Assembly: GCF_000376565.1 (NCBI RefSeq)
Contig: NZ_BARG01000034.1
Span: 62,001 to 126,000, forward strand
Source: Streptomyces hokutonensis
GTDB lineage: Bacteria; Actinomycetota; Actinomycetes; Streptomycetales; Streptomycetaceae
DNA length: 64,000 nucleotides
Reading direction: 5' to 3'
How positions within the stretch are numbered: position 1 is the first letter of the stretch; each line of letters opens with the position of its first letter. Below, in pieces: positions 1 through 64,000 of the stretch. Below the pieces are notes generated by a model. That model worked only from the letters and a program-made list of their open reading frames with translations. It did no database searches and was not told the DNA's origin. The translations under genes and the position numbers were made by a program.

Positions 1-448
1 GGAGCAGGAACAGCGGCTTGATGCCGAGCTGGTCGCGGACGAGCACCAGGTCACCGGTGCGCTCGTCGAAGATGCCGAAGGCGAACATGCCGCGCAGCCG
101 GGGCAGACAGTCGGTGCCCCAGCGCCGCCAGGCCTCCAGGACCACCTCGGTGTCGGAGGTGCCGCGGAAGCGGACCCCGGTGGCCTCCAACTCGGCGCGG
201 AGTTCGGGCGCGTTGTACAGCTCGCCGTTGTACGTCAGGGCGAGGCCGTCCGAGACCATCGGCTGGGCGCCGGTCTCCGACAGGTCGACGATGGCCAGCC
301 GGCGGTGTCCGAGCTGCACTTCGCCGTCACCCAGGGGGTGGCCGTAGCGGCCCGAGCCGTCGGGGCCGCGGTGGGCGAGGGTGTCGGTGAGCCGGTCGGT
401 GACGGCCTTGCCGTCCGGCCATCGGTACGTGCCCGCGATGCCACACAC
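1..448 (-). CDS. asnB: Asparagine synthase (glutamine-hydrolysing), N-terminal part, cut by window edge
   Basis: The protein begins at a GTG giving MCGIAGTYRWPDG, so Cys2 is the N-terminal nucleophile of a class II glutamine amidotransferase once Met is removed. The conserved LAHRGPDG, RLAIVDLSE, YNGELYN and SDTEVVLEAWRRWG blocks follow in family order, so the glutaminase half is intact. The ATP-dependent synthetase half lies outside the window. Asparagine-synthase-like amidotransferases are frequent members of polysaccharide clusters, where the amidated substrate is usually unknown. The start lies two bases after the stop of the upstream gene, with the ribosome site GGAGG inside that gene's last codons, so it is the sixth gene of a leftward exopolysaccharide operon. 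The start is certain; a sugar-modifying role is inference from position. Confidence 0.9.
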   Translation of the reverse strand, partial: MCGIAGTYRWPDGKAVTDRLTDTLAHRGPDGSGRYGHPLGDGEVQLGHRRLAIVDLSETGAQPMVSDGLALTYNGELYNAPELRAELEATGVRFRGTSDTEVVLEAWRRWGTDCLPRLRGMFAFGIFDERTGDLVLVRDQLGIKPLFLL

Positions 449-450
449 GT

Positions 451-1971
451 CTACCGCACCTCCTGGTCGTTGTCCGGGACCCGCGCGGCCCGTATCGGCT
501 GGCGTTCGGTGAGCCGCCTGCCGGTCGCGTTCTGCCAGGTCGGCGGCTCGGTCCGGCCGCGCAGGGCGTTGGCCAGCCCGTCCCACAGGGTGCCGTCGGT
601 CCGGTCGCGCGGATCGGGGTCGATCAGTACGACGCCGATCACCGGGATGCGCTGGTCGGCGAGCTGCCGGGCCACGGTGTGCAGCCAGGCGGCGTTGCCG
701 TGCCCGGCGCGGACGACGAGCACGGTGCGGGTGCCGAGGTACTGGAGGTCGGTCCACGCCGTGCCGGGTGCCACCGAGCCGACGCCGATCCGCTGGTCCC
801 GCGGGGACACGGTCGCGGCCTTCTCGCCGCCGACCACGGTGGGGTCCCCCGGTTTCGGGCGGCGGCCCGAGAGCTGGGTGCCGGGGAGGCCGTCGACGAC
901 GGTCACCGGACCGTCCTCCCCCAGTGCCCGGGCGAGACCGAGGGCGATCCCGGCCGTGCTGCGGGCGCAGCCGAGTTCCAGCAGCGACAGCGGTTCCGCC
1001 GCGCCGCGCGAGGTGCGGGCCAGCGTGGTGGTGAGGCGTTCGCGTGCCACCCGGGTCCGCCTGCGCTGCCACACCCTGCCGGAGCGGCGGGGCAGTTCGG
1101 CGATGACCGAGGCGCCGAGGTTCGCCGCGATGTCCCGGCGCAGCACGGGCCGGTCCGTGACGACCACGCCGACCGCGGCGAGCGCCAGGCCGAGGAAGAG
1201 CCCGAGGACGAGGCCGACCACGCCGTCGGTGACGAGCGCCTTGGGCAGCGAGTGCGCCACCGGGCGCGGGGCGTCCACGATCTGGGTGCCGGCGACGAGC
1301 TGGGGCGCTCCGACGCGGGCCTCCTCGGCGCGCTGGCCGAAGTCGGAGATCTGCGAGGTGAGTTCGGCCCGCCGGGCGAACAGCGACTCCAGGTTCGCCG
1401 CGTCCTTGGGGTCGCTGTCGGGCGACCGGCCGCCGATCGACTTGTTGACGTCGGCGAGCTCCGCCTGCATCCGGGCCTGCTGATCGAGCAGGCCCTGGGC
1501 GTTGGCGTTCGCGATGTCGTTGATGCGCTTGGCGTGGTCCGCGACGAACGCCTGGGCCAGTGCCTTGGCCCGGGCCACCGCCTCCGCGTCGGTCTTGCCC
1601 GTCACATCGATCTCGAGGACGTTGTTGGTGAGTCCGGTGCCCCGGTAGTCCTTCATGAAGTCCTCGGGTTTCTCCGGGGACTTGAGGATCTTCAGGGCCG
1701 CACCGGCGATCCGCGAGGTAGCCAGCAGCTGGGCGTCGGTGCGGATCAGTGTTCCGGTGTCGTTCGGCTGGTCCTCCTGGTGCGCGACCAGCACCTTGGT
1801 CACGGCGGCCGGGGCCGGTGGCATGAGGACCGCCACGGCCGCGCCGGCCAGCATCCCGAGGAGCGCCATGGCACCCCACAGGCGGCGGCGTCTGCGCACC
1901 GCGACCACCAGTGCCTGGAGGTCGAGGAGCGGGGTGGCGGCCGACGACTCCGAAGTCGTGCTCGTCGTCAC
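451..1971 (-). CDS. Wzz-like chain-length/export protein with degenerate kinase domain (copy 2)
   Basis: A 506-residue membrane protein of the polysaccharide co-polymerase type. A first transmembrane segment lies near residues 30-50 (LLGMLAGAAVAVL), a long periplasmic-type region with coiled-coil character follows, and a second segment lies near 225-250 (VVGLVLGLFLGLALAAVGVVV). A cytoplasmic tail follows that resembles a tyrosine autokinase fold (LELGCARSTAGIALGLARAL) but lacks the Walker A lysine, so it is probably not a kinase. These proteins set chain length and help export exopolysaccharide. The GTG start (VTTSTTSESSAA) overlaps the preceding stop in GTGA, with GGAG just upstream. This start removes a long out-of-frame-looking N-terminal extension that an ATG further up would add. 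It is paired with the similar gene immediately upstream. Confidence 0.82.
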   Translation of the reverse strand: MTTSTTSESSAATPLLDLQALVVAVRRRRRLWGAMALLGMLAGAAVAVLMPPAPAAVTKVLVAHQEDQPNDTGTLIRTDAQLLATSRIAGAALKILKSPEKPEDFMKDYRGTGLTNNVLEIDVTGKTDAEAVARAKALAQAFVADHAKRINDIANANAQGLLDQQARMQAELADVNKSIGGRSPDSDPKDAANLESLFARRAELTSQISDFGQRAEEARVGAPQLVAGTQIVDAPRPVAHSLPKALVTDGVVGLVLGLFLGLALAAVGVVVTDRPVLRRDIAANLGASVIAELPRRSGRVWQRRRTRVARERLTTTLARTSRGAAEPLSLLELGCARSTAGIALGLARALGEDGPVTVVDGLPGTQLSGRRPKPGDPTVVGGEKAATVSPRDQRIGVGSVAPGTAWTDLQYLGTRTVLVVRAGHGNAAWLHTVARQLADQRIPVIGVVLIDPDPRDRTDGTLWDGLANALRGRTEPPTWQNATGRRLTERQPIRAARVPDNDQEVR

Positions 1972-3335
1972 GCTGGATCTCCTGTCGCGTGGCCGTGTAC
2001 CGCGAACGTCAAAGTGGCGTCGTCGGAAAGTCGGTCGGCGGTTTCCGTCGGGCGGGTGCGGACCGTGCCGGCGACGACGACGCCGACGAGCTCGTGCCCG
2101 CCGTCCGCGCACGCCTCGGCGATGCCGGCGAGTTCGGCGGCGGTCCAGCTCCCCGCGCTGAGGACGGCGAGGGCACCGGACTCGGCCTCGCGGTCCGGCA
2201 CGATCGGCCGGTCCACCGAGACCTCCACGACCCGCAGCCGGGGGTCGTTGGTGGCCTCGGCGACGAGCTGTCCGGCGGCCAGCCGGGCGACCTCGTCTCC
2301 TTCCGGTACGACGACCAGCAGCCGCCGGGGGGCGGGCAGTTGATCTCTGAGGCGGGCGCACACCCGCCGGTAGCGGATCCGCCGCTCGGCCTCGTCGCCG
2401 GACCGCTGCGGGGGCGGTACGTCCCACCGGACGTCCATGCCGAGCAGCCGGCGGAGCCGGGCCCGCGTGCCGTGGCTGTCGGGCCGGTGCCCGTGCCGTT
2501 CGCCGGGCACGTCGACGGTGCCGAGGAACGGCGAGCCGAGCGCGGCGGCGATCTCCGGTTCGGTGCGCAGTCTGCGGCTCACCCGGGCGGCAGCGAGATG
2601 GGCGACGACCGCGAGCACGAAGAACAGCAGCGCCCCGGCGACGACGAGTTGCATGCGCGTCGGCGCCGCCGCTCCGGTCGGCCGGGGGGCCGGACCCATG
2701 ACGACCATGCTGGCCTTGGCGGACGCCGGGTTGGCCTCCTCCAGCTTCTTCATGGCGTCCTGGAGCCCGGTGCGCAGTCCCTCCAGCTCGGTGCGGGCCT
2801 GCACGCCCTCGACGGTCTGCCCCGGGTCCGCCGCCTCGGCCAGGTCGGTGATACGGCGGTTGGTCTCGGCCACCTGCTTGCGCAGCGCCTCGGTCGCCGT
2901 GTCCGCCGCGGGGTCGGTGCTGCCGCCCGCGATGCGGGTGGCGAAGGTGACGAACTGCTGGGCCAGCTGGTCGGAGAGCCGCTGGGCGCGCTCCGGGGTG
3001 TCGGCCGTACCGGAAACCTTGATGATGTTCCCGTCGTCCGCCTTGGCACTGACGTCCTTCTGCAGCTCGGTGCCGCTGACGCCCCACTTCAGCGCGTCGG
3101 CCGCGCGGTCGACCACCGCCGAACTGGTGGCGATGTCCACCTGGGTCAGCAGTTCGCGCTCTTCCCACTGGCCCGGCAGCAGCACCGATGCCTCTGCCGT
3201 GTAGCGCGGCGGAAGCAGCAGCACCGAGGTGCCGTAGCCGAAGAGCGCGCCCGCTACGGCGAGGACGGCCAGGAGCCGCCACCGCCGACGGAGAATCCGT
3301 CCGATCGTGACCAGGCGGATCGTGTCGTCATTCAA
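1968..3335 (-). CDS. Wzz-like chain-length/export protein with degenerate kinase domain (copy 1)
   Basis: A 455-residue polysaccharide co-polymerase-like protein. The N-terminus IGRILRRRWRLLAVLAVAGALFG is a basic patch and the first membrane helix (about residues 12-35). The PPRYTAEASVLL block is typical of the Wzz domain, and a second helix lies near 225-250 (VVAGALLFFVLAVVAHLAA). The C-terminal third has a nucleotide-binding-like core (LLVVVPEGDEVARLAAGQLV) without a real Walker A motif. The start is TTG and overlaps the stop of the glycosyltransferase gene in TTGA, a four-base coupling. With the next gene it forms a tandem pair, an arrangement that suggests a hetero-complex controlling polymer length or export; this is inferred. 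Confidence 0.82.
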   Translation of the reverse strand: MNDDTIRLVTIGRILRRRWRLLAVLAVAGALFGYGTSVLLLPPRYTAEASVLLPGQWEERELLTQVDIATSSAVVDRAADALKWGVSGTELQKDVSAKADDGNIIKVSGTADTPERAQRLSDQLAQQFVTFATRIAGGSTDPAADTATEALRKQVAETNRRITDLAEAADPGQTVEGVQARTELEGLRTGLQDAMKKLEEANPASAKASMVVMGPAPRPTGAAAPTRMQLVVAGALLFFVLAVVAHLAAARVSRRLRTEPEIAAALGSPFLGTVDVPGERHGHRPDSHGTRARLRRLLGMDVRWDVPPPQRSGDEAERRIRYRRVCARLRDQLPAPRRLLVVVPEGDEVARLAAGQLVAEATNDPRLRVVEVSVDRPIVPDREAESGALAVLSAGSWTAAELAGIAEACADGGHELVGVVVAGTVRTRPTETADRLSDDATLTFAVHGHATGDPA

Positions 3336-4597
3336 TGGTGCGGCCTCTTCCCCGTACGGACCGGCCCACCCGCGGACACCGGGGCTTGGTCCCGGCAGGC
3401 GGCGGCATAGGCGGCGAGCAGTGACGCTTGCGAGTTCTCCCAGGACAGCGGTCCGCTGATCCGCTCCTGGCCGGTCTTCCCCATCCGGGCCCGCTTCTCC
3501 GGGTCGTCGAGGAGCAGCGCGATCAGCTTGGCGAACTGGGCCTCGTCGTTGGCGGGCGCGTAGACGGCGGCGTCACCGGCGGAGACGCGTGCCTCCCGAA
3601 GGTCGAACGAGACGATGGGCCGTCCCATCGCCATGTACTCCAGGACCTTGTTCATGGTCGACACGTCGTTGAGCGGGTTGTGCGGGTCGGGGGAAAGGCA
3701 GACGTCGGCGGTGCACAGGTAGCGCACCAGGTCGGCGTCCGGGATGCGTCCGGTGAACTGCACCTGGTCGGTCAGACCGAGCTCCCGGGACAGTTCGACC
3801 ATCGCGTCGAAGGCGTCGCCGGCGCCGACGAAGACCGCGTGCCAGTCGGTGCGTCCGACCTCGTCGCGGAGTTTCGCCAGGGCCCGCAGGGCGTAGTCGA
3901 CGCCGTCCTGGGGGCCCATGACGCCGAGGTAGCACAGCAGATGGGGCTTGCCGCGCTTCAACTCCGTCTCCGGGGGCACCGGTTGGAAACGGTCGGTCGC
4001 GGGCGCGCTGCGCACCACGAAGACGTCCTCGGGCCGCTTGCCACCGCGGCTCAGCGCGACGTCCTTGTAGCTCTCGTTGGTGGCGAGCACGATGTCCGCG
4101 GCCCGGTAGGTGCGCCGCTCCAGCGCGCACACGGCGCGGTAGAGGAGGTCCTCGCCACGGTCGAAGCGGGAGAGGTAGAGCTCGGGCACCAGGTCGTGCT
4201 GGTCGAAGACGAAGCGCGCGCCGCGCCGCTTCATCCACAGGGCCGGCAGAAACAGCAGGTCGGGCGGGTTGCAGGCGTGCACCACGTCGACCGGGCCGAC
4301 CTTGCGGGCCAGCCGGAGCGTGTGCCACAGCGCCGATCCGTACTCCCGCAGATAGCCGGCGGGACCTCCGGTGGCCGCGCGCAACGGGTAGCGGTGGATC
4401 CGCACCCCGTCGATCACCGCCTCCGCCTCCGTGTCCCGCTTCTCCCCCTGGGGGCAGATGACGTGCACTTCCCAGCCCGCGTCGCGCAGCGTGGTGCACT
4501 CCTGCCACACCCGTCGGTCGAAGGGGACCGACAGGTTCTCCACCAGGATCAGCGCGCGACGCTTCGTGCCGTCGCCACTGGTCTCGTTACCAAGCAA
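3332..4597 (-). CDS. GT4-family glycosyltransferase
   Basis: A 421-residue GT-B glycosyltransferase. The N-terminal half opens with LILVENLSVPFDRRVWQE, the pattern of the WbuB/fucosyl-transferase-like branch. The C-terminal GT1 domain shows LCYLGVMGPQDGVDYAL near residue 225, then FVGAGDAFD, TGRIPDADLVRYL, DPHNPLNDVSTMNKVLEYMA and the nucleotide-binding acidic residues around PIVSFDLREARVSAGDAA. It would transfer a sugar from a nucleotide donor onto the lipid-linked repeat unit on the cytoplasmic face of the membrane. The start is TTG (MLGNETSG), overlapping the end of the nucleotide-sugar dehydrogenase gene by eleven bases. No better in-frame start is visible. Donor and acceptor cannot be read from sequence. 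Confidence 0.86.
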   Translation of the reverse strand: MLGNETSGDGTKRRALILVENLSVPFDRRVWQECTTLRDAGWEVHVICPQGEKRDTEAEAVIDGVRIHRYPLRAATGGPAGYLREYGSALWHTLRLARKVGPVDVVHACNPPDLLFLPALWMKRRGARFVFDQHDLVPELYLSRFDRGEDLLYRAVCALERRTYRAADIVLATNESYKDVALSRGGKRPEDVFVVRSAPATDRFQPVPPETELKRGKPHLLCYLGVMGPQDGVDYALRALAKLRDEVGRTDWHAVFVGAGDAFDAMVELSRELGLTDQVQFTGRIPDADLVRYLCTADVCLSPDPHNPLNDVSTMNKVLEYMAMGRPIVSFDLREARVSAGDAAVYAPANDEAQFAKLIALLLDDPEKRARMGKTGQERISGPLSWENSQASLLAAYAAACRDQAPVSAGGPVRTGKRPHH

Positions 4598-5903
4598 GGC
4601 CTATGTACCCCGGTTCGGTCCGGCGCGCGTCGGCGTCGGGAAGGCGGATGAGGTCGATGATCGCCGGGTCGCCCGTGTGGGGCAGCGCCGACAGTACGGT
4701 CGCGTCCTTGGTGCCCACCAGGCACACCTCGGCGTGGTCCAGCACCTCGTCGACGGAGTCGGCGAGCAGTTGCGCGAGGTGCGGCAGGCGGCTCTCGATG
4801 TACTCGCGGTTGGCGCCGAGCAGCCGGGAGAGGCTCACGTTGGCGTCGTAGATCTTGAGGTCGTAGCCCTTGCCGAAGAGCCGCTCGGCGAGTTCGACGA
4901 GCGGGCTCTCGCGGAGGTCGTCGGTGCCAGGCTTGAAGGAGAGTCCGAACAGGCCCACCTTGCGCTTGCCGCTGCGCTCGACCAGGTCCACCGCGCGCTG
5001 GAGGTGGTCGGCGTTGGAGGCGAGCACGTGGGAGAGGATGGGCACCGAGACGTCGGCCCGCTGTGCCGCGAAGACCAGGCTGCGCAGGTCCTTGGGCAGG
5101 CAGGAGCCGCCGAAGGCGAAGCCGGGGCGCAGGTAGGCGGGGCTGATGTTCAGCTTGCGGTCGGCGAGGAAGACGTCCATCACCTGGTGCGAGTCCACGC
5201 CGAGGGCCTGGCACACGGCTCCCAGTTCGTTCGCGAAGCCGATCTTGAGGCCGTGGAAGGCGTTGTCCGCGTACTTGATCGCCTCGGCCGTCGGGATCGG
5301 CACCCGGAACACCTCGCCGGGCAGGCCGTCGTAGAGCGCCGCGACCGCGTCGCCACTGGCCGGGTCGAGTTCGCCGATGACGGTCTTCGGCGGGTCGAAG
5401 AAGTCCTTGACGCTGGTGCCCTCGCGCAGGAACTCCGGGTTGACCGCGACCCCGATGTCCACACCTGCGGTGCCGCCGACGTGCTTCTCCAGGATCGGCA
5501 CCAGCAGGTTCAGGCAGGTGCCGGGGAGCATGGTGCTGCGGAACACGACGGTCTGGCGGCCGCCCCGCTCGGCGAGCGCGGCGCCGATCTCCTCGGTGAC
5601 CCGCTCCAAGTAGGTGGTGCACAGGCTGCCGTTGGGCTCCGACGGGGTGCCCACGCAGATCAGCGACACCTCGCTGTCCGCGATCGCCTCGCGGACGTCG
5701 CGGGTGGCGCGCAGGGCTCCGGTGCGTACGACTTCGGCGATGAGTTCGCCGATACGTTCCTCCACCACGGGTGCCTTGCCGTCGTTGACCAGGTCGACCT
5801 TCACCTGGTTGACGTCCACCCCGATGACCTCGTGGCCCATGCTGGCCAGGCACGCGGCCGACACACAGCCCACGTAGCCGAGCCCGAAGACGCTGACTCT
5901 CAT
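4587..5903 (-). CDS. Nucleotide-sugar dehydrogenase (UDP-glucose/GDP-mannose 6-dehydrogenase family)
   Basis: A 438-residue NAD-dependent four-electron oxidase that would make a nucleotide-linked uronic acid for the exopolysaccharide. The Rossmann motif is VFGLGYVGCVSAACLA at residues 5-20. NPEFLREGTSVKDFF near 155 is the sugar-binding loop, KYADNAFHGLKIGFANE near 210 carries the catalytic Lys/Asn, and GGSCLPKD near 265 holds the nucleophilic Cys. The CLPKD rather than CFPKD form leans toward the AlgD-like GDP-mannose branch, but the substrate is not settled. A good ribosome site (GGGAGAG, seven bases before ATG) supports the start. It lies 70 bases downstream of the sugar-phosphate transferase gene. 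Confidence 0.88.
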   Translation of the reverse strand: MRVSVFGLGYVGCVSAACLASMGHEVIGVDVNQVKVDLVNDGKAPVVEERIGELIAEVVRTGALRATRDVREAIADSEVSLICVGTPSEPNGSLCTTYLERVTEEIGAALAERGGRQTVVFRSTMLPGTCLNLLVPILEKHVGGTAGVDIGVAVNPEFLREGTSVKDFFDPPKTVIGELDPASGDAVAALYDGLPGEVFRVPIPTAEAIKYADNAFHGLKIGFANELGAVCQALGVDSHQVMDVFLADRKLNISPAYLRPGFAFGGSCLPKDLRSLVFAAQRADVSVPILSHVLASNADHLQRAVDLVERSGKRKVGLFGLSFKPGTDDLRESPLVELAERLFGKGYDLKIYDANVSLSRLLGANREYIESRLPHLAQLLADSVDEVLDHAEVCLVGTKDATVLSALPHTGDPAIIDLIRLPDADARRTEPGYIGLAW

Positions 5904-5973
5904 GACCGGTCTCTCCCCCCAGGCAGGCCCCTGCGGCCTGCGGTCCGCGCGCCGGTCGGACGACCCCCGCGCA

Positions 5974-7518
5974 TCAGTAGGCCCCCTGCCCGTGGATCAC
6001 GGCACGCAAGGTCTTCCACAAGATCACTGTGTCGAGGGCGAGCGACCAGTCCTCGACGTACCTCAGGTCGAGGCGGACGGCCTCCTCCCACGGCAGGTCG
6101 CTGCGTCCGCTGATCTGCCACAGGCCGGTGAGCCCGGGTTTGACCAGCAGCCGTCTTCGGATGTCCGGGTCGTACGCGGCGGACTCCTCCGGCAGCGGGG
6201 GCCGGGGTCCGACGAGCGACATGGATCCGGTGAGTACGTTGAAGAGCTGCGGGAGTTCGTCGATCGAGTACCGGCGCAGCACCGTGCCGACCCGGGTCAC
6301 CCGGGGATCGCGGCGGAGCTTGAACAGCAGGCCCGCGCCCTCGTTGCGGTCGGCCAGTTCCGCGCGTGCCCGGTGGGCGTCGGCGACCATGCTGCGGAAC
6401 TTGAGCATGGTGAACTCGTGGCCGTCCTTGCCGACCCGGCGCTGGCGGTAGAACACTCCGCCCCGGCTGTCCATCAGCACGAACAGCGCGACGAGGACCA
6501 TCAGCGGCGCGAACACGATCAGCAGGATCGCGGCGCCCAGCCGGTCGACGACCCCTTTGATCGCCCGGCGGCCTCCGGTGAAGGTCGGCATGCTGACCCG
6601 CAGCAGCGGTATCCCGAGCACCGCGTCGACGTGCAGGCGGGGGCCGGCCACCTCCATCAGCACGGGGGCGACGATCATCTCGGCGTCGCTGCCCTCGAGG
6701 TTCCAGGCCAGGCGCTGCAGGCGGTCCGGTGACCAGTGCGGGTCCGGGGTGACCGCGACGACCCGGTAGCCGTCGTGGCGTACGTGCTTGGCGACGTCCT
6801 CCAGCAGCCCTATGACCGGCACGCCGTCCAACTGGTCGCCGTCCAGGCCGCCTTGATCGCCGTCGACGCCGCGGCCGTCCGTCGTGCACACGGCCTCCAC
6901 CCGCCAGCCGAGGTGCGGGAACTTGCGGGTCCTGCTGATCAGATCGCGCACGGTCGCCGGGCTCCCGGCGGCGAGCACCGGTCTCAGGCAGCGTCCTTCG
7001 TTGCGCTGTTTGTGCAGCCGGAGACGGAGCACATACCGCTCCGTCATGGTGACGATCGCGATCGCGGGGATCGCGACGAAGATCCAGAGCTTGATGTTGG
7101 TCGAGGTCAGAGCGATCCCGCCGAGCGCCAGGACGACGGTCGCCGTGAACAGTGAGCGTCCCAGCCGGCGAAATTCCTCGGCGCCCTGCCCGAGTACGGC
7201 CGGGGACCAAGCGCGGCTCACCGCCAGCGCGCCCAGCACCAGCAGCTGGGTGCCGAAGGCGAGGATGCCCCACTTCTCATGCCAGTTGGCCGCGTCCCGG
7301 GCCCCGAAGAAGTCACCGATCGACGCCACCACACAGGCGGTCGCCACGGTGTCGCTGATGATCACGGTACGTCTGTACCGCTGTTCCCATTCGATCGCCG
7401 GCTGGCCGATCGCCCCGTTCGCCAGACGCTCTCGCGCCGACGGAAAAGGGCCGACTATTCCCCCCTGCCGCACAGAACCCCCCAAGGTCCCCAGTGGTTT
7501 GACGTGGTCGCCGCACAC
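5974..7518 (-). CDS. Polyprenyl-phosphate glycosyl-1-phosphate transferase (exopolysaccharide priming enzyme)
   Basis: A 514-residue WbaP/CpsE-type enzyme that loads the first sugar-1-phosphate onto undecaprenyl phosphate. The N-terminal half has four to five predicted membrane helices (for example ILAFGTQLLVLGALAVSRAW and SLFTATVVLALGGIAL) and a CoA-binding-like nucleotide region. The C-terminal catalytic domain shows VVDRLGAAILLIVFAPLMVLVAL followed by the family blocks DSRGGVFYRQRRVGKDG, MLKFRSM, RRYSIDELPQLFNVLTG, MSLVGPRPPLP, VKPGLTGLWQISGRSD and YVEDWSLALD. I chose GTG at 7518 because GGGGA stands six bases upstream; an ATG twelve codons further up has no such site. It is the first gene of the leftward operon. 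Confidence 0.88.
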   Translation of the reverse strand: MCGDHVKPLGTLGGSVRQGGIVGPFPSARERLANGAIGQPAIEWEQRYRRTVIISDTVATACVVASIGDFFGARDAANWHEKWGILAFGTQLLVLGALAVSRAWSPAVLGQGAEEFRRLGRSLFTATVVLALGGIALTSTNIKLWIFVAIPAIAIVTMTERYVLRLRLHKQRNEGRCLRPVLAAGSPATVRDLISRTRKFPHLGWRVEAVCTTDGRGVDGDQGGLDGDQLDGVPVIGLLEDVAKHVRHDGYRVVAVTPDPHWSPDRLQRLAWNLEGSDAEMIVAPVLMEVAGPRLHVDAVLGIPLLRVSMPTFTGGRRAIKGVVDRLGAAILLIVFAPLMVLVALFVLMDSRGGVFYRQRRVGKDGHEFTMLKFRSMVADAHRARAELADRNEGAGLLFKLRRDPRVTRVGTVLRRYSIDELPQLFNVLTGSMSLVGPRPPLPEESAAYDPDIRRRLLVKPGLTGLWQISGRSDLPWEEAVRLDLRYVEDWSLALDTVILWKTLRAVIHGQGAY

Positions 7519-8240
7519 TGTTCGTCCCCTGCGGGAGGCCCCCGCCCCCCGCACTGCAGCTCCCCCACGGAAGCTCGCACTCCGCTGTTCCCCCTCGGGA
7601 AGTCCGCGCCCCCGGCGCGTGACGTCCCGCCCAAGTCAGATCCTCGCGAACAACCCACCCTGGCAACACCGGACCCGTAGGTCCTGCCAGTCTCTTGAGG
7701 CGCACGGGAACCCGTCGCGGCCTCGGATGCTCTCCATGCCCCAAGCCCCCCTCGGGCTAACAGAGTTGATCACCCCCACGTCCGGCACGAGAGCCACAAC
7801 CGCTGGCCATCCGTATCGCCGGACCCATAGATCATCTTTCGCCGCCTGGTGTCACACCGGGCGAAGCAAGGTCAATCTAGACCATGTGTGCCCGCCTGGA
7901 GAGAGGTCTGTGTGGAATTTGTGCACAACATTTGACGCCGAGTCGATAGATCTCCGACTGCCCGCAGGTGCGCCGGGGACGGAAAACACGCCCTGCGCCC
8001 AGTGACGGCGGGAGTTCTCCGGACCGTTGGCACTGGCAACCCAGGTGCCCTGACGCTGATCGACACTGATCGACTGTGCCAGGAAAGGGGAGTTGATCGC
8101 TCCGGGTACGGCCGGGGCAGTTGGCGCGAACCCGTCGGCCCGGCGTTCGCGGACCTGGCCGGCGATTGGCGGGAAAGCGACCGTCGCCGGGGAGTCGGAG
8201 GCCGTGGCGACCGACGGCCGGAGGTTCCGGTCCCGCCGGA
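7519..8240. other. Gene-poor interval upstream of the exopolysaccharide operon
   Basis: No convincing gene is seen in 722 bases. The stretch 7840-7970 is locally A+T-richer than its surroundings (TCTAGA, GGAATTTGTGCACAACATTTGAC), which suits a promoter or regulatory region for the leftward operon, but no unambiguous -35/-10 pair was found. A 130-codon reading frame (8244 down to 7852) starts in a GTGA overlap with the upstream stop and has high third-position GC for its first half only. It has no recognisable motif and is treated as doubtful. Confidence 0.5.
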
Positions 8241-9194
8241 TCACGTGCCGCGCTGGTGCTGTTCGACGAGTTCCTCGGCCACGACCAGGTCCTGCCAGGA
8301 CATTCCCACGCTCTTGAAGACCGCGGTGCGGTCCGGGGGAAGCGTGCGTGTGCCCCGGACGACGTCCGCCATCGGGATCAGCTCGTCGGTGTGGAGGTGA
8401 CCCTCGCGGATCGCCAGCACGACGTCGCCCGCCTCGCGCAACGCCGTGCGCACGTCCTCGACGACGACGTCTGCGCGAGCCATCAACGGGCCGTCCAGTT
8501 CACGCGCTTCGGGTTCGTGGGATCCCACCGCGATCACGACCGTGCCGTCGGTCAGCTGCGCGGAGTCGAACAGCGGGGTACGGGCGCCGGTGGCGCAGAC
8601 CACGACCTGTGCCCGCCCGAGCCGCGCCGCCACGTCCGCCGAGTCCGCGGCGACGACGGTGGCGTGGGGCGACAGCTGCTCGCGGGCCCGGTCGGGGTGG
8701 CGTACCACGTAGGTGACGTCGGCCAGTTCGACCGCGTCGACGGCCCGGAGCGCGTCCACGCGACCGACCGCCTGGGGGCCCGCGCCGAAGACCACCAGCT
8801 CGATCGGCCGCGTGAACCGGGTGAGCAGCGGAGCGGTCGCCGCGACGGAGACGGCCGGTGTCCGGAGGTTCGTCACCGCGATCCCGTCCATGATCGCCCG
8901 CAGTTCGAGCGTCTCCGCACCGAACAGCAGGTAGGCGCCCTGGATTCGGGGCAGTCCTCGGCTCGGATTCCCCGCGGCGAGCGTCACCGTTTTCAGGCCT
9001 ACGGCGGACGGCCCCGCCGACGGCATGAGCAGCAACTGGCCGCCGGCCACTTCGAGTACGGACCGTTGCAGGTCTTTGCTCGGCTCCAGTCCCGCCCGGA
9101 GCGCGCGGGTCAGGGCCGCTGCCGCCTGCGAGCGGGTCAGTGCCCGCCCGACGTCGGCGGCGGAGAGGATCGGAAGGTGCTCGAGTGATGTCAT
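8241..9194 (-). CDS. Ornithine cyclodeaminase / alanine dehydrogenase family protein
   Basis: A 317-residue NAD(P)-binding protein of the OCD/mu-crystallin family. The catalytic-domain block GNPSRGLPRIQGAYLLF with AIMDGIAVTNLRTPAVS precedes a Rossmann fold, IELVVFGAGPQAVGRVDAL, near residues 120-140. VVVCATGARTPLF and VIAVGSHEPEARELD follow, in the family order. Members deaminate or reduce small amino acids or imines; the substrate here is unknown. I placed the start at ATG 9194 (MTSLEHLPILSAADV), where homologous sequence begins; a longer frame upstream adds low-complexity residues. No strong ribosome site precedes either start. It stands alone between a decayed dehydrogenase and a long empty interval, so no pathway context can be given. 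Confidence 0.78.
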   Translation of the reverse strand: MTSLEHLPILSAADVGRALTRSQAAAALTRALRAGLEPSKDLQRSVLEVAGGQLLLMPSAGPSAVGLKTVTLAAGNPSRGLPRIQGAYLLFGAETLELRAIMDGIAVTNLRTPAVSVAATAPLLTRFTRPIELVVFGAGPQAVGRVDALRAVDAVELADVTYVVRHPDRAREQLSPHATVVAADSADVAARLGRAQVVVCATGARTPLFDSAQLTDGTVVIAVGSHEPEARELDGPLMARADVVVEDVRTALREAGDVVLAIREGHLHTDELIPMADVVRGTRTLPPDRTAVFKSVGMSWQDLVVAEELVEQHQRGT

Positions 9195-9309
9195 CGCAGT
9201 GCGAACCCTGCCCCGGAGGGTCCCCGAGATCAACGGTGAACCGACTCGATCCCCGTACCGGTCGCTCTCGGCGTCGGCGGCCGGCGTTCCGTCGTCCGCG
9301 CTCGAAGGC

Positions 9310-9705
9310 TCAGGCGCCCAGCCCCAGTCCGCCGTCGACATGGAGCTCCGCTCCGGTCATGTAGCGGGATTCGTCGCCGGCGAGCCAGAGCACGAGGGAG
9401 GCGATCTCCTCCGGCTCGGCCGGGCGCTTGAGGAACGTCCGGTCCAGCAGCTGCCGGCGCATGTCCTCGGGCATGTCCTCCAGCATCTCGGTGCGGACCA
9501 GGCCGGGCGACACGAGGTTCGCCGTGATGCCGTAGGCGGCGCATTAGCGGGCGACGCTGCGGGCGAGGCCGACCAGGCCCGCCTTGGACGCGGCGTAGTT
9601 GCCCGCGCCCCGTCGGCCCGCCGCGCCCATGACGGACGAGATGAAGACCATCCGGCCGTGCCGGATCCGGACCATGCCGCGGCCGGCGCGCCTGGCGACC
9701 CGGAA
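9310..9705 (-). pseudogene. Remnant of a FabG-like short-chain dehydrogenase
   Basis: The last ~130 codons of an SDR remain. FRVARRAGRGMVRIRHGRMV, then FISSVMGAAGRRGAGNYAAS and KAGLVGLARSVAR carry the catalytic Ser and the YAASK motif. An in-frame TAA at 9544-9546 replaces what is normally a glutamate codon, and reading resumes in the same frame with CAAYGITANLVSPGLVRTEM to the usual HVDGG end. The whole N-terminal Rossmann half (TGxxxGIG) is missing upstream of about 9705. Both the stop and the deletion mean it cannot make a working enzyme. It lies between the OCD-like gene and a tRNA gene, a common place for old rearrangements. Confidence 0.85.
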
Positions 9706-9859
9706 GGCCGGGGACGCACCCGGCCGTGGACCGCCACCCTGCGCGCCCGCGGTGACAATCCGGTGACGACCGGCATATGCCCTTACGCCCACCGGAGCCG
9801 CCCTGTCACCACCCCGTCACCGGCCCCGCCTCCTCCGGGCGGCCATGCCGGAACGGTCA

Positions 9860-9893
9860 AAGGGCGGTCTCGGATTTCTCCGAAACCGCCCTT
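9860..9893 (-). terminator. Hairpin downstream of tRNA-Pro
   Basis: Nine-base perfect arms (AAGGGCGGT and ACCGCCCTT) flank a partly paired loop containing CGG/CCG, 20 bases past the 3' end of the tRNA in its direction of transcription. This is a plausible intrinsic terminator despite a weak U tract. Confidence 0.7.
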
Positions 9894-9912
9894 CACCTAC
9901 GACTCTGTCGAG

Positions 9913-9986
<74 letters not shown>

Positions 9987-10143
9987 TTGCCCATCTGACC
10001 TGGGGTTTCCCCTGGTCGAACGCGCATGGAAACAATACCGCACTCGCGTCGGTGATCGCGCACGCCTTTATCGGGGGCCGACCTGCGGCCGTCCCCCTGC
10101 CGCGCTTGACCTGAAGTTTGGTTGAGGTTGCACGATCGTCCGT

Positions 10144-10851
10144 ATGACCATCACCGCGGAACAAAGTCACCCGTACACGCACGGCGACCTGCACCGGCTC
10201 ATGGGCCTGATGACCGGGGACGAGAAGCACGGTCCGGCCGCGACCTCGACGCTGGACGTGCTGTGGGTGCTCTACGACCGGGTGCTGCGGGTCGGCCCGG
10301 AACGCATGGACGACCCGGAACGGGACCGGTTCCTGCTCTCCAAGGGGCACGGGCCGATGGCGTACTACGCCGTGCTCGCCGCCAAGGGATTCGTCCCGGT
10401 GGAATGGCTCCCAGCCTTCGGCTCCTACGACTCCCCGCTCGGCCACCACCCCGACCGGGTGCTGGTGCCGGGCGCCGAGATCGGCAGCGGGTCGCTGGGG
10501 CACGGGCTGCCGATCGCCGTCGGGACGGCACTGGGACTGCGCGCCCAGGGGCGGACCGAGCCCCGGGTCTGGGTGCTGGTGGGGGACGCCGAGCTGGACG
10601 AGGGCAGCAACCACGAGGCCATCGCCTTCGCCGGGCCCGCCGGACTGGACCGGCTGCACACCGTCGTCGTCGACAACTCCTCCGCCACTCACGCCCGGCC
10701 CGGCGGCATCGCCGCCCGCTTCGAGGCCGCGGGCTGGTCGACCGCGACGGTCGACGGCCGCGATCACGACGCGCTGTACGCCGCCTTCACCGCGCCGCAT
10801 CCCGGCCGGCCGCATGCGGTCGTGGCCCAGGTGGAGCCCAAGTCCGTGTGA
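10144..10851 (+). CDS. Transketolase-like N-terminal (TPP-binding) subunit
   Basis: A 235-residue protein matching only the thiamine-diphosphate-binding half of transketolase. RDRFLLSKGHGPMAYY at about 60-75, GSLGHGLPIAVG at about 120 and the cofactor motif GDAELDEGSNHEA at about 150 (GDG-to-N type) are all present. Split transketolases work as a heterodimer of this subunit with a pyrimidine-binding subunit, here encoded 52 bases downstream on the same strand. The usual reaction is two-carbon transfer between sugar phosphates, though many split pairs act in specialised pathways. Its start ATG follows a short leader with a distant GAGG, so initiation may be weak or near-leaderless. The pair sits next to tRNA-Pro, with no pathway genes beside it. 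Confidence 0.85.
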   Translation: MTITAEQSHPYTHGDLHRLMGLMTGDEKHGPAATSTLDVLWVLYDRVLRVGPERMDDPERDRFLLSKGHGPMAYYAVLAAKGFVPVEWLPAFGSYDSPLGHHPDRVLVPGAEIGSGSLGHGLPIAVGTALGLRAQGRTEPRVWVLVGDAELDEGSNHEAIAFAGPAGLDRLHTVVVDNSSATHARPGGIAARFEAAGWSTATVDGRDHDALYAAFTAPHPGRPHAVVAQVEPKSV

Positions 10852-10903
10852 CCGTCCGCCCCCCTCAGCCGCAGTTCAAGAGTTCAAGAAGGGCCTTCTC
10901 TCC

Positions 10904-11824
10904 ATGGACACCATGCGTGACCGTTTCGCCCCTGTCGTCTCCCGGCTCCTCGACGAGGATCCACGCGTCGCGGTCGTCCTCGCCGAGATCGGCGTGGCCA
11001 CTCTCGCCGAGGCGCGACTCCGCCACCCGGACCGGGTGATCAACGTCGGCATCCGCGAGCAGCTGCTCGTCGGGGCGGGCGCGGGGCTCGCGCTGACCGG
11101 GATGCGCCCCGTCCTGCACACCTTCGCGAGCTTTCTCGTCGAGCGGCCCTTCGAGCAGGTCAAGCTGGACCTCGGGCACCAGGGCGCCGGCGCGGTGCTG
11201 GTGAGCGCGTCGGCCTCGTTCGACTGGCCCGCGGGCGGGCTGACGCACATGGCTCCGGGCGATGTGGCGCTCCTCGACACGCTCGACGGCTGGACCGTGC
11301 AGGTGCCGGGCCACCCGGACGAGGCCGAGACCCTGCTGCGGCACGCGGTCGCCGCGGGCGACGACAAGGTGTACGTACGGCTGTCCGTCCAGGCGAACGC
11401 CGACGCCCTCCCGGTCGACGGCGAGCGCTTCCTCACCGTCCGCGAGGGCCGCTCCGGGGTGGTCGTCGCGGTCGGGCCGATGCTCGACGCCGTACTCGAC
11501 GCGACCGAGGGCCTCGATGTCACCGTCCTGTACGCCACGACCGTACGGCCCTTCGACGCGACCGCGCTGCGCCGGGCCACGCGGACGGCCGGGACGGACG
11601 TAGTCCTCGTCGAGCCGTATCTCGCCGGCACCTCGACAGCCGCCGCGAACGACGCGCTCGCCGACCTGCCCCACCGGGTCCTGGGCCTGGGCGTGGCCCG
11701 CCCCGAACTGCGGCGCTACGGCACGGTCGAGGAACACCTGTCCGCCCATGGGCTCGACGCCCGGTCACTGCGCGAACGCATCGCCGGTTTCGTCGGGCGC
11801 GGCCGCGCCGGTACGCGGGGCTGA
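10904..11824 (+). CDS. Transketolase-like C-terminal (pyrimidine-binding) subunit
   Basis: A 306-residue partner of the preceding gene. The PYR domain runs from about residue 5, with ARLRHPDRVINVGIREQLLV (the glutamate of REQ activates thiamine diphosphate), followed by FERPFEQVKLDL-like and DMAPGDVALLDTLDGW-like blocks. The C-terminal transketolase domain begins near 190 with VVVAVGPMLDAVLDA. Start ATG 10904 has GAAGGG ten bases upstream; ATG 10913 is an alternative. Spacing and order indicate one two-gene operon. Neither half contains the other's domain, so both are needed for activity. The substrate is unknown. Confidence 0.84.
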   Translation: MDTMRDRFAPVVSRLLDEDPRVAVVLAEIGVATLAEARLRHPDRVINVGIREQLLVGAGAGLALTGMRPVLHTFASFLVERPFEQVKLDLGHQGAGAVLVSASASFDWPAGGLTHMAPGDVALLDTLDGWTVQVPGHPDEAETLLRHAVAAGDDKVYVRLSVQANADALPVDGERFLTVREGRSGVVVAVGPMLDAVLDATEGLDVTVLYATTVRPFDATALRRATRTAGTDVVLVEPYLAGTSTAAANDALADLPHRVLGLGVARPELRRYGTVEEHLSAHGLDARSLRERIAGFVGRGRAGTRG

Positions 11825-11855
11825 GACCCGCCGCCCAACTCCGCGCCGCCGCAGC

Positions 11856-12215
11856 TCAGTCGGCGGACGGCAGGCCCAACTCCGGGTAGGACTCCAGGAG
11901 TCGGGGCGGGGCCGCCTGGCGCCAGGAGTCGGCGAGGATGTCGCGCAGTTCCTCCTCGCTGTCCAGCGCGGCGAGCCGGGCCCGGACCCAGGCGAAACCC
12001 GCCTCGTGATCGGCGACCCAGAACTTCTCGGGCTCGGCCAGGACGAGTTCGTCGCGCTCCTCCTTGGGACAGCGCACGGCGATGGAGGTCTCCTCCTCGG
12101 GCACGGTGACGAACATCTTCCCGGCGACCCGGAACGTGGGCATGCCCCAGGCGAGCTTCTCCGTCGTGTCCGGGAGGGAGAGGGCGATACGGCGTACGTC
12201 TTCGGCATCCGGCAT
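11856..12215 (-). CDS. MmcQ/YjbR family protein
   Basis: A 119-residue protein of the CyaY-like YjbR/MmcQ fold. MPDAEDVRRIALSLPDTTEK is followed by WGMPTFRVAGKMFVTV, RCPKEERDELV and HEAGFAWVRARLAAL, in the family order. These small cytoplasmic proteins are widespread in actinobacteria and have no agreed function. I chose ATG 12215 because the family normally starts with this DAEDVRRIAL block; a longer frame exists upstream without homology. No ribosome site is visible, so the transcript may be leaderless. Its 3' end faces the transketolase pair 31 bases away. Confidence 0.8.
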   Translation of the reverse strand: MPDAEDVRRIALSLPDTTEKLAWGMPTFRVAGKMFVTVPEEETSIAVRCPKEERDELVLAEPEKFWVADHEAGFAWVRARLAALDSEEELRDILADSWRQAAPPRLLESYPELGLPSAD

Positions 12216-12245
12216 GACACGCAAGATAGCGGCCGGCACTGACAA

Positions 12246-12785
12246 TCACCTGGTGGGAGTGTGTACCCCCGCCCCCACCCGCTTGTAGTAGAGCGTCGTC
12301 GGCCGCAGCACCCCGCCCGGGCTCGCCGCGTAGTCGGGGATGACGCCGGCCCGGATCCACCCGGCCGAGTCGTAGAGGTGCTCGGCGGCGCTGTCCGTCT
12401 CGGTGTCCAGGTGGAGGAGGGTGATGCCGGCCGCCACCGCCGCGTTCTCCGCGACGGTCAGGAGTTCGCGCCCGAGGCCCCGACCGCGGGCGTCCCGGTG
12501 CACCATCAGCTTGACCAGTTCGGCGCGGTGGCGGCTGTTGGGCTTGTCGGCGAAGGCCAGGCTCACCGTGCCGACGACCCGGTCGCCGTCCCGCGCCACC
12601 CACACGGCGAGCCGCCCGGCGCCCACCCCGCCGGCACGCTCCCGCCACCAGGCGACCGCCACCGCCCGGTCGAGGGGCGCGAGGAATCCGATCGACGCTC
12701 CGTCGTGCACGGTGTCGATCAGCAGGTCCGCCAACTCCTCGACCACTGCGAGCAGTTGGGGTGCGCTCAGCTGCTCCGTCCTCAT
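12246..12785 (-). CDS. GNAT-family N-acetyltransferase
   Basis: A 179-residue acetyl-CoA-dependent acyltransferase. The core strand and pyrophosphate loop are LVKLMVHRDARGRGLGRELL (about residues 110-130, motif RGRGLG). LAVWVARDGDRVVGTVSLAF precedes it and LHLDTETDSAAEHLYDSAGW follows, as in small-molecule acetyltransferases. The ATG start overlaps the upstream XRE-cupin stop in ATGA, so the two are translationally coupled. The regulator may therefore control detoxification or modification of whatever ligand its cupin domain senses. That link is inference; the substrate is unknown. Confidence 0.85.
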   Translation of the reverse strand: MRTEQLSAPQLLAVVEELADLLIDTVHDGASIGFLAPLDRAVAVAWWRERAGGVGAGRLAVWVARDGDRVVGTVSLAFADKPNSRHRAELVKLMVHRDARGRGLGRELLTVAENAAVAAGITLLHLDTETDSAAEHLYDSAGWIRAGVIPDYAASPGGVLRPTTLYYKRVGAGVHTPTR

Positions 12786-13360
12786 GGCAGCACCACCGCC
12801 AGTACATAGCGGACCGCATCCGGACCCGGGCACCGGAACCGTGTCGGGCCCCACACCCGCAGCCGTAGACAGTCGCCGGTGTCGAGATGGTGGTCGGTGT
12901 GCCCGGCCATCACGTCGAGCGCGCCTTCCAGGACCCAGATGTGCTGTTCGAGGCCGGGGACGGGCGGGCGGTCGTAGGCGATGTCGGCGCCCGCCGTGAG
13001 CCGGCCCTCGACGAGTTCGCCCCGCAGGCCGGTGTGCGGGGGCGACACGGAGCGTCGTACGAAGCCGGAGGCGCGGTCCTCCCACAGGGGCTGGTCGGCG
13101 GCGCGCAGCAGCGGGGTGGGCACGGCCTCCACCTCGCTGAGGAGCTGGGACATGGTGCGGCCGTAGACGCCGCACAGGCGGTTGAGGAGGGAGGCGGTGG
13201 GGCTGGTCTCGGCGCGTTCGGCGCGGGAGAGGGTCGACCGGCTGATCCCGCTGCGGTCCGCCAACTCCCCCAGGGACCAGCCGTGTTGGACCCGCAGTTC
13301 GGCCAGGCGGGCGCCGAGGCGGGCGTCCATCGGGTCCGGAGCCTCGTCTTCGTGCTTCAT
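12782..13360 (-). CDS. XRE-family regulator with C-terminal cupin domain
   Basis: A 192-residue DNA-binding protein. A helix-turn-helix spans residues 15-70 (LAELRVQHGWSLGELADRSG, ISRSTLSRAERAETSPTA). A cupin_2 barrel follows at about 110-190 (DRPPVPGLEQHIWVLEGALD, HHLDTGDCLRLRVWGPTRF). Such fusions sense a small ligand and usually control themselves and a neighbouring gene. The start ATG 13360 lies inside a 31-base inverted repeat (13356-13386), a strong hint of autoregulation. The downstream acetyltransferase gene is coupled through ATGA. An alternative start ten codons in (13330) would leave the palindrome just upstream of the start. Confidence 0.86.
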   Translation of the reverse strand: MKHEDEAPDPMDARLGARLAELRVQHGWSLGELADRSGISRSTLSRAERAETSPTASLLNRLCGVYGRTMSQLLSEVEAVPTPLLRAADQPLWEDRASGFVRRSVSPPHTGLRGELVEGRLTAGADIAYDRPPVPGLEQHIWVLEGALDVMAGHTDHHLDTGDCLRLRVWGPTRFRCPGPDAVRYVLAVVLP

Positions 13361-13386
13361 ATCCGGGACGGTATCCCGGATATGAA
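13356..13386. promoter_or_regulatory. 31-base inverted repeat over the XRE-cupin start codon
   Basis: Arms of 13 bases, TTCATATCCGGGA and TCCCGGATATGAA, are perfectly complementary around a five-base centre CGGTA. The left arm contains the start codon of the XRE-cupin gene and the right arm ends ten bases from the stop of the LysR gene. The position fits an operator; a terminator for the LysR transcript is the other possibility, but no U tract follows. Confidence 0.75.
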
Positions 13387-13395
13387 ACGGCGAGG

Positions 13396-14298
13396 TTACG
13401 TCCTGGCCACTTCCGCCAGCGCGTCCAGCACTGGGCGGATCAGCGGATGCTCCTCCGTGCCGCGTCGTACGGCCGCGAAGACCCGGCGCGTCGGCGCCAC
13501 CCCGTCGACGGGCCGGACGACGACTCCCGTCAGGTCCATGCCGCGCAGGGCGGAGCGCGGGACGAGGGCGACACCCGCGTCGGCGGACGCGAGAGCGACC
13601 ACGGCCCGGAAGTCGTCCGAAGAGTGCTCCAAGCGGGGCTGGAATCCGGCGTTCTCGCAGGCCAGGACGACGACCTCGTGGCAGGGGTTGCCGGGGTAGG
13701 GGCCGATCCACGGGTCCTTGGCCAGTTCGGCGAGGGGGACCTCGTCGGCGCCGGCGAGGCGGTGGGCGAGCGGGACGACCGCGTCGAAGGGCTCGGCGTA
13801 GAGCGGGACGTGGATGAGGCGCGGGTCGTCGGCGGGCGGGGCGCCGCGGTACTCGACGGCGACCGCGACATCCACCTGCCGGTCAAGGACCATCGGCAGA
13901 CTGGCGTCGCCCTCGGCGTCCTGGACGCGGATCCGGATGCCGGGCGCGAGCGAAGAGAGTCGGACCACTGCCGGTGCTACGACCTGTGCGATACCCGTCG
14001 CGAACGCGGCCACCGTCACCGTGCCGGCCTCGCCCGAGCTGTAGGCGGCGAGTTCCGCCTCGGCCCGCTCCAGCTGGGCGAGGACGACGTTGGTGTGGCC
14101 GAGCAGGATCTCGCCGGCCGGGGTCAGCCGTACCCCCTTGGCGCCGCGCTCGACCAGGCGGTGGCCGGTCTCCTGTTCCAGGGCGGCGAGCTGCTGGGAG
14201 ACCGCCGAGGGGGTGAGGTACAGCGCGGCGGCCGCCGCCGTCACGGTGCGGTGGTCGGCCACCGCACGGAGGATATGGAGCCGCCGCGCTTCGATCAT
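13396..14298 (-). CDS. LysR-family transcriptional regulator
   Basis: A 300-residue LysR regulator. The winged helix is at residues 1-62 (ILRAVADHRTVTAAAAALYL, TPSAVSQQLAALEQETGHRL). A type 2 periplasmic-binding-like effector domain follows from about 88 to 295. It lies downstream of kbl on the same strand, 67 bases away, at the end of the tdh-kbl transcript direction. A role in threonine or aromatic-amine metabolism is possible but unproven. The region before its ATG has ATTGCGATAAT, which resembles the ATTGC element upstream of tdh. Ligand unknown. Confidence 0.86.
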   Translation of the reverse strand: MIEARRLHILRAVADHRTVTAAAAALYLTPSAVSQQLAALEQETGHRLVERGAKGVRLTPAGEILLGHTNVVLAQLERAEAELAAYSSGEAGTVTVAAFATGIAQVVAPAVVRLSSLAPGIRIRVQDAEGDASLPMVLDRQVDVAVAVEYRGAPPADDPRLIHVPLYAEPFDAVVPLAHRLAGADEVPLAELAKDPWIGPYPGNPCHEVVVLACENAGFQPRLEHSSDDFRAVVALASADAGVALVPRSALRGMDLTGVVVRPVDGVAPTRRVFAAVRRGTEEHPLIRPVLDALAEVART

Positions 14299-14365
14299 GG
14301 GACCGATTATCGCAATATGTCCAAGCTCTTCGGCTCCCTCGGGCTCATCGGGTTCCCGGCCGCCT

Positions 14366-15559
14366 TCAGGCCTCCAGCTCCGCGCGGGCCGCGACGAACG
14401 CGTCCACCGCCCGGTTCACGTCCTCCGTCGAGTGCGCGGCGGACAGCTGGACCCTGATACGGGCCTTGCCCTGCGGGACGACCGGGTACGAGAAGCCGAT
14501 CACATACACGCCCCGCTCCAGCAGCAGTTCCGCCATCCGGCCGGCCACCGCCGCGTCGCCGATCATCACGGGCGCGATGGCGTGGTCGCCGGGGAGGATG
14601 TCGAAGCCCTCCTCGGTCATCCGGCGCCTGAACAGGGCGGTGTTCTCGGCGAGTTGGACGCGCAGGTCGTCCGCCGACTCCAGCAGGTCGAGCACCTTGA
14701 GCGAGGCGGCGGCGATCACCGGGGCGAGGGTGTTCGAGAAGAGGTACGGCCGTGAGCGCTGGCGGAGCAGTGCGACGATCTCGGCGCGGGCGGCGACGTA
14801 ACCGCCGGAGGCGCCGCCGAGCGCCTTGCCGAGGGTGCCGGTGATGATGTCGACGCGGTCCATGACGCCGTGCAGTTCGGGGGTGCCCCGGCCGCCGGGG
14901 CCGACGAAGCCGACGGCGTGCGAGTCGTCGACCATGACCATCGCGTCGTAGCGGTCGGCGAGGTCGCAGATCTCGCGCAGCGGGGCGACGTAGCCGTCCA
15001 TGGAGAAGACGCCGTCGGTGACGATCAGCTTGCGCCGGGCGCCGGCCGCTTCCTTCAACTGCTGTTCCAGGTCGGCCATGTCACGGTTGGCGTACCGGTA
15101 GCGCCGGGCCTTGGAGAGGCGGATGCCGTCGATGATCGACGCGTGGTTGAGGGCGTCGGAGACGACCGCGTCCTCCGGGCCCAACAGGGTTTCGAAGACA
15201 CCGCCATTGGCGTCGAAGCAGGAGGAGTAGAGGATCGTGTCCTCCTGGCCGAGGAACGCGGAGAGGCGGGCCTCAAGTTCCTTGTGGACTTCCTGAGTTC
15301 CGCAGATGAAGCGCACGGACGCCATGCCGTAGCCCCAGCGGTCGAGGGCCGCGTGGGCGGCGGCGACGACCTCGGGGTGGTCGGCGAGGCCGAGGTAGTT
15401 GTTCGCGCAGAAGTTGAGGACCTCGCCGGGACGGCCGCCCGAGGTGACGTTCACGGTGGCCGACTGCGGGGAGCCGATCACACGCTCGGGCTTGTGGAGT
15501 CCGGCGGCGCGGATCTCGTCGAGGGTGGTGCGGAGGTCGTCGCGCACGGAGTCGAACAT
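14366..15559 (-). CDS. kbl: 2-amino-3-ketobutyrate CoA ligase (glycine C-acetyltransferase)
   Basis: A 397-residue PLP enzyme that cleaves 2-amino-3-ketobutyrate with CoA to glycine and acetyl-CoA, the second step of threonine degradation. [20 protein letters not shown] opens the protein as in other Kbl sequences. [45 protein letters not shown] (PLP-ring contacts) and [20 protein letters not shown] (Schiff-base lysine near residue 243) are all present. The length is the family norm. It lies 55 bases downstream of tdh and is surely co-transcribed. The upstream GGGGGAAGC gives a good ribosome site. Confidence 0.95.
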
Positions 15560-15614
15560 GGGGGAAGCTCCTAAAGTTCCTTCGGCGAAAGGGAGTTACG
15601 CGGTCGGACGGGAG

Positions 15615-16643
15615 TCACGCGGTCCAGTCGAGGATGACCTTGCCGCCGCGTCCGCTCGCCGCGTCCTCGAACGCCGCCTCGAAGTCGCGGTATCCGTACC
15701 GGCCGGTGATCACGGGCGCGAGGTCGAGGCCGCCTTCCAGCAGGACCGACATCGCGTACCACGTCTCGAACATCTCACGGCCGTAGATGCCCTTGATGGT
15801 GAGCATCGAGGTGACGACGCGGGACCAGTCGACGGGGAACTCCTCGGAGGGCAGTCCCAGCATGGCGATCCGGCCGCCGTGGGTCATGTTGGCGATCATG
15901 TCGCGCATGGCCTCTGGGCGGCCGGACATCTCCAGGCCGATGTCGAAGCCCTCGCGGAGGCCCAACTCCCGCTGTCCGTCGGCGATCTGAGCGTCCGTCA
16001 CGTTCAGGGCGAGGCTCACGCCGATCTTGCGGGCCAGGGCGAGGCGTTCCTCGCTGACGTCGGTCACCATGATGTTCCGCGCCCCGGCGTGCCGGGCAAC
16101 TGCCGCCGCCATCAGGCCGATCGGGCCCGCCCCGGTGATCAGTACGTCCTCGCCGACGAGCGGGAACGACAGCGCGGTGTGCACGGCGTTGCCGAACGGG
16201 TCGAAGATCGCGGCCACATCGAGGTCGACGGGGACGCGGTGCACCCACACGTTGGCGGCGGGCAGCGTGACGTACTCCGCGAAGGCGCCGTCCCGGCCGA
16301 CGCCGAGTCCGACCGTGGCACGGCACAGGTGGCGGCGCCCGGCCAGGCAGTTGCGGCACTTGCCGCACACCAAGTGGCCCTCGCCGCTGACCAGTTCACC
16401 GACGGCGATGTCGGCGACGTCCCGGCCGGTCCCGACCACCTCGCCGACGAACTCGTGCCCGAGCACGAGCGGTGTGCGGATCGCCTGCTGCGCCCAGCCG
16501 TCCCAGGACCGGATGTGCAGGTCGGTGCCGCAGATCCCGGTGCGCAGCACCTTGATCAGTACGTCGCCGGGTCCGACGGCGGGTTCCGGAACGTCCACGA
16601 GCCACAGCCCGGGCTCCGCCTTCTCCTTGACCAGCGCCTTCAA
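15615..16643 (-). CDS. tdh: L-threonine 3-dehydrogenase
   Basis: A 342-residue zinc-dependent medium-chain dehydrogenase oxidising threonine to 2-amino-3-ketobutyrate. The catalytic zinc ligands are in [18 protein letters not shown] (Cys near 38) and GHEFVGEV. The structural-zinc cluster is [15 protein letters not shown] (about residues 93-107). The NAD-binding motif is [19 protein letters not shown] near 170. PIVE-type WDGW and [13 protein letters not shown] are typical of Tdh. It is the first gene of the tdh-kbl pair. The 150 bases upstream hold an eight-base inverted repeat 32 bases before the start codon and an ATTGCTAGCACAAT element, both candidate regulatory sites. Confidence 0.94.
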
Positions 16644-16674
16644 CGCTACGGCTCCTGTGCGTGAGGCCCGGGCG

Positions 16675-16695
16675 CGGGCACGGCAAGCGTGCCCG
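16675..16695. promoter_or_regulatory. Inverted repeat in the tdh leader
   Basis: Perfect eight-base arms CGGGCACG and CGTGCCCG flank a five-base centre, 32 bases upstream of the tdh ATG. About 30 bases further up is ATTGCTAGCACAAT, an imperfect dyad. Either could bind a regulator; which protein binds is unknown. Confidence 0.45.
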
Positions 16696-16795
16696 TTCCG
16701 GGTGAGGGGTGGATTGTGCTAGCAATCTGCCCTACCGGAAGGCCCGGGTCCATCGAGGTTTTCTTAAGCGGTGTCGCAGCTTTCCTTCACACCTG

Positions 16796-17170
16796 TCACC
16801 CGGGCAGCCGCGAGACCTGGTAATGCGCGATGTACCAGCCGTCCCCCAGCCGCCGCACCAGCACGGCGAGCTTGACGTCGACCGGCGGCCGGTCGGTGAA
16901 CGTGAACTCCGTGTCCAGATAGCCGAGTACGAGGTCGTCGGCGTATCGCCGGGTCTCCAGGAGGTCGTAGGCCGCCTTCATGCCGAGCGGCTGGGAGGCG
17001 TAGTACTCGGCGACGCCCGCCCGGCCGACGGCGTAGGGGTGCAGCCCCTGGAAGATCGCGTCCTCGGTGAAGAGCCGGGCCACCGCCTCCGGGTCATGGG
17101 CGTCCACGGCCGCTTTCCAGGGGTCGAGGACACCGCGCAGGACGAGTTCGTCGTCGTTGCCGCTGTTCAT
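16796..17170 (-). CDS. SnoaL-like / NTF2-fold protein
   Basis: A 124-residue single-domain protein of the nuclear-transport-factor-2 superfamily. LDPWKAAVDAHDPEAVARLF, TEDAIFQGLHPYAVGRAGVA and the closing strand DGWYIAHYQVSRLPG are typical of the DUF4440/SnoaL-type group. It ends with no extra domain. Members are ligand-binding proteins or small isomerases/hydrolases. The start lies 15 bases after the stop of the upstream SDR gene, so the two form an operon and could act on the same small molecule. Catalytic residues cannot be assigned with confidence. Confidence 0.8.
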   Translation of the reverse strand: MNSGNDDELVLRGVLDPWKAAVDAHDPEAVARLFTEDAIFQGLHPYAVGRAGVAEYYASQPLGMKAAYDLLETRRYADDLVLGYLDTEFTFTDRPPVDVKLAVLVRRLGDGWYIAHYQVSRLPG

Positions 17171-17185
17171 CTCCGTCGGCCTTTC

Positions 17186-17899
17186 TCAGTGACCGGCGCT
17201 CATGCCGCCGTCGACATGGAGGATCTCGCCGGTGACGAAGGGAGCGTTCTCCAAGAAGAGCACGGCGTCGACGATGTCGCTCACCTCACCCATCCGGCCG
17301 ACCGGGTGCAGGGCGGAGAGGAAGTCGTGGGTCTCCTCCGCGTGCATCGGAGTCTTGATGGTGCCCGGCGACACGGCGTTGACGCGGATGCCCCGGGTGG
17401 CGTACTCGATGGCGAGAGACTTGGTGGCGGACTGGATTCCGCCCTTGGTCAGCGAGGCCAGCACGGAGGGGACGCGGGCGTCCGCGTTGTCGACCAGGCT
17501 GGTGGTGACGCTGACGATGTGGCCGCCGCCCCGGGCGAGCAGGTGCGGAACGGCCAGCTGGGTGAGCCGGAAGAACCCGGCCAGGTTGATGCCGAGCACG
17601 CTCGCGTAGTCGTAGGCCGTGTAGTCCGTGAAGGGCTTGGCGACGAACACGCCCGCGTTGTTGACCACGGTGTCGATCCGGCCGAACCGCTCGATCGCGG
17701 CGGCCACGACCCGCTCGGCGGTCGCCGGGTCGGCGATGTCGCCCCGGACGGTCAGGATGTCCGCGTCGTCGGCGGGGGCGATGGTGCGCGAGGTGGCGAC
17801 GACCGCGTATCCGAGCTTGCGGTAGGCGTCGACGACGCCCGCTCCGATGCCCTGCGAGGCGCCGGTGACGATCGCGACCTTCTGGTTCCGAGTGCTCAT
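17186..17899 (-). CDS. Short-chain dehydrogenase lacking the usual catalytic tyrosine
   Basis: A 237-residue SDR. The NAD(P)-binding motif TGASQGIG is at 12-19, the NNAG motif at 80-83, Ser134 lies in SVTTSLV, and the C-terminal LHVDGGMSAGH is normal. In the active site the YxxxK tyrosine is replaced: VLASLTK has Ala148 four residues before Lys152. The fold is therefore intact but the standard proton donor is absent. The same VLASLTK form is remembered from other actinobacterial SDRs, so it may be a subfamily trait rather than damage. It precedes the SnoaL-like gene. An 18-base TetR-type operator (17951-17968) lies 52 bases upstream of its ATG. Confidence 0.85.
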   Translation of the reverse strand: MSTRNQKVAIVTGASQGIGAGVVDAYRKLGYAVVATSRTIAPADDADILTVRGDIADPATAERVVAAAIERFGRIDTVVNNAGVFVAKPFTDYTAYDYASVLGINLAGFFRLTQLAVPHLLARGGGHIVSVTTSLVDNADARVPSVLASLTKGGIQSATKSLAIEYATRGIRVNAVSPGTIKTPMHAEETHDFLSALHPVGRMGEVSDIVDAVLFLENAPFVTGEILHVDGGMSAGH

Positions 17900-17950
17900 G
17901 ACGTCCTTCTCCGAAGTGGTGAGTGCGGTGCTCCCGGTCGGCCGTTTTAC

Positions 17951-17968
17951 TAGCCGACCGGTCGCCTA
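17951..17968. promoter_or_regulatory. TetR-type operator upstream of the SDR/SnoaL operon
   Basis: On the minus strand the site reads TAGGCGACCGGTCGGCTA, a near-palindrome around CGACCGGTCG. It matches 16 of 18 bases with the site in front of the TetR gene at 21386-21403. The shared sequence and position imply control of this operon by that TetR protein. Confidence 0.8.
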
Positions 17969-18070
17969 TGTGTGAACGTAGGCGACCCGGAGAGGTGAAA
18001 GCAAAGGTCAGAAGGGCTTTTCCCAGGACCGGAATCCTCGCTACTGAGAGGCCCGGCCTCCCAGTCCACG

Positions 18071-18991
18071 TCAGCGGTGCGGGTCGCCCTCGGGCAGCCA
18101 GGCGTCCGGGGCGCGCAGCCCGAGGTCGCCGACGCCGTCGCACAGCGCGTCCACGGCGGCGAGTACGGCGGCACGCGTCTCGCCCTCGCGCCACACCAGC
18201 GACCAGGTCCAGTGGACCGCCGGCCCGACGACCTCGCGCCGTACGAGGTCGGGCGGCAGCGGAGTGGTCTGTCCCTTGGGCGAGTTGACGACCGGACGGC
18301 GGCTGCGGCGCACGTGGTCGAAGAAGGCGGGGCCGGTGATCCCGCCGTCGGAGATCGGCACCGCGTGCGCCCCGGTGTCGTGGGCCAGCTGCTCGGCGTA
18401 GACGTTCCAGGACGACCAGGACTGGGTGTCGTCGTCGAGGAGGACGGAGGTGTCCCGGGCGCGTACGTCACCGGTGTCGGCGCCGGTGGCCACCGCGTAC
18501 AGCCGGTCGGCGCCGAGCAGCCGGGCCCGCAGGCCGTGCCGCTTCAGGTCCTCGTCCCGTACCCAGCACACCGCGAGGTCCAGGCTGCCGTCCGCGACCC
18601 GGGCGGCCTGGGTGTGCGAGGGCGCGATCCACGCGTCCACATGGACCTGGGCCACACCGGCGGTGCGCGCGGTCAGGTCGGCGGGGAGCCAGTTGACGTA
18701 GCCGAGCCGGACCGGCTCCGAGCCCGCCAGCCGGCCTGCCCGGCGCCGGAGGTCGTCGGCGCGTTCCAGCAGGGCGCGGGTGTGCGGGAGCAGCGCGGCT
18801 CCGGCCGGGGTGAGGGAGACCGAGCGGCGGTCGCGGTCGAAGAGCCGTACGCCCAGATCGCGTTCGAGGGCCTTGATCTGCTGGGAGAGGGAGGGGCCCG
18901 CGATCAGGAGGCGGTCGGCGGCCCGGCCGAAGTTCAGCTCCTCGGCGACGGCGACGAAGTACCTCAGTTGGCGCAGCTCCACGCACGTCAT
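18071..18991 (-). CDS. LysR-family transcriptional regulator
   Basis: A 306-residue LysR protein. The N-terminal helix-turn-helix is LRQLRYFVAVAEELNFGRAA followed by LLIAGPSLSQQIKALERDLG, and the effector domain runs from about residue 90. It is transcribed away from the muconolactone-isomerase-like gene, with 139 bases between the two starts, the classical layout in which a LysR protein controls the divergent gene. ATG 18991 gives MTCVELRQL; GTG three codons later is an alternative. The effector may be an aromatic-catabolism intermediate, judged only from the neighbour. Confidence 0.84.
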   Translation of the reverse strand: MTCVELRQLRYFVAVAEELNFGRAADRLLIAGPSLSQQIKALERDLGVRLFDRDRRSVSLTPAGAALLPHTRALLERADDLRRRAGRLAGSEPVRLGYVNWLPADLTARTAGVAQVHVDAWIAPSHTQAARVADGSLDLAVCWVRDEDLKRHGLRARLLGADRLYAVATGADTGDVRARDTSVLLDDDTQSWSSWNVYAEQLAHDTGAHAVPISDGGITGPAFFDHVRRSRRPVVNSPKGQTTPLPPDLVRREVVGPAVHWTWSLVWREGETRAAVLAAVDALCDGVGDLGLRAPDAWLPEGDPHR

Positions 18992-19130
18992 GCTACGCGT
19001 GGCTGGGAGGCCGTATCTCTCAGCAGGGAGCAAGCCCGTCGTGGCGGCGGCGCCGGTCCCGGGCCACGATGAGGGCATGGAGACCCGGCACCCTGTCGCC
19101 TGGCCGGGCGGGCCCGAACGGAGCGAGGTC

Positions 19131-19424
19131 ATGCGAGAGTTCCTGGTCGAGATCACCACCACCGTCCCCGAGGGCACCGCCAGGGACGAGGTCGACCGGC
19201 GCCGCGCCGCCGAGGCCGTCCGCTCCCACGAACTGGCCGCCGCCGGTCACCTGGGACGGCTGTGGCGCCCGGTCGGCGAACGGCGCAGCATCGGCATCTG
19301 GCTCGCGGACGACGAGGACCAACTCCACGAGAAGGTACTCGGCACGCTGCCCCTCGCCCCTTGGATGACCTTCGCCGTCACCCCACTGGAACCGCACCCG
19401 AACGACCCCGGCCATGCGGAGTAA
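19131..19424 (+). CDS. Muconolactone delta-isomerase-like protein
   Basis: A 97-residue protein of the MIase fold. MREFLVEITTTVPEGTARDE, ELAAAGHLGRLWRPVGERRS, DEDQLHEKVLGTLPLAPWM and FAVTPLEPHPNDP follow the family pattern of muconolactone isomerase. The classical enzyme shifts the double bond in muconolactone during catechol ortho-cleavage. No other ortho-pathway gene is nearby, so the true substrate may differ. ATG 19131 has GGAG upstream; an in-frame ATG at 19077 would add 18 residues. It is divergent from a LysR gene and precedes an MFS gene by 30 bases. Confidence 0.8.
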   Translation: MREFLVEITTTVPEGTARDEVDRRRAAEAVRSHELAAAGHLGRLWRPVGERRSIGIWLADDEDQLHEKVLGTLPLAPWMTFAVTPLEPHPNDPGHAE

Positions 19425-19454
19425 CTCGCCCTGTCTGTAAGGGATTTGGCTGTC

Positions 19455-20722
19455 ATGAGCTCCAGCGCTCCGGTCTCCTCGGGCCGGGCGGACGGCCCGC
19501 TCCTGTCGCCCTGGGCGCATGTCGTGCGGGTCGCCGCGGCGCTCGCGGCGGGCATGGGGGTCGGCCGCTTCGTCTACACCCCGATCCTTCCGCTGATGCA
19601 CGCCCAGGCCGGGCTGTCCACCGACGCCGGGGCCCACCTGGCCACCGCCAACTACGTCGGCTATCTCATCGGCGCGCTCGCCGGCACCCTCTCCCCGCCC
19701 TGGTCCGCTCCCGCGCGGCCCTGCGCGGCTCGCTCGTCCTGCTGGTCTGCACGCTGGCCGCGATGACCGCCACGGACCACACCGGGGTGTGGCTCACGCT
19801 GCGGCTGCCGGCGGGCGCGGCAAGCGCGCTGATCTTCGTCGTCGCGGTCAACTCGCTCCTCGGCCACCTCCGGGGCCACCCGCCGCACCTGCCCGGCTGG
19901 GGCTTCGGCGGTGTCGGCGCCGGCATCGCGCTCTCCGGACTCCTGGTCCTCGCCCTGCGCCCGGTCGCGGACTGGCGGACCGCGTGGTGGGCATCGGCCG
20001 CGCTCGCCGCCGTCCTGGCGGCGGCCTCGTGGAATCTACGGCCGGAGGTGCCGACCGCGACTGTGTCTGCCGCGCACATGTCGCAAGACCCTACGACGCC
20101 CGTCGACCGCCGTTTCGCCGCCCTGTTCGTCAGCTACACCCTGGAGGGCGTCGGCTACATCGTCGCCGGGACCTTCCTGGTCGCGGCGATCGCGCAGGGC
20201 TCCCCGGGCCGGCTCGGCGGCGGGGCGTGGGTGCTCGTCGGACTGGCCGCCGTACCGTCCTCCGCGCTCTGGGCCCGGCTCGGCCGCCGCTGGTCGCGGC
20301 CCGGGCTGCTGCTGGTGGCGCTGGTGATCCAGGCGGTCGGCATCGCGCTGCCCGCGCTGGTCGGCGGGGTGGCCGCGGCCCTGGCCTCGGCGCTGCTGTT
20401 CGGCGCGACCTTCATCGGCGTCAGCACCCTCGCCCTGGCCACCGGGACCCAGTTGCGCTTCCCGCGCGCGGTGGCGCTGCTGACCGCCGGCTACTCCGTC
20501 GGCCAGATCCTCGGCCCGCTCGCCGTCGCCCCGCTGCTGCGCCACGGCTACCGCCCGGCCCTGCTCCTGGCCGCCGTGGTGGTCCTCGCCGCGGCCGTCG
20601 CCGCCGCCGTCCTGCGGTCCGGTTTCCCGCACCACGCGGTGGCGGTACGGCAGTCCGTGCCGGAGCGGGCCCGAGCAGGGCACAGCAGTCAACCCACAGC
20701 AGGGGGCTCAGCCACCCGGTAG
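19455..20722 (+). pseudogene. YbfB/YjiJ-type MFS transporter, broken by a one-base frameshift
   Basis: Two overlapping frames make one 12-helix transporter. From ATG 19455 the first ~80 residues ([35 protein letters not shown]) are in one frame. The rest ([20 protein letters not shown] onward to 20722) is in another. The switch falls at the run CCCC at 19693-19696. Adding a single C there restores LSPALVRSR and continuous homology. So either a C was lost from a five-C run or the sequence has an error. The repaired protein would be about 420 residues. It follows the isomerase-like gene closely and converges on the TetR gene, which may control it. Substrate unknown. Confidence 0.85.
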
Positions 20723-20777
20723 TCCTCGCCACCGCCCTGTGGATCGACGGACCGTGCCCGCCGACGCCGGCCGCCGG

Positions 20778-21377
20778 TCAAGCGGCGCGAGCCCCCAGCA
20801 GGGCGAGGCAGTTGGTCCAAAGGGGGCTCAGCCGCCCGGTGTTGTTGTAGAGCTTGGCGAACATCACCTGGCCCTCGAGCTGCGCGACGACGGACCGCGC
20901 GGCCTCCTTGGTGTCGGTGACGGTGACGTCCCCGCGGTCGCGGGCCGCGGTGACGACCGCGTCGACCATCTGCACCTGGGCGTCGAAGATCTCCTGGAGC
21001 CGCACACGGACGGTCTCGGTCTGATTGCTCATCTCCAGGCTGAGATTGCCGAACAGACAGCCCAGTACGGTCCCGCAGCCCTGCTGTCCGGCACGCAGAC
21101 CGGCCTCCGTCTCCTCGAACAGCCGCCGCAGCCGCTCCAGCGGTGCGGCGTCCCCACCGAGGACACGGGCCCACTCCCGCCGCTGCTCCGCCCAGTGCTC
21201 GTCGACGACGGCCAGGGCGAGGGCCTCCTTCGACTCGTAGAAGTAGTAGAAGCTGCCCTTCGGCACCCCGGCCGCCCGGCAGATCTCGGCCACTCCGAGC
21301 GCCGAGTAGCCGCGCTCCTCGAAGAGCGACCGCCCGGCGGCGAGGATCTTCTCTCCGGCATCACTGGTTCTGCCCAT
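20778..21377 (-). CDS. TetR-family repressor
   Basis: A 199-residue repressor. The N-terminal helix-turn-helix is ILAAGRSLFEERGYSALGVA with EICRAAGVPKGSFYYFYESK (residues 10-50). The C-terminal ligand domain has CGTVLGCLFGNLSLE, a pattern seen in TetR proteins that respond to reactive or carbonyl compounds; the ligand here is unknown. The palindrome TATACGACCGGTCGGCTA ends nine bases upstream of its ATG, which predicts autoregulation. The same site stands before the SDR/SnoaL operon 3.4 kb away. It converges with the frameshifted MFS gene. Confidence 0.9.
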   Translation of the reverse strand: MGRTSDAGEKILAAGRSLFEERGYSALGVAEICRAAGVPKGSFYYFYESKEALALAVVDEHWAEQRREWARVLGGDAAPLERLRRLFEETEAGLRAGQQGCGTVLGCLFGNLSLEMSNQTETVRVRLQEIFDAQVQMVDAVVTAARDRGDVTVTDTKEAARSVVAQLEGQVMFAKLYNNTGRLSPLWTNCLALLGARAA

Positions 21378-21385
21378 ACGACGAC

Positions 21386-21403
21386 TATACGACCGGTCGG
21401 CTA
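21386..21403. promoter_or_regulatory. TetR autoregulatory operator
   Basis: TATACGACCGGTCGGCTA is centred on the perfect ten-base palindrome CGACCGGTCG. It lies nine bases upstream of the TetR start and touches the stop codon of the GAF gene (21401-21403). Sixteen of 18 bases equal the site at 17951-17968 read on the minus strand. Confidence 0.82.
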
Positions 21404-21976
21404 TGGACCGCCGAGGTGCTCCAGCCGGGGCACCAGCTCCGCCGCGGTCGACTTGATCGTCTCCAGCCCCGGCCTCCCCCACGGCCGCGGCTCCGTGTCG
21501 ACGACACACACGGTGCCCAGCACCATCCCCGTGGAGTCGATGAGCGGCGCGCCCAGATAGGAACGGATGCCGAACTCGTCGACGACCGGATTCCCCGCGA
21601 ACCGCGGATAGTCGCAGACATCCTCAAGAACCAGCGCTTTGCGTCGGACCACCACATGGGGGCAGAACCCGTATTCACGCGCCAACTCCCGGCCCACCTC
21701 GGGTTTGGCGTGCTCCCCTCCCGTGGCGGCCCGGGGCAGCCCCGCACCGCCCGGTGTGTGCAGACCGGCGAAGAACTGCCGGTTCTCGTCGATGAAGTTG
21801 ACCATGGCGTACGGCGCCCCGGTCAGCTCGGCGAGCCGGTCCGCGAAGGCGTCCAGCGCCGGGTCCGGGTGCTCCCCCAGGCCCAACCCCCGCAGCCGCC
21901 GCACCCGCCCGGGCGCCTCCTTGTCCTCGGGCGTGAGCAGCAGACGACCGGCCGGACGCGGCGGGTCGTAGCTCAT
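21401..21976 (-). CDS. GAF-domain protein
   Basis: A 191-residue soluble protein consisting mainly of one GAF domain (about residues 45-185). DRLAELTGAPYAMVNFIDEN and RQFFAGLHTPGG are followed by EYGFCPHVVVRRKALVLEDV and SYLGAPLIDSTGMVLGTVCV. The conserved FCPHVV cysteine is typical of the GAF proteins found next to actinobacterial sensor kinases. It lies 61 bases downstream of the conservon GTPase gene in the same direction. A good GGAG stands seven bases before the ATG. It probably adds a redox or small-ligand sensing part to the conservon; that is inference. Confidence 0.82.
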   Translation of the reverse strand: MSYDPPRPAGRLLLTPEDKEAPGRVRRLRGLGLGEHPDPALDAFADRLAELTGAPYAMVNFIDENRQFFAGLHTPGGAGLPRAATGGEHAKPEVGRELAREYGFCPHVVVRRKALVLEDVCDYPRFAGNPVVDEFGIRSYLGAPLIDSTGMVLGTVCVVDTEPRPWGRPGLETIKSTAAELVPRLEHLGGP

Positions 21977-22037
21977 GGGCGTACTCCGTCCCTGTGGACG
22001 TATGGCATGGAGGAACTCCGTGAAGGGTGTGCGGGGA

Positions 22038-22655
22038 TCACATGTGGGCACCATGGCTCGGCGCGTGCGCCGGGGCGTGCTCGATGAGATGGCGTACAAG
22101 GGTCAGCAGGGTCTGCACCCCGGAACTGGAGATCCGCGCGTCGCAGCGCACGACCGGGATCCCCGGGTCGAGGTCTATGGCGGCCCGCACCTCCTCGGGG
22201 TCGTAGCGGTAGGAGCCGTCGAACTCGTTGATCGCGATGATGAATCCGAGGCCGCGCTGCTCGAAGAAGTCGACGGCGGCGAAGCACTCCTCCAGACGGC
22301 GGGTGTCGGCGAGGATGACCGCGCCGAGCGCGCCCTCGGACAGTTCGTCCCACATGAACCAGAACCGCTCCTGTCCGGGCGTGCCGAACAGATAGAGCAC
22401 GTGTTCCGGGTCGAGGGTGATCCGGCCGAAGTCCATCGCCACGGTCGTCTCGACCTTGTTCTCGATGCCTTCGAGATCGTCGGTCGCGGCACTGACCGTG
22501 GTGAGCAGCTCCTCCGTACTGAGCGGCGCGATCTCGCTCACCGCGCCGACGAAGGTCGTCTTGCCGACGCCGAAGCCGCCCGCCACCAGGATCTTCAGTG
22601 CGGTGGGGAAGGGATCGTGGCCGCTCTCGTAGTCAGAGCTGTCGTCGTAGTCCAT
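22038..22655 (-). CDS. cvnD: Conservon Ras-like GTPase (CvnD family)
   Basis: A 205-residue small GTPase of the MglA/CvnD type. The P-loop is VAGGFGVGKTT at 25-35, VAMDFGRI carries the switch region near 72, FGTPGQERFWFMWDEL is the G3 region near 90-105, and AINEFDG replaces the usual NKxD specificity motif. These GTPases act with a CvnA sensor kinase, a roadblock protein and a DUF742 protein as a membrane-linked switch. The start overlaps the end of the DUF742 gene by 23 bases, the standard conservon arrangement. Confidence 0.92.
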   Translation of the reverse strand: MDYDDSSDYESGHDPFPTALKILVAGGFGVGKTTFVGAVSEIAPLSTEELLTTVSAATDDLEGIENKVETTVAMDFGRITLDPEHVLYLFGTPGQERFWFMWDELSEGALGAVILADTRRLEECFAAVDFFEQRGLGFIIAINEFDGSYRYDPEEVRAAIDLDPGIPVVRCDARISSSGVQTLLTLVRHLIEHAPAHAPSHGAHM

Positions 22656-23010
22656 CGAGCACTGCCTCCAGAAGAGACCGGTCAGTGGGGTTGTGGTGGA
22701 ACTCGGGCGGCTTGGTGGTCAGCGCTCCGCAGTCGACCAGGTCCGACAGCAGCACCTTGGTGACCACCGCCGGCAGCTTCAGGTGGGCGGCGACCTCGGC
22801 GACCGAGACGGGCGCGCGGCACAGGTCGAGCGCCTGCGCGTGCTCGGGGCCGAGGTAGCCGAGGGGGGTGTTGCCGGTGGCCATCACCTGCGACAGGAGG
22901 TCGAGCGCGACGGACGGCCGGGTACGGCCGTTGCTGACCGTGAAGGGGCGCACAAGACGTCCGGCCGCGTCGTCCAACCAGGGCCCGTCGCCGGCCGTCG
23001 CCACGCTCAA
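22633..23010 (-). CDS. cvnC: Conservon DUF742 protein (CvnC family)
   Basis: A 125-residue DUF742 protein. LVRPFTVSNGRTRPSVALDL and LGYLGPEHAQALDLCRAPVS are followed by VAEVAAHLKLPAVVTKVLLS, a winged-helix-like segment, and DLVDCGALTTKPPEFH. The length and block order are those of conservon CvnC proteins, which bridge roadblock and GTPase components. Its start overlaps the CvnB stop in ATGA. It ends inside the cvnD coding region, so the two are coupled. No enzymatic residues are visible. Confidence 0.92.
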   Translation of the reverse strand: MSVATAGDGPWLDDAAGRLVRPFTVSNGRTRPSVALDLLSQVMATGNTPLGYLGPEHAQALDLCRAPVSVAEVAAHLKLPAVVTKVLLSDLVDCGALTTKPPEFHHNPTDRSLLEAVLDGLRRQL

Positions 23011-23441
23011 GGCCTCATCGCGGGGGATTCGACGGCGTGCTGGCGGGGCGCGGTCACGAGGTAGGGGCGGACGCTCTTGACCAGCATCGCCATCTCGTAG
23101 CCCAGCACGGCCGCGTCGGCCTCGCGGCCGGCCAGCACGGCGAGACAGGTGCCGGAGCCGGCGGTGGTGACGAAGAGCAGCGTCGAGTCGAGCTCGACGA
23201 CGACCTGCCGGACGTCCCCGCCGTCACCGAAGCGGACGCCCGCGCTCCGGCCGAGGGAGTACAGGCCGGAGGCCAGGGCCGCCATGTGGTCGGCGCTGTC
23301 GGGGTCGAGGCCGTGGACCGACTTCACGAGGCCGTCGCAGGAGAGCAGTACCGCGCTGGTGGTGTGCGGTACGCGCTGCACGAGGCCGCTCATCAGCCAG
23401 TCGAGATCGGATACATGGCCGGTCGGCGCGTCGCTCGCCAT
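23007..23441 (-). CDS. cvnB: Conservon roadblock/LC7 protein (CvnB family)
   Basis: A 144-residue roadblock/LC7 domain protein. LDWLMSGLVQRVPHTTSAVL, then LSCDGLVKSVHGLDPDSADH, then VVVELDSTLLFVTTAGSGTC are the expected strands and helices. Such proteins bind and stimulate the partner GTPase. ATG 23441 (MASDAPTGHVSDLDWLM) is the family start; frames running further upstream are Pro/Thr-rich and lack homology. GGAG lies ten bases before the ATG. The gene is 95 bases downstream of the sensor kinase gene. Confidence 0.92.
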   Translation of the reverse strand: MASDAPTGHVSDLDWLMSGLVQRVPHTTSAVLLSCDGLVKSVHGLDPDSADHMAALASGLYSLGRSAGVRFGDGGDVRQVVVELDSTLLFVTTAGSGTCLAVLAGREADAAVLGYEMAMLVKSVRPYLVTAPRQHAVESPAMRP

Positions 23442-23536
23442 GGTGGATCGACTCCTTGGGGTACGAAGGTCTGCGGGAGCGCGGGTGGGGGTGGGGCGGT
23501 GGGACGCCGTGGTCGTGGGGGTGGGGGCGTGCGTGG

Positions 23537-25618
23537 TCATCCGGCTGATGCGCTCCCGTCGTGCCGGGCGGTGAGGTCGTGACCGGGCACATGCGCGTGC
23601 GCTTCGGATATGGGCGCCGCGTCCATGTGGGGGGCGAGGGCGAGGGGCGGCATTTCCGTGTGGGCCGCGGGGGTGTGGTCGGAACCCATGGGGGGTGTGC
23701 TCATGTAGACCCCGCCCGTGTGGACTTCGGTCGAGCGCGGGAACTCCGTACGGTCTGTCTCCGTGTGGGCGGACTCCACGTGCGGCACGTCCGTATGCGA
23801 CGACGCCATGTCGGCCTCCTCCACCGACTCCGTTGCCTCCATGTGCTGTTGTGCCTCGGCCAGGCCGATCCCGCGTTGGAAGGCCGCCATCAGACCCGGG
23901 TCGTGGCCGGCGGCCTGCTCAAAGTCCTGGCGGGGTGCGGGGCCGCCGCGGAGCTGGGGTGCGATGTGCTCCTGGGCGCGGCGCCGGGGCAGCTGGGGCG
24001 GCTTGCCCATGGTGCCGCGGACCGCGCCGCCGCCTCGCGGGACGGGCGGTGTGGTCACGTTCGTCGCGACGGTCTGCCGGTCGTCGGGCCGGATGCCGGG
24101 TACGGCCTCCGCCGGATTGGCCCGCTCCACGTGGGCCCCGCGCACGGGCAGCGGCACCGGTCCGCTGCCGTTCGGCACGGGCGCGACGGGCGGTGCGGAG
24201 TCCCGTCGTTGATGCCGCCCGGGTGCCCCGGACTCACGCTGGGGCCGCCCCGGCGCGGCGGGCGTCGCCGCGGGCGCACCCTGCCGACCGGCGGCACGCC
24301 GACCGCCCGGGGCCCCGCCCGTCCCACCCTGCGGAGACTGCTGCGGAGGCAGCAGCGGCCGCCCGCCGCCCAAGGTGTCCTCCGGCTGCCCTACGGCTCC
24401 GGGGGCGCCCGGTGCCGTGCCCAACAGGGCCTGTGGCACGACGAGTACGGCCTGTACGCCGCCGTAGATGTTGTTCTGGAGGCGGACGTGGATGCCGTGG
24501 CGGCGGGCGAGTTGGGAGACCACGAACAGGCCGATGCGGCCGTCGGCCAGCAGGCTGGCGACGTTGACCTGGTCGGGGTCGGTGAGCAGGGCGTTCATCC
24601 GGCTCTGTTCGCCGACGGGCATGCCCAGGCCGCGGTCCTCCACCTCGACGGCGAGGCCCGAGGTCACGAGGTTGGCGCGGAGCAGGACCTGGGTGTGCGG
24701 GGCGGAGAACACCGTGGCGTTCTCGACGAGTTCGGCCAGCAGGTGGATCACGTCGGCGACGGCGTGCCCGCGCAGGGTGCCGTCGATGGGCGGCACGAGT
24801 TTGACGCGGGAGTACTGCTCGACCTCGGCGATGGCGGAGCGCAGCACCTCGGTCATGGAGACCGGGTTGCTCCACTGTCTGCGGGAGACGGCGCCGCCGA
24901 GGACGGCGAGGTTCTCGGCGTGGCGGCGGATGCGGGTGGCGAGGTGGTCGACGTGGAAGAGGCCCTTGAGCAGGTCGGGGTCCTCGATCTCGCTCTCCAG
25001 TTCGTCGAGGATGGAGATTTCCCGGTGCACGAGGGACTGAAGGCGCCGGGCGAGGTTGACGAAGACCTCGACCTTCTGTTCGCTGCCGGCCTGGCTGGAG
25101 AGCTGGGAGGCGGACACGACGGCGGTGACGGCGCCGTCGTGGGCGCGGGCCAGGTCGGCGGCGAGCAGGTCGAAGTCGTCGGCGTCCCCCGGCGGCCGGC
25201 TCCGCGGCTTGCGCTGGGGCGGGCCCTCGCCGCGGCGCAACGCCTCGACCAGGTCGCGCAGATCGGCCTCGCCGCGCGCGCTGTCGCGGCGCAGGGCGCC
25301 GATGCGGTCGCTGACGGAACCGGCCGCGCGACCGGCGGCCACGGCGGCGATCAGGATGCCCGCGCAGGTCACCGCCGTGGCTCCGGCGAGGACGCCCCAG
25401 AGGGTGAGGCTGTTGCGTGCTCCGGTGGAGCGGACGGTGAACAGGACGGCCGCGCTGGCGCTCAGCGCGACCGCGACGGGCGGCAGCACGGCGAGACGCA
25501 GGAGCTGGGATCGTATGTGCGTCTCGGGCAGTGCGGGCACGGGGCGGGCGGCCGGTCGCCCGTGCCGGCCGCCCTCACGGCGGTCTGCGCGTGCGGCCGG
25601 TGCACGGAGTTGAGACAT
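23537..25618 (-). CDS. cvnA: Conservon sensor histidine kinase (CvnA family)
   Basis: A 693-residue membrane kinase. Two helices lie at about 41-62 (LAVLPPVAVALSASAAVLF) and 72-95 (WGVLAGATAVTCAGILIAAV), separated by a very short loop, so there is no large external sensor. The dimerisation region includes VHREISILDELESEI and FHVDHLATRIRRHAENLAVL. The ATPase domain has HLLAELVENATVFSAP (N box), VEDRGLGM and GLFVVSQLARRHG. The last ~280 residues are Pro/Gly/Ala-rich and look disordered. ATG 25618 with GAGG six bases upstream is preferred to an ATG 41 codons further up. It is the first gene of the conservon. Confidence 0.92.
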   Translation of the reverse strand: MSQLRAPAARADRREGGRHGRPAARPVPALPETHIRSQLLRLAVLPPVAVALSASAAVLFTVRSTGARNSLTLWGVLAGATAVTCAGILIAAVAAGRAAGSVSDRIGALRRDSARGEADLRDLVEALRRGEGPPQRKPRSRPPGDADDFDLLAADLARAHDGAVTAVVSASQLSSQAGSEQKVEVFVNLARRLQSLVHREISILDELESEIEDPDLLKGLFHVDHLATRIRRHAENLAVLGGAVSRRQWSNPVSMTEVLRSAIAEVEQYSRVKLVPPIDGTLRGHAVADVIHLLAELVENATVFSAPHTQVLLRANLVTSGLAVEVEDRGLGMPVGEQSRMNALLTDPDQVNVASLLADGRIGLFVVSQLARRHGIHVRLQNNIYGGVQAVLVVPQALLGTAPGAPGAVGQPEDTLGGGRPLLPPQQSPQGGTGGAPGGRRAAGRQGAPAATPAAPGRPQRESGAPGRHQRRDSAPPVAPVPNGSGPVPLPVRGAHVERANPAEAVPGIRPDDRQTVATNVTTPPVPRGGGAVRGTMGKPPQLPRRRAQEHIAPQLRGGPAPRQDFEQAAGHDPGLMAAFQRGIGLAEAQQHMEATESVEEADMASSHTDVPHVESAHTETDRTEFPRSTEVHTGGVYMSTPPMGSDHTPAAHTEMPPLALAPHMDAAPISEAHAHVPGHDLTARHDGSASAG

Positions 25619-26067
25619 CTGCGTCCTCGTACTGGTGCGTCGGACCTGTTTGCTCGCGCGGGGTGCGCGATTCGGGCATACGCCATCGCGGTGCCGGTCG
25701 GGAGAGTCGAAGAATTCGGCCCTGCGTCGCCCGGCGGACACTCACAGTAGTCGTCAACGCATCAGGTGCGGTGGGCAGTTGACAAAGTCCCCCGGGGAGC
25801 GTCCCGCTCTGGTATGAGGCCTCGCACGACAGACCGATAACTCCGGCGGCCGCATGCCGAAGAAGGACAAAGAATCGATCGCCCCTGATCGGAACCGGTC
25901 ACGAACGGGCGCCGGGGGTCGGGGAGTTCGATGCGGCCCGGCTCCGCCGTTCGCCCGCTCCGGGCTCGGCGGCAGGGTCGGTGGAGCGATTTCGGCGGGT
26001 CCGTCCCGCCCTCCGCCGCAGCCCCGGAAGGTCACGGGCAGTGTCCGCCGGAGGCCTGCGGCCGAGC
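25619..26067. other. Divergent intergenic region between the conservon and a membrane-protein gene
   Basis: The region holds no recognisable gene. It contains TTGACA at 25779-25784, a well-placed -35-like element, but no matching -10 at 16-18 bases. The sequence from about 25860 to 26060 is coding-like in composition but matches no family. The promoter of cvnA must lie here. Confidence 0.5.
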
Positions 26068-26553
26068 ATGCGGAACCGATCCTGTCCGGGTGTTGTCCGG
26101 ACAGGAGTGGCGACTCTTCTGATTCTGATCCTGTTTCTCTCGCCGTTCGTGACACCGTTCGTGTTCGTGGCCGCGGCCGTGGGTCTCGCCTGGCGGGCCT
26201 TCCACCGGCTGCCGGTCAGCGGGTGGTGGCGGCTGCCGAGCGTCGGGACCTGCGCGCTGGTGGCGGTGCTGGCCGGCTCGGCGGCGCTCGGCGCGTACAC
26301 GTGGGGCGCCATGTCGGGGTTCTACATCCTGGACCCGGACCAGATGTGCGCGGCGAGGGGTGCGGCGGGCGATCACGTCGTGACACGGATGACGTTGCCG
26401 GTCAGTGCGCAGTGCGTCACGTCGGGCGGCGTGGGCACGGAGCTGGTGCCGGGCTGGGTGAACCCGGTGATCTTCCTGGGACTCCCCCTGCTGGTGCTCG
26501 CGCTCACGACGGGGAGCTACGTGGGAGTACGGCGGCTCCGCGCCCTGCGGTGA
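26068..26553 (+). CDS. Small three-helix membrane protein of unknown function
   Basis: A 161-residue protein. Strongly hydrophobic stretches are TLLILILFLSPFVTPFVFVA (about 15-40), GTCALVAVLAGSAALGAYTW (about 60-80) and VNPVIFLGLPLLVLALTTGS (about 130-150). Between the last two is a loop with two cysteines (QMCAARGAAGDHV, SAQCVTSGG). No family is recognised. The start is uncertain: ATG 26068 has GGAGG 13 bases upstream, and GTG codons at 25981 and 26106 are also in frame. It converges with the metallo-hydrolase gene across a strong hairpin. Confidence 0.65.
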   Translation: MRNRSCPGVVRTGVATLLILILFLSPFVTPFVFVAAAVGLAWRAFHRLPVSGWWRLPSVGTCALVAVLAGSAALGAYTWGAMSGFYILDPDQMCAARGAAGDHVVTRMTLPVSAQCVTSGGVGTELVPGWVNPVIFLGLPLLVLALTTGSYVGVRRLRALR

Positions 26554-26556
26554 GAC

Positions 26557-26606
26557 GTCCCCTTCGACGACGCGGCGGATCCGGCCTTCGACGCCGTCGA
26601 GGGGAC
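26557..26606. terminator. Bidirectional hairpin between convergent genes
   Basis: GTCCCCTTCGACG (26557-26569) pairs with CGTCGAGGGGAC (26595-26606): twelve base pairs with one bulged T, and a G+C-rich loop. It starts four bases after the membrane-protein stop and ends twelve bases before the stop of the opposing gene. Confidence 0.75.
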
Positions 26607-26617
26607 TGTCGCCCGGG

Positions 26618-27811
26618 TCAGCGCTCGTTCGCCAGGTCGAGTTCCGCCTGGGTGGCCGCCGCCTTCGGCTCCGGCTCGGCACCCCGCCAGGGACGCGCGA
26701 GCGTGCCCCCGTAGGGCAGCCACCAGCGGTCCGTGGTCAGCTCGGCACCCGGCTCGAAGGGCTCGCCCGGCCTCGGGGTGGCCACCGCCTGGCCCGCCGC
26801 TGCCGCCGCGTCCGCGGTCCACTCGCCGGGCTCGGCCCACGCGTGCAGCGCCAGATTGAACGTGCCCCAGTGGATGGGCAGCAGCACCCCGTGCGCCTGC
26901 CCGCCCTGGAGGTCGAGGTGGGCGCGCATGCCCTCCTCGGGCGTCATGTGGATGTCGGGCCAGAACTCGCTGTAGGCGCCGATCTGGATCATCGTGGCGT
27001 CGAACGGGCCGTGCGCCGCGCCGATGTCCTTGAAGCCCTCGAAGTAGCCGGTGTCGCCGCTGTGGTAGATCCGGTGCTCGTCACCGGCGACGACCCAGGA
27101 GGCCCAGAGGGTGTGCTGGGTGTTGCGCAGGCCCCGGCCGCAGAAGTGGCGGGCCGGGGTCGCGGTCAGGGTGAGGCCGCCGACCTTGGTCTCCTCGTTC
27201 CAGTCCAGCTCGCGCAGCCGGTCCGGGGAGACGCCCCAGTGCTCCAGGTGGGCGCCGACGCCCAGCGGCACGGCGAACAGGGTGTCCGTGTCGGCCAGCG
27301 CCTTGATCGAGGGCATGTCCAGGTGGTCGTAGTGGTCGTGCGAGATCACCACGACGTCGACGGGACCGAGGGCGGCCAGCGGCAGGGGCACCGGGTGCAG
27401 CCGCTTGGGGCCGGCGAACGGGAACGGGGAGCAGCGCTCGCCCCAGACCGGGTCGAAGAGGACCCGGTGGCCGTCGATCTCCGCCAGCACGCTGGAGTGG
27501 CCCATCCAGGTCAGGCGCAGCCCGGTGGCGGCGGGTTTGGCCAGGTCGGCGAGGGTGGTGGCGTGCACGGGCAGGGTGCCGTCGGGGGCGCGGCGGACGC
27601 GTGCCTCCTTGTCCAGGTAGGCCTTGCCCATCTCGCGCATCGTGCCGCCGGACGGGCGGACGTTCGTGTTGCCCCCGGGGTTCTGGAAGACCCCGTCCTT
27701 GAAGTGGGGCGATCTGCGGATGCGCGCCAGGCGCTCGCCGCTCGGGTCCGCGCCGAAGGCCGCGGGCTGCAGCGCGCGGAGCCCGGAGCTCAGGGTACGG
27801 ATTCCGGTCAC
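26618..27811 (-). CDS. MBL-fold metallo-hydrolase (UlaG / NAPE-PLD-like)
   Basis: A 397-residue metallo-beta-lactamase-fold hydrolase. The metal site VVISHDHYDHLDM (HxHxDH) is near residue 160. HFCGRGLRNTQHTLWASWVV, RIYHSGDTGYFEGF and LLPIHWGTFNLALH provide the remaining ligands. The N-terminal block PHFKDGVFQNPGGNTNV is the one seen in bacterial proteins related to N-acyl-phosphatidylethanolamine phospholipase D. A phosphodiesterase or lactonase activity is likely, but the substrate is unknown. No signal peptide is present. The gene is divergent from the dehydrogenase gene at 28021. Confidence 0.85.
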   Translation of the reverse strand: MTGIRTLSSGLRALQPAAFGADPSGERLARIRRSPHFKDGVFQNPGGNTNVRPSGGTMREMGKAYLDKEARVRRAPDGTLPVHATTLADLAKPAATGLRLTWMGHSSVLAEIDGHRVLFDPVWGERCSPFPFAGPKRLHPVPLPLAALGPVDVVVISHDHYDHLDMPSIKALADTDTLFAVPLGVGAHLEHWGVSPDRLRELDWNEETKVGGLTLTATPARHFCGRGLRNTQHTLWASWVVAGDEHRIYHSGDTGYFEGFKDIGAAHGPFDATMIQIGAYSEFWPDIHMTPEEGMRAHLDLQGGQAHGVLLPIHWGTFNLALHAWAEPGEWTADAAAAAGQAVATPRPGEPFEPGAELTTDRWWLPYGGTLARPWRGAEPEPKAAATQAELDLANER

Positions 27812-27960
27812 GATGCCTCCAGGTGGAGTCGGTCAGGCTTTCCATTATGGTCGACCCCTGTGACAACGCCGGTGCATCGGCTTCTCGGGGCCGTCATTCC
27901 AAGGAAAGACCAAAGTTCCGCGCCCGTGGTTGACACCGCGGCGCGGAATTCGATCTTCCG

Positions 27961-27990
27961 TTGACAGGACACGCCCCCACTTCCGATACT
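27961..27990 (+). promoter_or_regulatory. Candidate housekeeping promoter of the dehydrogenase gene
   Basis: TTGACA (27961-27966), an 18-base spacer and GATACT (27985-27990) fit the main vegetative sigma factor. Transcription would start about 22 bases before the ATG at 28021, leaving room for the ribosome site GAGGAG. A second TTGACA lies about 30 bases upstream. Confidence 0.6.
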
Positions 27991-28020
27991 GACTCGCCGT
28001 TCAGTACCCGAGGAGTCCGT

Positions 28021-29199
28021 ATGACCGCCCCCTTGATGTCGCTCACCTGGACCGACCACGTCACCGGCCGCCAGGGCTTCCTGGTCGTCGACCGGCTGGT
28101 GCGCGGGGTGTCCAGCGGCGGGCTGCGGATGCGGCCGGGCTGCACCCTCGACGAGGTGGCGGGGCTCGCCCGCGGCATGACCATGAAAGAGGCGCTGCAC
28201 TACGACCCGGCGGGCCGGTACATCCCCCTGGGCGGCGCCAAGGGCGGCATCGACTGCGACCCCCAGGACCCGGAGTCGTACGGCCTCCTCGTGCGGTATC
28301 TGCGGGCCGTGCGGCCGTACGTCGAGAGTTTCTGGACGACGGGTGAGGACCTCGGGCTCAGCCAGGACCTGGTGGACCGGGCCGCCGCGGAGGCGGGGCT
28401 GGTGTCGTCGATCCAGGCCGTGTATCCGCTGCTCGACGACGAGGCCGCGGCGCGGCGGCGGCTCGCGGACGCGTTCGCGGTCGAGGTGGACGGGATCGGG
28501 CTCGACGAGCTGGTCGGCGGCTGCGGGGTCGCCGAGTCGGTGCTCGCGGCGCTGGACCGGGCGGATGTGCCGTACGCGGGGACGCGGGTCGCCGTGCAGG
28601 GTCTGGGCACCATGGGCGGGGCCACGGCGCGGTTCCTCACGCGCGCGGGGCTGACGATCGTGGCCGTCGCCGACGTCAAGGGGACGATCGTGAACCCGGC
28701 CGGGCTCGACGTGGACGCGCTGCTCGCGGCGCGGGACTCGTACGGCACCGTGGACCGGTCCGTGCTGCGCCCCGGCGACCGCGAACTCCCGGGCGGGGAC
28801 TGGCTGTCCGTCGAGGCGGAGGTGCTGGTTCCGGCGGCGGTGTCGTACGCGGTCGACACCACGAACCAGGGGGCGGTCACCGCCCGCTGGATCGTCGAGG
28901 CTGCCAACATGCCGGTACTTCCCGAGGCTGAGGAGCTGCTCTCCGCGCGCGGGGTCGTCGTACTGCCGGACGTGGTCGTGAACTCCGGGACGAACGCCTG
29001 GTGGTGGTGGACCCTGTTCGGCGACATCGGTGCGGACGCGGACGAGGCGTTCGCCCACACCCGGCGTTCGATGCGCGCCCTGATCGAGCTGATGCTGTCC
29101 CGTGCGGAGGCCGACAGCACGACACCTCGAGCCGCCGCGCACGCCATCGTCGCGGACCGGCTGCCGGTCATCGCGGAGCGGTTCGGCTGGTACCGGTGA
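28021..29199 (+). CDS. Glu/Leu/Phe/Val dehydrogenase family protein
   Basis: A 392-residue amino-acid dehydrogenase. The catalytic-domain motif PLGGAKGGIDCD is near residue 72, with the general-base lysine in GGAKGG; MTMKEALHYDPAG precedes it. The NAD(P)-binding domain begins at about 190 with VAVQGLGTMGGATARFL. EAANMPVLPEAEELL and VLPDVVVNSGTNAWWWWTLF close the active site. It would interconvert an L-amino acid and its 2-oxo acid with ammonia. Glutamate versus branched-chain specificity cannot be decided by eye. GAGGAG five bases before the ATG and a clear promoter support the start. A TetR gene follows 44 bases later. Confidence 0.87.
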   Translation: MTAPLMSLTWTDHVTGRQGFLVVDRLVRGVSSGGLRMRPGCTLDEVAGLARGMTMKEALHYDPAGRYIPLGGAKGGIDCDPQDPESYGLLVRYLRAVRPYVESFWTTGEDLGLSQDLVDRAAAEAGLVSSIQAVYPLLDDEAAARRRLADAFAVEVDGIGLDELVGGCGVAESVLAALDRADVPYAGTRVAVQGLGTMGGATARFLTRAGLTIVAVADVKGTIVNPAGLDVDALLAARDSYGTVDRSVLRPGDRELPGGDWLSVEAEVLVPAAVSYAVDTTNQGAVTARWIVEAANMPVLPEAEELLSARGVVVLPDVVVNSGTNAWWWWTLFGDIGADADEAFAHTRRSMRALIELMLSRAEADSTTPRAAAHAIVADRLPVIAERFGWYR

Positions 29200-29243
29200 G
29201 GTACGGGCCAACGCCTTCGCCGACCACGGAATAGGGTGGCCGG

Positions 29244-29858
29244 GTGGCGAGAGTGCGGTTGGGTGTGGCGGAGCGGCGTGCGGAGTTGCTGCGGGCCGCC
29301 GTCGAGCAGATCGAGGCGCGGGGTGTGGCGGCGGTCAGGATCGCCGACGTGGCCTCGGCGCTCGGGGTGAGCAACGCGCTGGTGCTCTATCACTTCTCGA
29401 CCAAGGAGAAGCTGGTCGCCGCCGCGTTCACCCATGCCGCCGAGGACGATCTCGCGCATCTGCGCAAGCTGCTCGGCCGCCGTACGACGGCGCTGCGCCG
29501 GCTGCGGGCGGCGGTGCGCTGGTACGCGCCGACCGGGCAGGCCAAGGGCTGGCGGCTGTGGATCGAGGGCTGGGCGGCGGCGCTGCGCGAACCGGCCCTG
29601 CTGGAGGTGACGCGTGATCTCGACCGGCAGTGGAAGCAGGCCCTCGCGGAGGTCGTCGCCGAGGGAGTGATCGCGGGCGAGTTCCACTGCCCGGACCCGA
29701 ACGCCACGGCGCTGCGCCTCACGGCCCTCCTGGACGGCCTGGCCGTACAGATGACGGCGTACGCGGGCGCGGTCTCGCGGACGCGGGCCCTGGAGTGGGT
29801 CGACGAGGCGCTCGCGCGGGAACTCGGCCTGGAGCGGGCGGCGTTGACCGCGTCCTGA
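29244..29858 (+). CDS. TetR-family transcriptional regulator
   Basis: A 204-residue regulator. The helix-turn-helix is LLRAAVEQIEARGVAAVRIA with DVASALGVSNALVLYHFSTK (residues 14-54). A BetI-like ligand domain follows, with GWRLWIEGWAAALREPALLE near 100 and LTALLDGLAVQMTAYAGAV near 160. It directly follows the dehydrogenase gene and may regulate it, but no obvious palindrome was found between them. The start is ATG-equivalent GTG (VARVRLGVAERRAELL) with GGGTGG upstream. Confidence 0.84.
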   Translation: MARVRLGVAERRAELLRAAVEQIEARGVAAVRIADVASALGVSNALVLYHFSTKEKLVAAAFTHAAEDDLAHLRKLLGRRTTALRRLRAAVRWYAPTGQAKGWRLWIEGWAAALREPALLEVTRDLDRQWKQALAEVVAEGVIAGEFHCPDPNATALRLTALLDGLAVQMTAYAGAVSRTRALEWVDEALARELGLERAALTAS

Positions 29859-30092
29859 GCCGACCCTCCGCAGACCTGCGGTCCCGTCCGTGGACGGCGA
29901 GGAGCGCACGACGGCAAGTTGGGGCAACAGGACGGCCACGTGTGCGCGTACGGACATCGCGGCGAGGGCCGGATCCCCTCGTCCGGCAGAGCGGCCACGC
30001 GCGCGGGCCCACGGGTCCGTCCGCCGTTCACCGCTCCAGCGCGGCCACCTCACCGGCCACGTCCGTCGGCACTCCCTGGGCCTCTCGCCCCG

Positions 30093-30920
30093 TCAGGCCA
30101 CCCAATCGATCCGCATCTTGATGTCGTCGGGCGACAGCGCGCCCTTGGCCTCCACATGGTCGCCCGAGGACTCGCCGCGCAGGCGGCGGCCGATCCACGG
30201 CACCAGGTACTCGCGCGCCCAGTGGACGTCGTCGCGGCGGATGTCGAGCGTGCCGCGCGGCGGGAGCGGCGGCCAGGGTTGGTCGGGGTCGGCCGGGACC
30301 TCGACGCCGAGGACCTGGCCTGCGCGGAGCGCCACGCGCGTGTGGCCCTCGGGAGAGAGGTGGAGCCGGTCGCCGTCCCAGGCCCGCCGGTCCTGGACCG
30401 TCTTGAGGGACCACAGGTCGAGCACCGGGCAGCCGTAGCGGTCGGCGATGGCCCGCACATGTCCGTTGTAGGTGGCGATCTTGCCGCGCAGATGCTTGAG
30501 CACCGGCACACCGCGGGTGTCGAAGCCGGTCGTCACCAGGACGGTGCCGACGGCGGAGGTGAGGTCGGCGACCGCGCGTTCGAAGCGCTCGGCGACCTCG
30601 TCGGGGTCGGTGCCGGGACGGATGATGTCGTTGCCGCCCGCGCAGAAGGAGACCAGGTCGGGACCGATCTCCTTGGCCCGGGTGAGCTGGTCGGCCACGA
30701 TCTGGTCGAGCAGTTTCCCGCGCACCGCGAGGTTGGTGTACTCGAAGTCGCCCTCGGGCCGCCGGTCCGCGAGCAGTACCGCGAACCGGTCGGCCCAGCC
30801 GACCATCGCCCCGTCGGGCCCGGGGTCGCCGACGCCCTCGGTGAAGCTGTCCCCCACCGCCACGTACGACCCGATCACTGATCTGTTGTCACTCTTCGAA
30901 TCGTTAGCCACGGCAACCAT
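30093..30920 (-). CDS. SGNH/GDSL hydrolase
   Basis: A 275-residue esterase of the SGNH fold. Block I is YVAVGDSFTEGVGDPGPDG (Ser near residue 24), the block III-like motif is FCAGGNDIIRPG near 95, and the catalytic Asp/His are in DRLHLSPEGHTRVAL near 190. No signal peptide is seen, so it is probably cytoplasmic. It would hydrolyse an ester or acetyl group of unknown identity. The C-terminal region VHWAREYLVPWIGRRLRGES is common in Streptomyces homologues. The 235 bases beyond its 3' end up to the TetR gene hold nothing recognisable. Confidence 0.86.
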   Translation of the reverse strand: MVAVANDSKSDNRSVIGSYVAVGDSFTEGVGDPGPDGAMVGWADRFAVLLADRRPEGDFEYTNLAVRGKLLDQIVADQLTRAKEIGPDLVSFCAGGNDIIRPGTDPDEVAERFERAVADLTSAVGTVLVTTGFDTRGVPVLKHLRGKIATYNGHVRAIADRYGCPVLDLWSLKTVQDRRAWDGDRLHLSPEGHTRVALRAGQVLGVEVPADPDQPWPPLPPRGTLDIRRDDVHWAREYLVPWIGRRLRGESSGDHVEAKGALSPDDIKMRIDWVA

Positions 30921-31066
30921 GGTTCACCCTGGACTGTGACCTACGCGATCGTATTTTGGGGTTGACGGGCGGTGAGATAAGCCACTTGTAAAGGGTTGTC
31001 CAAAGTCGGAATAAGCCCCTGGTCAGGGACGTTGACCCCGGGAACTGCCCTGCGCCGGCCCCGATG

Positions 31067-31978
31067 TCAGCCGACGGTGACGCCGTGCGAACGGAGATAG
31101 GCGACCGGGTCCACGTCCGAGCCGTAGTACGGAGTGGTCCGGATCTCGAAGTGCAGGTGCGGGCCGGTGACGTTGCCGGTCGCGCCGGAGAGGCCGATCT
31201 GCTGGCCCTCGGTCACGGTCTGGCCGGCCGAGACGGACAGCTGCGACATGTGGGCGTACTGCGAGTACTCGCCGTCCGCGTGCCGGATGACGACCTCGTT
31301 GCCGTAGGCGCCGTCGTAGGCCGCGGAGACGACCGTGCCCGCGGCGACCGCCTTGACGGTGGTGCCGGTCGGGACGACGAAGTCGACGCCCGTGTGGTAG
31401 CCGCTGGACCACATGCTGCCCGCGACGTGGTAGCCCGTGCCGATGGTGCCGCCGGTCACGGGGAGGGTGTAGCCGCTGGAGGTGCCGGCGGTGTCGGCGC
31501 TCTGGGTGGCGGTCGTCTTCTTCGAGGAGGAGGACGAACCGGAGGACGAACCGGACGACTTGGTCGTGCTCGTGCCCGAGTCCGTGCTCGTCGTGGCCTT
31601 CTTGCCGAGGGAGAGCTTGAGGCCCGGGTGGATCAGCGACGGGTCGGCGCCGATGGCCTCGCGGTTGTCCTGGTAGATCTTCTTCCAGCCGCCGGTGACG
31701 TCCTGGTCCTCGGCGATCTTCGCGAGCCAGTCGCCCGCCTTCACCGAATACGTCTTGACGCCTTCGGTCCTGGCGGTCGCCGCCTTCTCCGTCACCGTCT
31801 TCTCGGCCGCCGGAATCGACTGAACGGCCTTTTCCGGAGCGGAAGTCGAAGGGGCGGCATGGGCACCGGTGGCCCCCATGAGCGGAAGGGCGAGCGCCGC
31901 GCCGCCGGTTCCGGCTACGGCTATCGAACGGCTGAGGCGCTGGGACTTGGGACGGCGGTGCTTACCCTTCGCGGGCAT
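31067..31978 (-). CDS. Secreted LysM / M23 peptidoglycan hydrolase
   Basis: A 303-residue cell-wall enzyme. A basic N-terminus and hydrophobic stretch (AVAGTGGAALALPLMGATGAH) form a signal peptide, probably cut near residue 41. A LysM domain lies at about 75-125 (KTYSVKAGDWLAKIAED to IHPGLKLSL). A Ser/Thr-rich linker follows, then the M23 metallopeptidase: GYHTGVDFVVPTG (H and D ligands near 195) and GPHLHFEIR (HxH near 275). It should cut peptide crosslinks in peptidoglycan during growth or sporulation. A cyclic-di-AMP riboswitch occupies its leader, and the Shine-Dalgarno GAGAGG lies eight bases before the ATG, directly against the riboswitch. Confidence 0.93.
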   Translation of the reverse strand: MPAKGKHRRPKSQRLSRSIAVAGTGGAALALPLMGATGAHAAPSTSAPEKAVQSIPAAEKTVTEKAATARTEGVKTYSVKAGDWLAKIAEDQDVTGGWKKIYQDNREAIGADPSLIHPGLKLSLGKKATTSTDSGTSTTKSSGSSSGSSSSSKKTTATQSADTAGTSSGYTLPVTGGTIGTGYHVAGSMWSSGYHTGVDFVVPTGTTVKAVAAGTVVSAAYDGAYGNEVVIRHADGEYSQYAHMSQLSVSAGQTVTEGQQIGLSGATGNVTGPHLHFEIRTTPYYGSDVDPVAYLRSHGVTVG

Positions 31979-31992
31979 GACGAATTCCTCTC

Positions 31993-32175
31993 CGGCGCCT
32001 GCGAGGTGAGCTGTCGGGTGCGGGCTGGAGATGCCCGGCCGCGCGCTGGTCGCGGCTTTACCCCAAGCCCGTTCCGGAGACCGGAACAGGCGTCCTACCT
32101 GTGGGTCCCCCGCTCCTGCCGCATACGGGTGGGTGTGTGCGGAGTCCGGTCGGCGGCAGGATTGGGCGTCCGTCC
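31993..32175 (-). promoter_or_regulatory. Cyclic-di-AMP riboswitch (ydaO-yuaA class)
   Basis: The leader has the conserved blocks of the ydaO class in order. GACGCCCAATCCTGCCG forms the 5' P1 region, then GGGGGACCCACAGGT (32097-32111), hairpin GTTCCGG-AGA-CCGGAAC (32071-32087), CTTGGGGTAAAGCCG (32053-32067) and CCGACAGCTCACCTCGCAGG (31998-32017). CGCC and GGCG close P1. In Streptomyces this class is known to control cell-wall hydrolase genes such as rpfA. No terminator hairpin separates P1 from the start codon; the ribosome site starts right at the P1 3' end. Confidence 0.9.
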
Positions 32176-32200
32176 GGATTGGTGGCGAACGTAAGCGAGG

Positions 32201-32229
32201 AAGACGCAAAGGGACAAGCAGGAGGTTCC
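32201..32229 (-). promoter_or_regulatory. Candidate SigE-type promoter of the M23 hydrolase leader
   Basis: GGAACC (32224-32229), a 17-base spacer and CGTCTT (32201-32206), read on the minus strand, resemble the GGAAC/CGTC pattern of the cell-envelope stress sigma factor SigE. It would start RNA about 25 bases before the riboswitch aptamer. Confidence 0.55.
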
Positions 32230-32258
32230 ACGGTTTTGTGTTTCTTGTGACTTCCTGC

Positions 32259-32289
32259 GGGAATTCACAGTCACCCTCCGTGAATTCCC
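32259..32289. repeat. 31-base dyad upstream of the riboswitch promoter
   Basis: Perfect ten-base arms GGGAATTCAC and GTGAATTCCC flank an 11-base centre. It lies 30 bases upstream of the candidate -35 element and 158 bases past the alpha-galactosidase stop. It could be an activator or repressor site, or a terminator without a U tract. Confidence 0.6.
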
Positions 32290-32446
32290 ACCGGACTTCG
32301 ACCTCAATTCCCCTGGAAAAGCATGTCAATTACGTGAACATGACGAGCGACGTACGGTCACGGATATGACGCTGCTCACGTACAACCCCTCAGGTTCCCT
32401 TATTCCAGAGCGAGTTGTAACGAAGGCTGCAATTCGGACAGAAGGC

Positions 32447-34519
32447 TCAGATACGACGCAGCCGGAGAACCGTCGCATCGAGGTCACCGCGCAGCCCGGT
32501 CCGCAGCCCGTGGTGCAACAGCACGGCACCCCGGTGGACTTCGCCCGTTTCGAGGCATTCGTACGACGCTGTCGGGTCGAGCCCGCGCAGCCGGAGCGCA
32601 GGTACCGGCTCGCCGTAGTGCTGCGCCTGGAGCAGGGCGAGGACGACGCTCTCGTCACCGCGCGTGTACTGCACGGCGCTCAGTCCGCCGGTCGGCGGGC
32701 GCAGCCGGTGGAGGTCGCCGCGCTGCACGAGCGGCCGGATCTCCTTGTACAGGGCGATCCACTCGCGGGCCTCGGCGAGTTCCTCCTCGGTCCACTCGGA
32801 GAGGTCGCCGCCCACGCCGAGCACTCCGGCCATGGCGCTCACGAACCGGAAGCGCAGGCTGCTGACCCGGTCGTTGAGCTGGGTGTTGGGGCTGTCGGTG
32901 ACCCAGGCGGCCATCACGCGCGCGGGGTGGATCTGGCTGAAGCCGTGCTGGATGGCGAGCCGGTCGAGCGGGTCGGTGTTGTCCGAGGTCCACACCTGGT
33001 CCGTACGGCTGAGGATGCCGAGGTCGATCCGGCCGCCGCCGCCCGAGCAGGACTCGAAGGCCACGCCGGGGTGGGCCTCCCGCAGCCGGTCCAACAGGGC
33101 GTACAGGGCGCGCACATGGTCGACCCAGAGGCGCTGCGGATAGGCGTCGCCGGGCCAGCCCGCGTCGGTGAAGCAGCGGTTGAAGTCCCACTTCACATAG
33201 TCGATGGGGGCGCTGGAGAGGAGTCCGTCGAGCTGCTCCCAGAGGTACTCCTGGACATCCTCGCGGGCGAGGTTGAGGACGAGCTGATTGCGGAACTCCG
33301 TCCGCTTTCGTCCCTCTTGGTACTGCACCCAGTCCGGGTGGGCGCGGTACAGGTCGCTGTCCGGGTTGATCATCTCGGGCTCGACCCAGATGCCGAACTG
33401 CATGCCCAGGGAGTGGACGCGGTCCGCGAGGGGCTTGAGGCCGGCGGGGAAGCGGTCCGGGTTGGGGGTCCAGTCGCCGAGTCCGGCGCGGTCGCTGGTG
33501 CGGGCGCCGAACCAGCCGTCGTCGACCACGAACAGCTCGACGCCGGCCGCCGCCGCACGCTGCGCGAGGACCTCCTGCTGCTCCTCGGAGATGTCGAACT
33601 GGGTGGCCTCCCAGGAGTTGTAGAGCACCGGCCGGTCCTTGTCCGCGTCCGGGATGACGTACGTCCGCTGGTAGGCGTGCCAGGTGCGGCTGGCGCCGCC
33701 GAAGCCTGCGTCGCTCCACAGGGCGGCGAAGAGGGGTGTCGTGAAGGACTCCCCGGCCGCGAGGATCAGCAGCCCGGACTCGTCGTAGCCCGCGCCGCCG
33801 GTGATCTGCACGCGCGCGTCCGGGAGTTGGGCCACGGCGATGCGCCAGGACCCCGACCAGCCGAGGGCGCAGCCGTAGACCTCGCCGCGTTCCTCGGTCG
33901 CGTCGGTGTCGAGGGCGACCCAGGGGAGGTACTGGTGTCCGGTGTGGCCGCGGCGGCTGCCGATGACCTTCTCACCGTAGGTGAGGGGGGAGCGCACCAG
34001 CCGCGACTCGGCGGCCCAGCGCCCGTGCACGTGCGACAGCTGCCACTCCTCGCGGTCGGGCAGTGTCCAGGTCGCGGAGTCGGCGCGCAGCAGCTCCAGC
34101 GGCTCGGCCCCCTCGTTGTCGAGGACGGTCCAGCGCTCCACGACGTCGCCGCGCGTGCGGTAGTGCAGGGTGATCGTCAGTCCCGCGTCGCGGAAGCGGA
34201 GCCGCAGCTCGTCGCCGTCCGTGTCGTAGCGGTCGAAGGTCCACTCGGTGCCGCGCCGCTCCGGGGTGCGCACCGACAGGGCGGGCCGGACGAAGCGGGG
34301 GCCGCCCTCGACCGGGTACTCCTCGTGCCCGTCGAGCGGGGCCTCGAAGGAGGCTCCGCCGGGGAGCGGACGGGCGGCCAGTTCCTCGGCGTCGGCGAGC
34401 GCGATACGGGGACCCCAGTGGAGATGGAGCAGTTCGTCGCGCTCGGTGAGATGGACGGCGTAACTGCTCGTGGGTCCGGACAGCACCCACGTACGGCCGT
34501 TCTCGGCGGTCTCCAGCAT
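32447..34519 (-). CDS. GH36 alpha-galactosidase
   Basis: A 690-residue glycoside hydrolase. The N-terminal beta-sandwich contains the SRRGHTGHQYLPWVAL block. The TIM barrel begins near residue 310 with NSWEATQFDISEEQQ and FVVDDGWFGAR. The nucleophile is the Asp of YVKWDFNR (about residue 450). ESCSGGGGRIDLGIL and the acid/base Asp in TSDNTDPLDRL follow near 510-530. There is no signal peptide, so it acts on imported alpha-galactosides. ATG 34519 is chosen because GAGGGA lies a few bases upstream; a GTG ten codons earlier is also open. No transporter is adjacent, so its inducer is unclear. Confidence 0.93.
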   Translation of the reverse strand: MLETAENGRTWVLSGPTSSYAVHLTERDELLHLHWGPRIALADAEELAARPLPGGASFEAPLDGHEEYPVEGGPRFVRPALSVRTPERRGTEWTFDRYDTDGDELRLRFRDAGLTITLHYRTRGDVVERWTVLDNEGAEPLELLRADSATWTLPDREEWQLSHVHGRWAAESRLVRSPLTYGEKVIGSRRGHTGHQYLPWVALDTDATEERGEVYGCALGWSGSWRIAVAQLPDARVQITGGAGYDESGLLILAAGESFTTPLFAALWSDAGFGGASRTWHAYQRTYVIPDADKDRPVLYNSWEATQFDISEEQQEVLAQRAAAAGVELFVVDDGWFGARTSDRAGLGDWTPNPDRFPAGLKPLADRVHSLGMQFGIWVEPEMINPDSDLYRAHPDWVQYQEGRKRTEFRNQLVLNLAREDVQEYLWEQLDGLLSSAPIDYVKWDFNRCFTDAGWPGDAYPQRLWVDHVRALYALLDRLREAHPGVAFESCSGGGGRIDLGILSRTDQVWTSDNTDPLDRLAIQHGFSQIHPARVMAAWVTDSPNTQLNDRVSSLRFRFVSAMAGVLGVGGDLSEWTEEELAEAREWIALYKEIRPLVQRGDLHRLRPPTGGLSAVQYTRGDESVVLALLQAQHYGEPVPALRLRGLDPTASYECLETGEVHRGAVLLHHGLRTGLRGDLDATVLRLRRI

Positions 34520-34640
34520 CAAGTCCCTCACAGATTCGAACAAGTCCACTCAAGCGCCAACATCATCAATGGTGGGGGACCTGCGAGGCAACGCCTGTGG
34601 AGAACTCATAACCTGTGGAAACCCGTGTCACGCGTCCGGG

Positions 34641-37600
34641 TCAGCGATGCCGGCCCGGTCCGGTCAGCACTCCGCTGAAGCCGGCCAGCACGGAGGGGTT
34701 GTCCGCGAGCCAGGCCCGTACCCGGTCCGCCCCGTGCCCGTCGGCCGGCCCGGACCGGAAACAGGTGTCCAGGGTGTCGAGCAGAGCGCCGACCGCGCGG
34801 CGGGCCAGTGGCTCGCGCACCCGGTCGTGCGCCTTGGCGGCGCGGTCCCTCCACAGCCGTGTCTCGTCGGCCGCCGCCGAAGGAGCGGGCGGGCCGAAGG
34901 CCGCGACGGCCACCATGCCGAGGGCGGCCATCGCCCTGCGGTCGAGCGGTGCCGTGGGGCTGTCCCAGACTCCGGCGAAGACCGTCCGGGCCTCCGGGAA
35001 GCGGTTCCCGTGGAAGGCGAGCGCTCCGCGCAGGACGGCCGCGGCGGCACGCACGTCGTCCGCGCCCAGTTCGTCGGCGAGCCGCGCCACTTCCGCGAGC
35101 CGGTGTTCGGCCGTCGCGATCGCGCCCTCCCCGATGTCCAGGCAGACGATCCGCAGCGCGGTGTAGGCGTAGAGCGCACGCGCGCCGATGGGGCGCAGGA
35201 GGTGGACCGCCTCGGTCCAGTGCGCGCGGGCCCGGTCGCGGAAGCCGCCGCTCTCGTCCGCGTCGCCGCGGAGCACGAGGGAGAACGCCCGCGCGTAGTC
35301 GTCGTCCGCGGCGCGCGCCGCCGAGACAGCGGTACGGCCGTGGGCGCGGGCGCCGTCGATGTCGCCGCGCTGGAGGCAGTACGTCGTCCAGTTGGTCTGG
35401 AGGACCGCCCGGTCCCAGTGGAAGGCGGTGCCCGCGATGCCGTTCTCGGCCCGTACGAAGAGGTCCTCCACGTCGTCGTGGCGTCCGCTCAGCATGGCGT
35501 GGAACGGTTCGTGGCAGGCTCCCAGGACGGCGAGGTCGGGGTTCTTCGCCCGCCGGCACGTCACCTGGTACTGGTCGATGAAGAGGCCGGCCTCGGCGTG
35601 CCGGCCGACGACGTGACTGAGCCAGACGAGCCAGGTGAGGGCGCGGAAGAGCGCCAACTCGTCCTCCTCCGTGGGCTCCACGACGTCGTAGGCGCGCAGG
35701 CTGCGCCGGAGGCGGTCGATGCCCTCCTCCTCCCGGCCGCTGATGGTCCAGTAGTAGGCGCGTCCCGCTTCCAGGCCCAGTGCCTCGGCCGTTCTCGCCC
35801 GGGCCATCAGGAGGTCGGAGGCCGCCCGGACGTTGGCGGACTCCGCGGTGTGCCGGCTGATCCACTCCCCTTGGGCGCCGGGTGCGCTGTCGTGCACGAA
35901 GCGCAGGGCCCACGCCATGAAGCGTTCCTCCGCCTCGGCCTCCCGGCCTTCGGCCCGGAGCCGGTCCAGCGCGTACTCGCGGACCGTCTCCAGCATCCGC
36001 AGCCGGCTCCCGTCGGGAGTCTGAACGGTGAACAGGAGGGATTTGTCGACCAGTTGGGCCAGTACGCGCAGGGTCTCGTGGCGGTCCGCGCCAGGGAGGG
36101 AGAGTGCCGTCTCCGCCGTGTCGAGGGAGCAACCGCCCACGTACAGGGCGAGTTCGGTCAGCACCCGCTGTTCGGTGGCGTCCAGGAGGGCGTAGCTCCA
36201 GTCGAGGACGGCGCGCAGGGTGCGGTGCCGGGCGGGCGCGGTGCGCTTGCCCTTGGCGAGCAGGGTGAAGCGGTTGTCGAGGCGGCGTTCGATCTCGGGC
36301 ACGGGCAGCAACCGCACGTGCGCGGCGGCGAGTTCGACCGCGAGCGGCAGGCCGTCGAGTCCCCGGCACAGCGAACGGACGTCGTCCAGCGCCGGCCCCT
36401 CCGCGCTGAAGTTCGGGTCGATCATGAGGGCCCGGGTGCCGAACAGTTCGGCGGCCTCGCCGTCGGACATCGGCGCCAGCGGGAACAGCCTTTCGCCCGC
36501 GACGGCCAGCGGCGCCCTGCTGGTGGCCAGGACGGTGAGCGCGGGGCAACGGCCGAGCAGGACCGCCACGAGCGGGGCGACCGTGTCGAGCAGATGCTCG
36601 CAGTTGTCGAGCACCAGCACAGCCTGACGGCCCGTCAAGAACGAGGTGAGCCGGTGCACATAGTCGTGGGGCGGCTGGTCGGGCCGTACCGAGGCGTCCG
36701 ACAGACCCAGCACCGCGGCGATCGCCGGAAGGACACCCGTGCCGTCCGCCGCGGCCAGGTCGACCCACCACATGGCGTCGTACGAGGACGTCAGCGACGC
36801 ACAGGTCTCCAGCACCAGCCGCGTCTTGCCGACACCGCCCGGCCCTACGACGGTCACCAGCCGCTCCCGCTCCAGGGCCGCCCGCAACCCGTCGAGGTCC
36901 GCCGCACGGCCGACGAACGGACCGAGGGGATGGTCGGGCCCGCCCCGGCCGGGTGCCGGGCGCGAGTCGGCGCGTGCCGGGAACAGTCGTACGGCGTCCG
37001 TGGCCGCCGTCCCTGGAGACCGATCGCGGGTGAGCAACTCCTCGTACAGGGACCGCAGTTCCGGAGAAGGGTCGACGCCCAGTTCGGAGCGGAGCAGTCG
37101 GCGGCCCGCCTCGTAGACGTCCAGGGCCTCGGCGTGGCGCCCGCCGCGGTGGAGGGCGAGCATCAGGCGGGCCCGGGACCGTTCGCGCAGGGGTGCTGCG
37201 GAGACAAGTGCCGTGAGTTCGGGGACCAGTTCGGCGGCGCGGCCGAGTTCGAGACCGGCGGCGGCCGCGTCCTCCCGTGCGCCCAGGCGCAGTTCTTCCA
37301 GACGCAGCCGCTCGGCGTCGAAGACCCGGCCCTTCAGGTCGTCCAGGGCGCGGCCCCGCCAGAGCTCAAGTCCCTTGCGCAGAGCGTCTTCCGCCTTGCG
37401 GTACGCGCCCGCCGCCAGGTGCTCGCGCCCCTCCCGGACCGCGGCCTCGAAACGGACCGTGTCGAGTTCGTCCTCCGGGGCCGGCACCAACTGGTAGCCG
37501 CCGTAACGGGATTGGAGGCGCCGGTCCCCGCCGTGCGCCGCGAGTGCCGCGCGCAGCTTCGTCATCTGGACCTGGAGCGCGTTGACGGGGTCCTTCGCGC

Positions 37601-37775
37601 CGCGCTCCTCCCAGAGTTCGTCGATGAGCGTGTCGCGGTGCACCACCGCTCCCCCGGCCAGCAGCAGTCGGGCGACGATCGCGCGGGAGACGGCACCCGG
37701 CAGAGCGACGGCACGGCTCGCGTCGGCCAGTTCCAGACGGCCGAGGAGTCGGAAGTGGATGCCGCCATCGTTCAT
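34641..37775 (-). CDS. AfsR/SARP-type regulator with BTAD and NB-ARC domains (paralogue 1)
   Basis: A 1044-residue regulator. An OmpR-like winged helix (residues 1-95, with RDTLIDELWEERGAKDPVNA) is followed by a bacterial transcriptional activation domain (about 100-250, LMLALHRGGRHAEALDVYEA). A nucleotide switch begins near 295, with P-loop VGPGGVGKTRL near 310 and Walker B VLVLDNCEHLL near 388. A long helical, TPR-like C-terminus completes it. It is built like AfsR and should activate target promoters in response to ATP state or phosphorylation. The gene diverges from an HxlR gene with 89 bases between them. The closely similar regulator at 43499-46630 has the same length and motif positions. 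Confidence 0.92.
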   Translation of the reverse strand: MNDGGIHFRLLGRLELADASRAVALPGAVSRAIVARLLLAGGAVVHRDTLIDELWEERGAKDPVNALQVQMTKLRAALAAHGGDRRLQSRYGGYQLVPAPEDELDTVRFEAAVREGREHLAAGAYRKAEDALRKGLELWRGRALDDLKGRVFDAERLRLEELRLGAREDAAAAGLELGRAAELVPELTALVSAAPLRERSRARLMLALHRGGRHAEALDVYEAGRRLLRSELGVDPSPELRSLYEELLTRDRSPGTAATDAVRLFPARADSRPAPGRGGPDHPLGPFVGRAADLDGLRAALERERLVTVVGPGGVGKTRLVLETCASLTSSYDAMWWVDLAAADGTGVLPAIAAVLGLSDASVRPDQPPHDYVHRLTSFLTGRQAVLVLDNCEHLLDTVAPLVAVLLGRCPALTVLATSRAPLAVAGERLFPLAPMSDGEAAELFGTRALMIDPNFSAEGPALDDVRSLCRGLDGLPLAVELAAAHVRLLPVPEIERRLDNRFTLLAKGKRTAPARHRTLRAVLDWSYALLDATEQRVLTELALYVGGCSLDTAETALSLPGADRHETLRVLAQLVDKSLLFTVQTPDGSRLRMLETVREYALDRLRAEGREAEAEERFMAWALRFVHDSAPGAQGEWISRHTAESANVRAASDLLMARARTAEALGLEAGRAYYWTISGREEEGIDRLRRSLRAYDVVEPTEEDELALFRALTWLVWLSHVVGRHAEAGLFIDQYQVTCRRAKNPDLAVLGACHEPFHAMLSGRHDDVEDLFVRAENGIAGTAFHWDRAVLQTNWTTYCLQRGDIDGARAHGRTAVSAARAADDDYARAFSLVLRGDADESGGFRDRARAHWTEAVHLLRPIGARALYAYTALRIVCLDIGEGAIATAEHRLAEVARLADELGADDVRAAAAVLRGALAFHGNRFPEARTVFAGVWDSPTAPLDRRAMAALGMVAVAAFGPPAPSAAADETRLWRDRAAKAHDRVREPLARRAVGALLDTLDTCFRSGPADGHGADRVRAWLADNPSVLAGFSGVLTGPGRHR

Positions 37776-37838
37776 GTCTCGACCTTCACGCACGTCGGCC
37801 ACCGTACGGAAGCGGTGGCGGTTACCCGCAAGGGTTGC

Positions 37839-37857
37839 TGGTACCCGTTGGGTACCA
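37839..37857. promoter_or_regulatory. Palindrome in front of the HxlR gene
   Basis: TGGTACCCGTTGGGTACCA is a perfect dyad (eight-base arms, three-base centre) ending seven bases before the HxlR start and 63 bases before the divergent AfsR-like start. It is the best candidate operator of the HxlR protein and could affect both genes. Confidence 0.7.
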
Positions 37858-37864
37858 TCGCAGG

Positions 37865-38227
37865 ATGACGAAGACATCGGGCCTCTGCGACGACCCCAAG
37901 AGCGTCTATCTTGCCGCCTGCCCCTGCCGCGACATGCTGGACCTGCTCGCCAACAAGTGGAGCGCCCTCGCCCTCGGCGCCCTGGAGGACGGCCCGCAGC
38001 GCTTCGGCGCGCTGCGCTCCCGGCTCCAGGGCGTGAGCCCCAAGGTTCTCACCCAGACGCTGCGCCGCCTGGAGGACTACGGCCTGGTCGACCGCCGGAT
38101 CTACGCCGAGGTGCCGCCCCGGGTCGAGTACAGCCTGACCCCGCTCGGCCTGGACGCCTGCGCGCCACTCGCCCATCTGCGAACCTGGGTGGAGCAGAAC
38201 ATCGACCGTTTCCCCGACGCCGCCTGA
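37865..38227 (+). CDS. HxlR-family winged-helix regulator
   Basis: A 120-residue regulator. ACPCRDMLDLLANKWSALAL gives the typical N-terminal cysteine pair (near residues 19-21) and first helix. RFGALRSRLQGVSPKVLTQT is the recognition helix and RRIYAEVPPRVEYSLTPLGL the wing. Cysteines at this place in HxlR/YodB/QorR proteins often sense quinones or other electrophiles. It precedes a quinone-oxidoreductase-like gene by 120 bases, the known layout for quinone-responsive pairs. A perfect palindrome abuts its start; a second small dyad, CTTCCCAATGGGAAG at 38241-38255, lies between the two genes. Confidence 0.9.
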   Translation: MTKTSGLCDDPKSVYLAACPCRDMLDLLANKWSALALGALEDGPQRFGALRSRLQGVSPKVLTQTLRRLEDYGLVDRRIYAEVPPRVEYSLTPLGLDACAPLAHLRTWVEQNIDRFPDAA

Positions 38228-38347
38228 CCTGACCAGGACACTTCCCAATGGGAAGCAGCCTCCCTTGATGGTTACTACCTCCCGATGGATACCTTTCGGA
38301 GCGTGGCCGCGGCCCTTCACCGGCCACCGCACGAATCGAGGAGATCC

Positions 38348-39379
38348 ATGATGAGCGTGACCCCGAAGACCATGCCCGCCGTCGGCTACCTCAAGAGCCT
38401 GCCGATCGACGACGACGAGAGCCTGCTGGACCTCGAACTGCCCGTCCCCCAGCCAGGACCGCACGATCTCCTGGTCCGGGTCGAGGCGATCGCGGTCAAC
38501 CCGGTGGACTACAAGGTCCGCCAGGGCAACGACCCGGGCGGCGAGCCCAAGGTGCTGGGCTGGGACGCCGCCGGCACGGTCGTCGCGGTCGGCGACCGGG
38601 TGGAGCTGTTCGAGGTCGGCGACGAGGTCTTCTACGCCGGCGCGATCGACCGGCCGGGCACCAACTCGCGCTTCCACACCGTCGACGAGCGCATCGCCGG
38701 CCGCAAGCCCCGCACGCTCTCCTTCGCCGAGGCGGCGGCGCTGCCGCTGACCTCGCTCACCGCCTGGGAGGGCCTGTTCGAACGCCTGGGCCTGCGCCAG
38801 AGCCCGGAACAGACCGGCACGCTGCTGGTGACCGCGGCGGCCGGCGGGGTCGGGGCCATGGTGGCCCAGCTGGCCCGGGCCCTCACCGGCCTGACCGTGA
38901 TCGGTACCGCCTCCCGCCCGGAGACCGTCGAGTTCGCCCGCCGTATGGGCGTGACCCATGTGGTCGACCACCATCACCCCCTGCCCGCGCAGGTAACCGA
39001 GGTGGCACCCGATGGGGTGAACCACATCTTCGGCACCGCCGGCACGGACCGGAACCTCGCCGCGTACGCCGAGATCCTCAAGCCGTTCGGCTCGCTCCTC
39101 GCCATCGACGACTTCGGCGCCGTGGAGATCGGGCTGCTGAAGTCGAAGAGCATCTCCTTCCACTGGGAGCTCATGTTCACCCGCTCCCTGTACCGGACCC
39201 CGGACCAGGTGGCGCAGCACCACATCCTCGGCGAGATCGCCCGGCTGGCGGACGCGGGCAGCCTGCGCACCACGGCCACCCGGGACCTCGGCACGATCAA
39301 CGCCGCCCATCTGCGCGAGGCGCACCGCGTCCTGGAATCCGGCGCCGCCATCGGCAAGGTGACGCTCACCGGATTCTGA
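38348..39379 (+). CDS. Zinc-type alcohol dehydrogenase / quinone oxidoreductase (QOR family)
   Basis: A 343-residue medium-chain reductase of the zinc-independent quinone oxidoreductase group. The GroES-like N-terminus has VEAIAVNPVDYKVRQG and LGWDAAGTVVAVGDRV, without zinc ligands. The NADPH motif is LVTAAAGGVGAMVAQLARAL near 160-180. HHPLPAQVTEVAPDGVNHIF is typical of the YogA/ZADH-like branch. It would reduce quinones or enals with NADPH. Two adjacent ATGs follow GAGGAG; either can start translation. Its position behind the HxlR gene suggests induction by electrophiles. Confidence 0.88.
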   Translation: MMSVTPKTMPAVGYLKSLPIDDDESLLDLELPVPQPGPHDLLVRVEAIAVNPVDYKVRQGNDPGGEPKVLGWDAAGTVVAVGDRVELFEVGDEVFYAGAIDRPGTNSRFHTVDERIAGRKPRTLSFAEAAALPLTSLTAWEGLFERLGLRQSPEQTGTLLVTAAAGGVGAMVAQLARALTGLTVIGTASRPETVEFARRMGVTHVVDHHHPLPAQVTEVAPDGVNHIFGTAGTDRNLAAYAEILKPFGSLLAIDDFGAVEIGLLKSKSISFHWELMFTRSLYRTPDQVAQHHILGEIARLADAGSLRTTATRDLGTINAAHLREAHRVLESGAAIGKVTLTGF

Positions 39380-39465
39380 TCCGGGTGTGAACCTCCTCCT
39401 TCCTCGTCCCGTTTACCAAGCGGAAGAGGAAAAGGCTTTCTCGTAACCATGGAAAGGTGACGAGC

Positions 39466-39693
39466 ATGCGGGTCATGAGGTTCACGCCGGAGCAGCGCAT
39501 TGACCACCTGCTCCGCTGGGCGGCGGAATGGAACGGGACGCGACGGGGCCGAAGTATGTGGGCCTACTCGCTCAGCCTGGGGGGCTCCCATGCCCTGCTG
39601 AACGACTGGGTCAACAACGAGCGGCTCATGGATCTCCTCACCTCCGAGGAGAGGAGATCCGTATATGAGGCGCGTGAGCGGGCGAGACAATAG
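39466..39693 (+). CDS. Hypothetical 75-residue protein
   Basis: A short soluble protein, MRVMRFTPEQRIDHLLRWAA to ERRSVYEARERARQ, rich in Arg and Trp with mostly helical character. No family is recognised. Support for coding comes from AAAGG eight bases before ATG 39466, good codon bias, and a strong terminator 18 bases after its stop. GTG 39457 is an alternative start. It lies 86 bases after the oxidoreductase gene on the same strand. Confidence 0.6.
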   Translation: MRVMRFTPEQRIDHLLRWAAEWNGTRRGRSMWAYSLSLGGSHALLNDWVNNERLMDLLTSEERRSVYEARERARQ

Positions 39694-39710
39694 CCTTCCC
39701 CGGCATTCCG

Positions 39711-39752
39711 AAGAGCGGCGGGCACCGGATGTTTCCGGTGCCCGCCGCTCTT
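39711..39752. terminator. Strong bidirectional terminator hairpin
   Basis: An 18-base perfect stem (AAGAGCGGCGGGCACCGG with its complement) around a six-base loop ATGTTT lies between convergent genes, 18 bases after one stop and 12 before the other. Confidence 0.93.
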
Positions 39753-39763
39753 CTCCGTCCTGT

Positions 39764-40696
39764 TCAGCGATTCCGGCTGCGCCTGCGGTAGGACTCGGCG
39801 TACGCCCGGGCGCGGAAGGCGAGCACCGGGTCGTCGGAGAGCTCTGTCCCGGCGGTGACCCGGGTGGGGTCGAAGCGCTGCGCGGCCCAGTGGTCCTGGT
39901 CGTCGACCGGCGCGGTGATTTCCAGGCGTCCGGCGGTGATCTCCTTGCGCCCCTCCGGCCAGGCTACGGCGGGGTCGTGCGTCGGATCGTCCTCCTCGGC
40001 CAGCTGGACCTGGAGTGTGAACGCCACCGGGCCCTGACCGAGGCGCTGATGGAGTTCCTCGGTCAGGTACTGGTCCGGGCGGCCGGCCACCTCCTCGGCG
40101 GTCAGTTCCGCGCGGCCGGCCTCCGGCTCCCACCGGTAGCGCACCGGCTGCCTGTTGCCCGCCGCGTCGGTCCAGACGAACGCGTGGATCGCCCAGTAGG
40201 CGGCGGTGCCGTAGCCGACCGGTATCGGCGGGACCTGCGTCACGGCCCCGGCGAGGTGCGGATGGGCGGCGACGTAGGCCTGCACCCGGCTCATGTCGGG
40301 CGCCCCGGTGGCGGGGTCCGGCCGCAGCGCCTCGGTGAGTTCGAGGAACTGCCCCGGGGTGGAGGCGACGAACAGCGGCACCGTCATCGCCACGAGGTCG
40401 GTTTCTCCGCCGTCCGGCAGCTGGAACCGGACGGCCATCCCCCGGGCGACCGGCACGGTGTCGCGTGAGCGCGGATTGCCCTCCGAGTTGGAGAACCGCA
40501 CGACCACGGGGGTCGGCGATCCCTGGAGATGGGCCGCCGTGGTGAGACCCGCCGCGTCTCCGGTCGGGGTGAATGTCGCCTTGAAGCAGACGCCCCGCGC
40601 GCCGGAGCGCCGGTGTCCCGGATACAGGCCGTGCATGCGTTCCATGCTGTCCACGACCTGCTGGGCGGTGGGCAGATCTGCGGGGGTGCTCGACAT
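39764..40696 (-). CDS. Catalase-related peroxidase (SrpA-like)
   Basis: A 310-residue heme protein of the catalase clade-like small peroxidases. HGLYPGHRRSGARGVCFKAT holds the distal region, PVVVRFSNSEGNPRSRDTVP and ARGMAVRFQLPDGGETDLVA form the barrel, and FLELTEALRPDP and YWAIHAFVWTDAAGNRQPVR follow. The protein lacks the wrapping and C-terminal domains of full catalases, as SrpA/KatE-mini enzymes do. It likely removes organic peroxides or hydrogen peroxide slowly. GGAGGAACGAC gives an excellent ribosome site. It is the last gene of the leftward run oxidase, anti-sigma, sigma, peroxidase; such peroxidases commonly accompany this kind of ECF sigma factor. Confidence 0.88.
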   Translation of the reverse strand: MSSTPADLPTAQQVVDSMERMHGLYPGHRRSGARGVCFKATFTPTGDAAGLTTAAHLQGSPTPVVVRFSNSEGNPRSRDTVPVARGMAVRFQLPDGGETDLVAMTVPLFVASTPGQFLELTEALRPDPATGAPDMSRVQAYVAAHPHLAGAVTQVPPIPVGYGTAAYWAIHAFVWTDAAGNRQPVRYRWEPEAGRAELTAEEVAGRPDQYLTEELHQRLGQGPVAFTLQVQLAEEDDPTHDPAVAWPEGRKEITAGRLEITAPVDDQDHWAAQRFDPTRVTAGTELSDDPVLAFRARAYAESYRRRSRNR

Positions 40697-40876
40697 GTCG
40701 TTCCTCCACGACGGAAGTGAGGTGCCGCGAACGCGGCGCCGGGCACCCGAGGGGACGGTGAACCCGGGACCGCGTGTGACGGGCTCGGACGCGCCGCTCG
40801 CCGGGCCCGTCACATGCGGTACACGAGGAGGACCGCAGAAACGGTTCACGCACCTGATGCACGCCGCCGGCACCGC

Positions 40877-41452
40877 CTACGGGGTGTAGCCCCGCTCCGC
40901 CAGCGCGGCCCGAAGTGCCTTGAGGGCCAGGTGTGTTCGGGACTTGACCGTGCCCGGCGGGATGCCCAGCATGCTCGCCGTGCGGGCCACGGACTGGTCC
41001 AGGAACTCGACGTGGACGAGGATCTCGCGGTGCTGGAGCGTCAGGTCCGCCAGCGCCTCGCGCACGATCTTCCTGGTGAGCGCGGGGGCCATGTGCTCCG
41101 GTCCCGGCAGGTCCCGCAGCGCGGTGTCGACCGTCTCCGGAGGGCGGGCCTGCCGGGCGCGGTAGCCGTCGATGACGAGGTTGCGGACCACGGTGACGAG
41201 CCAGGGCCGGATGCCCTCGGCCCCGGGGTCGAGGATGTCGGCGTGCTGCCAGGCGCGCAGGACCGCTTCCTGGACCAGGTCCTGGGCCTGGTGGCCGTCG
41301 CCCCGGAGCAGTCCGGTGGCCACCCTCAGCAGATACGCGCCGTGCTTGTCGTAGACGGCGCGGATGAACGCCTCGTCCCGTGCCCGGTCACGCGCCCCGC
41401 CGTCGGGGCGGGTCGGCCGTATGTCCCGGATCGTTGTGCTGTGTTGCCTCAT
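40877..41452 (-). CDS. ECF-type sigma factor
   Basis: A 191-residue sigma-70 family protein with region 2 (HGAYLLRVATGLLRGDGHQA, QDLVQEAVLRAW) at about 37-75 and region 4 (LTLQHREILVHVEFLDQS, MLGIPPGTVKSRTHLALKAL) at about 125-185. It has no long C-terminal extension. It should direct RNA polymerase to a small set of promoters and be held by the anti-sigma factor encoded just upstream. ATG 41452 gives MRQHSTTIRDIRPT with GGGGGAA upstream; a longer frame includes no homology. A 177-base gap with a hairpin separates it from the anti-sigma gene, so it may have its own promoter. Confidence 0.9.
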   Translation of the reverse strand: MRQHSTTIRDIRPTRPDGGARDRARDEAFIRAVYDKHGAYLLRVATGLLRGDGHQAQDLVQEAVLRAWQHADILDPGAEGIRPWLVTVVRNLVIDGYRARQARPPETVDTALRDLPGPEHMAPALTRKIVREALADLTLQHREILVHVEFLDQSVARTASMLGIPPGTVKSRTHLALKALRAALAERGYTP

Positions 41453-41559
41453 TGCCACGTTCCCCCAGTGCGCCGTGGGTCCTGCGCGGCGCACCAATTC
41501 GTTGAACTCTGAACGGGGAAACCTTGGGAGGGGCCTCTTGCCGGCCGCTTGATGTCCGC

Positions 41560-41601
41560 TTTCCTCGCCCGCGCCCCTGAGGACAGGCGCGGGAAAGGAA
41601 A
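41560..41601. repeat. Hairpin between anti-sigma and sigma genes
   Basis: TTTCC-3-CCCGCGCC and GGCGCGGG-3-GGAAA form a 13-pair stem with a 3x3 internal loop and a ten-base loop. A 16-base perfect palindrome GGCACGCGCGCGTGCC (41611-41626) lies next to it. They may terminate or attenuate transcription between the two genes. Confidence 0.55.
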
Positions 41602-41629
41602 CGGACAGCGGGCACGCGCGCGTGCCGGG

Positions 41630-41896
41630 TCAGCGCGGGCGGGGTACGGGCGGGTCCTCGGCCAGGGCGGCCCGGACCGCCGCCTCCCGCAGCTCGGCCA
41701 GTTTTCCGGACCACTCGCCCAGCAGTTCCTCGTCGGGCAGCAGCCGGACGGCGGCAAGCACGGTGCGGATCTCGTCCACCTCTCCCGCGCAGCCGGGGCA
41801 CGCCCGCACATGGCGGCCGACGCGTGCGGTCTCTCCGGGGTCGAGGGCCGCCATGGCGTAGGCGGCCAGTTCGGTTGTCTCCTGCTCGCATGTCAC
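41630..41896 (-). CDS. Soluble zinc-binding anti-sigma factor
   Basis: An 88-residue protein of the zf-HC2/ZAS type. Cys3 in MTCEQETTEL and the motif HVRACPGC (HxxxCxxC, about residues 29-36) form the zinc site. LAAYAMAALDPGETARVGRH is typical of the sigma-binding helix. There is no transmembrane segment, so the protein is cytosolic like RsrA rather than a membrane anti-sigma factor. Cytosolic ZAS proteins often release sigma on thiol oxidation; that is inferred here. It lies between the FAD oxidase and the sigma gene on the same strand. Confidence 0.87.
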   Translation of the reverse strand: MTCEQETTELAAYAMAALDPGETARVGRHVRACPGCAGEVDEIRTVLAAVRLLPDEELLGEWSGKLAELREAAVRAALAEDPPVPRPR

Positions 41897-41942
41897 CGTG
41901 CGGTCTCCAGCCTGCCGACGCCGTCCGTCCCCCGGTCGCGGT

Positions 41943-43337
41943 CTACTCCGGGGTGACGGTGTGGTTGTTGACCCGGAAGAGGTTCCGCGGGTCGTACTTC
42001 CGCTTCAGGCGGCGCAGCCGGGCCAGGTCGGCCTCGGTGAACACGTTCTCCGCCCGGTCCTCCCGGCCGGCGAAGTTCGTGTACGTGAGCCCCGTGGACC
42101 ACGGGCGCAGCCGCTCGACCATCCCGCCCAGCATCGCCATGCCGGCCTCGACGACGTCCGGCGGGCCGATCGTCGCTCCCCACACGCTGAACACCGCGTC
42201 CCGCGCGGCGACGGGAGCAGCCGCGGCCGGCCGGGCCGACAGCGCCCCGCCGAGATGCCTCAGCTCCAGGACCGTGACCAGACCGCCGGCGGCCAACTGG
42301 GCGCTCTCCACGAGCGAGTCGACGGCGGCGGCCGGCAACTCGGCCAGCAGGGTGCCCTGTTCCTCGTACGGGAAGGGCTCCGCGGGGTCGGTGTGCACGA
42401 GGGCGTACGAGACGTAGGGGTGCCGGGCGACCGTGTCGAGGATCCCCGCGCCGATGGCCCGGAAGGGGGCGATGAGCTTCTCGGCCTCCTCGTCGGTGCC
42501 GAGGTGGGTCACCCGGACGTGGGCGAGGAACCGGCCGCGCAGCGGTTCGGGCACCTGCGGGACCGGCGGGAGGTTCAGCACCGCGACCGAGCAGGTGAAG
42601 GTGTCGGGCGCGGCCCGGACCACCTCGGGGAAGGCGCGGAGCACGGCCTCGACGTCCTCGGCGGGGAAGTAGATGCCGCCGCCGTAGAAGGAGGTCACGG
42701 GGAAGAGCCCGATCTCCAGTGCGGTCACCACACCGAAGTTGCCGCGTCCGCCGCGCAGGGCCCAGAAGAGGTCGGGTTCGTGCTCCGGCGTCACGCGGCG
42801 CAGTGTGCCGTCGGGCGTGACCACCTCGATCGCCACGACGTGGTCGGCGGCCCAGCCGTGGGACCGGCCCAGGAAGGGGCTGAGTCCACCGCCGAGGGTG
42901 AAGCCCACGACTCCGACGTCCGGGCTGGATCCGTTCAGCGGTGCGAGACCGTCCGCCTGGGCGGGTCCCACGACGTCCGACCAGCGCGCGCCCGCGTCCA
43001 CGCGGGCCACTCCGCGCTCGATGTCGATGTCGACCGTGCGCATCGCGCCCGTCGTGACGAGCAGGAAGCCGTCCTCGGCCCGGAACGGCTGGTGTCCGGT
43101 GGCCATCACCCCGACGGGCAGGTCGTGCCGGGCGGCGAAGGCGACGGCGGTCCTTACGTCGGCGGCGCCGCCGGCCGCGACGACTATTGCGGGCCGTTGC
43201 CGCGACCGCAGGTTGAACCCCGCGACCGCCGCCTCGTAGCCCTCGTCGCCCGGGACGAGCACGGATCCCCCGATCCGGTCGGCCAGCTCGGAGACGGCTT
43301 CCGCACCGACAACGGTCCGGCCCTGGTACTCGGTCAT
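41943..43337 (-). CDS. FAD-linked oxidase with berberine-bridge domain
   Basis: A 464-residue flavoprotein. The FAD_binding_4 domain contains RPAIVVAAGGAADVRTAVAF and LPVGVMATGHQPFRAEDGFL, whose His (near residue 80) is the usual covalent flavin site. DVGVVGFTLGGGLSPFLGRS and LRGGRGNFGVVTALEI follow. The berberine-like C-terminal block is KRKYDPRNLFRVNNHTVTP. It has no signal peptide. Such enzymes oxidise alcohols or sugars and make hydrogen peroxide, which could give the nearby peroxidase and redox-type sigma system its signal. That connection is inferred from gene order. The substrate is unknown. Confidence 0.88.
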   Translation of the reverse strand: MTEYQGRTVVGAEAVSELADRIGGSVLVPGDEGYEAAVAGFNLRSRQRPAIVVAAGGAADVRTAVAFAARHDLPVGVMATGHQPFRAEDGFLLVTTGAMRTVDIDIERGVARVDAGARWSDVVGPAQADGLAPLNGSSPDVGVVGFTLGGGLSPFLGRSHGWAADHVVAIEVVTPDGTLRRVTPEHEPDLFWALRGGRGNFGVVTALEIGLFPVTSFYGGGIYFPAEDVEAVLRAFPEVVRAAPDTFTCSVAVLNLPPVPQVPEPLRGRFLAHVRVTHLGTDEEAEKLIAPFRAIGAGILDTVARHPYVSYALVHTDPAEPFPYEEQGTLLAELPAAAVDSLVESAQLAAGGLVTVLELRHLGGALSARPAAAAPVAARDAVFSVWGATIGPPDVVEAGMAMLGGMVERLRPWSTGLTYTNFAGREDRAENVFTEADLARLRRLKRKYDPRNLFRVNNHTVTPE

Positions 43338-43498
43338 GCTGCTGTGCCTTTCGTCGGAGCGTCGGCCACCCGGAAAGCAGGCGGAAACGGCTCCCCGACG
43401 CGACCGGGTGCCGTCCGATGGCTGCTACGGCGCGCACTCCGAAGAGGTTCACGACATGCGCGTGCCTACTTGACGAAAGCCCGAAAGGTCGAAGGCGG

Positions 43499-46400
43499 TC
43501 AGCAGAAGGCTGCGAGTACCGAGGGGCCGCCCGCGAGCCAGGCGCACACCTGGTCCCTGCCGTCCTGCCCGCCCGCCCCGGACCGGCGGTGGGCGTCGAG
43601 CCGGTCCAGCAGTACGCCCACCGCGTGCCGGGCCAGCGGCTCCAGCAGTCCGCCCTGGGTGCGGCGGGCCCGGTCGGTCCAGGTCCGCGCGTCGGCGGCT
43701 GCGGTGGGACAGGGCGGCCCGCACGTCGCCAGGACCGCGAGTCCTACGGCGGAGACGGCTCTGCGGTCGGCCGGTGCCGCCGGACAGTGCCAGACCCCGT
43801 CGAAGACCCGCTCCGCGTCGGCGAAACGGCCGTCGTGGAACGCCAGCACTCCGCGCAGATTGGCCACGGCCGCCTGGAGGTCGTCCGCGCCGAGTTCGTC
43901 CGCGAGCCTGCTCACGTCCACGAGCCGCCCCTCGGCGGTGGCGGACTCGCCCTCGGCGATGTCCAGGCAGGCCAGCCTGAGCACGGTGTACGCCCAGCGG
44001 GTGCGCGCCCCGACGGCCCGCAGGATGCCGGCCGCCTCGGTCCACTGCTCGCGGGCCCGGTCGCGCAGGCCGTCGCTCTCGTCCGCGTCGCCGCACAGGG
44101 TGAGGGAGAAGACCCTGGCGAAGTCGTCCTCGGCCGCGCGCGAGGCCGCCACGGCGAGCAGTCCGTGCCGACGGGCCCCGTCGACGTCCCCGCGCTGCAG
44201 GCAGTAGGTGGACCAGTTCGTCTGCAGGACCGCCCGGTCCCAGTGGAATGCGGTGTGCGCCACGGCGGCCTCCGCCGCGGAGAACCGTTCCTCCACGTCG
44301 TCGCGCCCGTCGAGCATCGCGTGCAGCGCGTCGTAGCACAGGCCCAGGACGGCGAGGCCGGGGTTCCTCGCGTGCTGCCAGGCCGCTGTGTGGCGCTCGC
44401 CGTAGGAACGGGCTTCCGTGTGGTGTCCGGCGACATGGTTGAGCCAGGTGAGCCAGGCGATGGTGTAAAAGAGCGCCCACTCCTCGTCCTCGGTGGGCTC
44501 CGCGGTCCGCCGGCCGGCCGCGGCGTCGTAGGCGAGCAGGGTGCGGTGGAGGCGGTCGATGCCCTCCTCCTCCCGGCCGCAGATGAACCAGAAGTAGCCC
44601 AGCCGCGCCTCCAGCAGCAGGGCCTCGGCCTCCCTGGACCTGGCCGTCATCAGGTCCGACGCGGCCCGGATGTTGGCGGACTCCTCGGTGATCCGGCGGG
44701 CCCACTCCTTCTGGGCCGGGGACGAGAGGCCCGCGCTGCCGTCGCGGACGAAGTGGGTCGCCCAGGCCATGAGGCGTTCCTCGGCGTCCGGTGCGCGGCC
44801 CTCCTCCCGGAGCCGGGCGAGCGCGTACTCGCGGACGGTCTCCAGCATCCGCAGCCGGGTCCCGTCGGGGGTGGAGAACGGGACGACGAGGGACTTGTCG
44901 ACCAACTGGGCCAGCACGTGCAGGAGTTCGGCACCGTCCGCGCCGTGCAGCGTGGCGGCGGACTCCACCATGTCGAGGGAGCAGCCGCCGACGTAGAGGG
45001 ACAGTTCGGTGAACAGGCGCTGCTCGGCGGTGTCGAGGAGGGCGTAGCTCCAGTCGAGGACGGCGCGCAGGGTGCGGTGTCTGGCCGGTGCGGTGCGGTC
45101 CCCCTTGGTGAGCAGGGCGAAGCGGTTGTCGAGGCGGGCCTCGATCTGCCTCACGGACAGCAACCGGACGTGCGCGGCGGCGAGTTCGACGGCCAGCGGC
45201 AGCCCGTCGAGTCTGCGGCACAGGGAGCGGATGTCGCGCAGCGCCGCCTCGTCCGGGGCGAAGGACGGGTCGATCATGGCGGCCCGGGCACCGAACAGGT
45301 CGGCGGCCTCCTTGTCCGCCATCGGCGCCAGTGGGTACAGCACCTCGGCCGGGACCTCGAGCGGTGCCCTGCTGGTGGCCAGCACGGTCAGCGCGGGGCA
45401 CCGGCCGAGCAGCGTCGCCACGAGCGGGGCGACGGCGTCGAGGAGGTGCTCGCAGTTGTCGAGCACGAGCACCGCCTGACGGACCGTCACGAACGAGGTG
45501 ATCCGGTGCACGTAGTCGTGCGGCGGCTGGTCCGGGCGTACGGACATGTCGGAGAGCCCGAGCGCGGCGGCGACCACGGCGAGCGCGTTGGTGTCGTCGG
45601 CGGGGGCCAGGTCGACCCACCAGACATTGCCCCGGGAGGGCTGGAGCAGCGCGCACACCTCCAGCGCCAGCCGCGTCTTGCCGACACCGCCGGGTCCCAG
45701 TACGGTCACCAGCCGCTCGCGGTCGACGACTTCGCGCAGCGCGCCGAGTTCCTTGTGCCTGCCGACGAACGGGCCGAGCGGCCGGATCGGACCGCCTTCA
45801 CCGAGCGCCGGCCTGACGTCCGTGCGCATGGACGACAGCGAGGACGGACAGCCGGACGCGGGGGCGGGCCCTTGGAGCGCCGGGTCCTGGCGGATCATCG
45901 CGGTGTGCAGCGAGCGGAGCTCCGACGACGGCACGGCACCGAACTCCGACCGCAGCAGCAGCCGGCCCGTCTCGTAGACCTCCAGGGCCTCGGCGGTCCG
46001 CCCGCAGCGGTGCAGCGCGAGCATGAGACGGGCCCGGGAGCGCTCGCGCAGCGGTGCGAGCGACACCAGGGCGGTCAGCTCGGGGACCAGTTCCCGCGCG
46101 CGGCCGAGGGCGAGACCGGCGGTGGCCACGTCCTCCAGGGCGCCCAGCCGCAGCTCCTCGAGACGGGTCCGCTCGGCTTCGAAGAACCGTCCCTCCAGGC
46201 CGTCCAGGGCGCGGCCCCGCCATAGCGCCAGCGCCGACCGCAGCTCGCCCTCGGCCTTCTCGTACTCCTCCGCCGCCAGATGCTCACGCCCCGCACGGAC
46301 CCCCGCCTCGAAAGCGGTTGCGTCGATCTCGTCGTCCGGCCCCAGGACGATCCGGTAGCCACCGTGCCCGAACAGCAGACGCGTGTCCTCGCCGCCCGCC

Positions 46401-46630
46401 GTGAGCGCGGACCGCAGCTTGGCCATCTGGACCTGGAGCGCGTTGACCGGATCCTTGGCCCCGCGCTCCTCCCACAGCTCCTCGATGAGCGTGTCGCGCC
46501 GCACGACGGCCCCGTGGGCGAGCAGCAGCCGCCCCACGATCGCCCGGGAGACGGCGCCGGGCAGGGCGATCGCGCCGTTGCCGTTCACCAACTCCGGGCG
46601 GCCGAGCAGTCGAAAGAGCATGGCCGCCAT
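43499..46630 (-). CDS. AfsR/SARP-type regulator with BTAD and NB-ARC domains (paralogue 2)
   Basis: A 1043-residue paralogue of the regulator at 34641-37775. The same stretches recur at the same residue positions: ERGAKDPVNALQVQM near 50, P-loop LGPGGVGKTRLALE near 312, and VLVLDNCEHLLD near 388. RPDQPPHDYVHR and LATSRAPLEV also match. Domain order is winged helix, BTAD, NB-ARC, then a TPR-like C-terminus. It diverges from the Dabb/SDR operon with 128 bases between starts. Two ATGs (46630 and 46621) are possible; neither has a strong ribosome site. The two paralogues bracket the redox module, which suggests joint or antagonistic control of it. Confidence 0.92.
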   Translation of the reverse strand: MAAMLFRLLGRPELVNGNGAIALPGAVSRAIVGRLLLAHGAVVRRDTLIEELWEERGAKDPVNALQVQMAKLRSALTAGGEDTRLLFGHGGYRIVLGPDDEIDATAFEAGVRAGREHLAAEEYEKAEGELRSALALWRGRALDGLEGRFFEAERTRLEELRLGALEDVATAGLALGRARELVPELTALVSLAPLRERSRARLMLALHRCGRTAEALEVYETGRLLLRSEFGAVPSSELRSLHTAMIRQDPALQGPAPASGCPSSLSSMRTDVRPALGEGGPIRPLGPFVGRHKELGALREVVDRERLVTVLGPGGVGKTRLALEVCALLQPSRGNVWWVDLAPADDTNALAVVAAALGLSDMSVRPDQPPHDYVHRITSFVTVRQAVLVLDNCEHLLDAVAPLVATLLGRCPALTVLATSRAPLEVPAEVLYPLAPMADKEAADLFGARAAMIDPSFAPDEAALRDIRSLCRRLDGLPLAVELAAAHVRLLSVRQIEARLDNRFALLTKGDRTAPARHRTLRAVLDWSYALLDTAEQRLFTELSLYVGGCSLDMVESAATLHGADGAELLHVLAQLVDKSLVVPFSTPDGTRLRMLETVREYALARLREEGRAPDAEERLMAWATHFVRDGSAGLSSPAQKEWARRITEESANIRAASDLMTARSREAEALLLEARLGYFWFICGREEEGIDRLHRTLLAYDAAAGRRTAEPTEDEEWALFYTIAWLTWLNHVAGHHTEARSYGERHTAAWQHARNPGLAVLGLCYDALHAMLDGRDDVEERFSAAEAAVAHTAFHWDRAVLQTNWSTYCLQRGDVDGARRHGLLAVAASRAAEDDFARVFSLTLCGDADESDGLRDRAREQWTEAAGILRAVGARTRWAYTVLRLACLDIAEGESATAEGRLVDVSRLADELGADDLQAAVANLRGVLAFHDGRFADAERVFDGVWHCPAAPADRRAVSAVGLAVLATCGPPCPTAAADARTWTDRARRTQGGLLEPLARHAVGVLLDRLDAHRRSGAGGQDGRDQVCAWLAGGPSVLAAFC

Positions 46631-46758
46631 TCTGCCGTCGGCGGCCGACCGCGCCGAAAGGGCTTGTCGGCGCGTCGCTCCGGCAGGTGAACCGAGTCGC
46701 CGGAGGCTCCGTAGACGTCCACGTCCACCGAACCGCGACATCGACGGCAGGAGCGGAA

Positions 46759-47055
46759 ATGATCCGGAACCTGGTCTTCTTCAAGCTGAACGACGGTCTC
46801 ACCCGTGAGTCCCCGCAGGTCGTGGAGGGATTCGAGCTGGTACGGAACCTGGAGCGCGAGATCCCCGAGATCCGGCAGTGGGAAGTGGGCTGGCACGCGT
46901 TCGACGAGACGCCCGTCTCCTACGATTTCGCCCTGAACAGCCTCTTCGACGACACCGCCGCCTTCCAGCGGTACTTCAACCACCCCGCGCACCTGGCCGC
47001 CATCGCCCACTGGATGGACCACGCGACCTGGGTGGTCGTCGACATGCACGTCTGA
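46759..47055 (+). CDS. Dabb-domain (stress-responsive A/B barrel) protein
   Basis: A 98-residue dimeric alpha/beta barrel protein. MIRNLVFFKLNDGLTRESPQ, WEVGWHAFDETPVSYDFALN and AAFQRYFNHPAHLAAIAHWM follow the Dabb pattern. Members include polyketide-cyclising or decarboxylating enzymes and stress proteins. AGGAG lies five to six bases before ATG 46759, fixing the start; the longer frame upstream lacks homology. It is the first gene of a two-gene operon with the SDR, opposite the second AfsR-like gene. The pair may modify an aromatic or polyketide-like compound. Confidence 0.85.
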   Translation: MIRNLVFFKLNDGLTRESPQVVEGFELVRNLEREIPEIRQWEVGWHAFDETPVSYDFALNSLFDDTAAFQRYFNHPAHLAAIAHWMDHATWVVVDMHV

Positions 47056-47165
47056 GGAGCCGGGCAGGGGCCGAAGTGGCGGGCCGGTCGCCCTGCCGCG
47101 AGGCTGACGGCAGACGGACCGGCACGCAGGACGGACAGACGGACGCACAGAGGGACTGGTTCCAC

Positions 47166-47960
47166 ATGCAGATCGACCTGACGGGACGCACCGCGCTGGT
47201 GACGGGTTCGACGCAGGGCATCGGCGCGGCGATCGCCGCCGGACTCGCGCGCTCGGGCGCCCGGGTGGGGGTGAACGGCCGCAACGAACAGCGGGTCGCG
47301 GAGGGCGTGGCACGGCTGGCGGCTGAGGTGCCCGGCGGCACCTTCGTACCCGTGGCCGCCGACGTGACGACCGAGGAGGGCGCCACCCGCGTCCTGGAGG
47401 CGCTGCCGGAGGTCGACGTCCTCGTCAACAACCTCGGTGTGTTCGGCGCCGCCGACCCGCTGGAGATCAGCGACGAGGAGTGGCGCCGCTATTTCGAGGT
47501 GAACGTGCTGGCCGCCGTACGCCTGATCCGTATGTATCTGCCGGGCATGACCGGGCGCGGCTGGGGCCGGATCCAGAACATCGCCAGCGACTCGGCGATC
47601 GTCATCCCGGCCGAGATGATCCACTACGGCATGTCCAAGACCGCGCTCCTGGCCGTAGGCCGCGGCTTCGCGAAGCAGGCGGCGGGCACAGGGGTGACGG
47701 TCAACTCGGTGATCGCGGGCCCCACGCACACGGGCGGTGTCGAGGACTTCGTCTACGAACTGGTCGACCGCGAGCTGCCGTGGGACGAGGCGCAGCGCGA
47801 GTTCATGCGGAAGCACCGGCCGCAGTCCCTGCTGCAACGGCTGATCGAACCCGAGGAGATCGCCAACATGGTCGTCTACCTCAGCTCCGACCAGGCCTCG
47901 GCCACGACGGGCGGTGCGCTGCGGGTGGACGGGGGTTACGTCGACTCGATCCTGCCCTGA
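47166..47960 (+). CDS. Short-chain dehydrogenase/reductase
   Basis: A 264-residue classical SDR. TGSTQGIG lies at residues 14-21, NNLGVFG near 90 replaces the usual NNAG, Ser lies in NIASDSA near 140, and YGMSK near 155 gives the catalytic Tyr and Lys. The C-terminus GGALRVDGGYVDSILP is complete. It would reduce or oxidise a keto/hydroxy group with NAD(P)H. It follows the Dabb gene by 110 bases on the same strand, an arrangement that suggests sequential action. The substrate is unknown. Confidence 0.88.
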   Translation: MQIDLTGRTALVTGSTQGIGAAIAAGLARSGARVGVNGRNEQRVAEGVARLAAEVPGGTFVPVAADVTTEEGATRVLEALPEVDVLVNNLGVFGAADPLEISDEEWRRYFEVNVLAAVRLIRMYLPGMTGRGWGRIQNIASDSAIVIPAEMIHYGMSKTALLAVGRGFAKQAAGTGVTVNSVIAGPTHTGGVEDFVYELVDRELPWDEAQREFMRKHRPQSLLQRLIEPEEIANMVVYLSSDQASATTGGALRVDGGYVDSILP

Positions 47961-48083
47961 CGCCTCCCGGAAGAGAGCCAGGTCAGCGCCTCTGGGGCAT
48001 CCCGGGCCGCGGTACGCATGTCGTATCGTCGACAGGGTGCCCGCCGGTGAGCCGCGTCGTCGGGCCGAGTGGGAGGAGCCCTC

Positions 48084-48881
48084 GTGACGCAGCAGATTCC
48101 GTCGACCGAGCCGGAGTTGTCCGGAGTGCGCAATTTCCGGGACGTGGGCGGGCTTCCGACGGTGGACGGACGGCGGGTGCGGCAGGGTGTGCTGTTCCGC
48201 AGCGGGCATCTCGCGCACGCGACCGAGGAGGACGCCGTGTTCCTGGCCTCCCTCGGGCTGCACACGATCTTCGACTTCCGCAACGCGTCGGACCAGAAGC
48301 TGGAGGGCCCCGACGTCGAGCTGCCCGGCGTGCGCAATGTGAACCTGCCGCTGAGCGATCCGGCGGACGGCTCCGAGTTCTGGAAGATGGTCCGCGACGG
48401 CGAGATAGAGCAGTTGCGCGGGATCCTCGGTGACGGCAAGGGTGCCAACCGCATGATCGCCTCGTACCGCACGATCGTCACCCAGCGCACCGCCGAGCAC
48501 TCCCAGGTGCTGCACGCGCTCGCCGAGGACAGTGTCCCGGCGCTGATGCACTGCGCGGCGGGCAAGGACCGCGCGGGTCTGTCGATAGCCGTGACGCTGC
48601 TCGCCCTGGGGGTGGAGCGCGAGGCGATCGTCGCCGACTACCTGGAGTCGAACGCCAAGCACCGCCGCTACAAGGTGCGCCGCAGCGACTCCTCCGCGGC
48701 CGGCTACTCCCCCGAGGTGATGGAACTCCTCAGCCCGCTCTTCGACGCCCGCGCCGAGTATCTGACGGCGGCCTTCGACACCGTCGAGGAGACCTGGGGC
48801 AGCGTGGACGCCTATCTGGCACAGGGGCTCGGAATCACCCCGGAGATCCGGGAGCGGCTGCGCGAGCGGCTGCTCGACTGA
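48084..48881 (+). CDS. Tyrosine-protein phosphatase-like (Y_phosphatase3 / MptpB family)
   Basis: A 265-residue phosphatase. The opening ELSGVRNFRDVGGLPTVDGR is the family signature. LFRSGHLAHATEEDAVFLAS and TIFDFRNASDQKLEGPDVEL follow. The P-loop HCAAGKDRAG near residue 158 has the CX5R nucleophile and phosphate-binding arginine. The Lys-Asp form of the loop is typical of MptpB-like enzymes that also act on phosphoinositides. GTG 48084 with GGAGG upstream is the start. No partner kinase is adjacent. Its stop is 19 bases from the stop of the opposing 41-residue gene. Confidence 0.88.
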   Translation: MTQQIPSTEPELSGVRNFRDVGGLPTVDGRRVRQGVLFRSGHLAHATEEDAVFLASLGLHTIFDFRNASDQKLEGPDVELPGVRNVNLPLSDPADGSEFWKMVRDGEIEQLRGILGDGKGANRMIASYRTIVTQRTAEHSQVLHALAEDSVPALMHCAAGKDRAGLSIAVTLLALGVEREAIVADYLESNAKHRRYKVRRSDSSAAGYSPEVMELLSPLFDARAEYLTAAFDTVEETWGSVDAYLAQGLGITPEIRERLRERLLD

Positions 48882-48899
48882 ACTCCCGGCCGCGGCGGG

Positions 48900-49025
48900 C
48901 TACTTGGCGCCCACGGAGAACAACAGGTAGATGAAGGCCGCGAAGAGATGGCCGACCGCGATGTAGATGAGGAGCCGTACCCACAGGGCGCGCGGGAACC
49001 TGTCCTCGATGTTGTTGCCGCTCAT
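48900..49025 (-). CDS. 41-residue single-helix membrane protein (DUF6126-like)
   Basis: The protein MSGNNIEDRFPRALWVRLLI continues into one hydrophobic helix (YIAVGHLFAAFIYLLFSVG) ending in AK. It matches the small DUF6126-type proteins encoded right after XRE-cupin genes in Streptomyces. Its ATG overlaps the stop of the XRE-cupin gene in ATGA, so the two are translationally coupled. Its function is unknown; it may be a membrane partner or target of the regulator. Confidence 0.82.
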   Translation of the reverse strand: MSGNNIEDRFPRALWVRLLIYIAVGHLFAAFIYLLFSVGAK

Positions 49026-49660
49026 GGTGTGTCTCCGGTGATCGGGCCCAGGCACAGGGTGGCCGTGGGGCTCTGCAGCAGGGTGTGGACGAAGAGCACC
49101 TCGACGCCGTCCTCGTCGGCGGCGGCGAGGCGGTGCGGGGTCAGCGAGTCGAAGTGGGCGCTGTCGCCGGGCGCCAGGATGTGCGCGGTGTCCCCGAGCC
49201 GCAGCCGCAGCCGCCCCGTGAGGACGTACAGCCATTCCTCGCCGGGGTGCACGCGCACGATGTCGCCCTGGGAGCCGTGCGGGATACGGACGCGCAGCGA
49301 CTGCATCCCGCGGCCGGGAGCGCCCGCCTGCCAGTACGTCCAGCCGCCCGCCCGGGTCGGTTCCATGTCGGCGGCGCGTACAACCGCTTCCCGGTCGGCA
49401 ACCGTCTCGCCGAGCAGATCCGAGACTGTCGTACCGTAGATGCGGGCGAGCGCGAGCAGCATCGGCAGCGAGGGCTGGCGCTGCCCGGTCTCCAGGCGGG
49501 AGAGATGGGCGGGCGAGAGTCCGGCCGAGCGGGCGGCGGCCTCCAGGGTGAGGGAGGCGCGGCGGCGCAGGGCGCGGAGCTGCGGTGCGACGGTGGCCGG
49601 CAGGTCGTCGGCCGGTCCGGCCGGGGGTTCCGGCCCGGTCTCGGTCTCGGAGGAACTCAT
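49022..49660 (-). CDS. XRE-family regulator with cupin domain, at the end of the hopanoid locus
   Basis: A 212-residue regulator. The helix-turn-helix is at about 26-80 (LRALRRRASLTLEAAARSAG, LSPAHLSRLETGQRQPSLPM) and the cupin barrel at about 125-200 (IVRVHPGEEWLYVLTGRLRL, AHILAPGDSAHFDSLTPHRL). The gene lies 74 bases after the aminotransferase, in the same direction. A TTTGCC...GGCAAA palindrome plus a third GGCAAA repeat lie 20-56 bases upstream of its ATG. It may control itself and the hopanoid genes, but no such site was found in front of hpnC. The small membrane protein gene is coupled to it. Confidence 0.88.
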   Translation of the reverse strand: MSSSETETGPEPPAGPADDLPATVAPQLRALRRRASLTLEAAARSAGLSPAHLSRLETGQRQPSLPMLLALARIYGTTVSDLLGETVADREAVVRAADMEPTRAGGWTYWQAGAPGRGMQSLRVRIPHGSQGDIVRVHPGEEWLYVLTGRLRLRLGDTAHILAPGDSAHFDSLTPHRLAAADEDGVEVLFVHTLLQSPTATLCLGPITGDTP

Positions 49661-49679
49661 GTCTCCATTCAGCCGGAGT

Positions 49680-49716
49680 TTTGCCCCTGCGGCAAATTTC
49701 TTGTCACAGAGGCAAA
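49680..49716. promoter_or_regulatory. GGCAAA repeats upstream of the XRE-cupin gene
   Basis: TTTGCC (49680-49685) and GGCAAA (49691-49696) form a palindrome with a five-base centre. A third GGCAAA starts exactly 20 bases further on (49711-49716), about two helical turns away. The set is a good candidate operator of the XRE-cupin protein. Confidence 0.65.
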
Positions 49717-49734
49717 AATCTCGGTTCTCGCAGC

Positions 49735-51120
49735 TCAGCGGTTGGCGACCGCCTGCTTCACGAGTGTCCTGCTGAAGTCCCACATCAGCCCGCCGCCGCT
49801 GTGCGCGTCGTCCATCACGGCCGTGAAGGCCTCGACGAACCGGTCCACCTCGCGCTCCCCGACGATCAGCGGCGGGATCAGCTTGATGACCTCGAGGTGG
49901 TCGCCGGAGACCTGGGTGAGGATGCGGTGCCGCTGGAGCAGCGGTACGACCACCATCTGCGCGAACAGTCCCTTGCGCGCGGCCTGGAGCATGGTCCAAC
50001 GGCTGCGCAGCTTCAGCGACTTGGGCTTCCCGAACTCGATGCCGATCATCAGGCCCCGGCCGCGTACGTCGGCGAGCAGTTCGTACTTGTCGACCAGCGC
50101 GGCGAGCCGGGACCTCAACTGGTCCCCTGTTGCACGGGCGTTGGCCACGATCTGCTCGTTCTCCATGACCGACAGGACCGCGAGGCCTGCCGCCATGGCC
50201 TGGGCGTTGGACCCGAAGCTCGCCGAGTGGACCAGCACGCGGTCCATGGACGAGTAGACCTTCTTGAAGATCCAGTCCTTGCCGAGGGTCGCGCCGACCG
50301 GCACATAACCACCGGACAGCGCCTTCGCCACACACACCAAGTCCGGTTCCACGCCGTCCTCGTGCTGGTAGGCGTAGAAGTCGCCGGTACGGCCGAGACC
50401 GGTCTGCACCTCGTCGGCGATGAGCAACGCCTTGTGCCGGCGCAGGAGTTCCTGCGCCGAGCGCAGATAGCCGGGCGGCGCCTCGTGCACGCCCTTGCCC
50501 TGGATCGGCTCGACGACGAGGGCGGCTACGTCGCCCTTCTTCAACTCCCGTGCCAGGGCGTCGAGATCACCGAGCGGTACGGCGGTGTCGGGCAGCAGCG
50601 GGGCGAAGCCGTCCCGGAAGCCGTCCTCGCCGTTGACCGAGAGCGAGCCGGTGGTCAGGCCGTGGAAGGCGTGGTCGCAGTACAGGACGCGCGGCTTCCC
50701 GGTCGCGTAGCGGGCGAACTTGAGCGCGGTCTCGACCGCCTCCGTACCGCTGTTGCCGAAGAACACCCGGTCCAGGTGCGGGCTGTGGGCGAGCAGCTTC
50801 TCGGCGAGCAGGCCGGGCAGCGGCTGGCAGTCGAAGCGGGTGAGGTCGGCGAGCTGGGCGTCGAGGACGTCGTGCAGCGCCTTGCGGACGACGGGGTGGT
50901 GACGGCCGAGGCCCATCACCCCGAACCCGGCGAGCATGTCCAGGTAGTCGTTGCCGTCCGCGTCCCAGAAGTAGGCGCCCTCGCCCCGCTCGTAGACCTT
51001 GTCGAAGCCGATGGTGTGCAGCATGCGCGGGAGCTGGTGGTTGAGGTACTTGGTGTGCAGCTCGTAGCGCTCGGCTCCGCGCTCGGCCAAGAGCGCGGTG
51101 AGGTCGAACTCCTTGGTCAT
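49735..51120 (-). CDS. hpnO: Class III aminotransferase of the hopanoid pathway (HpnO-like)
   Basis: A 461-residue PLP enzyme. [54 protein letters not shown] (PLP-ring Asp) and [20 protein letters not shown] (Schiff-base Lys near 285) mark the class III fold. In hopanoid clusters this enzyme aminates the side chain to give aminobacteriohopanetriol. It is the last enzymatic gene of the leftward hopanoid run. Its ATG overlaps the dxs stop in ATGA. The function is assigned by family plus position; a lone aminotransferase of this type could also be an ornithine-type enzyme. Confidence 0.85.
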
Positions 51121-53024
51121 TCGGGTTTCTCCTTGGCTGCGTGGCCGGTCGCGTCCTTGACCGCCAGGCTTGCGCTGATCCGTCCGGCGACCTCGACGGG
51201 TGTGAGGCCGATGTCGGCGAGCACCTCGCCGCGTTTGGCGTGCGCGAGGAACTGCTCCGGGATGCCGAACCGCCGTACGGGGACGTCGACTTCGGCGTCC
51301 CCGAGGGCCAGCGCAACGGCGGCGCCGACGCCTGAGGCCCGGCTGTTGTCCTCGACGACGGCCACCAGGCGGTGTTCGGCGGCGAGGCCGGGCAGCGCCG
51401 GGTCGACGGGTTTGACCCAACGGGGGTCCACCACCGTGCAGTTGATGCCCCGGGCTTCGAGGAGTTCGGCTGCTTGGAGGCAGACGGGCGCCATCACTCC
51501 CACGGCGACGAGCAGCACCTCGGGCGTCTCCGCGCCCCGGTGCAGGATGTCGAGGCCGCCGACGCGGTCGATCGCGGGGATCTCCGGTCCGACCGACTCC
51601 TTCGGGAAGCGGACGAGGGTCGGCGCGTCGTCGACGGCGACCGCTTCCCGCAGCTGGGCGCGGAGTTGGTCGGCGTCACGGGGAGCGGCGATCCTCAGGC
51701 CCGGCACGACCTGGAGGATGGACATGTCCCACATGCCGTTGTGTGACGCACCGTCAACTCCGGTCACTCCGGCGCGGTCCAGGACGAACGTCACCCCGCA
51801 GCGGTGCAGCGCCACGTCCATCAGGAGCTGGTCGAAGGCGCGGTTGAGGAAGGTGGCGTAGACGGCGACGACGGGATGCAGTCCGCCGGTCGCGAGGCCG
51901 GCCGCCGAGACGGCCGCGTGCTGCTCGGCGATGCCGACGTCCCACACCCGGTCCGGGAACCGGGCCGCGAACTTACCGAGGCCGACCGGGTGCAGCATGG
52001 CCGCCGTGATCGCCACTACGTCGTCCCGCTCCTCCCCGATCCGCAGGATCTCCTCGCCGAACACGCTGGTCCAGGAAGGGCCGTTGGAGGGCACGAGGGG
52101 CTCGCAGGTGAGCGGGTCCATCACGCCGACGGTGTGGAAGTGGTCCTCCTCGTGGGCGAGGGCGGGTTCGTAGCCGCGCCCCTTCTCCGTGAGGCAGTGG
52201 ACCAGGACCGGGCCGTGGAAGCGTTTCGCGCGGCGCAGCGCGGACTCGACGGCTCCGATGTCGTGTCCGTCGATCGGGCCGACGTACTTGAGGCCCAGGT
52301 CCTCGAACATGCCCTGCGGGTTGAACGCGTCCTTGAAGCCCTTCTTCGCGCCGTGCAGCGACTCGTAGACGGTGTTGCCGACGACCGGGGTGCGCAGCAG
52401 GACGTCCTTGCCCCAGGCGAGGACCTTCTCGTAGCTGTCGGTCGTGCGCAGGGTCGCCAGGTGGTTGGCGAGGCCGCCGATGGTGGGCGAGTACGAGCGC
52501 TCGTTGTCGTTGACGACGATGATCAGCGGGCGGTCCTTGGCGGCGGCGATGTTGTTCAGCGCCTCCCAGGCCATGCCGCCGGTGAGCGCGCCGTCGCCGA
52601 TGACCGCGACGACATGGCCCTTCTCGCCCTGCACCTGGCGGGCCTTGGCGAGGCCGTCGGCCCAGCCGAGCGCGGTGGAGGCGTGGCTGTTCTCGACGAT
52701 GTCGTGCTCGGACTCCTCGCGCGAGGGATAGCCGGAGAGGCCGCCCTTGCCGCGCAGCTTCGAGAAGTCCTGACGGCCCGTCAGGAGCTTGTGCACATAG
52801 CTCTGGTGGCCGGTGTCCCAGACGATGCGGTCGACCGGTGACTCGAAGACCCGGTGGAGCGCGATGGTCAGTTCCACCACGCCCAGGTTGGGCCCGAGGT
52901 GGCCGCCGGTCCTGGCCACCGCGTGCACCAGGAACTCCCTTATCTCTTCGGACAGTTCGCCGAGTTCCGCCTCGGACAGCGCCTTCAGGTCGCGTGGTTG
53001 ACGGATGCTCTCCAGAATCGTCAC
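51117..53024 (-). CDS. dxs: 1-deoxy-D-xylulose-5-phosphate synthase
   Basis: A 635-residue enzyme that condenses pyruvate and glyceraldehyde 3-phosphate, the first step of the MEP isoprenoid pathway. [16 protein letters not shown] at about 75, the thiamine motif [16 protein letters not shown] at about 150, [38 protein letters not shown] (activating Glu) and [20 protein letters not shown] are all standard. The start is GTG ([16 protein letters not shown]) with AGGGGG six bases upstream. It lies 26 bases after ispG in the hopanoid operon. A second, housekeeping dxs elsewhere in the genome is likely but is not seen here. Confidence 0.96.
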
Positions 53025-53050
53025 GTCGGGCCCCCTTCGGTCCGTGCTGT

Positions 53051-54208
53051 TCAGCTCACGGTGACGGCCGGCTCCCCCGCCGCGACGCCGTCCTGCTCCA
53101 TCTGCTCGGCGATCTTCATCGCCTCCTCGATGAGGGTCTCCACGATCTTCGACTCGGGCACGGTCTTGACGACCTCGCCCTTGACGAAGATCTGCCCCTT
53201 GCCGTTGCCGGAGGCGACGCCGAGGTCCGCCTCCCGCGCCTCGCCGGGTCCGTTGACGACGCAGCCCATGACCGCGACGCGCAACGGGACCTCCATGCCT
53301 TCCAGGCCCGCCGTGACCTCGTCGGCGAGCTTGTAGACGTCCACCTGAGCGCGCCCGCAGGACGGGCACGACACGATCTCGAGACGGCGGGGCTTGAGGT
53401 TCAGCGACTCCAGGATCTGGAGGCCGACCTTCACCTCCTCCACCGGCGGCGCGGACAGCGACACCCGGATCGTGTCGCCGATGCCCTCGCTGAGCAGCGC
53501 CCCGAAGGCCACCGCCGACTTGATCGTGCCCTGGAAGGCCGGCCCTGCCTCGGTGACCCCGAGGTGCAGCGGATAGTCGCTCTGCGCGGCCAGCAGCCGG
53601 TAGGCGTTGACCATCACCACAGGGTCGTTGTGCTTGACGGAGATCTTGATGTCACTGAAGCCGTGCTCCTCGAAGAGCGACGCCTCCCACAGGGCCGACT
53701 CGACGAGCGCCTCGGGCGTCGCCTTTCCGTACTTCTGGAGCAACCGGCGGTCCAGGGAACCGGCGTTGACCCCGATGCGGATCGGCGTGCCGTGGTCCTT
53801 GGCGGCCCGCGCGATCTCCTTGACCTTGTCGTCGAACTGCTTGATGTTGCCGGGGTTCACGCGAACCGCCGCGCACCCGGCCTCAATTGCGGCGAACACG
53901 TACTTGGGCTGGAAGTGGATGTCCGCGATCACCGGGATCTGCGACTTGCGCGCGATGGTGGCCAGCGCGTCCGCGTCGTCCTGCGTGGGGCAGGCGACGC
54001 GGACGATCTGGCAGCCGGACGCGGTGAGTTCGGCGATCTGCTGGAGGGTGGCGCCGATGTCCGACGTACGGGTCGTGGTCATCGACTGGACCGACACGGG
54101 GGCCCCGCCCCCGACCGCCACCGGTCCGACCTGGATGCGTCGCGACACACGTCGCTCGGCGATCGGCCGGACCGGCATCTCGGGGACGCCCAGGGACACT
54201 GCGGTCAT
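53051..54208 (-). CDS. ispG: 4-hydroxy-3-methylbut-2-en-1-yl diphosphate synthase
   Basis: A 385-residue iron-sulphur enzyme of the MEP pathway that converts MEcPP to [25 protein letters not shown] opens the TIM barrel. The C-terminal half has [15 protein letters not shown] (two cluster cysteines) and [15 protein letters not shown] (third cysteine and the catalytic glutamate). The length is normal for the bacterial short form. It starts four bases after hpnH and precedes dxs. Together these two place MEP flux under the same transcription as hopanoid formation. Confidence 0.96.
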
Positions 54209-54212
54209 GACG

Positions 54213-55235
54213 TCAGTCGCGGTTTCCGGCGACGGTCTCGCGCATGGCCCGCAGGGACTCCTTGAGGGAGCCCATGGTGGCGAGGACGGCGGTGGGCTCG
54301 TAGCCGCAGTGCGCCATGCAGTTGGCGCAGCGCGGGTCCTTGCCGCGGCCGTACTTGTCCCAGTCGGTCTCCTCGATCAGCTCCCGGTACGTGGGCACGT
54401 ACCCGTCGCTCATCAGGTAGCAGGGGCGCTGCCAGCCGAAGAGCGAGTAGTTCGGGATCGCCCAGGCCGTGCACGGGAAGTCGACCTTGCCCTCCAGGAA
54501 GTCCAGGAAGAGCGGGGAGTGATTGAGCCGCCACTTCCTGCGGTTGCCGCCCGCGAAGGCCTTCTTGAACAGCTCGTGGGTCTGCGCGACACCCAGGAAG
54601 TGCTCCTGGTCGGGCGCCTTCTCGTAGGCGTAGGCGGGCGAGATCATCATCTCGTCGACCTTGATGTCGTCGTTGAGGAAGTTCAGGACCTCGATGATGG
54701 TCTGCGGGGTGTCGGTGTTGAAGAAGGTGGAGTTGGTGGTGACCCGGAAGCCGCGCTTCTTGGCCTCCTTCATCGCCTCCACCGCCTCGTCGAACACACC
54801 CTCCTTCGCCACGGACTCGTCGTGCCGCTCGCGCAGCCCGTCGATGTGCACCGCGAACGCGAAGTACGGGGAGGGCTTGAACTTGTCCAGCTTCTTGCGC
54901 AGCAGCATGGCGTTGGTGCAGAGGAAGACGTACTTCTTCTTCGCCACCAACTGCCGCACGATCTCGTCGATCTGAGGGTGCATCAGGGGCTCGCCGCCCG
55001 CGATGGACACCATCGGCGCACCGGATTCGAGCACCGCCCCGACGGCCTGCGCCACCGGCATGCGCTGCTTGAGCACGCCCGCCGGGTGCTGGATCTTGCC
55101 GCAGCCCTCGCACTTCAGGTTGCACGCGAAGAGCGGTTCCAGCTCCACGATCAGGGGGAACTTGTCCCGCTTGCGGAGCTTCTGTTCAGCCAAGTATGTA
55201 GCGACCTTGATTGTCTGGCGCAGCGGCATGGCCAT
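54213..55235 (-). CDS. hpnH: Adenosyl-hopene transferase (HpnH, radical SAM)
   Basis: A 340-residue radical SAM enzyme that joins 5'-deoxyadenosine to hopene. The cluster motif [11 protein letters not shown] (CxxxCxxC, about residue 35) and [18 protein letters not shown] (GGEP SAM site) are followed by [16 protein letters not shown] and [20 protein letters not shown]. The C-terminal [16 protein letters not shown] holds extra conserved cysteines. ATG 55235 has GGAGG eight bases upstream; the frame extends further without homology. It starts five bases after hpnG. This is one of the best family matches in the window. Confidence 0.95.
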
Positions 55236-55240
55236 CTGGC

Positions 55241-55882
55241 TCACCTCCGAGGGAGCAGCAAAGAACGGTGCCATTCGAAAAAAGCGGGAAGAACGGAACG
55301 AAGAACGCGGAAAGCCGATATTCCACCGCGCACCGTGCCGATCCGGACGAGTTCATGTTCAGGAGCGTCCACGACCACCCGTACGGCCGCAACCGGGCGC
55401 GCGCCCGTGCGCACGGCGCTCAGCAGCGTGGCCGCCGACTCCATGTCGACCGCGATCGCGCCGGTCGCGAGCAGATCCGACCGTTCCTGACCGCGGACGA
55501 CATGATCGGAGCCGGTGAGGGGGCCAGTGTGGACGGTGCGTCCGGGCAGGGCCCGCACCAGTTCCTTGACGAGCAGTTCGGTGGCGACGCACGGAACGGT
55601 TCCGCGCGGATCCCGGGTCTCCTCGGCGACCACCAGGTCACCGGGGTGCATCCCGGGGGCGAGTCCGGCGCAGAAGCCCGTGGCCAGTACGGCGGCCTCG
55701 GACAGCGCCGGGTCGGCGAGGCGCCGGGTGACAGCCTTTTCGGCCGCCTCGGGCCCCATGCCCGTCCGCAGGACGGTGAGCTGCCCGCCGGCGCCGGAGC
55801 GGTCGCCGGTGCGCAGGGCGAGGTGCTCGATGCCGAGCGCGCAGGCGATCAGCAGCGGCGGTCCGGCGGGCCGGGTGCTCAT
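55241..55882 (-). CDS. hpnG: Nucleosidase/phosphorylase of hopanoid side-chain formation (HpnG)
   Basis: A 213-residue nucleoside phosphorylase-fold protein, LIACALGIEHLALRTGD to PAFFEWHRSLLLPRR. LRTGMGPEAAEKAVTRRL and VLATGFCAGLAPGMHPGDLV form the base/phosphate site, and AIAVDMESAATLLSAV provides the ribose-binding Met-Glu. In hopanoid pathways HpnG removes adenine from adenosylhopane. The gene overlaps the cyclase stop by one base (TGATG) and is followed by hpnH, the enzyme that makes its substrate. Confidence 0.9.
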   Translation of the reverse strand: MSTRPAGPPLLIACALGIEHLALRTGDRSGAGGQLTVLRTGMGPEAAEKAVTRRLADPALSEAAVLATGFCAGLAPGMHPGDLVVAEETRDPRGTVPCVATELLVKELVRALPGRTVHTGPLTGSDHVVRGQERSDLLATGAIAVDMESAATLLSAVRTGARPVAAVRVVVDAPEHELVRIGTVRGGISAFRVLRSVLPAFFEWHRSLLLPRR

Positions 55883-57897
55883 CAGCCCCCCTTGCTCTGG
55901 GAGACGGCCGGGGAGACGTTCTGGCTGAACGGTTCTCCGTGCACGAAGCGCCCGAGCGCGGTGAGCGGGAAGACCTGCCGGTAGAGGTGGTAGTTGATGG
56001 AGAAGTCCCACGGGAAGCCGGTCCCCGTGAAGTAGGGCTCGTCCCAGGAGCCGTCCTCCCGCTGGGTGGTCGCGAGCCATTCGATGCCGCGCTCGACGGC
56101 CTTGGAGTCGTGCTCCCCCGCCGCCAGCAGGGCCATCAGCGCCCAGGCCGTCTGCGAGGCGGTCGAGGCTCCCCGGCCGCTCCACTCCTTGGCGTACTTG
56201 TAGGAGCGCAGGTCCTCGCCCCAGCCGCCGTCGTCGTTCTGCACGGTCTCCAGCCAGGTGACCGCGCGCCGGATCGCCGGGTGCGAGCCGGGGATTCCGG
56301 CCGCGGCGAGGGCGGGCACCACGGACCCTGTGCCGTAGACGTAGTTGACACCCCAGCGCCCGAACCACGAGCCGTCCGGCTCCTGTTCGGCGAGCAGCCA
56401 CTCGATGCCGCGCCGGGTGCGCGGGTCGTGGGCGAGCCCTTCGACGGCGAGCATCTCGACGACGTGCGCGGTGACGTCCGCCGACGGCGGGTCGATGACC
56501 TCGCCGAAGTCGCAGAACGGCAGCCGGTTGGGGAAGGGGCTGGTGTTGTCGACGTCGAAGGCGCCCCAACCGCCGTTCTTGGACTGCATTCCGAGGTTCC
56601 AGCGGACTCCGCGTCCGACGGCCCGGTCGACACGTTCCGGGTCGTGATGTCTGACGCGGCGCAGCGCGAGCACGACCTCGGCGGTGTCGTCGATGTCGGG
56701 GTAGTTGTCGTTGTGGAACTCGAACGCCCAGCCGCCGGGCGGCAGTTGGGGCCGCTTGACCGCCCAGTCGCCGGGGCGGACGATCTCCTCCCCGAGCATC
56801 CAGTCGGCCGCCTTGACCAGTTGGGGGTGGTCGGCGGGCAGGCCCGCGTCGGCGAGTGCGATGGTCGCGAGGCAGGTGTCCCACACCGGGGACTGACAGG
56901 CCTCGATCATCCGGGCCCCGTCCTCGCGCCAGATCGCGAACCGGTCCAGTGACTCCAACCCCGCGCGCATCACGGGGTGTTCGAGGTCGTAGCCCAGCAG
57001 GTGCAGGGCGATCACCGAGTACACGGCCGGCGGCTGGATGCCGCCCCAGCAGCCGTCGTTCTCCTGGCGTTCGATGATCCAGCGCGCCGCCGTGTTCATC
57101 GCGGACTTGCGCAGCTTGCGCGGGGCGACCTTGCGGTAGAGGTGCAGCGCCTTGTCGAGCCGCTGGAAGGCGCCGTCCCAACTCGCCACCTTGGCGAGGG
57201 GCTTGACCGGGTTCGGGTTGTTCGCGTCGGTGTGCAGTTCGTCGAGCGGGAAGGGCGCCGGCCGTACCGGCCGCTTCGCGGAGACCACCGTCAGCGGCAC
57301 GATGGTCTGCCGGGCCCAGCAGCCGAAGTCGTAGATGTTGAGGGGGACCCAGGTGGGGAAGTAGATGAGTTCCGGCGGGAGTTCGGGCAGGTCGTCCCAC
57401 TTCCACCAGCCGAAGAGGGCGAGCCAGATCCGGGTGAAGACGCGGGCCGAGGCGATGCCACCGCGCTCGCGGACCCACGCGGAGGCCTTCGCCATGTGCG
57501 GGGCGTCCGGCGCGTCACCGGCCAGCCGGAGGGCGACGTACGCCTCGATGGTGGTGGAGAGTTCGCCCGGGCCGCCGTAGAAGCTGGCCCAGGTGCCGTC
57601 CTCGCGCTGCTCGCCGCGGATGAAGAGTGCGGCGGCCCGGGTCGTCGACTCGTCGCGGATGCCCAGGAACTGACGGAGCAACAGATCCTCGGCGTCCATC
57701 GTGACGTTCGTGTCGAGGTCGCCCTTCCACCAGCCCTGCGCGTCCTGGAGGGAGAGCAGGAAGTCGGTGGCGCGTTGCACGGCGAGTGCGGCGGCGTCGT
57801 GCACCCCGGCCGCCACGGGGGTGTTGATGTCGGTTTCGCTGGCCGCGGCAACACGGGGCCGCATCGCCCCGGTGCTTCCGTCGGTCGTCGCTGTCAT
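55882..57897 (-). CDS. shc: Squalene-hopene cyclase
   Basis: A 671-residue class II terpene cyclase. QW repeats are seen, for example QDAQGWWKGDL, QREDGTWASFYGG, QENDGCWGG, QSKNGGWGAFD, QNDDGGWGEDL and QREDGSWDEP. The protonating DXDD motif is DIDDTAEVV at about 395, and RQTIVPLTVVSAKRPVR is typical. It converts squalene to hopene/hopanol at the membrane surface. The length matches the family. It is followed by hpnG and preceded, after a 112-base gap, by the prenyl diphosphate synthase gene. The N-terminal 30 residues are variable and their start is the first ATG. Confidence 0.97.
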   Translation of the reverse strand: MTATTDGSTGAMRPRVAAASETDINTPVAAGVHDAAALAVQRATDFLLSLQDAQGWWKGDLDTNVTMDAEDLLLRQFLGIRDESTTRAAALFIRGEQREDGTWASFYGGPGELSTTIEAYVALRLAGDAPDAPHMAKASAWVRERGGIASARVFTRIWLALFGWWKWDDLPELPPELIYFPTWVPLNIYDFGCWARQTIVPLTVVSAKRPVRPAPFPLDELHTDANNPNPVKPLAKVASWDGAFQRLDKALHLYRKVAPRKLRKSAMNTAARWIIERQENDGCWGGIQPPAVYSVIALHLLGYDLEHPVMRAGLESLDRFAIWREDGARMIEACQSPVWDTCLATIALADAGLPADHPQLVKAADWMLGEEIVRPGDWAVKRPQLPPGGWAFEFHNDNYPDIDDTAEVVLALRRVRHHDPERVDRAVGRGVRWNLGMQSKNGGWGAFDVDNTSPFPNRLPFCDFGEVIDPPSADVTAHVVEMLAVEGLAHDPRTRRGIEWLLAEQEPDGSWFGRWGVNYVYGTGSVVPALAAAGIPGSHPAIRRAVTWLETVQNDDGGWGEDLRSYKYAKEWSGRGASTASQTAWALMALLAAGEHDSKAVERGIEWLATTQREDGSWDEPYFTGTGFPWDFSINYHLYRQVFPLTALGRFVHGEPFSQNVSPAVSQSKGG

Positions 57898-58009
57898 GGC
57901 TTCCCCTTCGTGCAGTGGCATGTCTCTGCTGTGGGTCCGCCGTCGGCCGGTACTCGTGCGTTCGCAGCACCGGCCGGCGACTACGCGAGGGCTATTCGAC
58001 CGATAGTGA

Positions 58010-59143
58010 TCATCTCTTTCGTACGACGACGAAGTCGGCGAGCGCCGTGAACTGCGTCCGAACCCGGTCGGGCATGTCGATGGCGTCCAGGACCTCGATG
58101 GCGATGGTGTGCTGACGGCGTGCCTCTTCGGCGGTCCACTCGCGGCCGCCGGCCTCCTCGATGAGCGCGGCGCGGGCCGCGAACTCCTCCTCGGAGAAGT
58201 TCTCGAAGTCGCTGCTCTTGGCGTCGGCGGCGAGGATCTCGCCGAGCCGCTCGGAGGCGGGTCCGCCCGCCGCGAGCGCCGCCACCACGGGCAGGGACTT
58301 CTTGCGCTGGCGCAGATCGCTCCAGGTCTGCTTCCCGGTGGCCTCCGGGTCGCCCCAGATGCCGAGGAGGTCGTCGACGGCCTGGAAGGCCAGGCCGAGG
58401 TGGTGGCCGTACTTCTCCAGCACGTCGGCGGTGCGGTCGTCCGCACCGCCGAGCACGGCCCCGATGGAGGAGGCGCAGGCGAGCAGGGCGCCGGTCTTGT
58501 TGCCCTCCATCTCCAGGCACTCCTCGACGCTGACGCGGTCGCGGTGCTCGTAGGAGATGTCCTGCGCCTGGCCGTCGATGAGGGCGCGGGTCGCGGTGGT
58601 GAGGCGGCGGGTGGCGCGGCCGGCCTCGACGGTGCCGAGCTCCAGCAGGACCTCGTTGGCGAGCGCGAACAGGGCGTCGCCCACCAGGATGGCCTGCGCG
58701 GGGCCGTGCACCTTCCACACGGTGTCGCGGTGCCGGCGCTGCTCGTCACCGTCCATCAGGTCGTCGTGCAGCAGCGAGAAGTTGTGGACCAGCTCGACGG
58801 CGACGGCCCCCGGGATGCCGACCTCGGGCGCGGCACCGGTGACCTCGGCGGAGAGCACGGCGAGCGCGGGGCGCACGGCCTTGCCGCCGTCGCCCGCGGC
58901 CGGGTTGCCCTCGGCGTCGATCCAGCCGAAGTGGTAGGCGGAGACGGTGTCCATGGGCGGTGCCAGACGGTCCACGGCTGCGCGCAGCACCGGTGTGGCA
59001 AGGGTCCGGCCGCGCTCCAGGAGCGCGGACACGTCCACCGCGGTCCTCGCAGCGGCCGTCTCGGCCGGGGGCACAGTGGGCACAGTCTCTCCTCTTGTCG
59101 CGGTACCGGGGGTGCGGGGGCCTGCCGCGTGCTCGTCGAGCAT
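58010..59143 (-). CDS. Polyprenyl (farnesyl/geranylgeranyl) diphosphate synthase
   Basis: A 377-residue all-alpha prenyltransferase. The first aspartate-rich motif is LLHDDLMDGDEQRRH (DDxxD, near residue 130) and the second is QAVDDLLGIWGDPEATGK (near 265). GGKAVRPALAVLSAEVTG supplies the substrate lysine and arginines. It extends allylic diphosphates with IPP. In this operon its expected product is farnesyl diphosphate for squalene formation, though chain length cannot be read safely. ATG 59143 overlaps the hpnE stop by one base (TGATG). The first ~45 residues are a variable extension. Confidence 0.9.
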   Translation of the reverse strand: MLDEHAAGPRTPGTATRGETVPTVPPAETAAARTAVDVSALLERGRTLATPVLRAAVDRLAPPMDTVSAYHFGWIDAEGNPAAGDGGKAVRPALAVLSAEVTGAAPEVGIPGAVAVELVHNFSLLHDDLMDGDEQRRHRDTVWKVHGPAQAILVGDALFALANEVLLELGTVEAGRATRRLTTATRALIDGQAQDISYEHRDRVSVEECLEMEGNKTGALLACASSIGAVLGGADDRTADVLEKYGHHLGLAFQAVDDLLGIWGDPEATGKQTWSDLRQRKKSLPVVAALAAGGPASERLGEILAADAKSSDFENFSEEEFAARAALIEEAGGREWTAEEARRQHTIAIEVLDAIDMPDRVRTQFTALADFVVVRKR

Positions 59144-60576
59144 CACGCCGCCTCCTCGAACTCGAAGAGCCGATGGGGGCGGGGCCGGCCCAGGGCAGCG
59201 AGCGCGGCATCGGCCGCGCTCACCCCACTGCGGACCGCACTTTCCATGGTCGCGGGCCACCCTGTGGCGGTCCACGCTCCGGCCAGGTACAGGCCGGGGG
59301 CCTTGGTGCGGGCGCCGGGCCGCAGCCGTCCGACGCCGGGGGCGGGAGCGAACGTCGCCGTGCGCTCCCTGGTCACGAAGAAGTCCCTCACCTCGGCGCC
59401 GCGCGCACCGGGCAGCAGCCGCTCCAGCTCGGGAAGGTAGCGCTCGCGCAGTTCGGCGACGGTCTCGTCGATCTCGTCGTGCGCGGCGGACTGGGACAGC
59501 GCCAGGTACTGGCCGTCCTTCAGCCCGGACGCCTCCGTCCGGTCGAACACCCACTGCACGGGGCTGCCCAGCGCGGCGAAGAAGGGCCGGGCGAGCACCT
59601 TGCGGTCGTAGACGACATGGACGTTGAGGATCGGAGCGGTGTCGATGGCGAGCAGCTGCTCAGGGGCGTCGAGGGCCCCTGCGGGCAGCAGATCGTGGGC
59701 CTCGCGCTGGGGTACGGCGAGGACGACGGCGTCGGCCTCGATGCTCTCGCCGGGAACCTGGACGGTCCAACGCCCGTTCTCCTCAGTGGAGACGGAGGTG
59801 ACGCGTGTACGGACTTCGGTGCGCACGCCCGCGGAGTCGAGCGCCTTGCGGGCCAGCCGGTCGTGCAGTTCGCCCAGCGGCACATGGGCCCAGCCGATGT
59901 CGGCCGCGCCCGGGTCGGAGAGCAGACCGGTCTTGAACACCATCGCGGCCAGTGCCAGCGAGGAATCGCCGGCCACCGCGTTGAGGGTGGCGACCCCCAC
60001 CAGGTCCCACAGTGCCTCGACGGCACGCGCCGACTGACCGTGCGCGGCCAGCCAGCTGCCGAAGTCCTGCGTGTCCAGGGCCGGATCGTTGAGGTCGAGC
60101 CCCTTGAGCGCGAGAGCGGCACGGCCCACTTTGACGCGCTCGGCGAGCGAGAGATGCGGGTAGGTCGCGAGGCTGCGCCCAAGATGCAGCGGCACGGGCA
60201 GCGCGTCGCGCCGCAGTCTGCCGAGCCGGCGTCCCTCGGGGCGGTTCGCGTCGAGTACGGGCACGTCGAGACGATCCTGCAGCGGAGACAGCGCCGAGCC
60301 CTCGATGCGGTCGAGGAACCAGCGGTAGGCGGTGCAGCAACGCAGGTACACGTGCTGTCCGTTGTCGACGGTGAGGTCGCCGCGCTGGAAGGAGAAGGCG
60401 AGCCCGCCCAGGCGCGGCCGGCCCTCGAGCAACGTCACGCGGACTCCGGCGTCGGCGAGCGCGAGCGCGGTGGTCACGCCGGCCAGCCCGCCGCCGACCA
60501 CGACGGCATGGCGCCCGGCCCCGCCCGTCGATGGATCCGAGGGCAGCCCGTCGCCGCCCTGCGTCCCGTCGCTCAT
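59143..60576 (-). CDS. hpnE: Hydroxysqualene dehydroxylase (HpnE)
   Basis: A 477-residue flavoprotein that reduces hydroxysqualene to squalene. The FAD motif VVVGGGLAGVTTALALADAG is at about 25-45, followed by LEGRPRLGGLAFSFQRGD. DNGQHVYLRCCTAYRWFLDR and FDRTEASGLKDGQYLAL are typical of the HpnE/phytoene-desaturase-like family, and GLYLAGAWTATGWPATMESA closes the flavin site. The start ATG 60576 follows a GGGGGGAG site. A 136-base gap separates it from hpnD upstream, with an inverted repeat in the gap. HpnC, HpnD and HpnE together replace a single squalene synthase. Confidence 0.92.
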   Translation of the reverse strand: MSDGTQGGDGLPSDPSTGGAGRHAVVVGGGLAGVTTALALADAGVRVTLLEGRPRLGGLAFSFQRGDLTVDNGQHVYLRCCTAYRWFLDRIEGSALSPLQDRLDVPVLDANRPEGRRLGRLRRDALPVPLHLGRSLATYPHLSLAERVKVGRAALALKGLDLNDPALDTQDFGSWLAAHGQSARAVEALWDLVGVATLNAVAGDSSLALAAMVFKTGLLSDPGAADIGWAHVPLGELHDRLARKALDSAGVRTEVRTRVTSVSTEENGRWTVQVPGESIEADAVVLAVPQREAHDLLPAGALDAPEQLLAIDTAPILNVHVVYDRKVLARPFFAALGSPVQWVFDRTEASGLKDGQYLALSQSAAHDEIDETVAELRERYLPELERLLPGARGAEVRDFFVTRERTATFAPAPGVGRLRPGARTKAPGLYLAGAWTATGWPATMESAVRSGVSAADAALAALGRPRPHRLFEFEEAA

Positions 60577-60712
60577 CGTGCACTCCCCCCTGTGCGCCCA
60601 CCGTGGTGCGCGAACCCTCCATGGCAGGTCGTCGCAGTCAGGGACGCCGTCGCGCACCGGAGGGTTGCGTGCCGCATTTCTCCGGTGACATCACCTTGGC
60701 CCACTTTGTCCA

Positions 60713-61663
60713 TCAGGTGCGCCTCCTGAGGGTCCTGCGCGTGACGTGGCGGGTGTCCAGTCCGGACAGGCCGCGCACGGCGACGTAGGCCTTCTCACGG
60801 CCGGGCAGCGAGACGCGGCCGCGCAGCACGGCCTCCGGCTCGCGCTCGATGCGGTCCAGGAGGCGGCGGTAGATGCCGGCCATGGCGGCGACACAGGCGC
60901 CGCTGCGGCGGTCGAGCATGGGGAGCAGCCGGTAGCCCTCGGCGAAAAGAGTGCGGGCCCGGCGCACCTCGAAGTGCACGAGACCCGCGAAGTCGGAGCC
61001 CTCCGGCGGAGTCGGCCCGTCGAACCCGGCCGAGCACCCGAATTTCGCGAGGTCGTCGGCGGGCAGATAGGTACGGCCGCCCTCGGCGTCCTCGCGGACG
61101 TCTCTCAGGATGTTGGTGAGCTGGAGCGCGAGCCCCAGCGTGTCGGCGTACTCCGAGGCGCGTTCGGAGCCGCGCGCCCCCGCCTCCGTGCCGAACACGC
61201 CGAGCGAGAGCCGCCCGATGGCGCCTGCGACACACCGGCAGTAGACCTTCAGATCGTCCCAGGTCTCGTAGGTCTCGCCCTGGACGTCCATCAGGACGCC
61301 GTCGATCAGCTCGTCCAGACCGCCGAGCGGGATCGGGAAGGCCTCGGCCGCGTGCGCGAGGGCGACCGCGACCGGGTCGGTGTCGTCCTCCTCCACCTTG
61401 CCTTCGCGGACCCGGGTCAGCAGCGCCCGGGTGTCCTCCAGCCGCGCCGACTTCACCTCGGTCGCCAGCGTGCCGTCGCCGATGTCGTCGACACGCCGTG
61501 AGAACGCGTACAGCGCCGACATGGCGCGCCGCTTCGGCGTGGGCAACAGTCTGATGCCGTACGCGAAATTGCGCGCCTGTTGTCCGGTGACGGCCTCGCA
61601 GTAGCTGTAGGCGGCGAGTACCGGCGCGGACATGTGCGGTGCAGACTCCACGGTCCGGATCAC
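60713..61663 (-). CDS. hpnD: Presqualene diphosphate synthase (HpnD)
   Basis: A 316-residue squalene/phytoene-synthase-fold enzyme. RRVDDIGDG (first Asp-rich site near residue 56), DVQGETYETWDDLKVYCRCV, AGAIGRLSLGVFG and QLTNILRDVREDAEGGRTYL (second Asp-rich site near 180) are the expected motifs. It would condense two farnesyl diphosphates to presqualene diphosphate. The GTG start overlaps the hpnC stop in GTGA with AGGAG upstream, so the two are translated together. It ends 136 bases before hpnE. Confidence 0.93.
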   Translation of the reverse strand: MIRTVESAPHMSAPVLAAYSYCEAVTGQQARNFAYGIRLLPTPKRRAMSALYAFSRRVDDIGDGTLATEVKSARLEDTRALLTRVREGKVEEDDTDPVAVALAHAAEAFPIPLGGLDELIDGVLMDVQGETYETWDDLKVYCRCVAGAIGRLSLGVFGTEAGARGSERASEYADTLGLALQLTNILRDVREDAEGGRTYLPADDLAKFGCSAGFDGPTPPEGSDFAGLVHFEVRRARTLFAEGYRLLPMLDRRSGACVAAMAGIYRRLLDRIEREPEAVLRGRVSLPGREKAYVAVRGLSGLDTRHVTRRTLRRRT

Positions 61664-62562
61664 CCCTCTCCTCGCAGAGTCACGCCCACCTCACGCAGCA
61701 ACTGGATCTTGCCGGGTTTGGGCGGGCCGGGAAGTACGTCGTATTCGGCGGCGACGATCGCTCTGATCGCCGCCCGTCCCCCCGCCACGAACCCCGCGAG
61801 CAGCAGCTTCAGTCTGCCGTGGACGCTACCCACCAGGGGGGCGCCTTCATTCAGGAGATCGCGGGCGCGTTCTGCTTCGTATGCAACCAGTGCGCGCACC
61901 GATGCGCCCGCGGAGGGCGTGGCGAGATCCGCTTCCTGGACGTGAAAGCGCTTCATGTCCTGGGCGGGCAGGTAGATGCGGTCGCGGCCGAGGTCCTCGG
62001 TCACGTCCTGAAGGTGTTCGACGATCTGCAGTGCGGTGCAGACCGCGTCGGAGAGCCGGATCCGCTCGGGGGTCTCGGTGCCGGTGACGCCGAGCACGAG
62101 GCGGCCGACCGGGTTTGCGGAGAGTTCACAGTAGGCAAGGAGATCGTCGTAGGTCTCGTAACGCGTGACGACCTGGTCCTGGCGGTTCGCGGCGATCAGG
62201 CCGAGGAAGGGCTCCGGGGTGAGCGCGCACCGGCGGACGGTCGGCTGGAGGCGGCGCAGCAGGGGATGGCTCGGGGTGCCGTCGAAGACCCGGCGCAGAT
62301 CGGCCTCGAAGGCGTCCAGGAGGACCACGCGGTCCTCCGCGTCCTCGGGCGACACGCCGAGCAGTCGTGCGTCGGCGCCGCCGGGGGCGAGGTCGCCGTC
62401 GCCGATGTCGTCGACGAGGCGGGCGAATCCGTAGACCGCCATGAGGTCGGTGCGCCAGGCCCTGGGCAGGAAGAAAGGTGCCACGGGGAAGTTCTCGCCC
62501 GCGGCCTTGTCGAGTGTGCCGCGCTCCGGATCACCGGTGGCGGCGGTGCCGCTTCCCGTCAC
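61660..62562 (-). CDS. hpnC: Hydroxysqualene synthase (HpnC)
   Basis: A 300-residue squalene/phytoene-synthase-fold enzyme, paralogous to HpnD. RLVDDIGDGDLAPGG is the first Asp-rich site (near residue 50), YDDLLAYCELSANPVGRLVL follows, and VEHLQDVTEDLGRDRIYLPA the second site. It would convert presqualene diphosphate to hydroxysqualene. The start is GTG (VTGSGTAATGDPERGT). A 21-codon reading frame just upstream (62624-62559) ends in a GTGA overlap with this start. As the first enzyme gene it should sit behind the operon promoter, somewhere in 62625-62877. Confidence 0.92.
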   Translation of the reverse strand: MTGSGTAATGDPERGTLDKAAGENFPVAPFFLPRAWRTDLMAVYGFARLVDDIGDGDLAPGGADARLLGVSPEDAEDRVVLLDAFEADLRRVFDGTPSHPLLRRLQPTVRRCALTPEPFLGLIAANRQDQVVTRYETYDDLLAYCELSANPVGRLVLGVTGTETPERIRLSDAVCTALQIVEHLQDVTEDLGRDRIYLPAQDMKRFHVQEADLATPSAGASVRALVAYEAERARDLLNEGAPLVGSVHGRLKLLLAGFVAGGRAAIRAIVAAEYDVLPGPPKPGKIQLLREVGVTLRGEG

Positions 62563-62624
62563 CGCTCGCTGCCAGGGGCGGGGACGGCACGTGCTTCGGT
62601 GAGCTGGGGAGTTTCCGTAGCCAT
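62559..62624 (-). CDS. Possible 21-residue leader peptide coupled to hpnC
   Basis: ATG 62624 opens MATETPQLTEARAVPAPGSE followed by R and a stop overlapping the hpnC GTG in GTGA. GGAG lies 11 bases before the ATG. No family is known. It may be a leader that couples translation to hpnC, or merely the displaced original start of HpnC. Codon bias is coding-like, but the frame is too short to be sure. Confidence 0.35.
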   Translation of the reverse strand: MATETPQLTEARAVPAPGSER

Positions 62625-62877
62625 TGCCGTCACATCTCCCGTTCTACACTGCCGACCCAATACACACTATTTCGGACACGCCGCCCAGTCGTCCGCACGG
62701 TGACCCGCATATGGGTGTCGCGCATTATCGCCCCACTTGCCGCTATTCGGCACCGGTACAGCTTACGTTGTACAACGCAGCGAGCTTCCTCGGGGTGTCC
62801 TGCACATCACAACAACACACCGATTGGCGTCAAGATTCCTTGGGCCGGGCCGAGTTGACGTTTCCTTTGCAGACGCG

Positions 62878-62908
62878 GGGCCCCGCCGGAGCAGTTCCGG
62901 CGGGGCCC
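62878..62908 (-). terminator. Terminator hairpin after the ABC exporter genes
   Basis: Perfect 12-base arms GGGCCCCGCCGG and CCGGCGGGGCCC surround a seven-base loop AGCAGTT, 40 bases past the stop of the ATPase gene. It separates the exporter transcript from the hopanoid promoter. Confidence 0.9.
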
Positions 62909-62948
62909 TGGGAAGCGTTCCGGGCTTTTGCGCCCATATGCGAGTGGA

Positions 62949-63755
62949 CTACTTGCCGGTGAACTTCTCGTACTCCTTGAGTACCTCTTCGGTCGGTCCG
63001 TCCATCCGCAGTTCGCCGCGTTCCAGCCACAGCACCCGGTCGCAGGTGTCGCGGATCGACTTGTTGTTGTGGCTGACCAGGAACACCGTGCCCGCGGACT
63101 TGCGCAGTTCACGGATGCGCTGCTCGGAGCGGACCTGGAACTTGCGGTCTCCGGTGGCCAGCGCCTCGTCGATCATCAGGACGTCGTGGTCCTTGGCGGC
63201 GGCGATGGAGAAGCGCAGCCGGGCCGCCATTCCGGAGGAATAGGTGCGCATGGGAAGGGTGATGAAGTCGCCCTTCTCGTTGATCCCGGAGAAATCGACG
63301 ATCTCCTGGTAGCGCTCCCTGACCTGTTCGCGGCTCATGCCCATGGCGAGACCGCCCAGGATGACGTTCCGCTCGCCGGTGAGGTCGTTCATCAGGGCCG
63401 CGTTCACGCCCAGCAGCGAGGGCTGGCCGTTGGTGTAGACCCGGCCGCTCTCGGCCGGGAGCAGGCCGGCGATGGCGCGCAGCAGGGTCGACTTGCCGGA
63501 ACCGTTGGAGCCGATCAGGCCGACGGCCTCGCCCCGGTAGGCGACGAAGGAGACGCCCCTGACGGCGTGCACCTTGCGCACCCCGCGCTCCTCGCCGCGC
63601 TTGACTATGCGGCTGAGGGCGGCGGTGGCGCTGCCCTTGCCGGTCTTGGCGCCGTGCACGCGGTAGACGATGTGCAGTTCGTCCGCGACGACGGTGGGGA
63701 TCAGCGCCTCCGGCGTCTGGTCCACCGGGTTCTGCTCGGTGTCGGGCTCAGCCAC
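62949..63755 (-). CDS. ABC transporter ATP-binding protein (TagH/Wzt-like polysaccharide exporter)
   Basis: A 268-residue ATPase. Walker A is GSNGSGKSTLL near residue 84, the signature motif is TYSSGMAARLRFSIA near 175 and Walker B is VLMIDEAL near 192. HNNKSIRD contains the switch His. VRGVSFVAYRGEAVGLIGSN and LLGVNAALMNDLTGERNVIL are typical of the polysaccharide/teichoic-acid (TagH/RfbE) branch. It would energise export of a lipid-linked wall polymer or O-antigen-like glycan with the permease encoded upstream. Its start overlaps the permease stop by eight bases. No Wzt-type C-terminal carbohydrate domain is present. Confidence 0.92.
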   Translation of the reverse strand: MAEPDTEQNPVDQTPEALIPTVVADELHIVYRVHGAKTGKGSATAALSRIVKRGEERGVRKVHAVRGVSFVAYRGEAVGLIGSNGSGKSTLLRAIAGLLPAESGRVYTNGQPSLLGVNAALMNDLTGERNVILGGLAMGMSREQVRERYQEIVDFSGINEKGDFITLPMRTYSSGMAARLRFSIAAAKDHDVLMIDEALATGDRKFQVRSEQRIRELRKSAGTVFLVSHNNKSIRDTCDRVLWLERGELRMDGPTEEVLKEYEKFTGK

Positions 63756-64000
63756 GGCCGTACCTCTCCTCCGCCTGCCAGAAGTACACGAAGCCGCCGG
63801 CGAACAGGACCACGGCCCAGAAGGTGGCGATGGCCCAGACGTGCGGCGGCAGGTTCGAGGAGCCGTAGCCGTCGATGAGCGCGAAGCGCATCAGGTCCAT
63901 GTAGATGGCGGCCGGGTTCACCTGGAGGAAGCGGATGAACACCTCGGAGCGGCCCTCCATCATCTTGCTGATGGAGAACATGACGCCGGAGGTGTACATC
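63748..64000 (-). CDS. ABC-2 type permease (TagG-like), C-terminal part only
   Basis: Only the last ~83 residues lie in the window: MFSISKMMEGRSEVFIRFLQ, then VNPAAIYMDLMRFALIDG and a final membrane helix (HVWAIATFWAVVLFAGGFVY) ending in FWQAEERYGRG. This is the C-terminus of TagG/RfbD-type polysaccharide permeases. It pairs with the ATPase gene that overlaps its 3' end. Confidence 0.88.
   Translation of the reverse strand, partial: MYTSGVMFSISKMMEGRSEVFIRFLQVNPAAIYMDLMRFALIDGYGSSNLPPHVWAIATFWAVVLFAGGFVYFWQAEERYGRG

Follow-up and report, generated by a model that had tools for sequence, protein, structure and literature searches.

A predicted cyclic-di-AMP riboswitch with its pseudoknot on the ribosome site of a Streptomyces M23 peptidase gene

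The leader of an M23 wall peptidase gene in Streptomyces hokutonensis contains a predicted cyclic-di-AMP (c-di-AMP) riboswitch of the ydaO class, which, judged from its sequence, is probably a translational OFF switch. The ribosome site of the gene does more than adjoin the P1 stem of the aptamer: it doubles as the 3′ strand of the pseudoknot inherent to this class. Earlier publications already cover the riboswitch class, the SigE promoter of an ortholog, and the translational hypothesis; the covariation between loop and ribosome site measured here over actinobacterial leaders appears to be new.

Riboswitch and target gene

Coordinates refer to the window, the whole 64,000-nucleotide stretch of DNA that was analyzed. 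The Rfam covariance model RF00379 (c-di-AMP, ydaO/yuaA) matches positions 32145 to 31983 on the minus strand with 57.4 bits (E value of 1.1e-10), above its curated gathering score of 38 bits. This bears out the preliminary description, which had placed a ydaO-class riboswitch before a hydrolase gene; the observation is correct and beyond chance. We infer that the predicted riboswitch binds c-di-AMP. The genome containing the window (11.8 Mb, 178 contigs) has seven RNAs of the RF00379 type, and at least one is found in each of the 61 genomes of the relatives search.

The regulated gene is as follows.

31067–31978, minus strand: gene for an M23 peptidase (303 amino acids, probable LysM domain) of the ortholog group of sco6773, ATG at 31978

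The hydrolase had been described as a LysM/M23 protein. The M23 domain is certain (Pfam E value of 5.2e-33), while LysM is likely, with a match of 14.5 bits that falls under the Pfam cutoff of 20.9 bits. Upstream, and also on the minus strand, a gene at 32450–34549 codes for an alpha-galactosidase of the GH36 family (Melibiase, E value of 2.3e-119). The sco6773 leader of S. coelicolor is orthologous to that of the window: an ortholog leader (L078, genome G142) aligns over its whole length with the window leader and matches sco6773 in promoter letters and in distance to the gene. The literature searched contained no riboswitch experiment on sco6773.

Fold of the aptamer

In the window, Rfam positions the 5′ half of the aptamer wrongly; comparison with relatives sets the P1 5′ strand at 32168–32165 and the aptamer at about 32168–31989. 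The following elements, all on the minus strand, were checked on an alignment of 58 orthologous leaders.

32165–32168: P1 5′ strand, CGCC (ortholog alignment, every cell paired)
31996–31999: P1 3′ strand, GGCG (ortholog alignment)
32114–32161: P2a hairpin, UCCUGCC (32161–32155) with GGCAGGA (32120–32114), invariant in the 58 orthologs
32001–32113: P2 helix around the core, GCGGGG (32113–32108) with CCUCGC (32006–32001) (Rfam alignment and ortholog counts)
32067–32091: P3 hairpin, a variable arm, with both-side changes in 6 of 11 pairs
32016–32063: P4, GGG (32063–32061) with CCC (32018–32016), enclosing P5 and P6 (Rfam alignment and ortholog counts)
32038–32056: P5 hairpin, with both-side changes in 5 of 6 pairs
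32022–32036: P6 hairpin, GGGC/GCCC, bearing the pseudoknot loop (ortholog alignment)

Over the whole proposed structure, 94.1% of the alignment cells are paired, against 33 to 47% with slid partners, and 14 pairs are changed on both sides. The P2a loop is about 34 nt long in the window leader. The UCCUGCC/GGCAGGA motif of P2a recurs in the other class-B leader families; its conservation exceeds the need of a plain helix, and a sequence-specific role is possible. When helices were forced in pseudoknot-free folding of this GC-rich RNA, all states were strongly paired, and the folding did not distinguish among them.

The ribosome site as a strand of the pseudoknot

Three further elements on the minus strand connect the aptamer with the start codon.

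32027–32031: pseudoknot 5′ strand, UCUCC, in the P6 loop (loop/tail covariation in actinobacterial leaders and in the other-phyla set)
31989–31993: pseudoknot 3′ strand, GGAGA (covariation; located as in the ydaO crystal construct)
31987–31993: Shine-Dalgarno region, GGAGAGG, 8 nt upstream of the ATG

The pseudoknot strand GGAGA overlaps the Shine-Dalgarno sequence, and the ribosome site thus lies within the proposed ligand-bound fold. The pseudoknot covers GGAGA only, leaving the GG of GAGG free. In the ortholog alignment, GGAGAGGAA of the Shine-Dalgarno region is invariant except for one 2-nt insertion. GAGAGG is present at 31992–31987, as had been claimed, but the statement that it begins directly after P1 was slightly wrong, P1 ending at 31996 with three nucleotides (CCG) between.

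Loop and tail pair in 173 leaders of the same riboswitch class, nearly all from actinobacteria. For 29 nonredundant actinobacterial leaders, distinct in both loop and tail, the loop/Shine-Dalgarno pairing score was 15.48, compared to 12.85 (standard deviation [SD], 0.43) when partners were swapped, with a maximum of 14.21 in 1,000 swaps; all loops are pyrimidine rich and all tails purine rich, which allows even swapped partners to pair reasonably well. The same swap test on 81 loci, mostly of other phyla and collected by pattern scan, gave 14.14 versus 10.89 (SD, 0.27). Pseudoknot pairs hardly vary inside the ortholog group, and the covariation therefore rests on comparison between families.

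The pseudoknot belongs to the aptamer itself, as indicated by this covariation outside actinobacteria and by pairing in the ydaO-class crystal construct. The sequence of that construct ends in GUAGGGUUACUCCUUCGACCCGAGCCCGUCAGCUAACCUCGCAAGCGUCCGAAGGAGAA, and the crystal structure has a pseudoknot modeled with 5 or 6 pairs (PMC5393176); in our reading of the printed sequence, it would join loop CUCCUUCG with tail CGAAGGAG. The window leader has a loop-to-tail pseudoknot of the crystal type as UCUCC/GGAGA, and both its aptamer core and its pseudoknot position are as in ydaO/yuaA RNAs (Bacillus subtilis ydaO; PDB 4QLM/4QLN). It differs from them in that its tail strand is the ribosome site and in the presence of a long P2a loop and of an additional helix, helix X (see below). 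In the actinobacterial leaders analyzed, this aptamer pseudoknot falls on the ribosome site.

In the other leader class of this genome (L001, L002, and L003, each at 1501–1700), a loop CCUUCC(U/G) pairs with GGAAGG, which is sometimes followed, closer to the start codon, by a second purine-rich stretch resembling a ribosome site. Occlusion may be less direct in that class because of this second stretch.

Distance to the start codon

The gap between P1 and the ATG is only 17 nt. The following distances are rough, because start codons were assigned by rule. P1 ends 8 to 29 nt upstream of the start codon in every one of the 173 leaders; for the end of the pseudoknot, the corresponding distance is 4 to 19 nt in 166 of the 173 actinobacterial leaders and 10 or 11 nt in 92 of the 102 leaders of the window's subclass. 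In the scan of other phyla, the core motif lies a median of 158 nt from the first plausible start, with 12 of 98 loci within 60 nt, and a simple scan found a terminator in 45 of 115. By these assignments, start codon spacing appears tight in actinobacteria and usually long elsewhere; RF00379 members sampled outside actinobacteria mostly have the gene much further downstream, and terminators are common among them. A short core-to-start distance was also seen in some nonactinobacterial records, e.g., L203 (Paenibacillus puerhi), L225, and L230. These few cases suggest that the arrangement extends beyond actinobacteria, and members with the pseudoknot on the ribosome site may be more widespread.

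Proposed mechanism

Binding of c-di-AMP would close P1 and allow the UCUCC of the P6 loop to pair with GGAGA at the 3′ end of the leader. As GGAGA is part of the Shine-Dalgarno sequence, the 30S subunit would be blocked and the M23 wall peptidase would not be made. When c-di-AMP is low, the pseudoknot would be open and the ribosome site accessible. For the window's copy, repression by the ligand and control of translation are the probable behavior, and several published results are consistent with both. First, published members of the class are OFF switches (PMC11481543). Second, the nlpC riboswitch of Corynebacterium glutamicum, which resembles that of the window in class, in preceding a wall peptidase gene, and in lacking a canonical terminator, is reported to be a translational OFF switch that represses with the transcript level unchanged; the same study proposed that a CTCC/GGAG pseudoknot forms on its ribosome site (PMC9960051). 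For nlpC, the level of action was measured, whereas for the window it is deduced from anatomy and comparison. Third, blocking of the ribosome site, and so of translation initiation, was proposed for S. coelicolor by Haiser (2009) and Block (2010), according to PMC8079986.

Similar ways of working occur in other families. The SAM/SAH, SAM-II, and preQ1 riboswitches have a ligand-stabilized pseudoknot that includes or covers the Shine-Dalgarno sequence. They are alike in working, but their folds, ligands, and family are unrelated to those of the window.

A conserved helix at the 5′ side of the aptamer

Two strands flanking the P1 5′ strand are predicted to form helix X, with one A-A mismatch in the window copy (both on the minus strand).

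32170–32178: helix X 5′ strand, UCCGGACGG, immediately upstream of P1 (compensatory changes in four leader families)
32145–32153: helix X 3′ strand, CCGACCGGA, within the P2a loop, pairing with 32178–32170

The 3′ strand comes after the P2a 5′ strand, and the loop of 16 nt consists of exactly the P1 and P2a 5′ strands. Helix X is also found, with other letters, in rpfA leaders and in two other families (e.g., UCCGAACGG/CCGUUCGGA, GACCGCCGC/GCGGCGGUC, and GUCAGACG/CGUCUGAC). Over 146 unique leaders, it scored 21.46, compared to 19.35 (SD, 0.24) when partners were swapped and 15.59 (SD, 0.23) when the flanks were shuffled. The case for helix X rests mostly on differences between families, as the excess of covariation is small inside single families. 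A pair count with per-sequence registers, in which shuffles were not refitted, inflates the contrast, and we rely instead on the swap test, which refits every pairing. By inspection, a genome of another family (L150) has a short version, UACC/GGUA, in the equivalent position, and none was found in the other Streptomyces leader class. A DNA operator is less likely as an explanation, because the letters differ between families while pairing is kept, with G-U pairs among the variants. The conserved helix is apparently new, although it may have been drawn earlier for rpfA.

Helix X could either compete with the bound fold or clamp it as a second pseudoknot, a choice that its local stability does not settle. 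Tentatively, it might be a ligand-free alternative fold that c-di-AMP binding displaces, which would add to the translational reading rather than exclude it. Helix X would form first during transcription, holding the P1 and P2a 5′ strands in its loop, and the ribosome site would stay free until c-di-AMP is bound. Such a role is favored by the compensatory recurrence in four families, by a loop comprising precisely the strands that would have to be withheld, and by a local stability near that of P2a in three of the four families. With the housekeeping transcript predicted to start near 32181, helix X would also sit at the 5′ end of the RNA. Nevertheless, helix X has no letters in common with P1 or the 7-pair P2a and could thus coexist with them as a clamp, and its weak covariation in single families and its apparent absence from the other Streptomyces leader class also count against a switching role. 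The generalization that class-B Streptomyces c-di-AMP riboswitches (those of rpfA, the M23 group, and two more families) adopt helix X without ligand and bury the ribosome site in the pseudoknot when bound is more speculative still.

Translation or transcription

No intrinsic terminator was found in 31700–32450 (chance expectation, 0.7), a region that includes the 17-nt gap between P1 and the start codon, in agreement with the preliminary description. This absence does not discriminate between levels of action, as the S. coelicolor riboswitch is also reported to lack a terminator (PMC9960051).

A translational reading is complicated by S. coelicolor rpfA, the one Streptomyces example that has been tested, for which premature transcription termination upon binding has been reported (work of St-Onge and Elliot, cited in PMC10117811), unlike the model proposed here; according to PMC9960051, this termination was observed in vitro with Escherichia coli polymerase. 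The rpfA leader, in this genome and in relatives, has the same layout as the window leader, sharing genus, subclass, helix X, P2a, and the pseudoknot on the ribosome site. Layout alone consequently cannot set the level of action, and the contrast that had been drawn between the window and known Streptomyces examples fails as a matter of architecture. By analogy with rpfA, c-di-AMP might halt RNA polymerase in or just past the window leader with no canonical terminator involved; that the pseudoknot overlaps the ribosome site would then be secondary. We consider such attenuation unlikely: no terminator was found at the locus, termination does not need the tight start codon spacing, and C. glutamicum nlpC works without a change in transcript. 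Transcriptional and translational action could also both occur.

Translational action is the better-supported reading, as had been suggested, but on different ground, namely, that the Shine-Dalgarno sequence is itself a pseudoknot strand. A simple hairpin over the ribosome site, in which CCUC of the P2 3′ strand (32006–32003) pairs in one state with the complementary GAGG (31990–31987), is very improbable and was rejected, as CCUC is absent from most leaders and covariation is lacking (7.33 versus 8.03 for swapped partners).

Overlapping promoters

Two predicted promoters on the minus strand precede the leader.

32201–32229: SigE-like promoter, −35 GGAACC (32229–32224), 17-nt spacer, −10 CGTCTT (32206–32201)
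32188–32217: housekeeping-like promoter overlapping the SigE site, TTGTCC (32217–32212), 18-nt spacer, TACGTT (32193–32188)

The SigE-like site, noted previously as GGAACC-17-CGTCTT, has the GGAAC-type −35 element, 16- to 17-nt spacer, and cGTCT-type −10 element expected of a SigE promoter, and it had already been published for the ortholog: sco6773, described as a putative LysM peptidase gene, is a SigE target with the promoter GGGAACCCTTCGCTTGTCCCTGTGCGTCTT 224 bp from the start (PMC6767563). The promoter of L078 is letter identical to this sequence, with 224 nt to the ATG. The conservation screen of that study spanned only 10 to 200 bp upstream of start codons, and the sco6773 promoter thus fell outside it. 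Among 89 orthologous leaders, 51 have the SigE-like motif in this position (0.8 expected). The housekeeping-like promoter is better conserved, being found in 90 of 90 orthologous leaders, with a spacer of 18 nt in 89 of them; shuffles gave an expectation of 1.1. Where SigE sites of S. coelicolor overlap HrdB motifs, an association with repression by SigE has been described (PMC10771440); by analogy, SigE may either reinforce basal transcription at this locus or compete with it. The overlapping promoter pair appears to be new.

Upstream of the SigE-like promoter, an operator-like inverted repeat at 32253–32295 (TCCTGCGGGAATTCAC/GTGAATTCCCACCGGA) has 16-nt arms, 88% complementary and 11 nt apart, with a core near TTCACGG-N7-CCGTGAA in orthologs such as L044 and L045.

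Implications

The comparison suggests that the rpfA (transcription) and C. glutamicum (translation) results share one structure. If helix X and the pseudoknot act as proposed for class-B leaders, the expression platform would flank the aptamer on either side, and hardly any of it would lie between aptamer and gene. Through the overlapping housekeeping-like and SigE-like promoters and the riboswitch, envelope stress and c-di-AMP may converge on one enzyme, and the pseudoknot is a specific base pairing through which c-di-AMP could turn off Streptomyces wall hydrolases.
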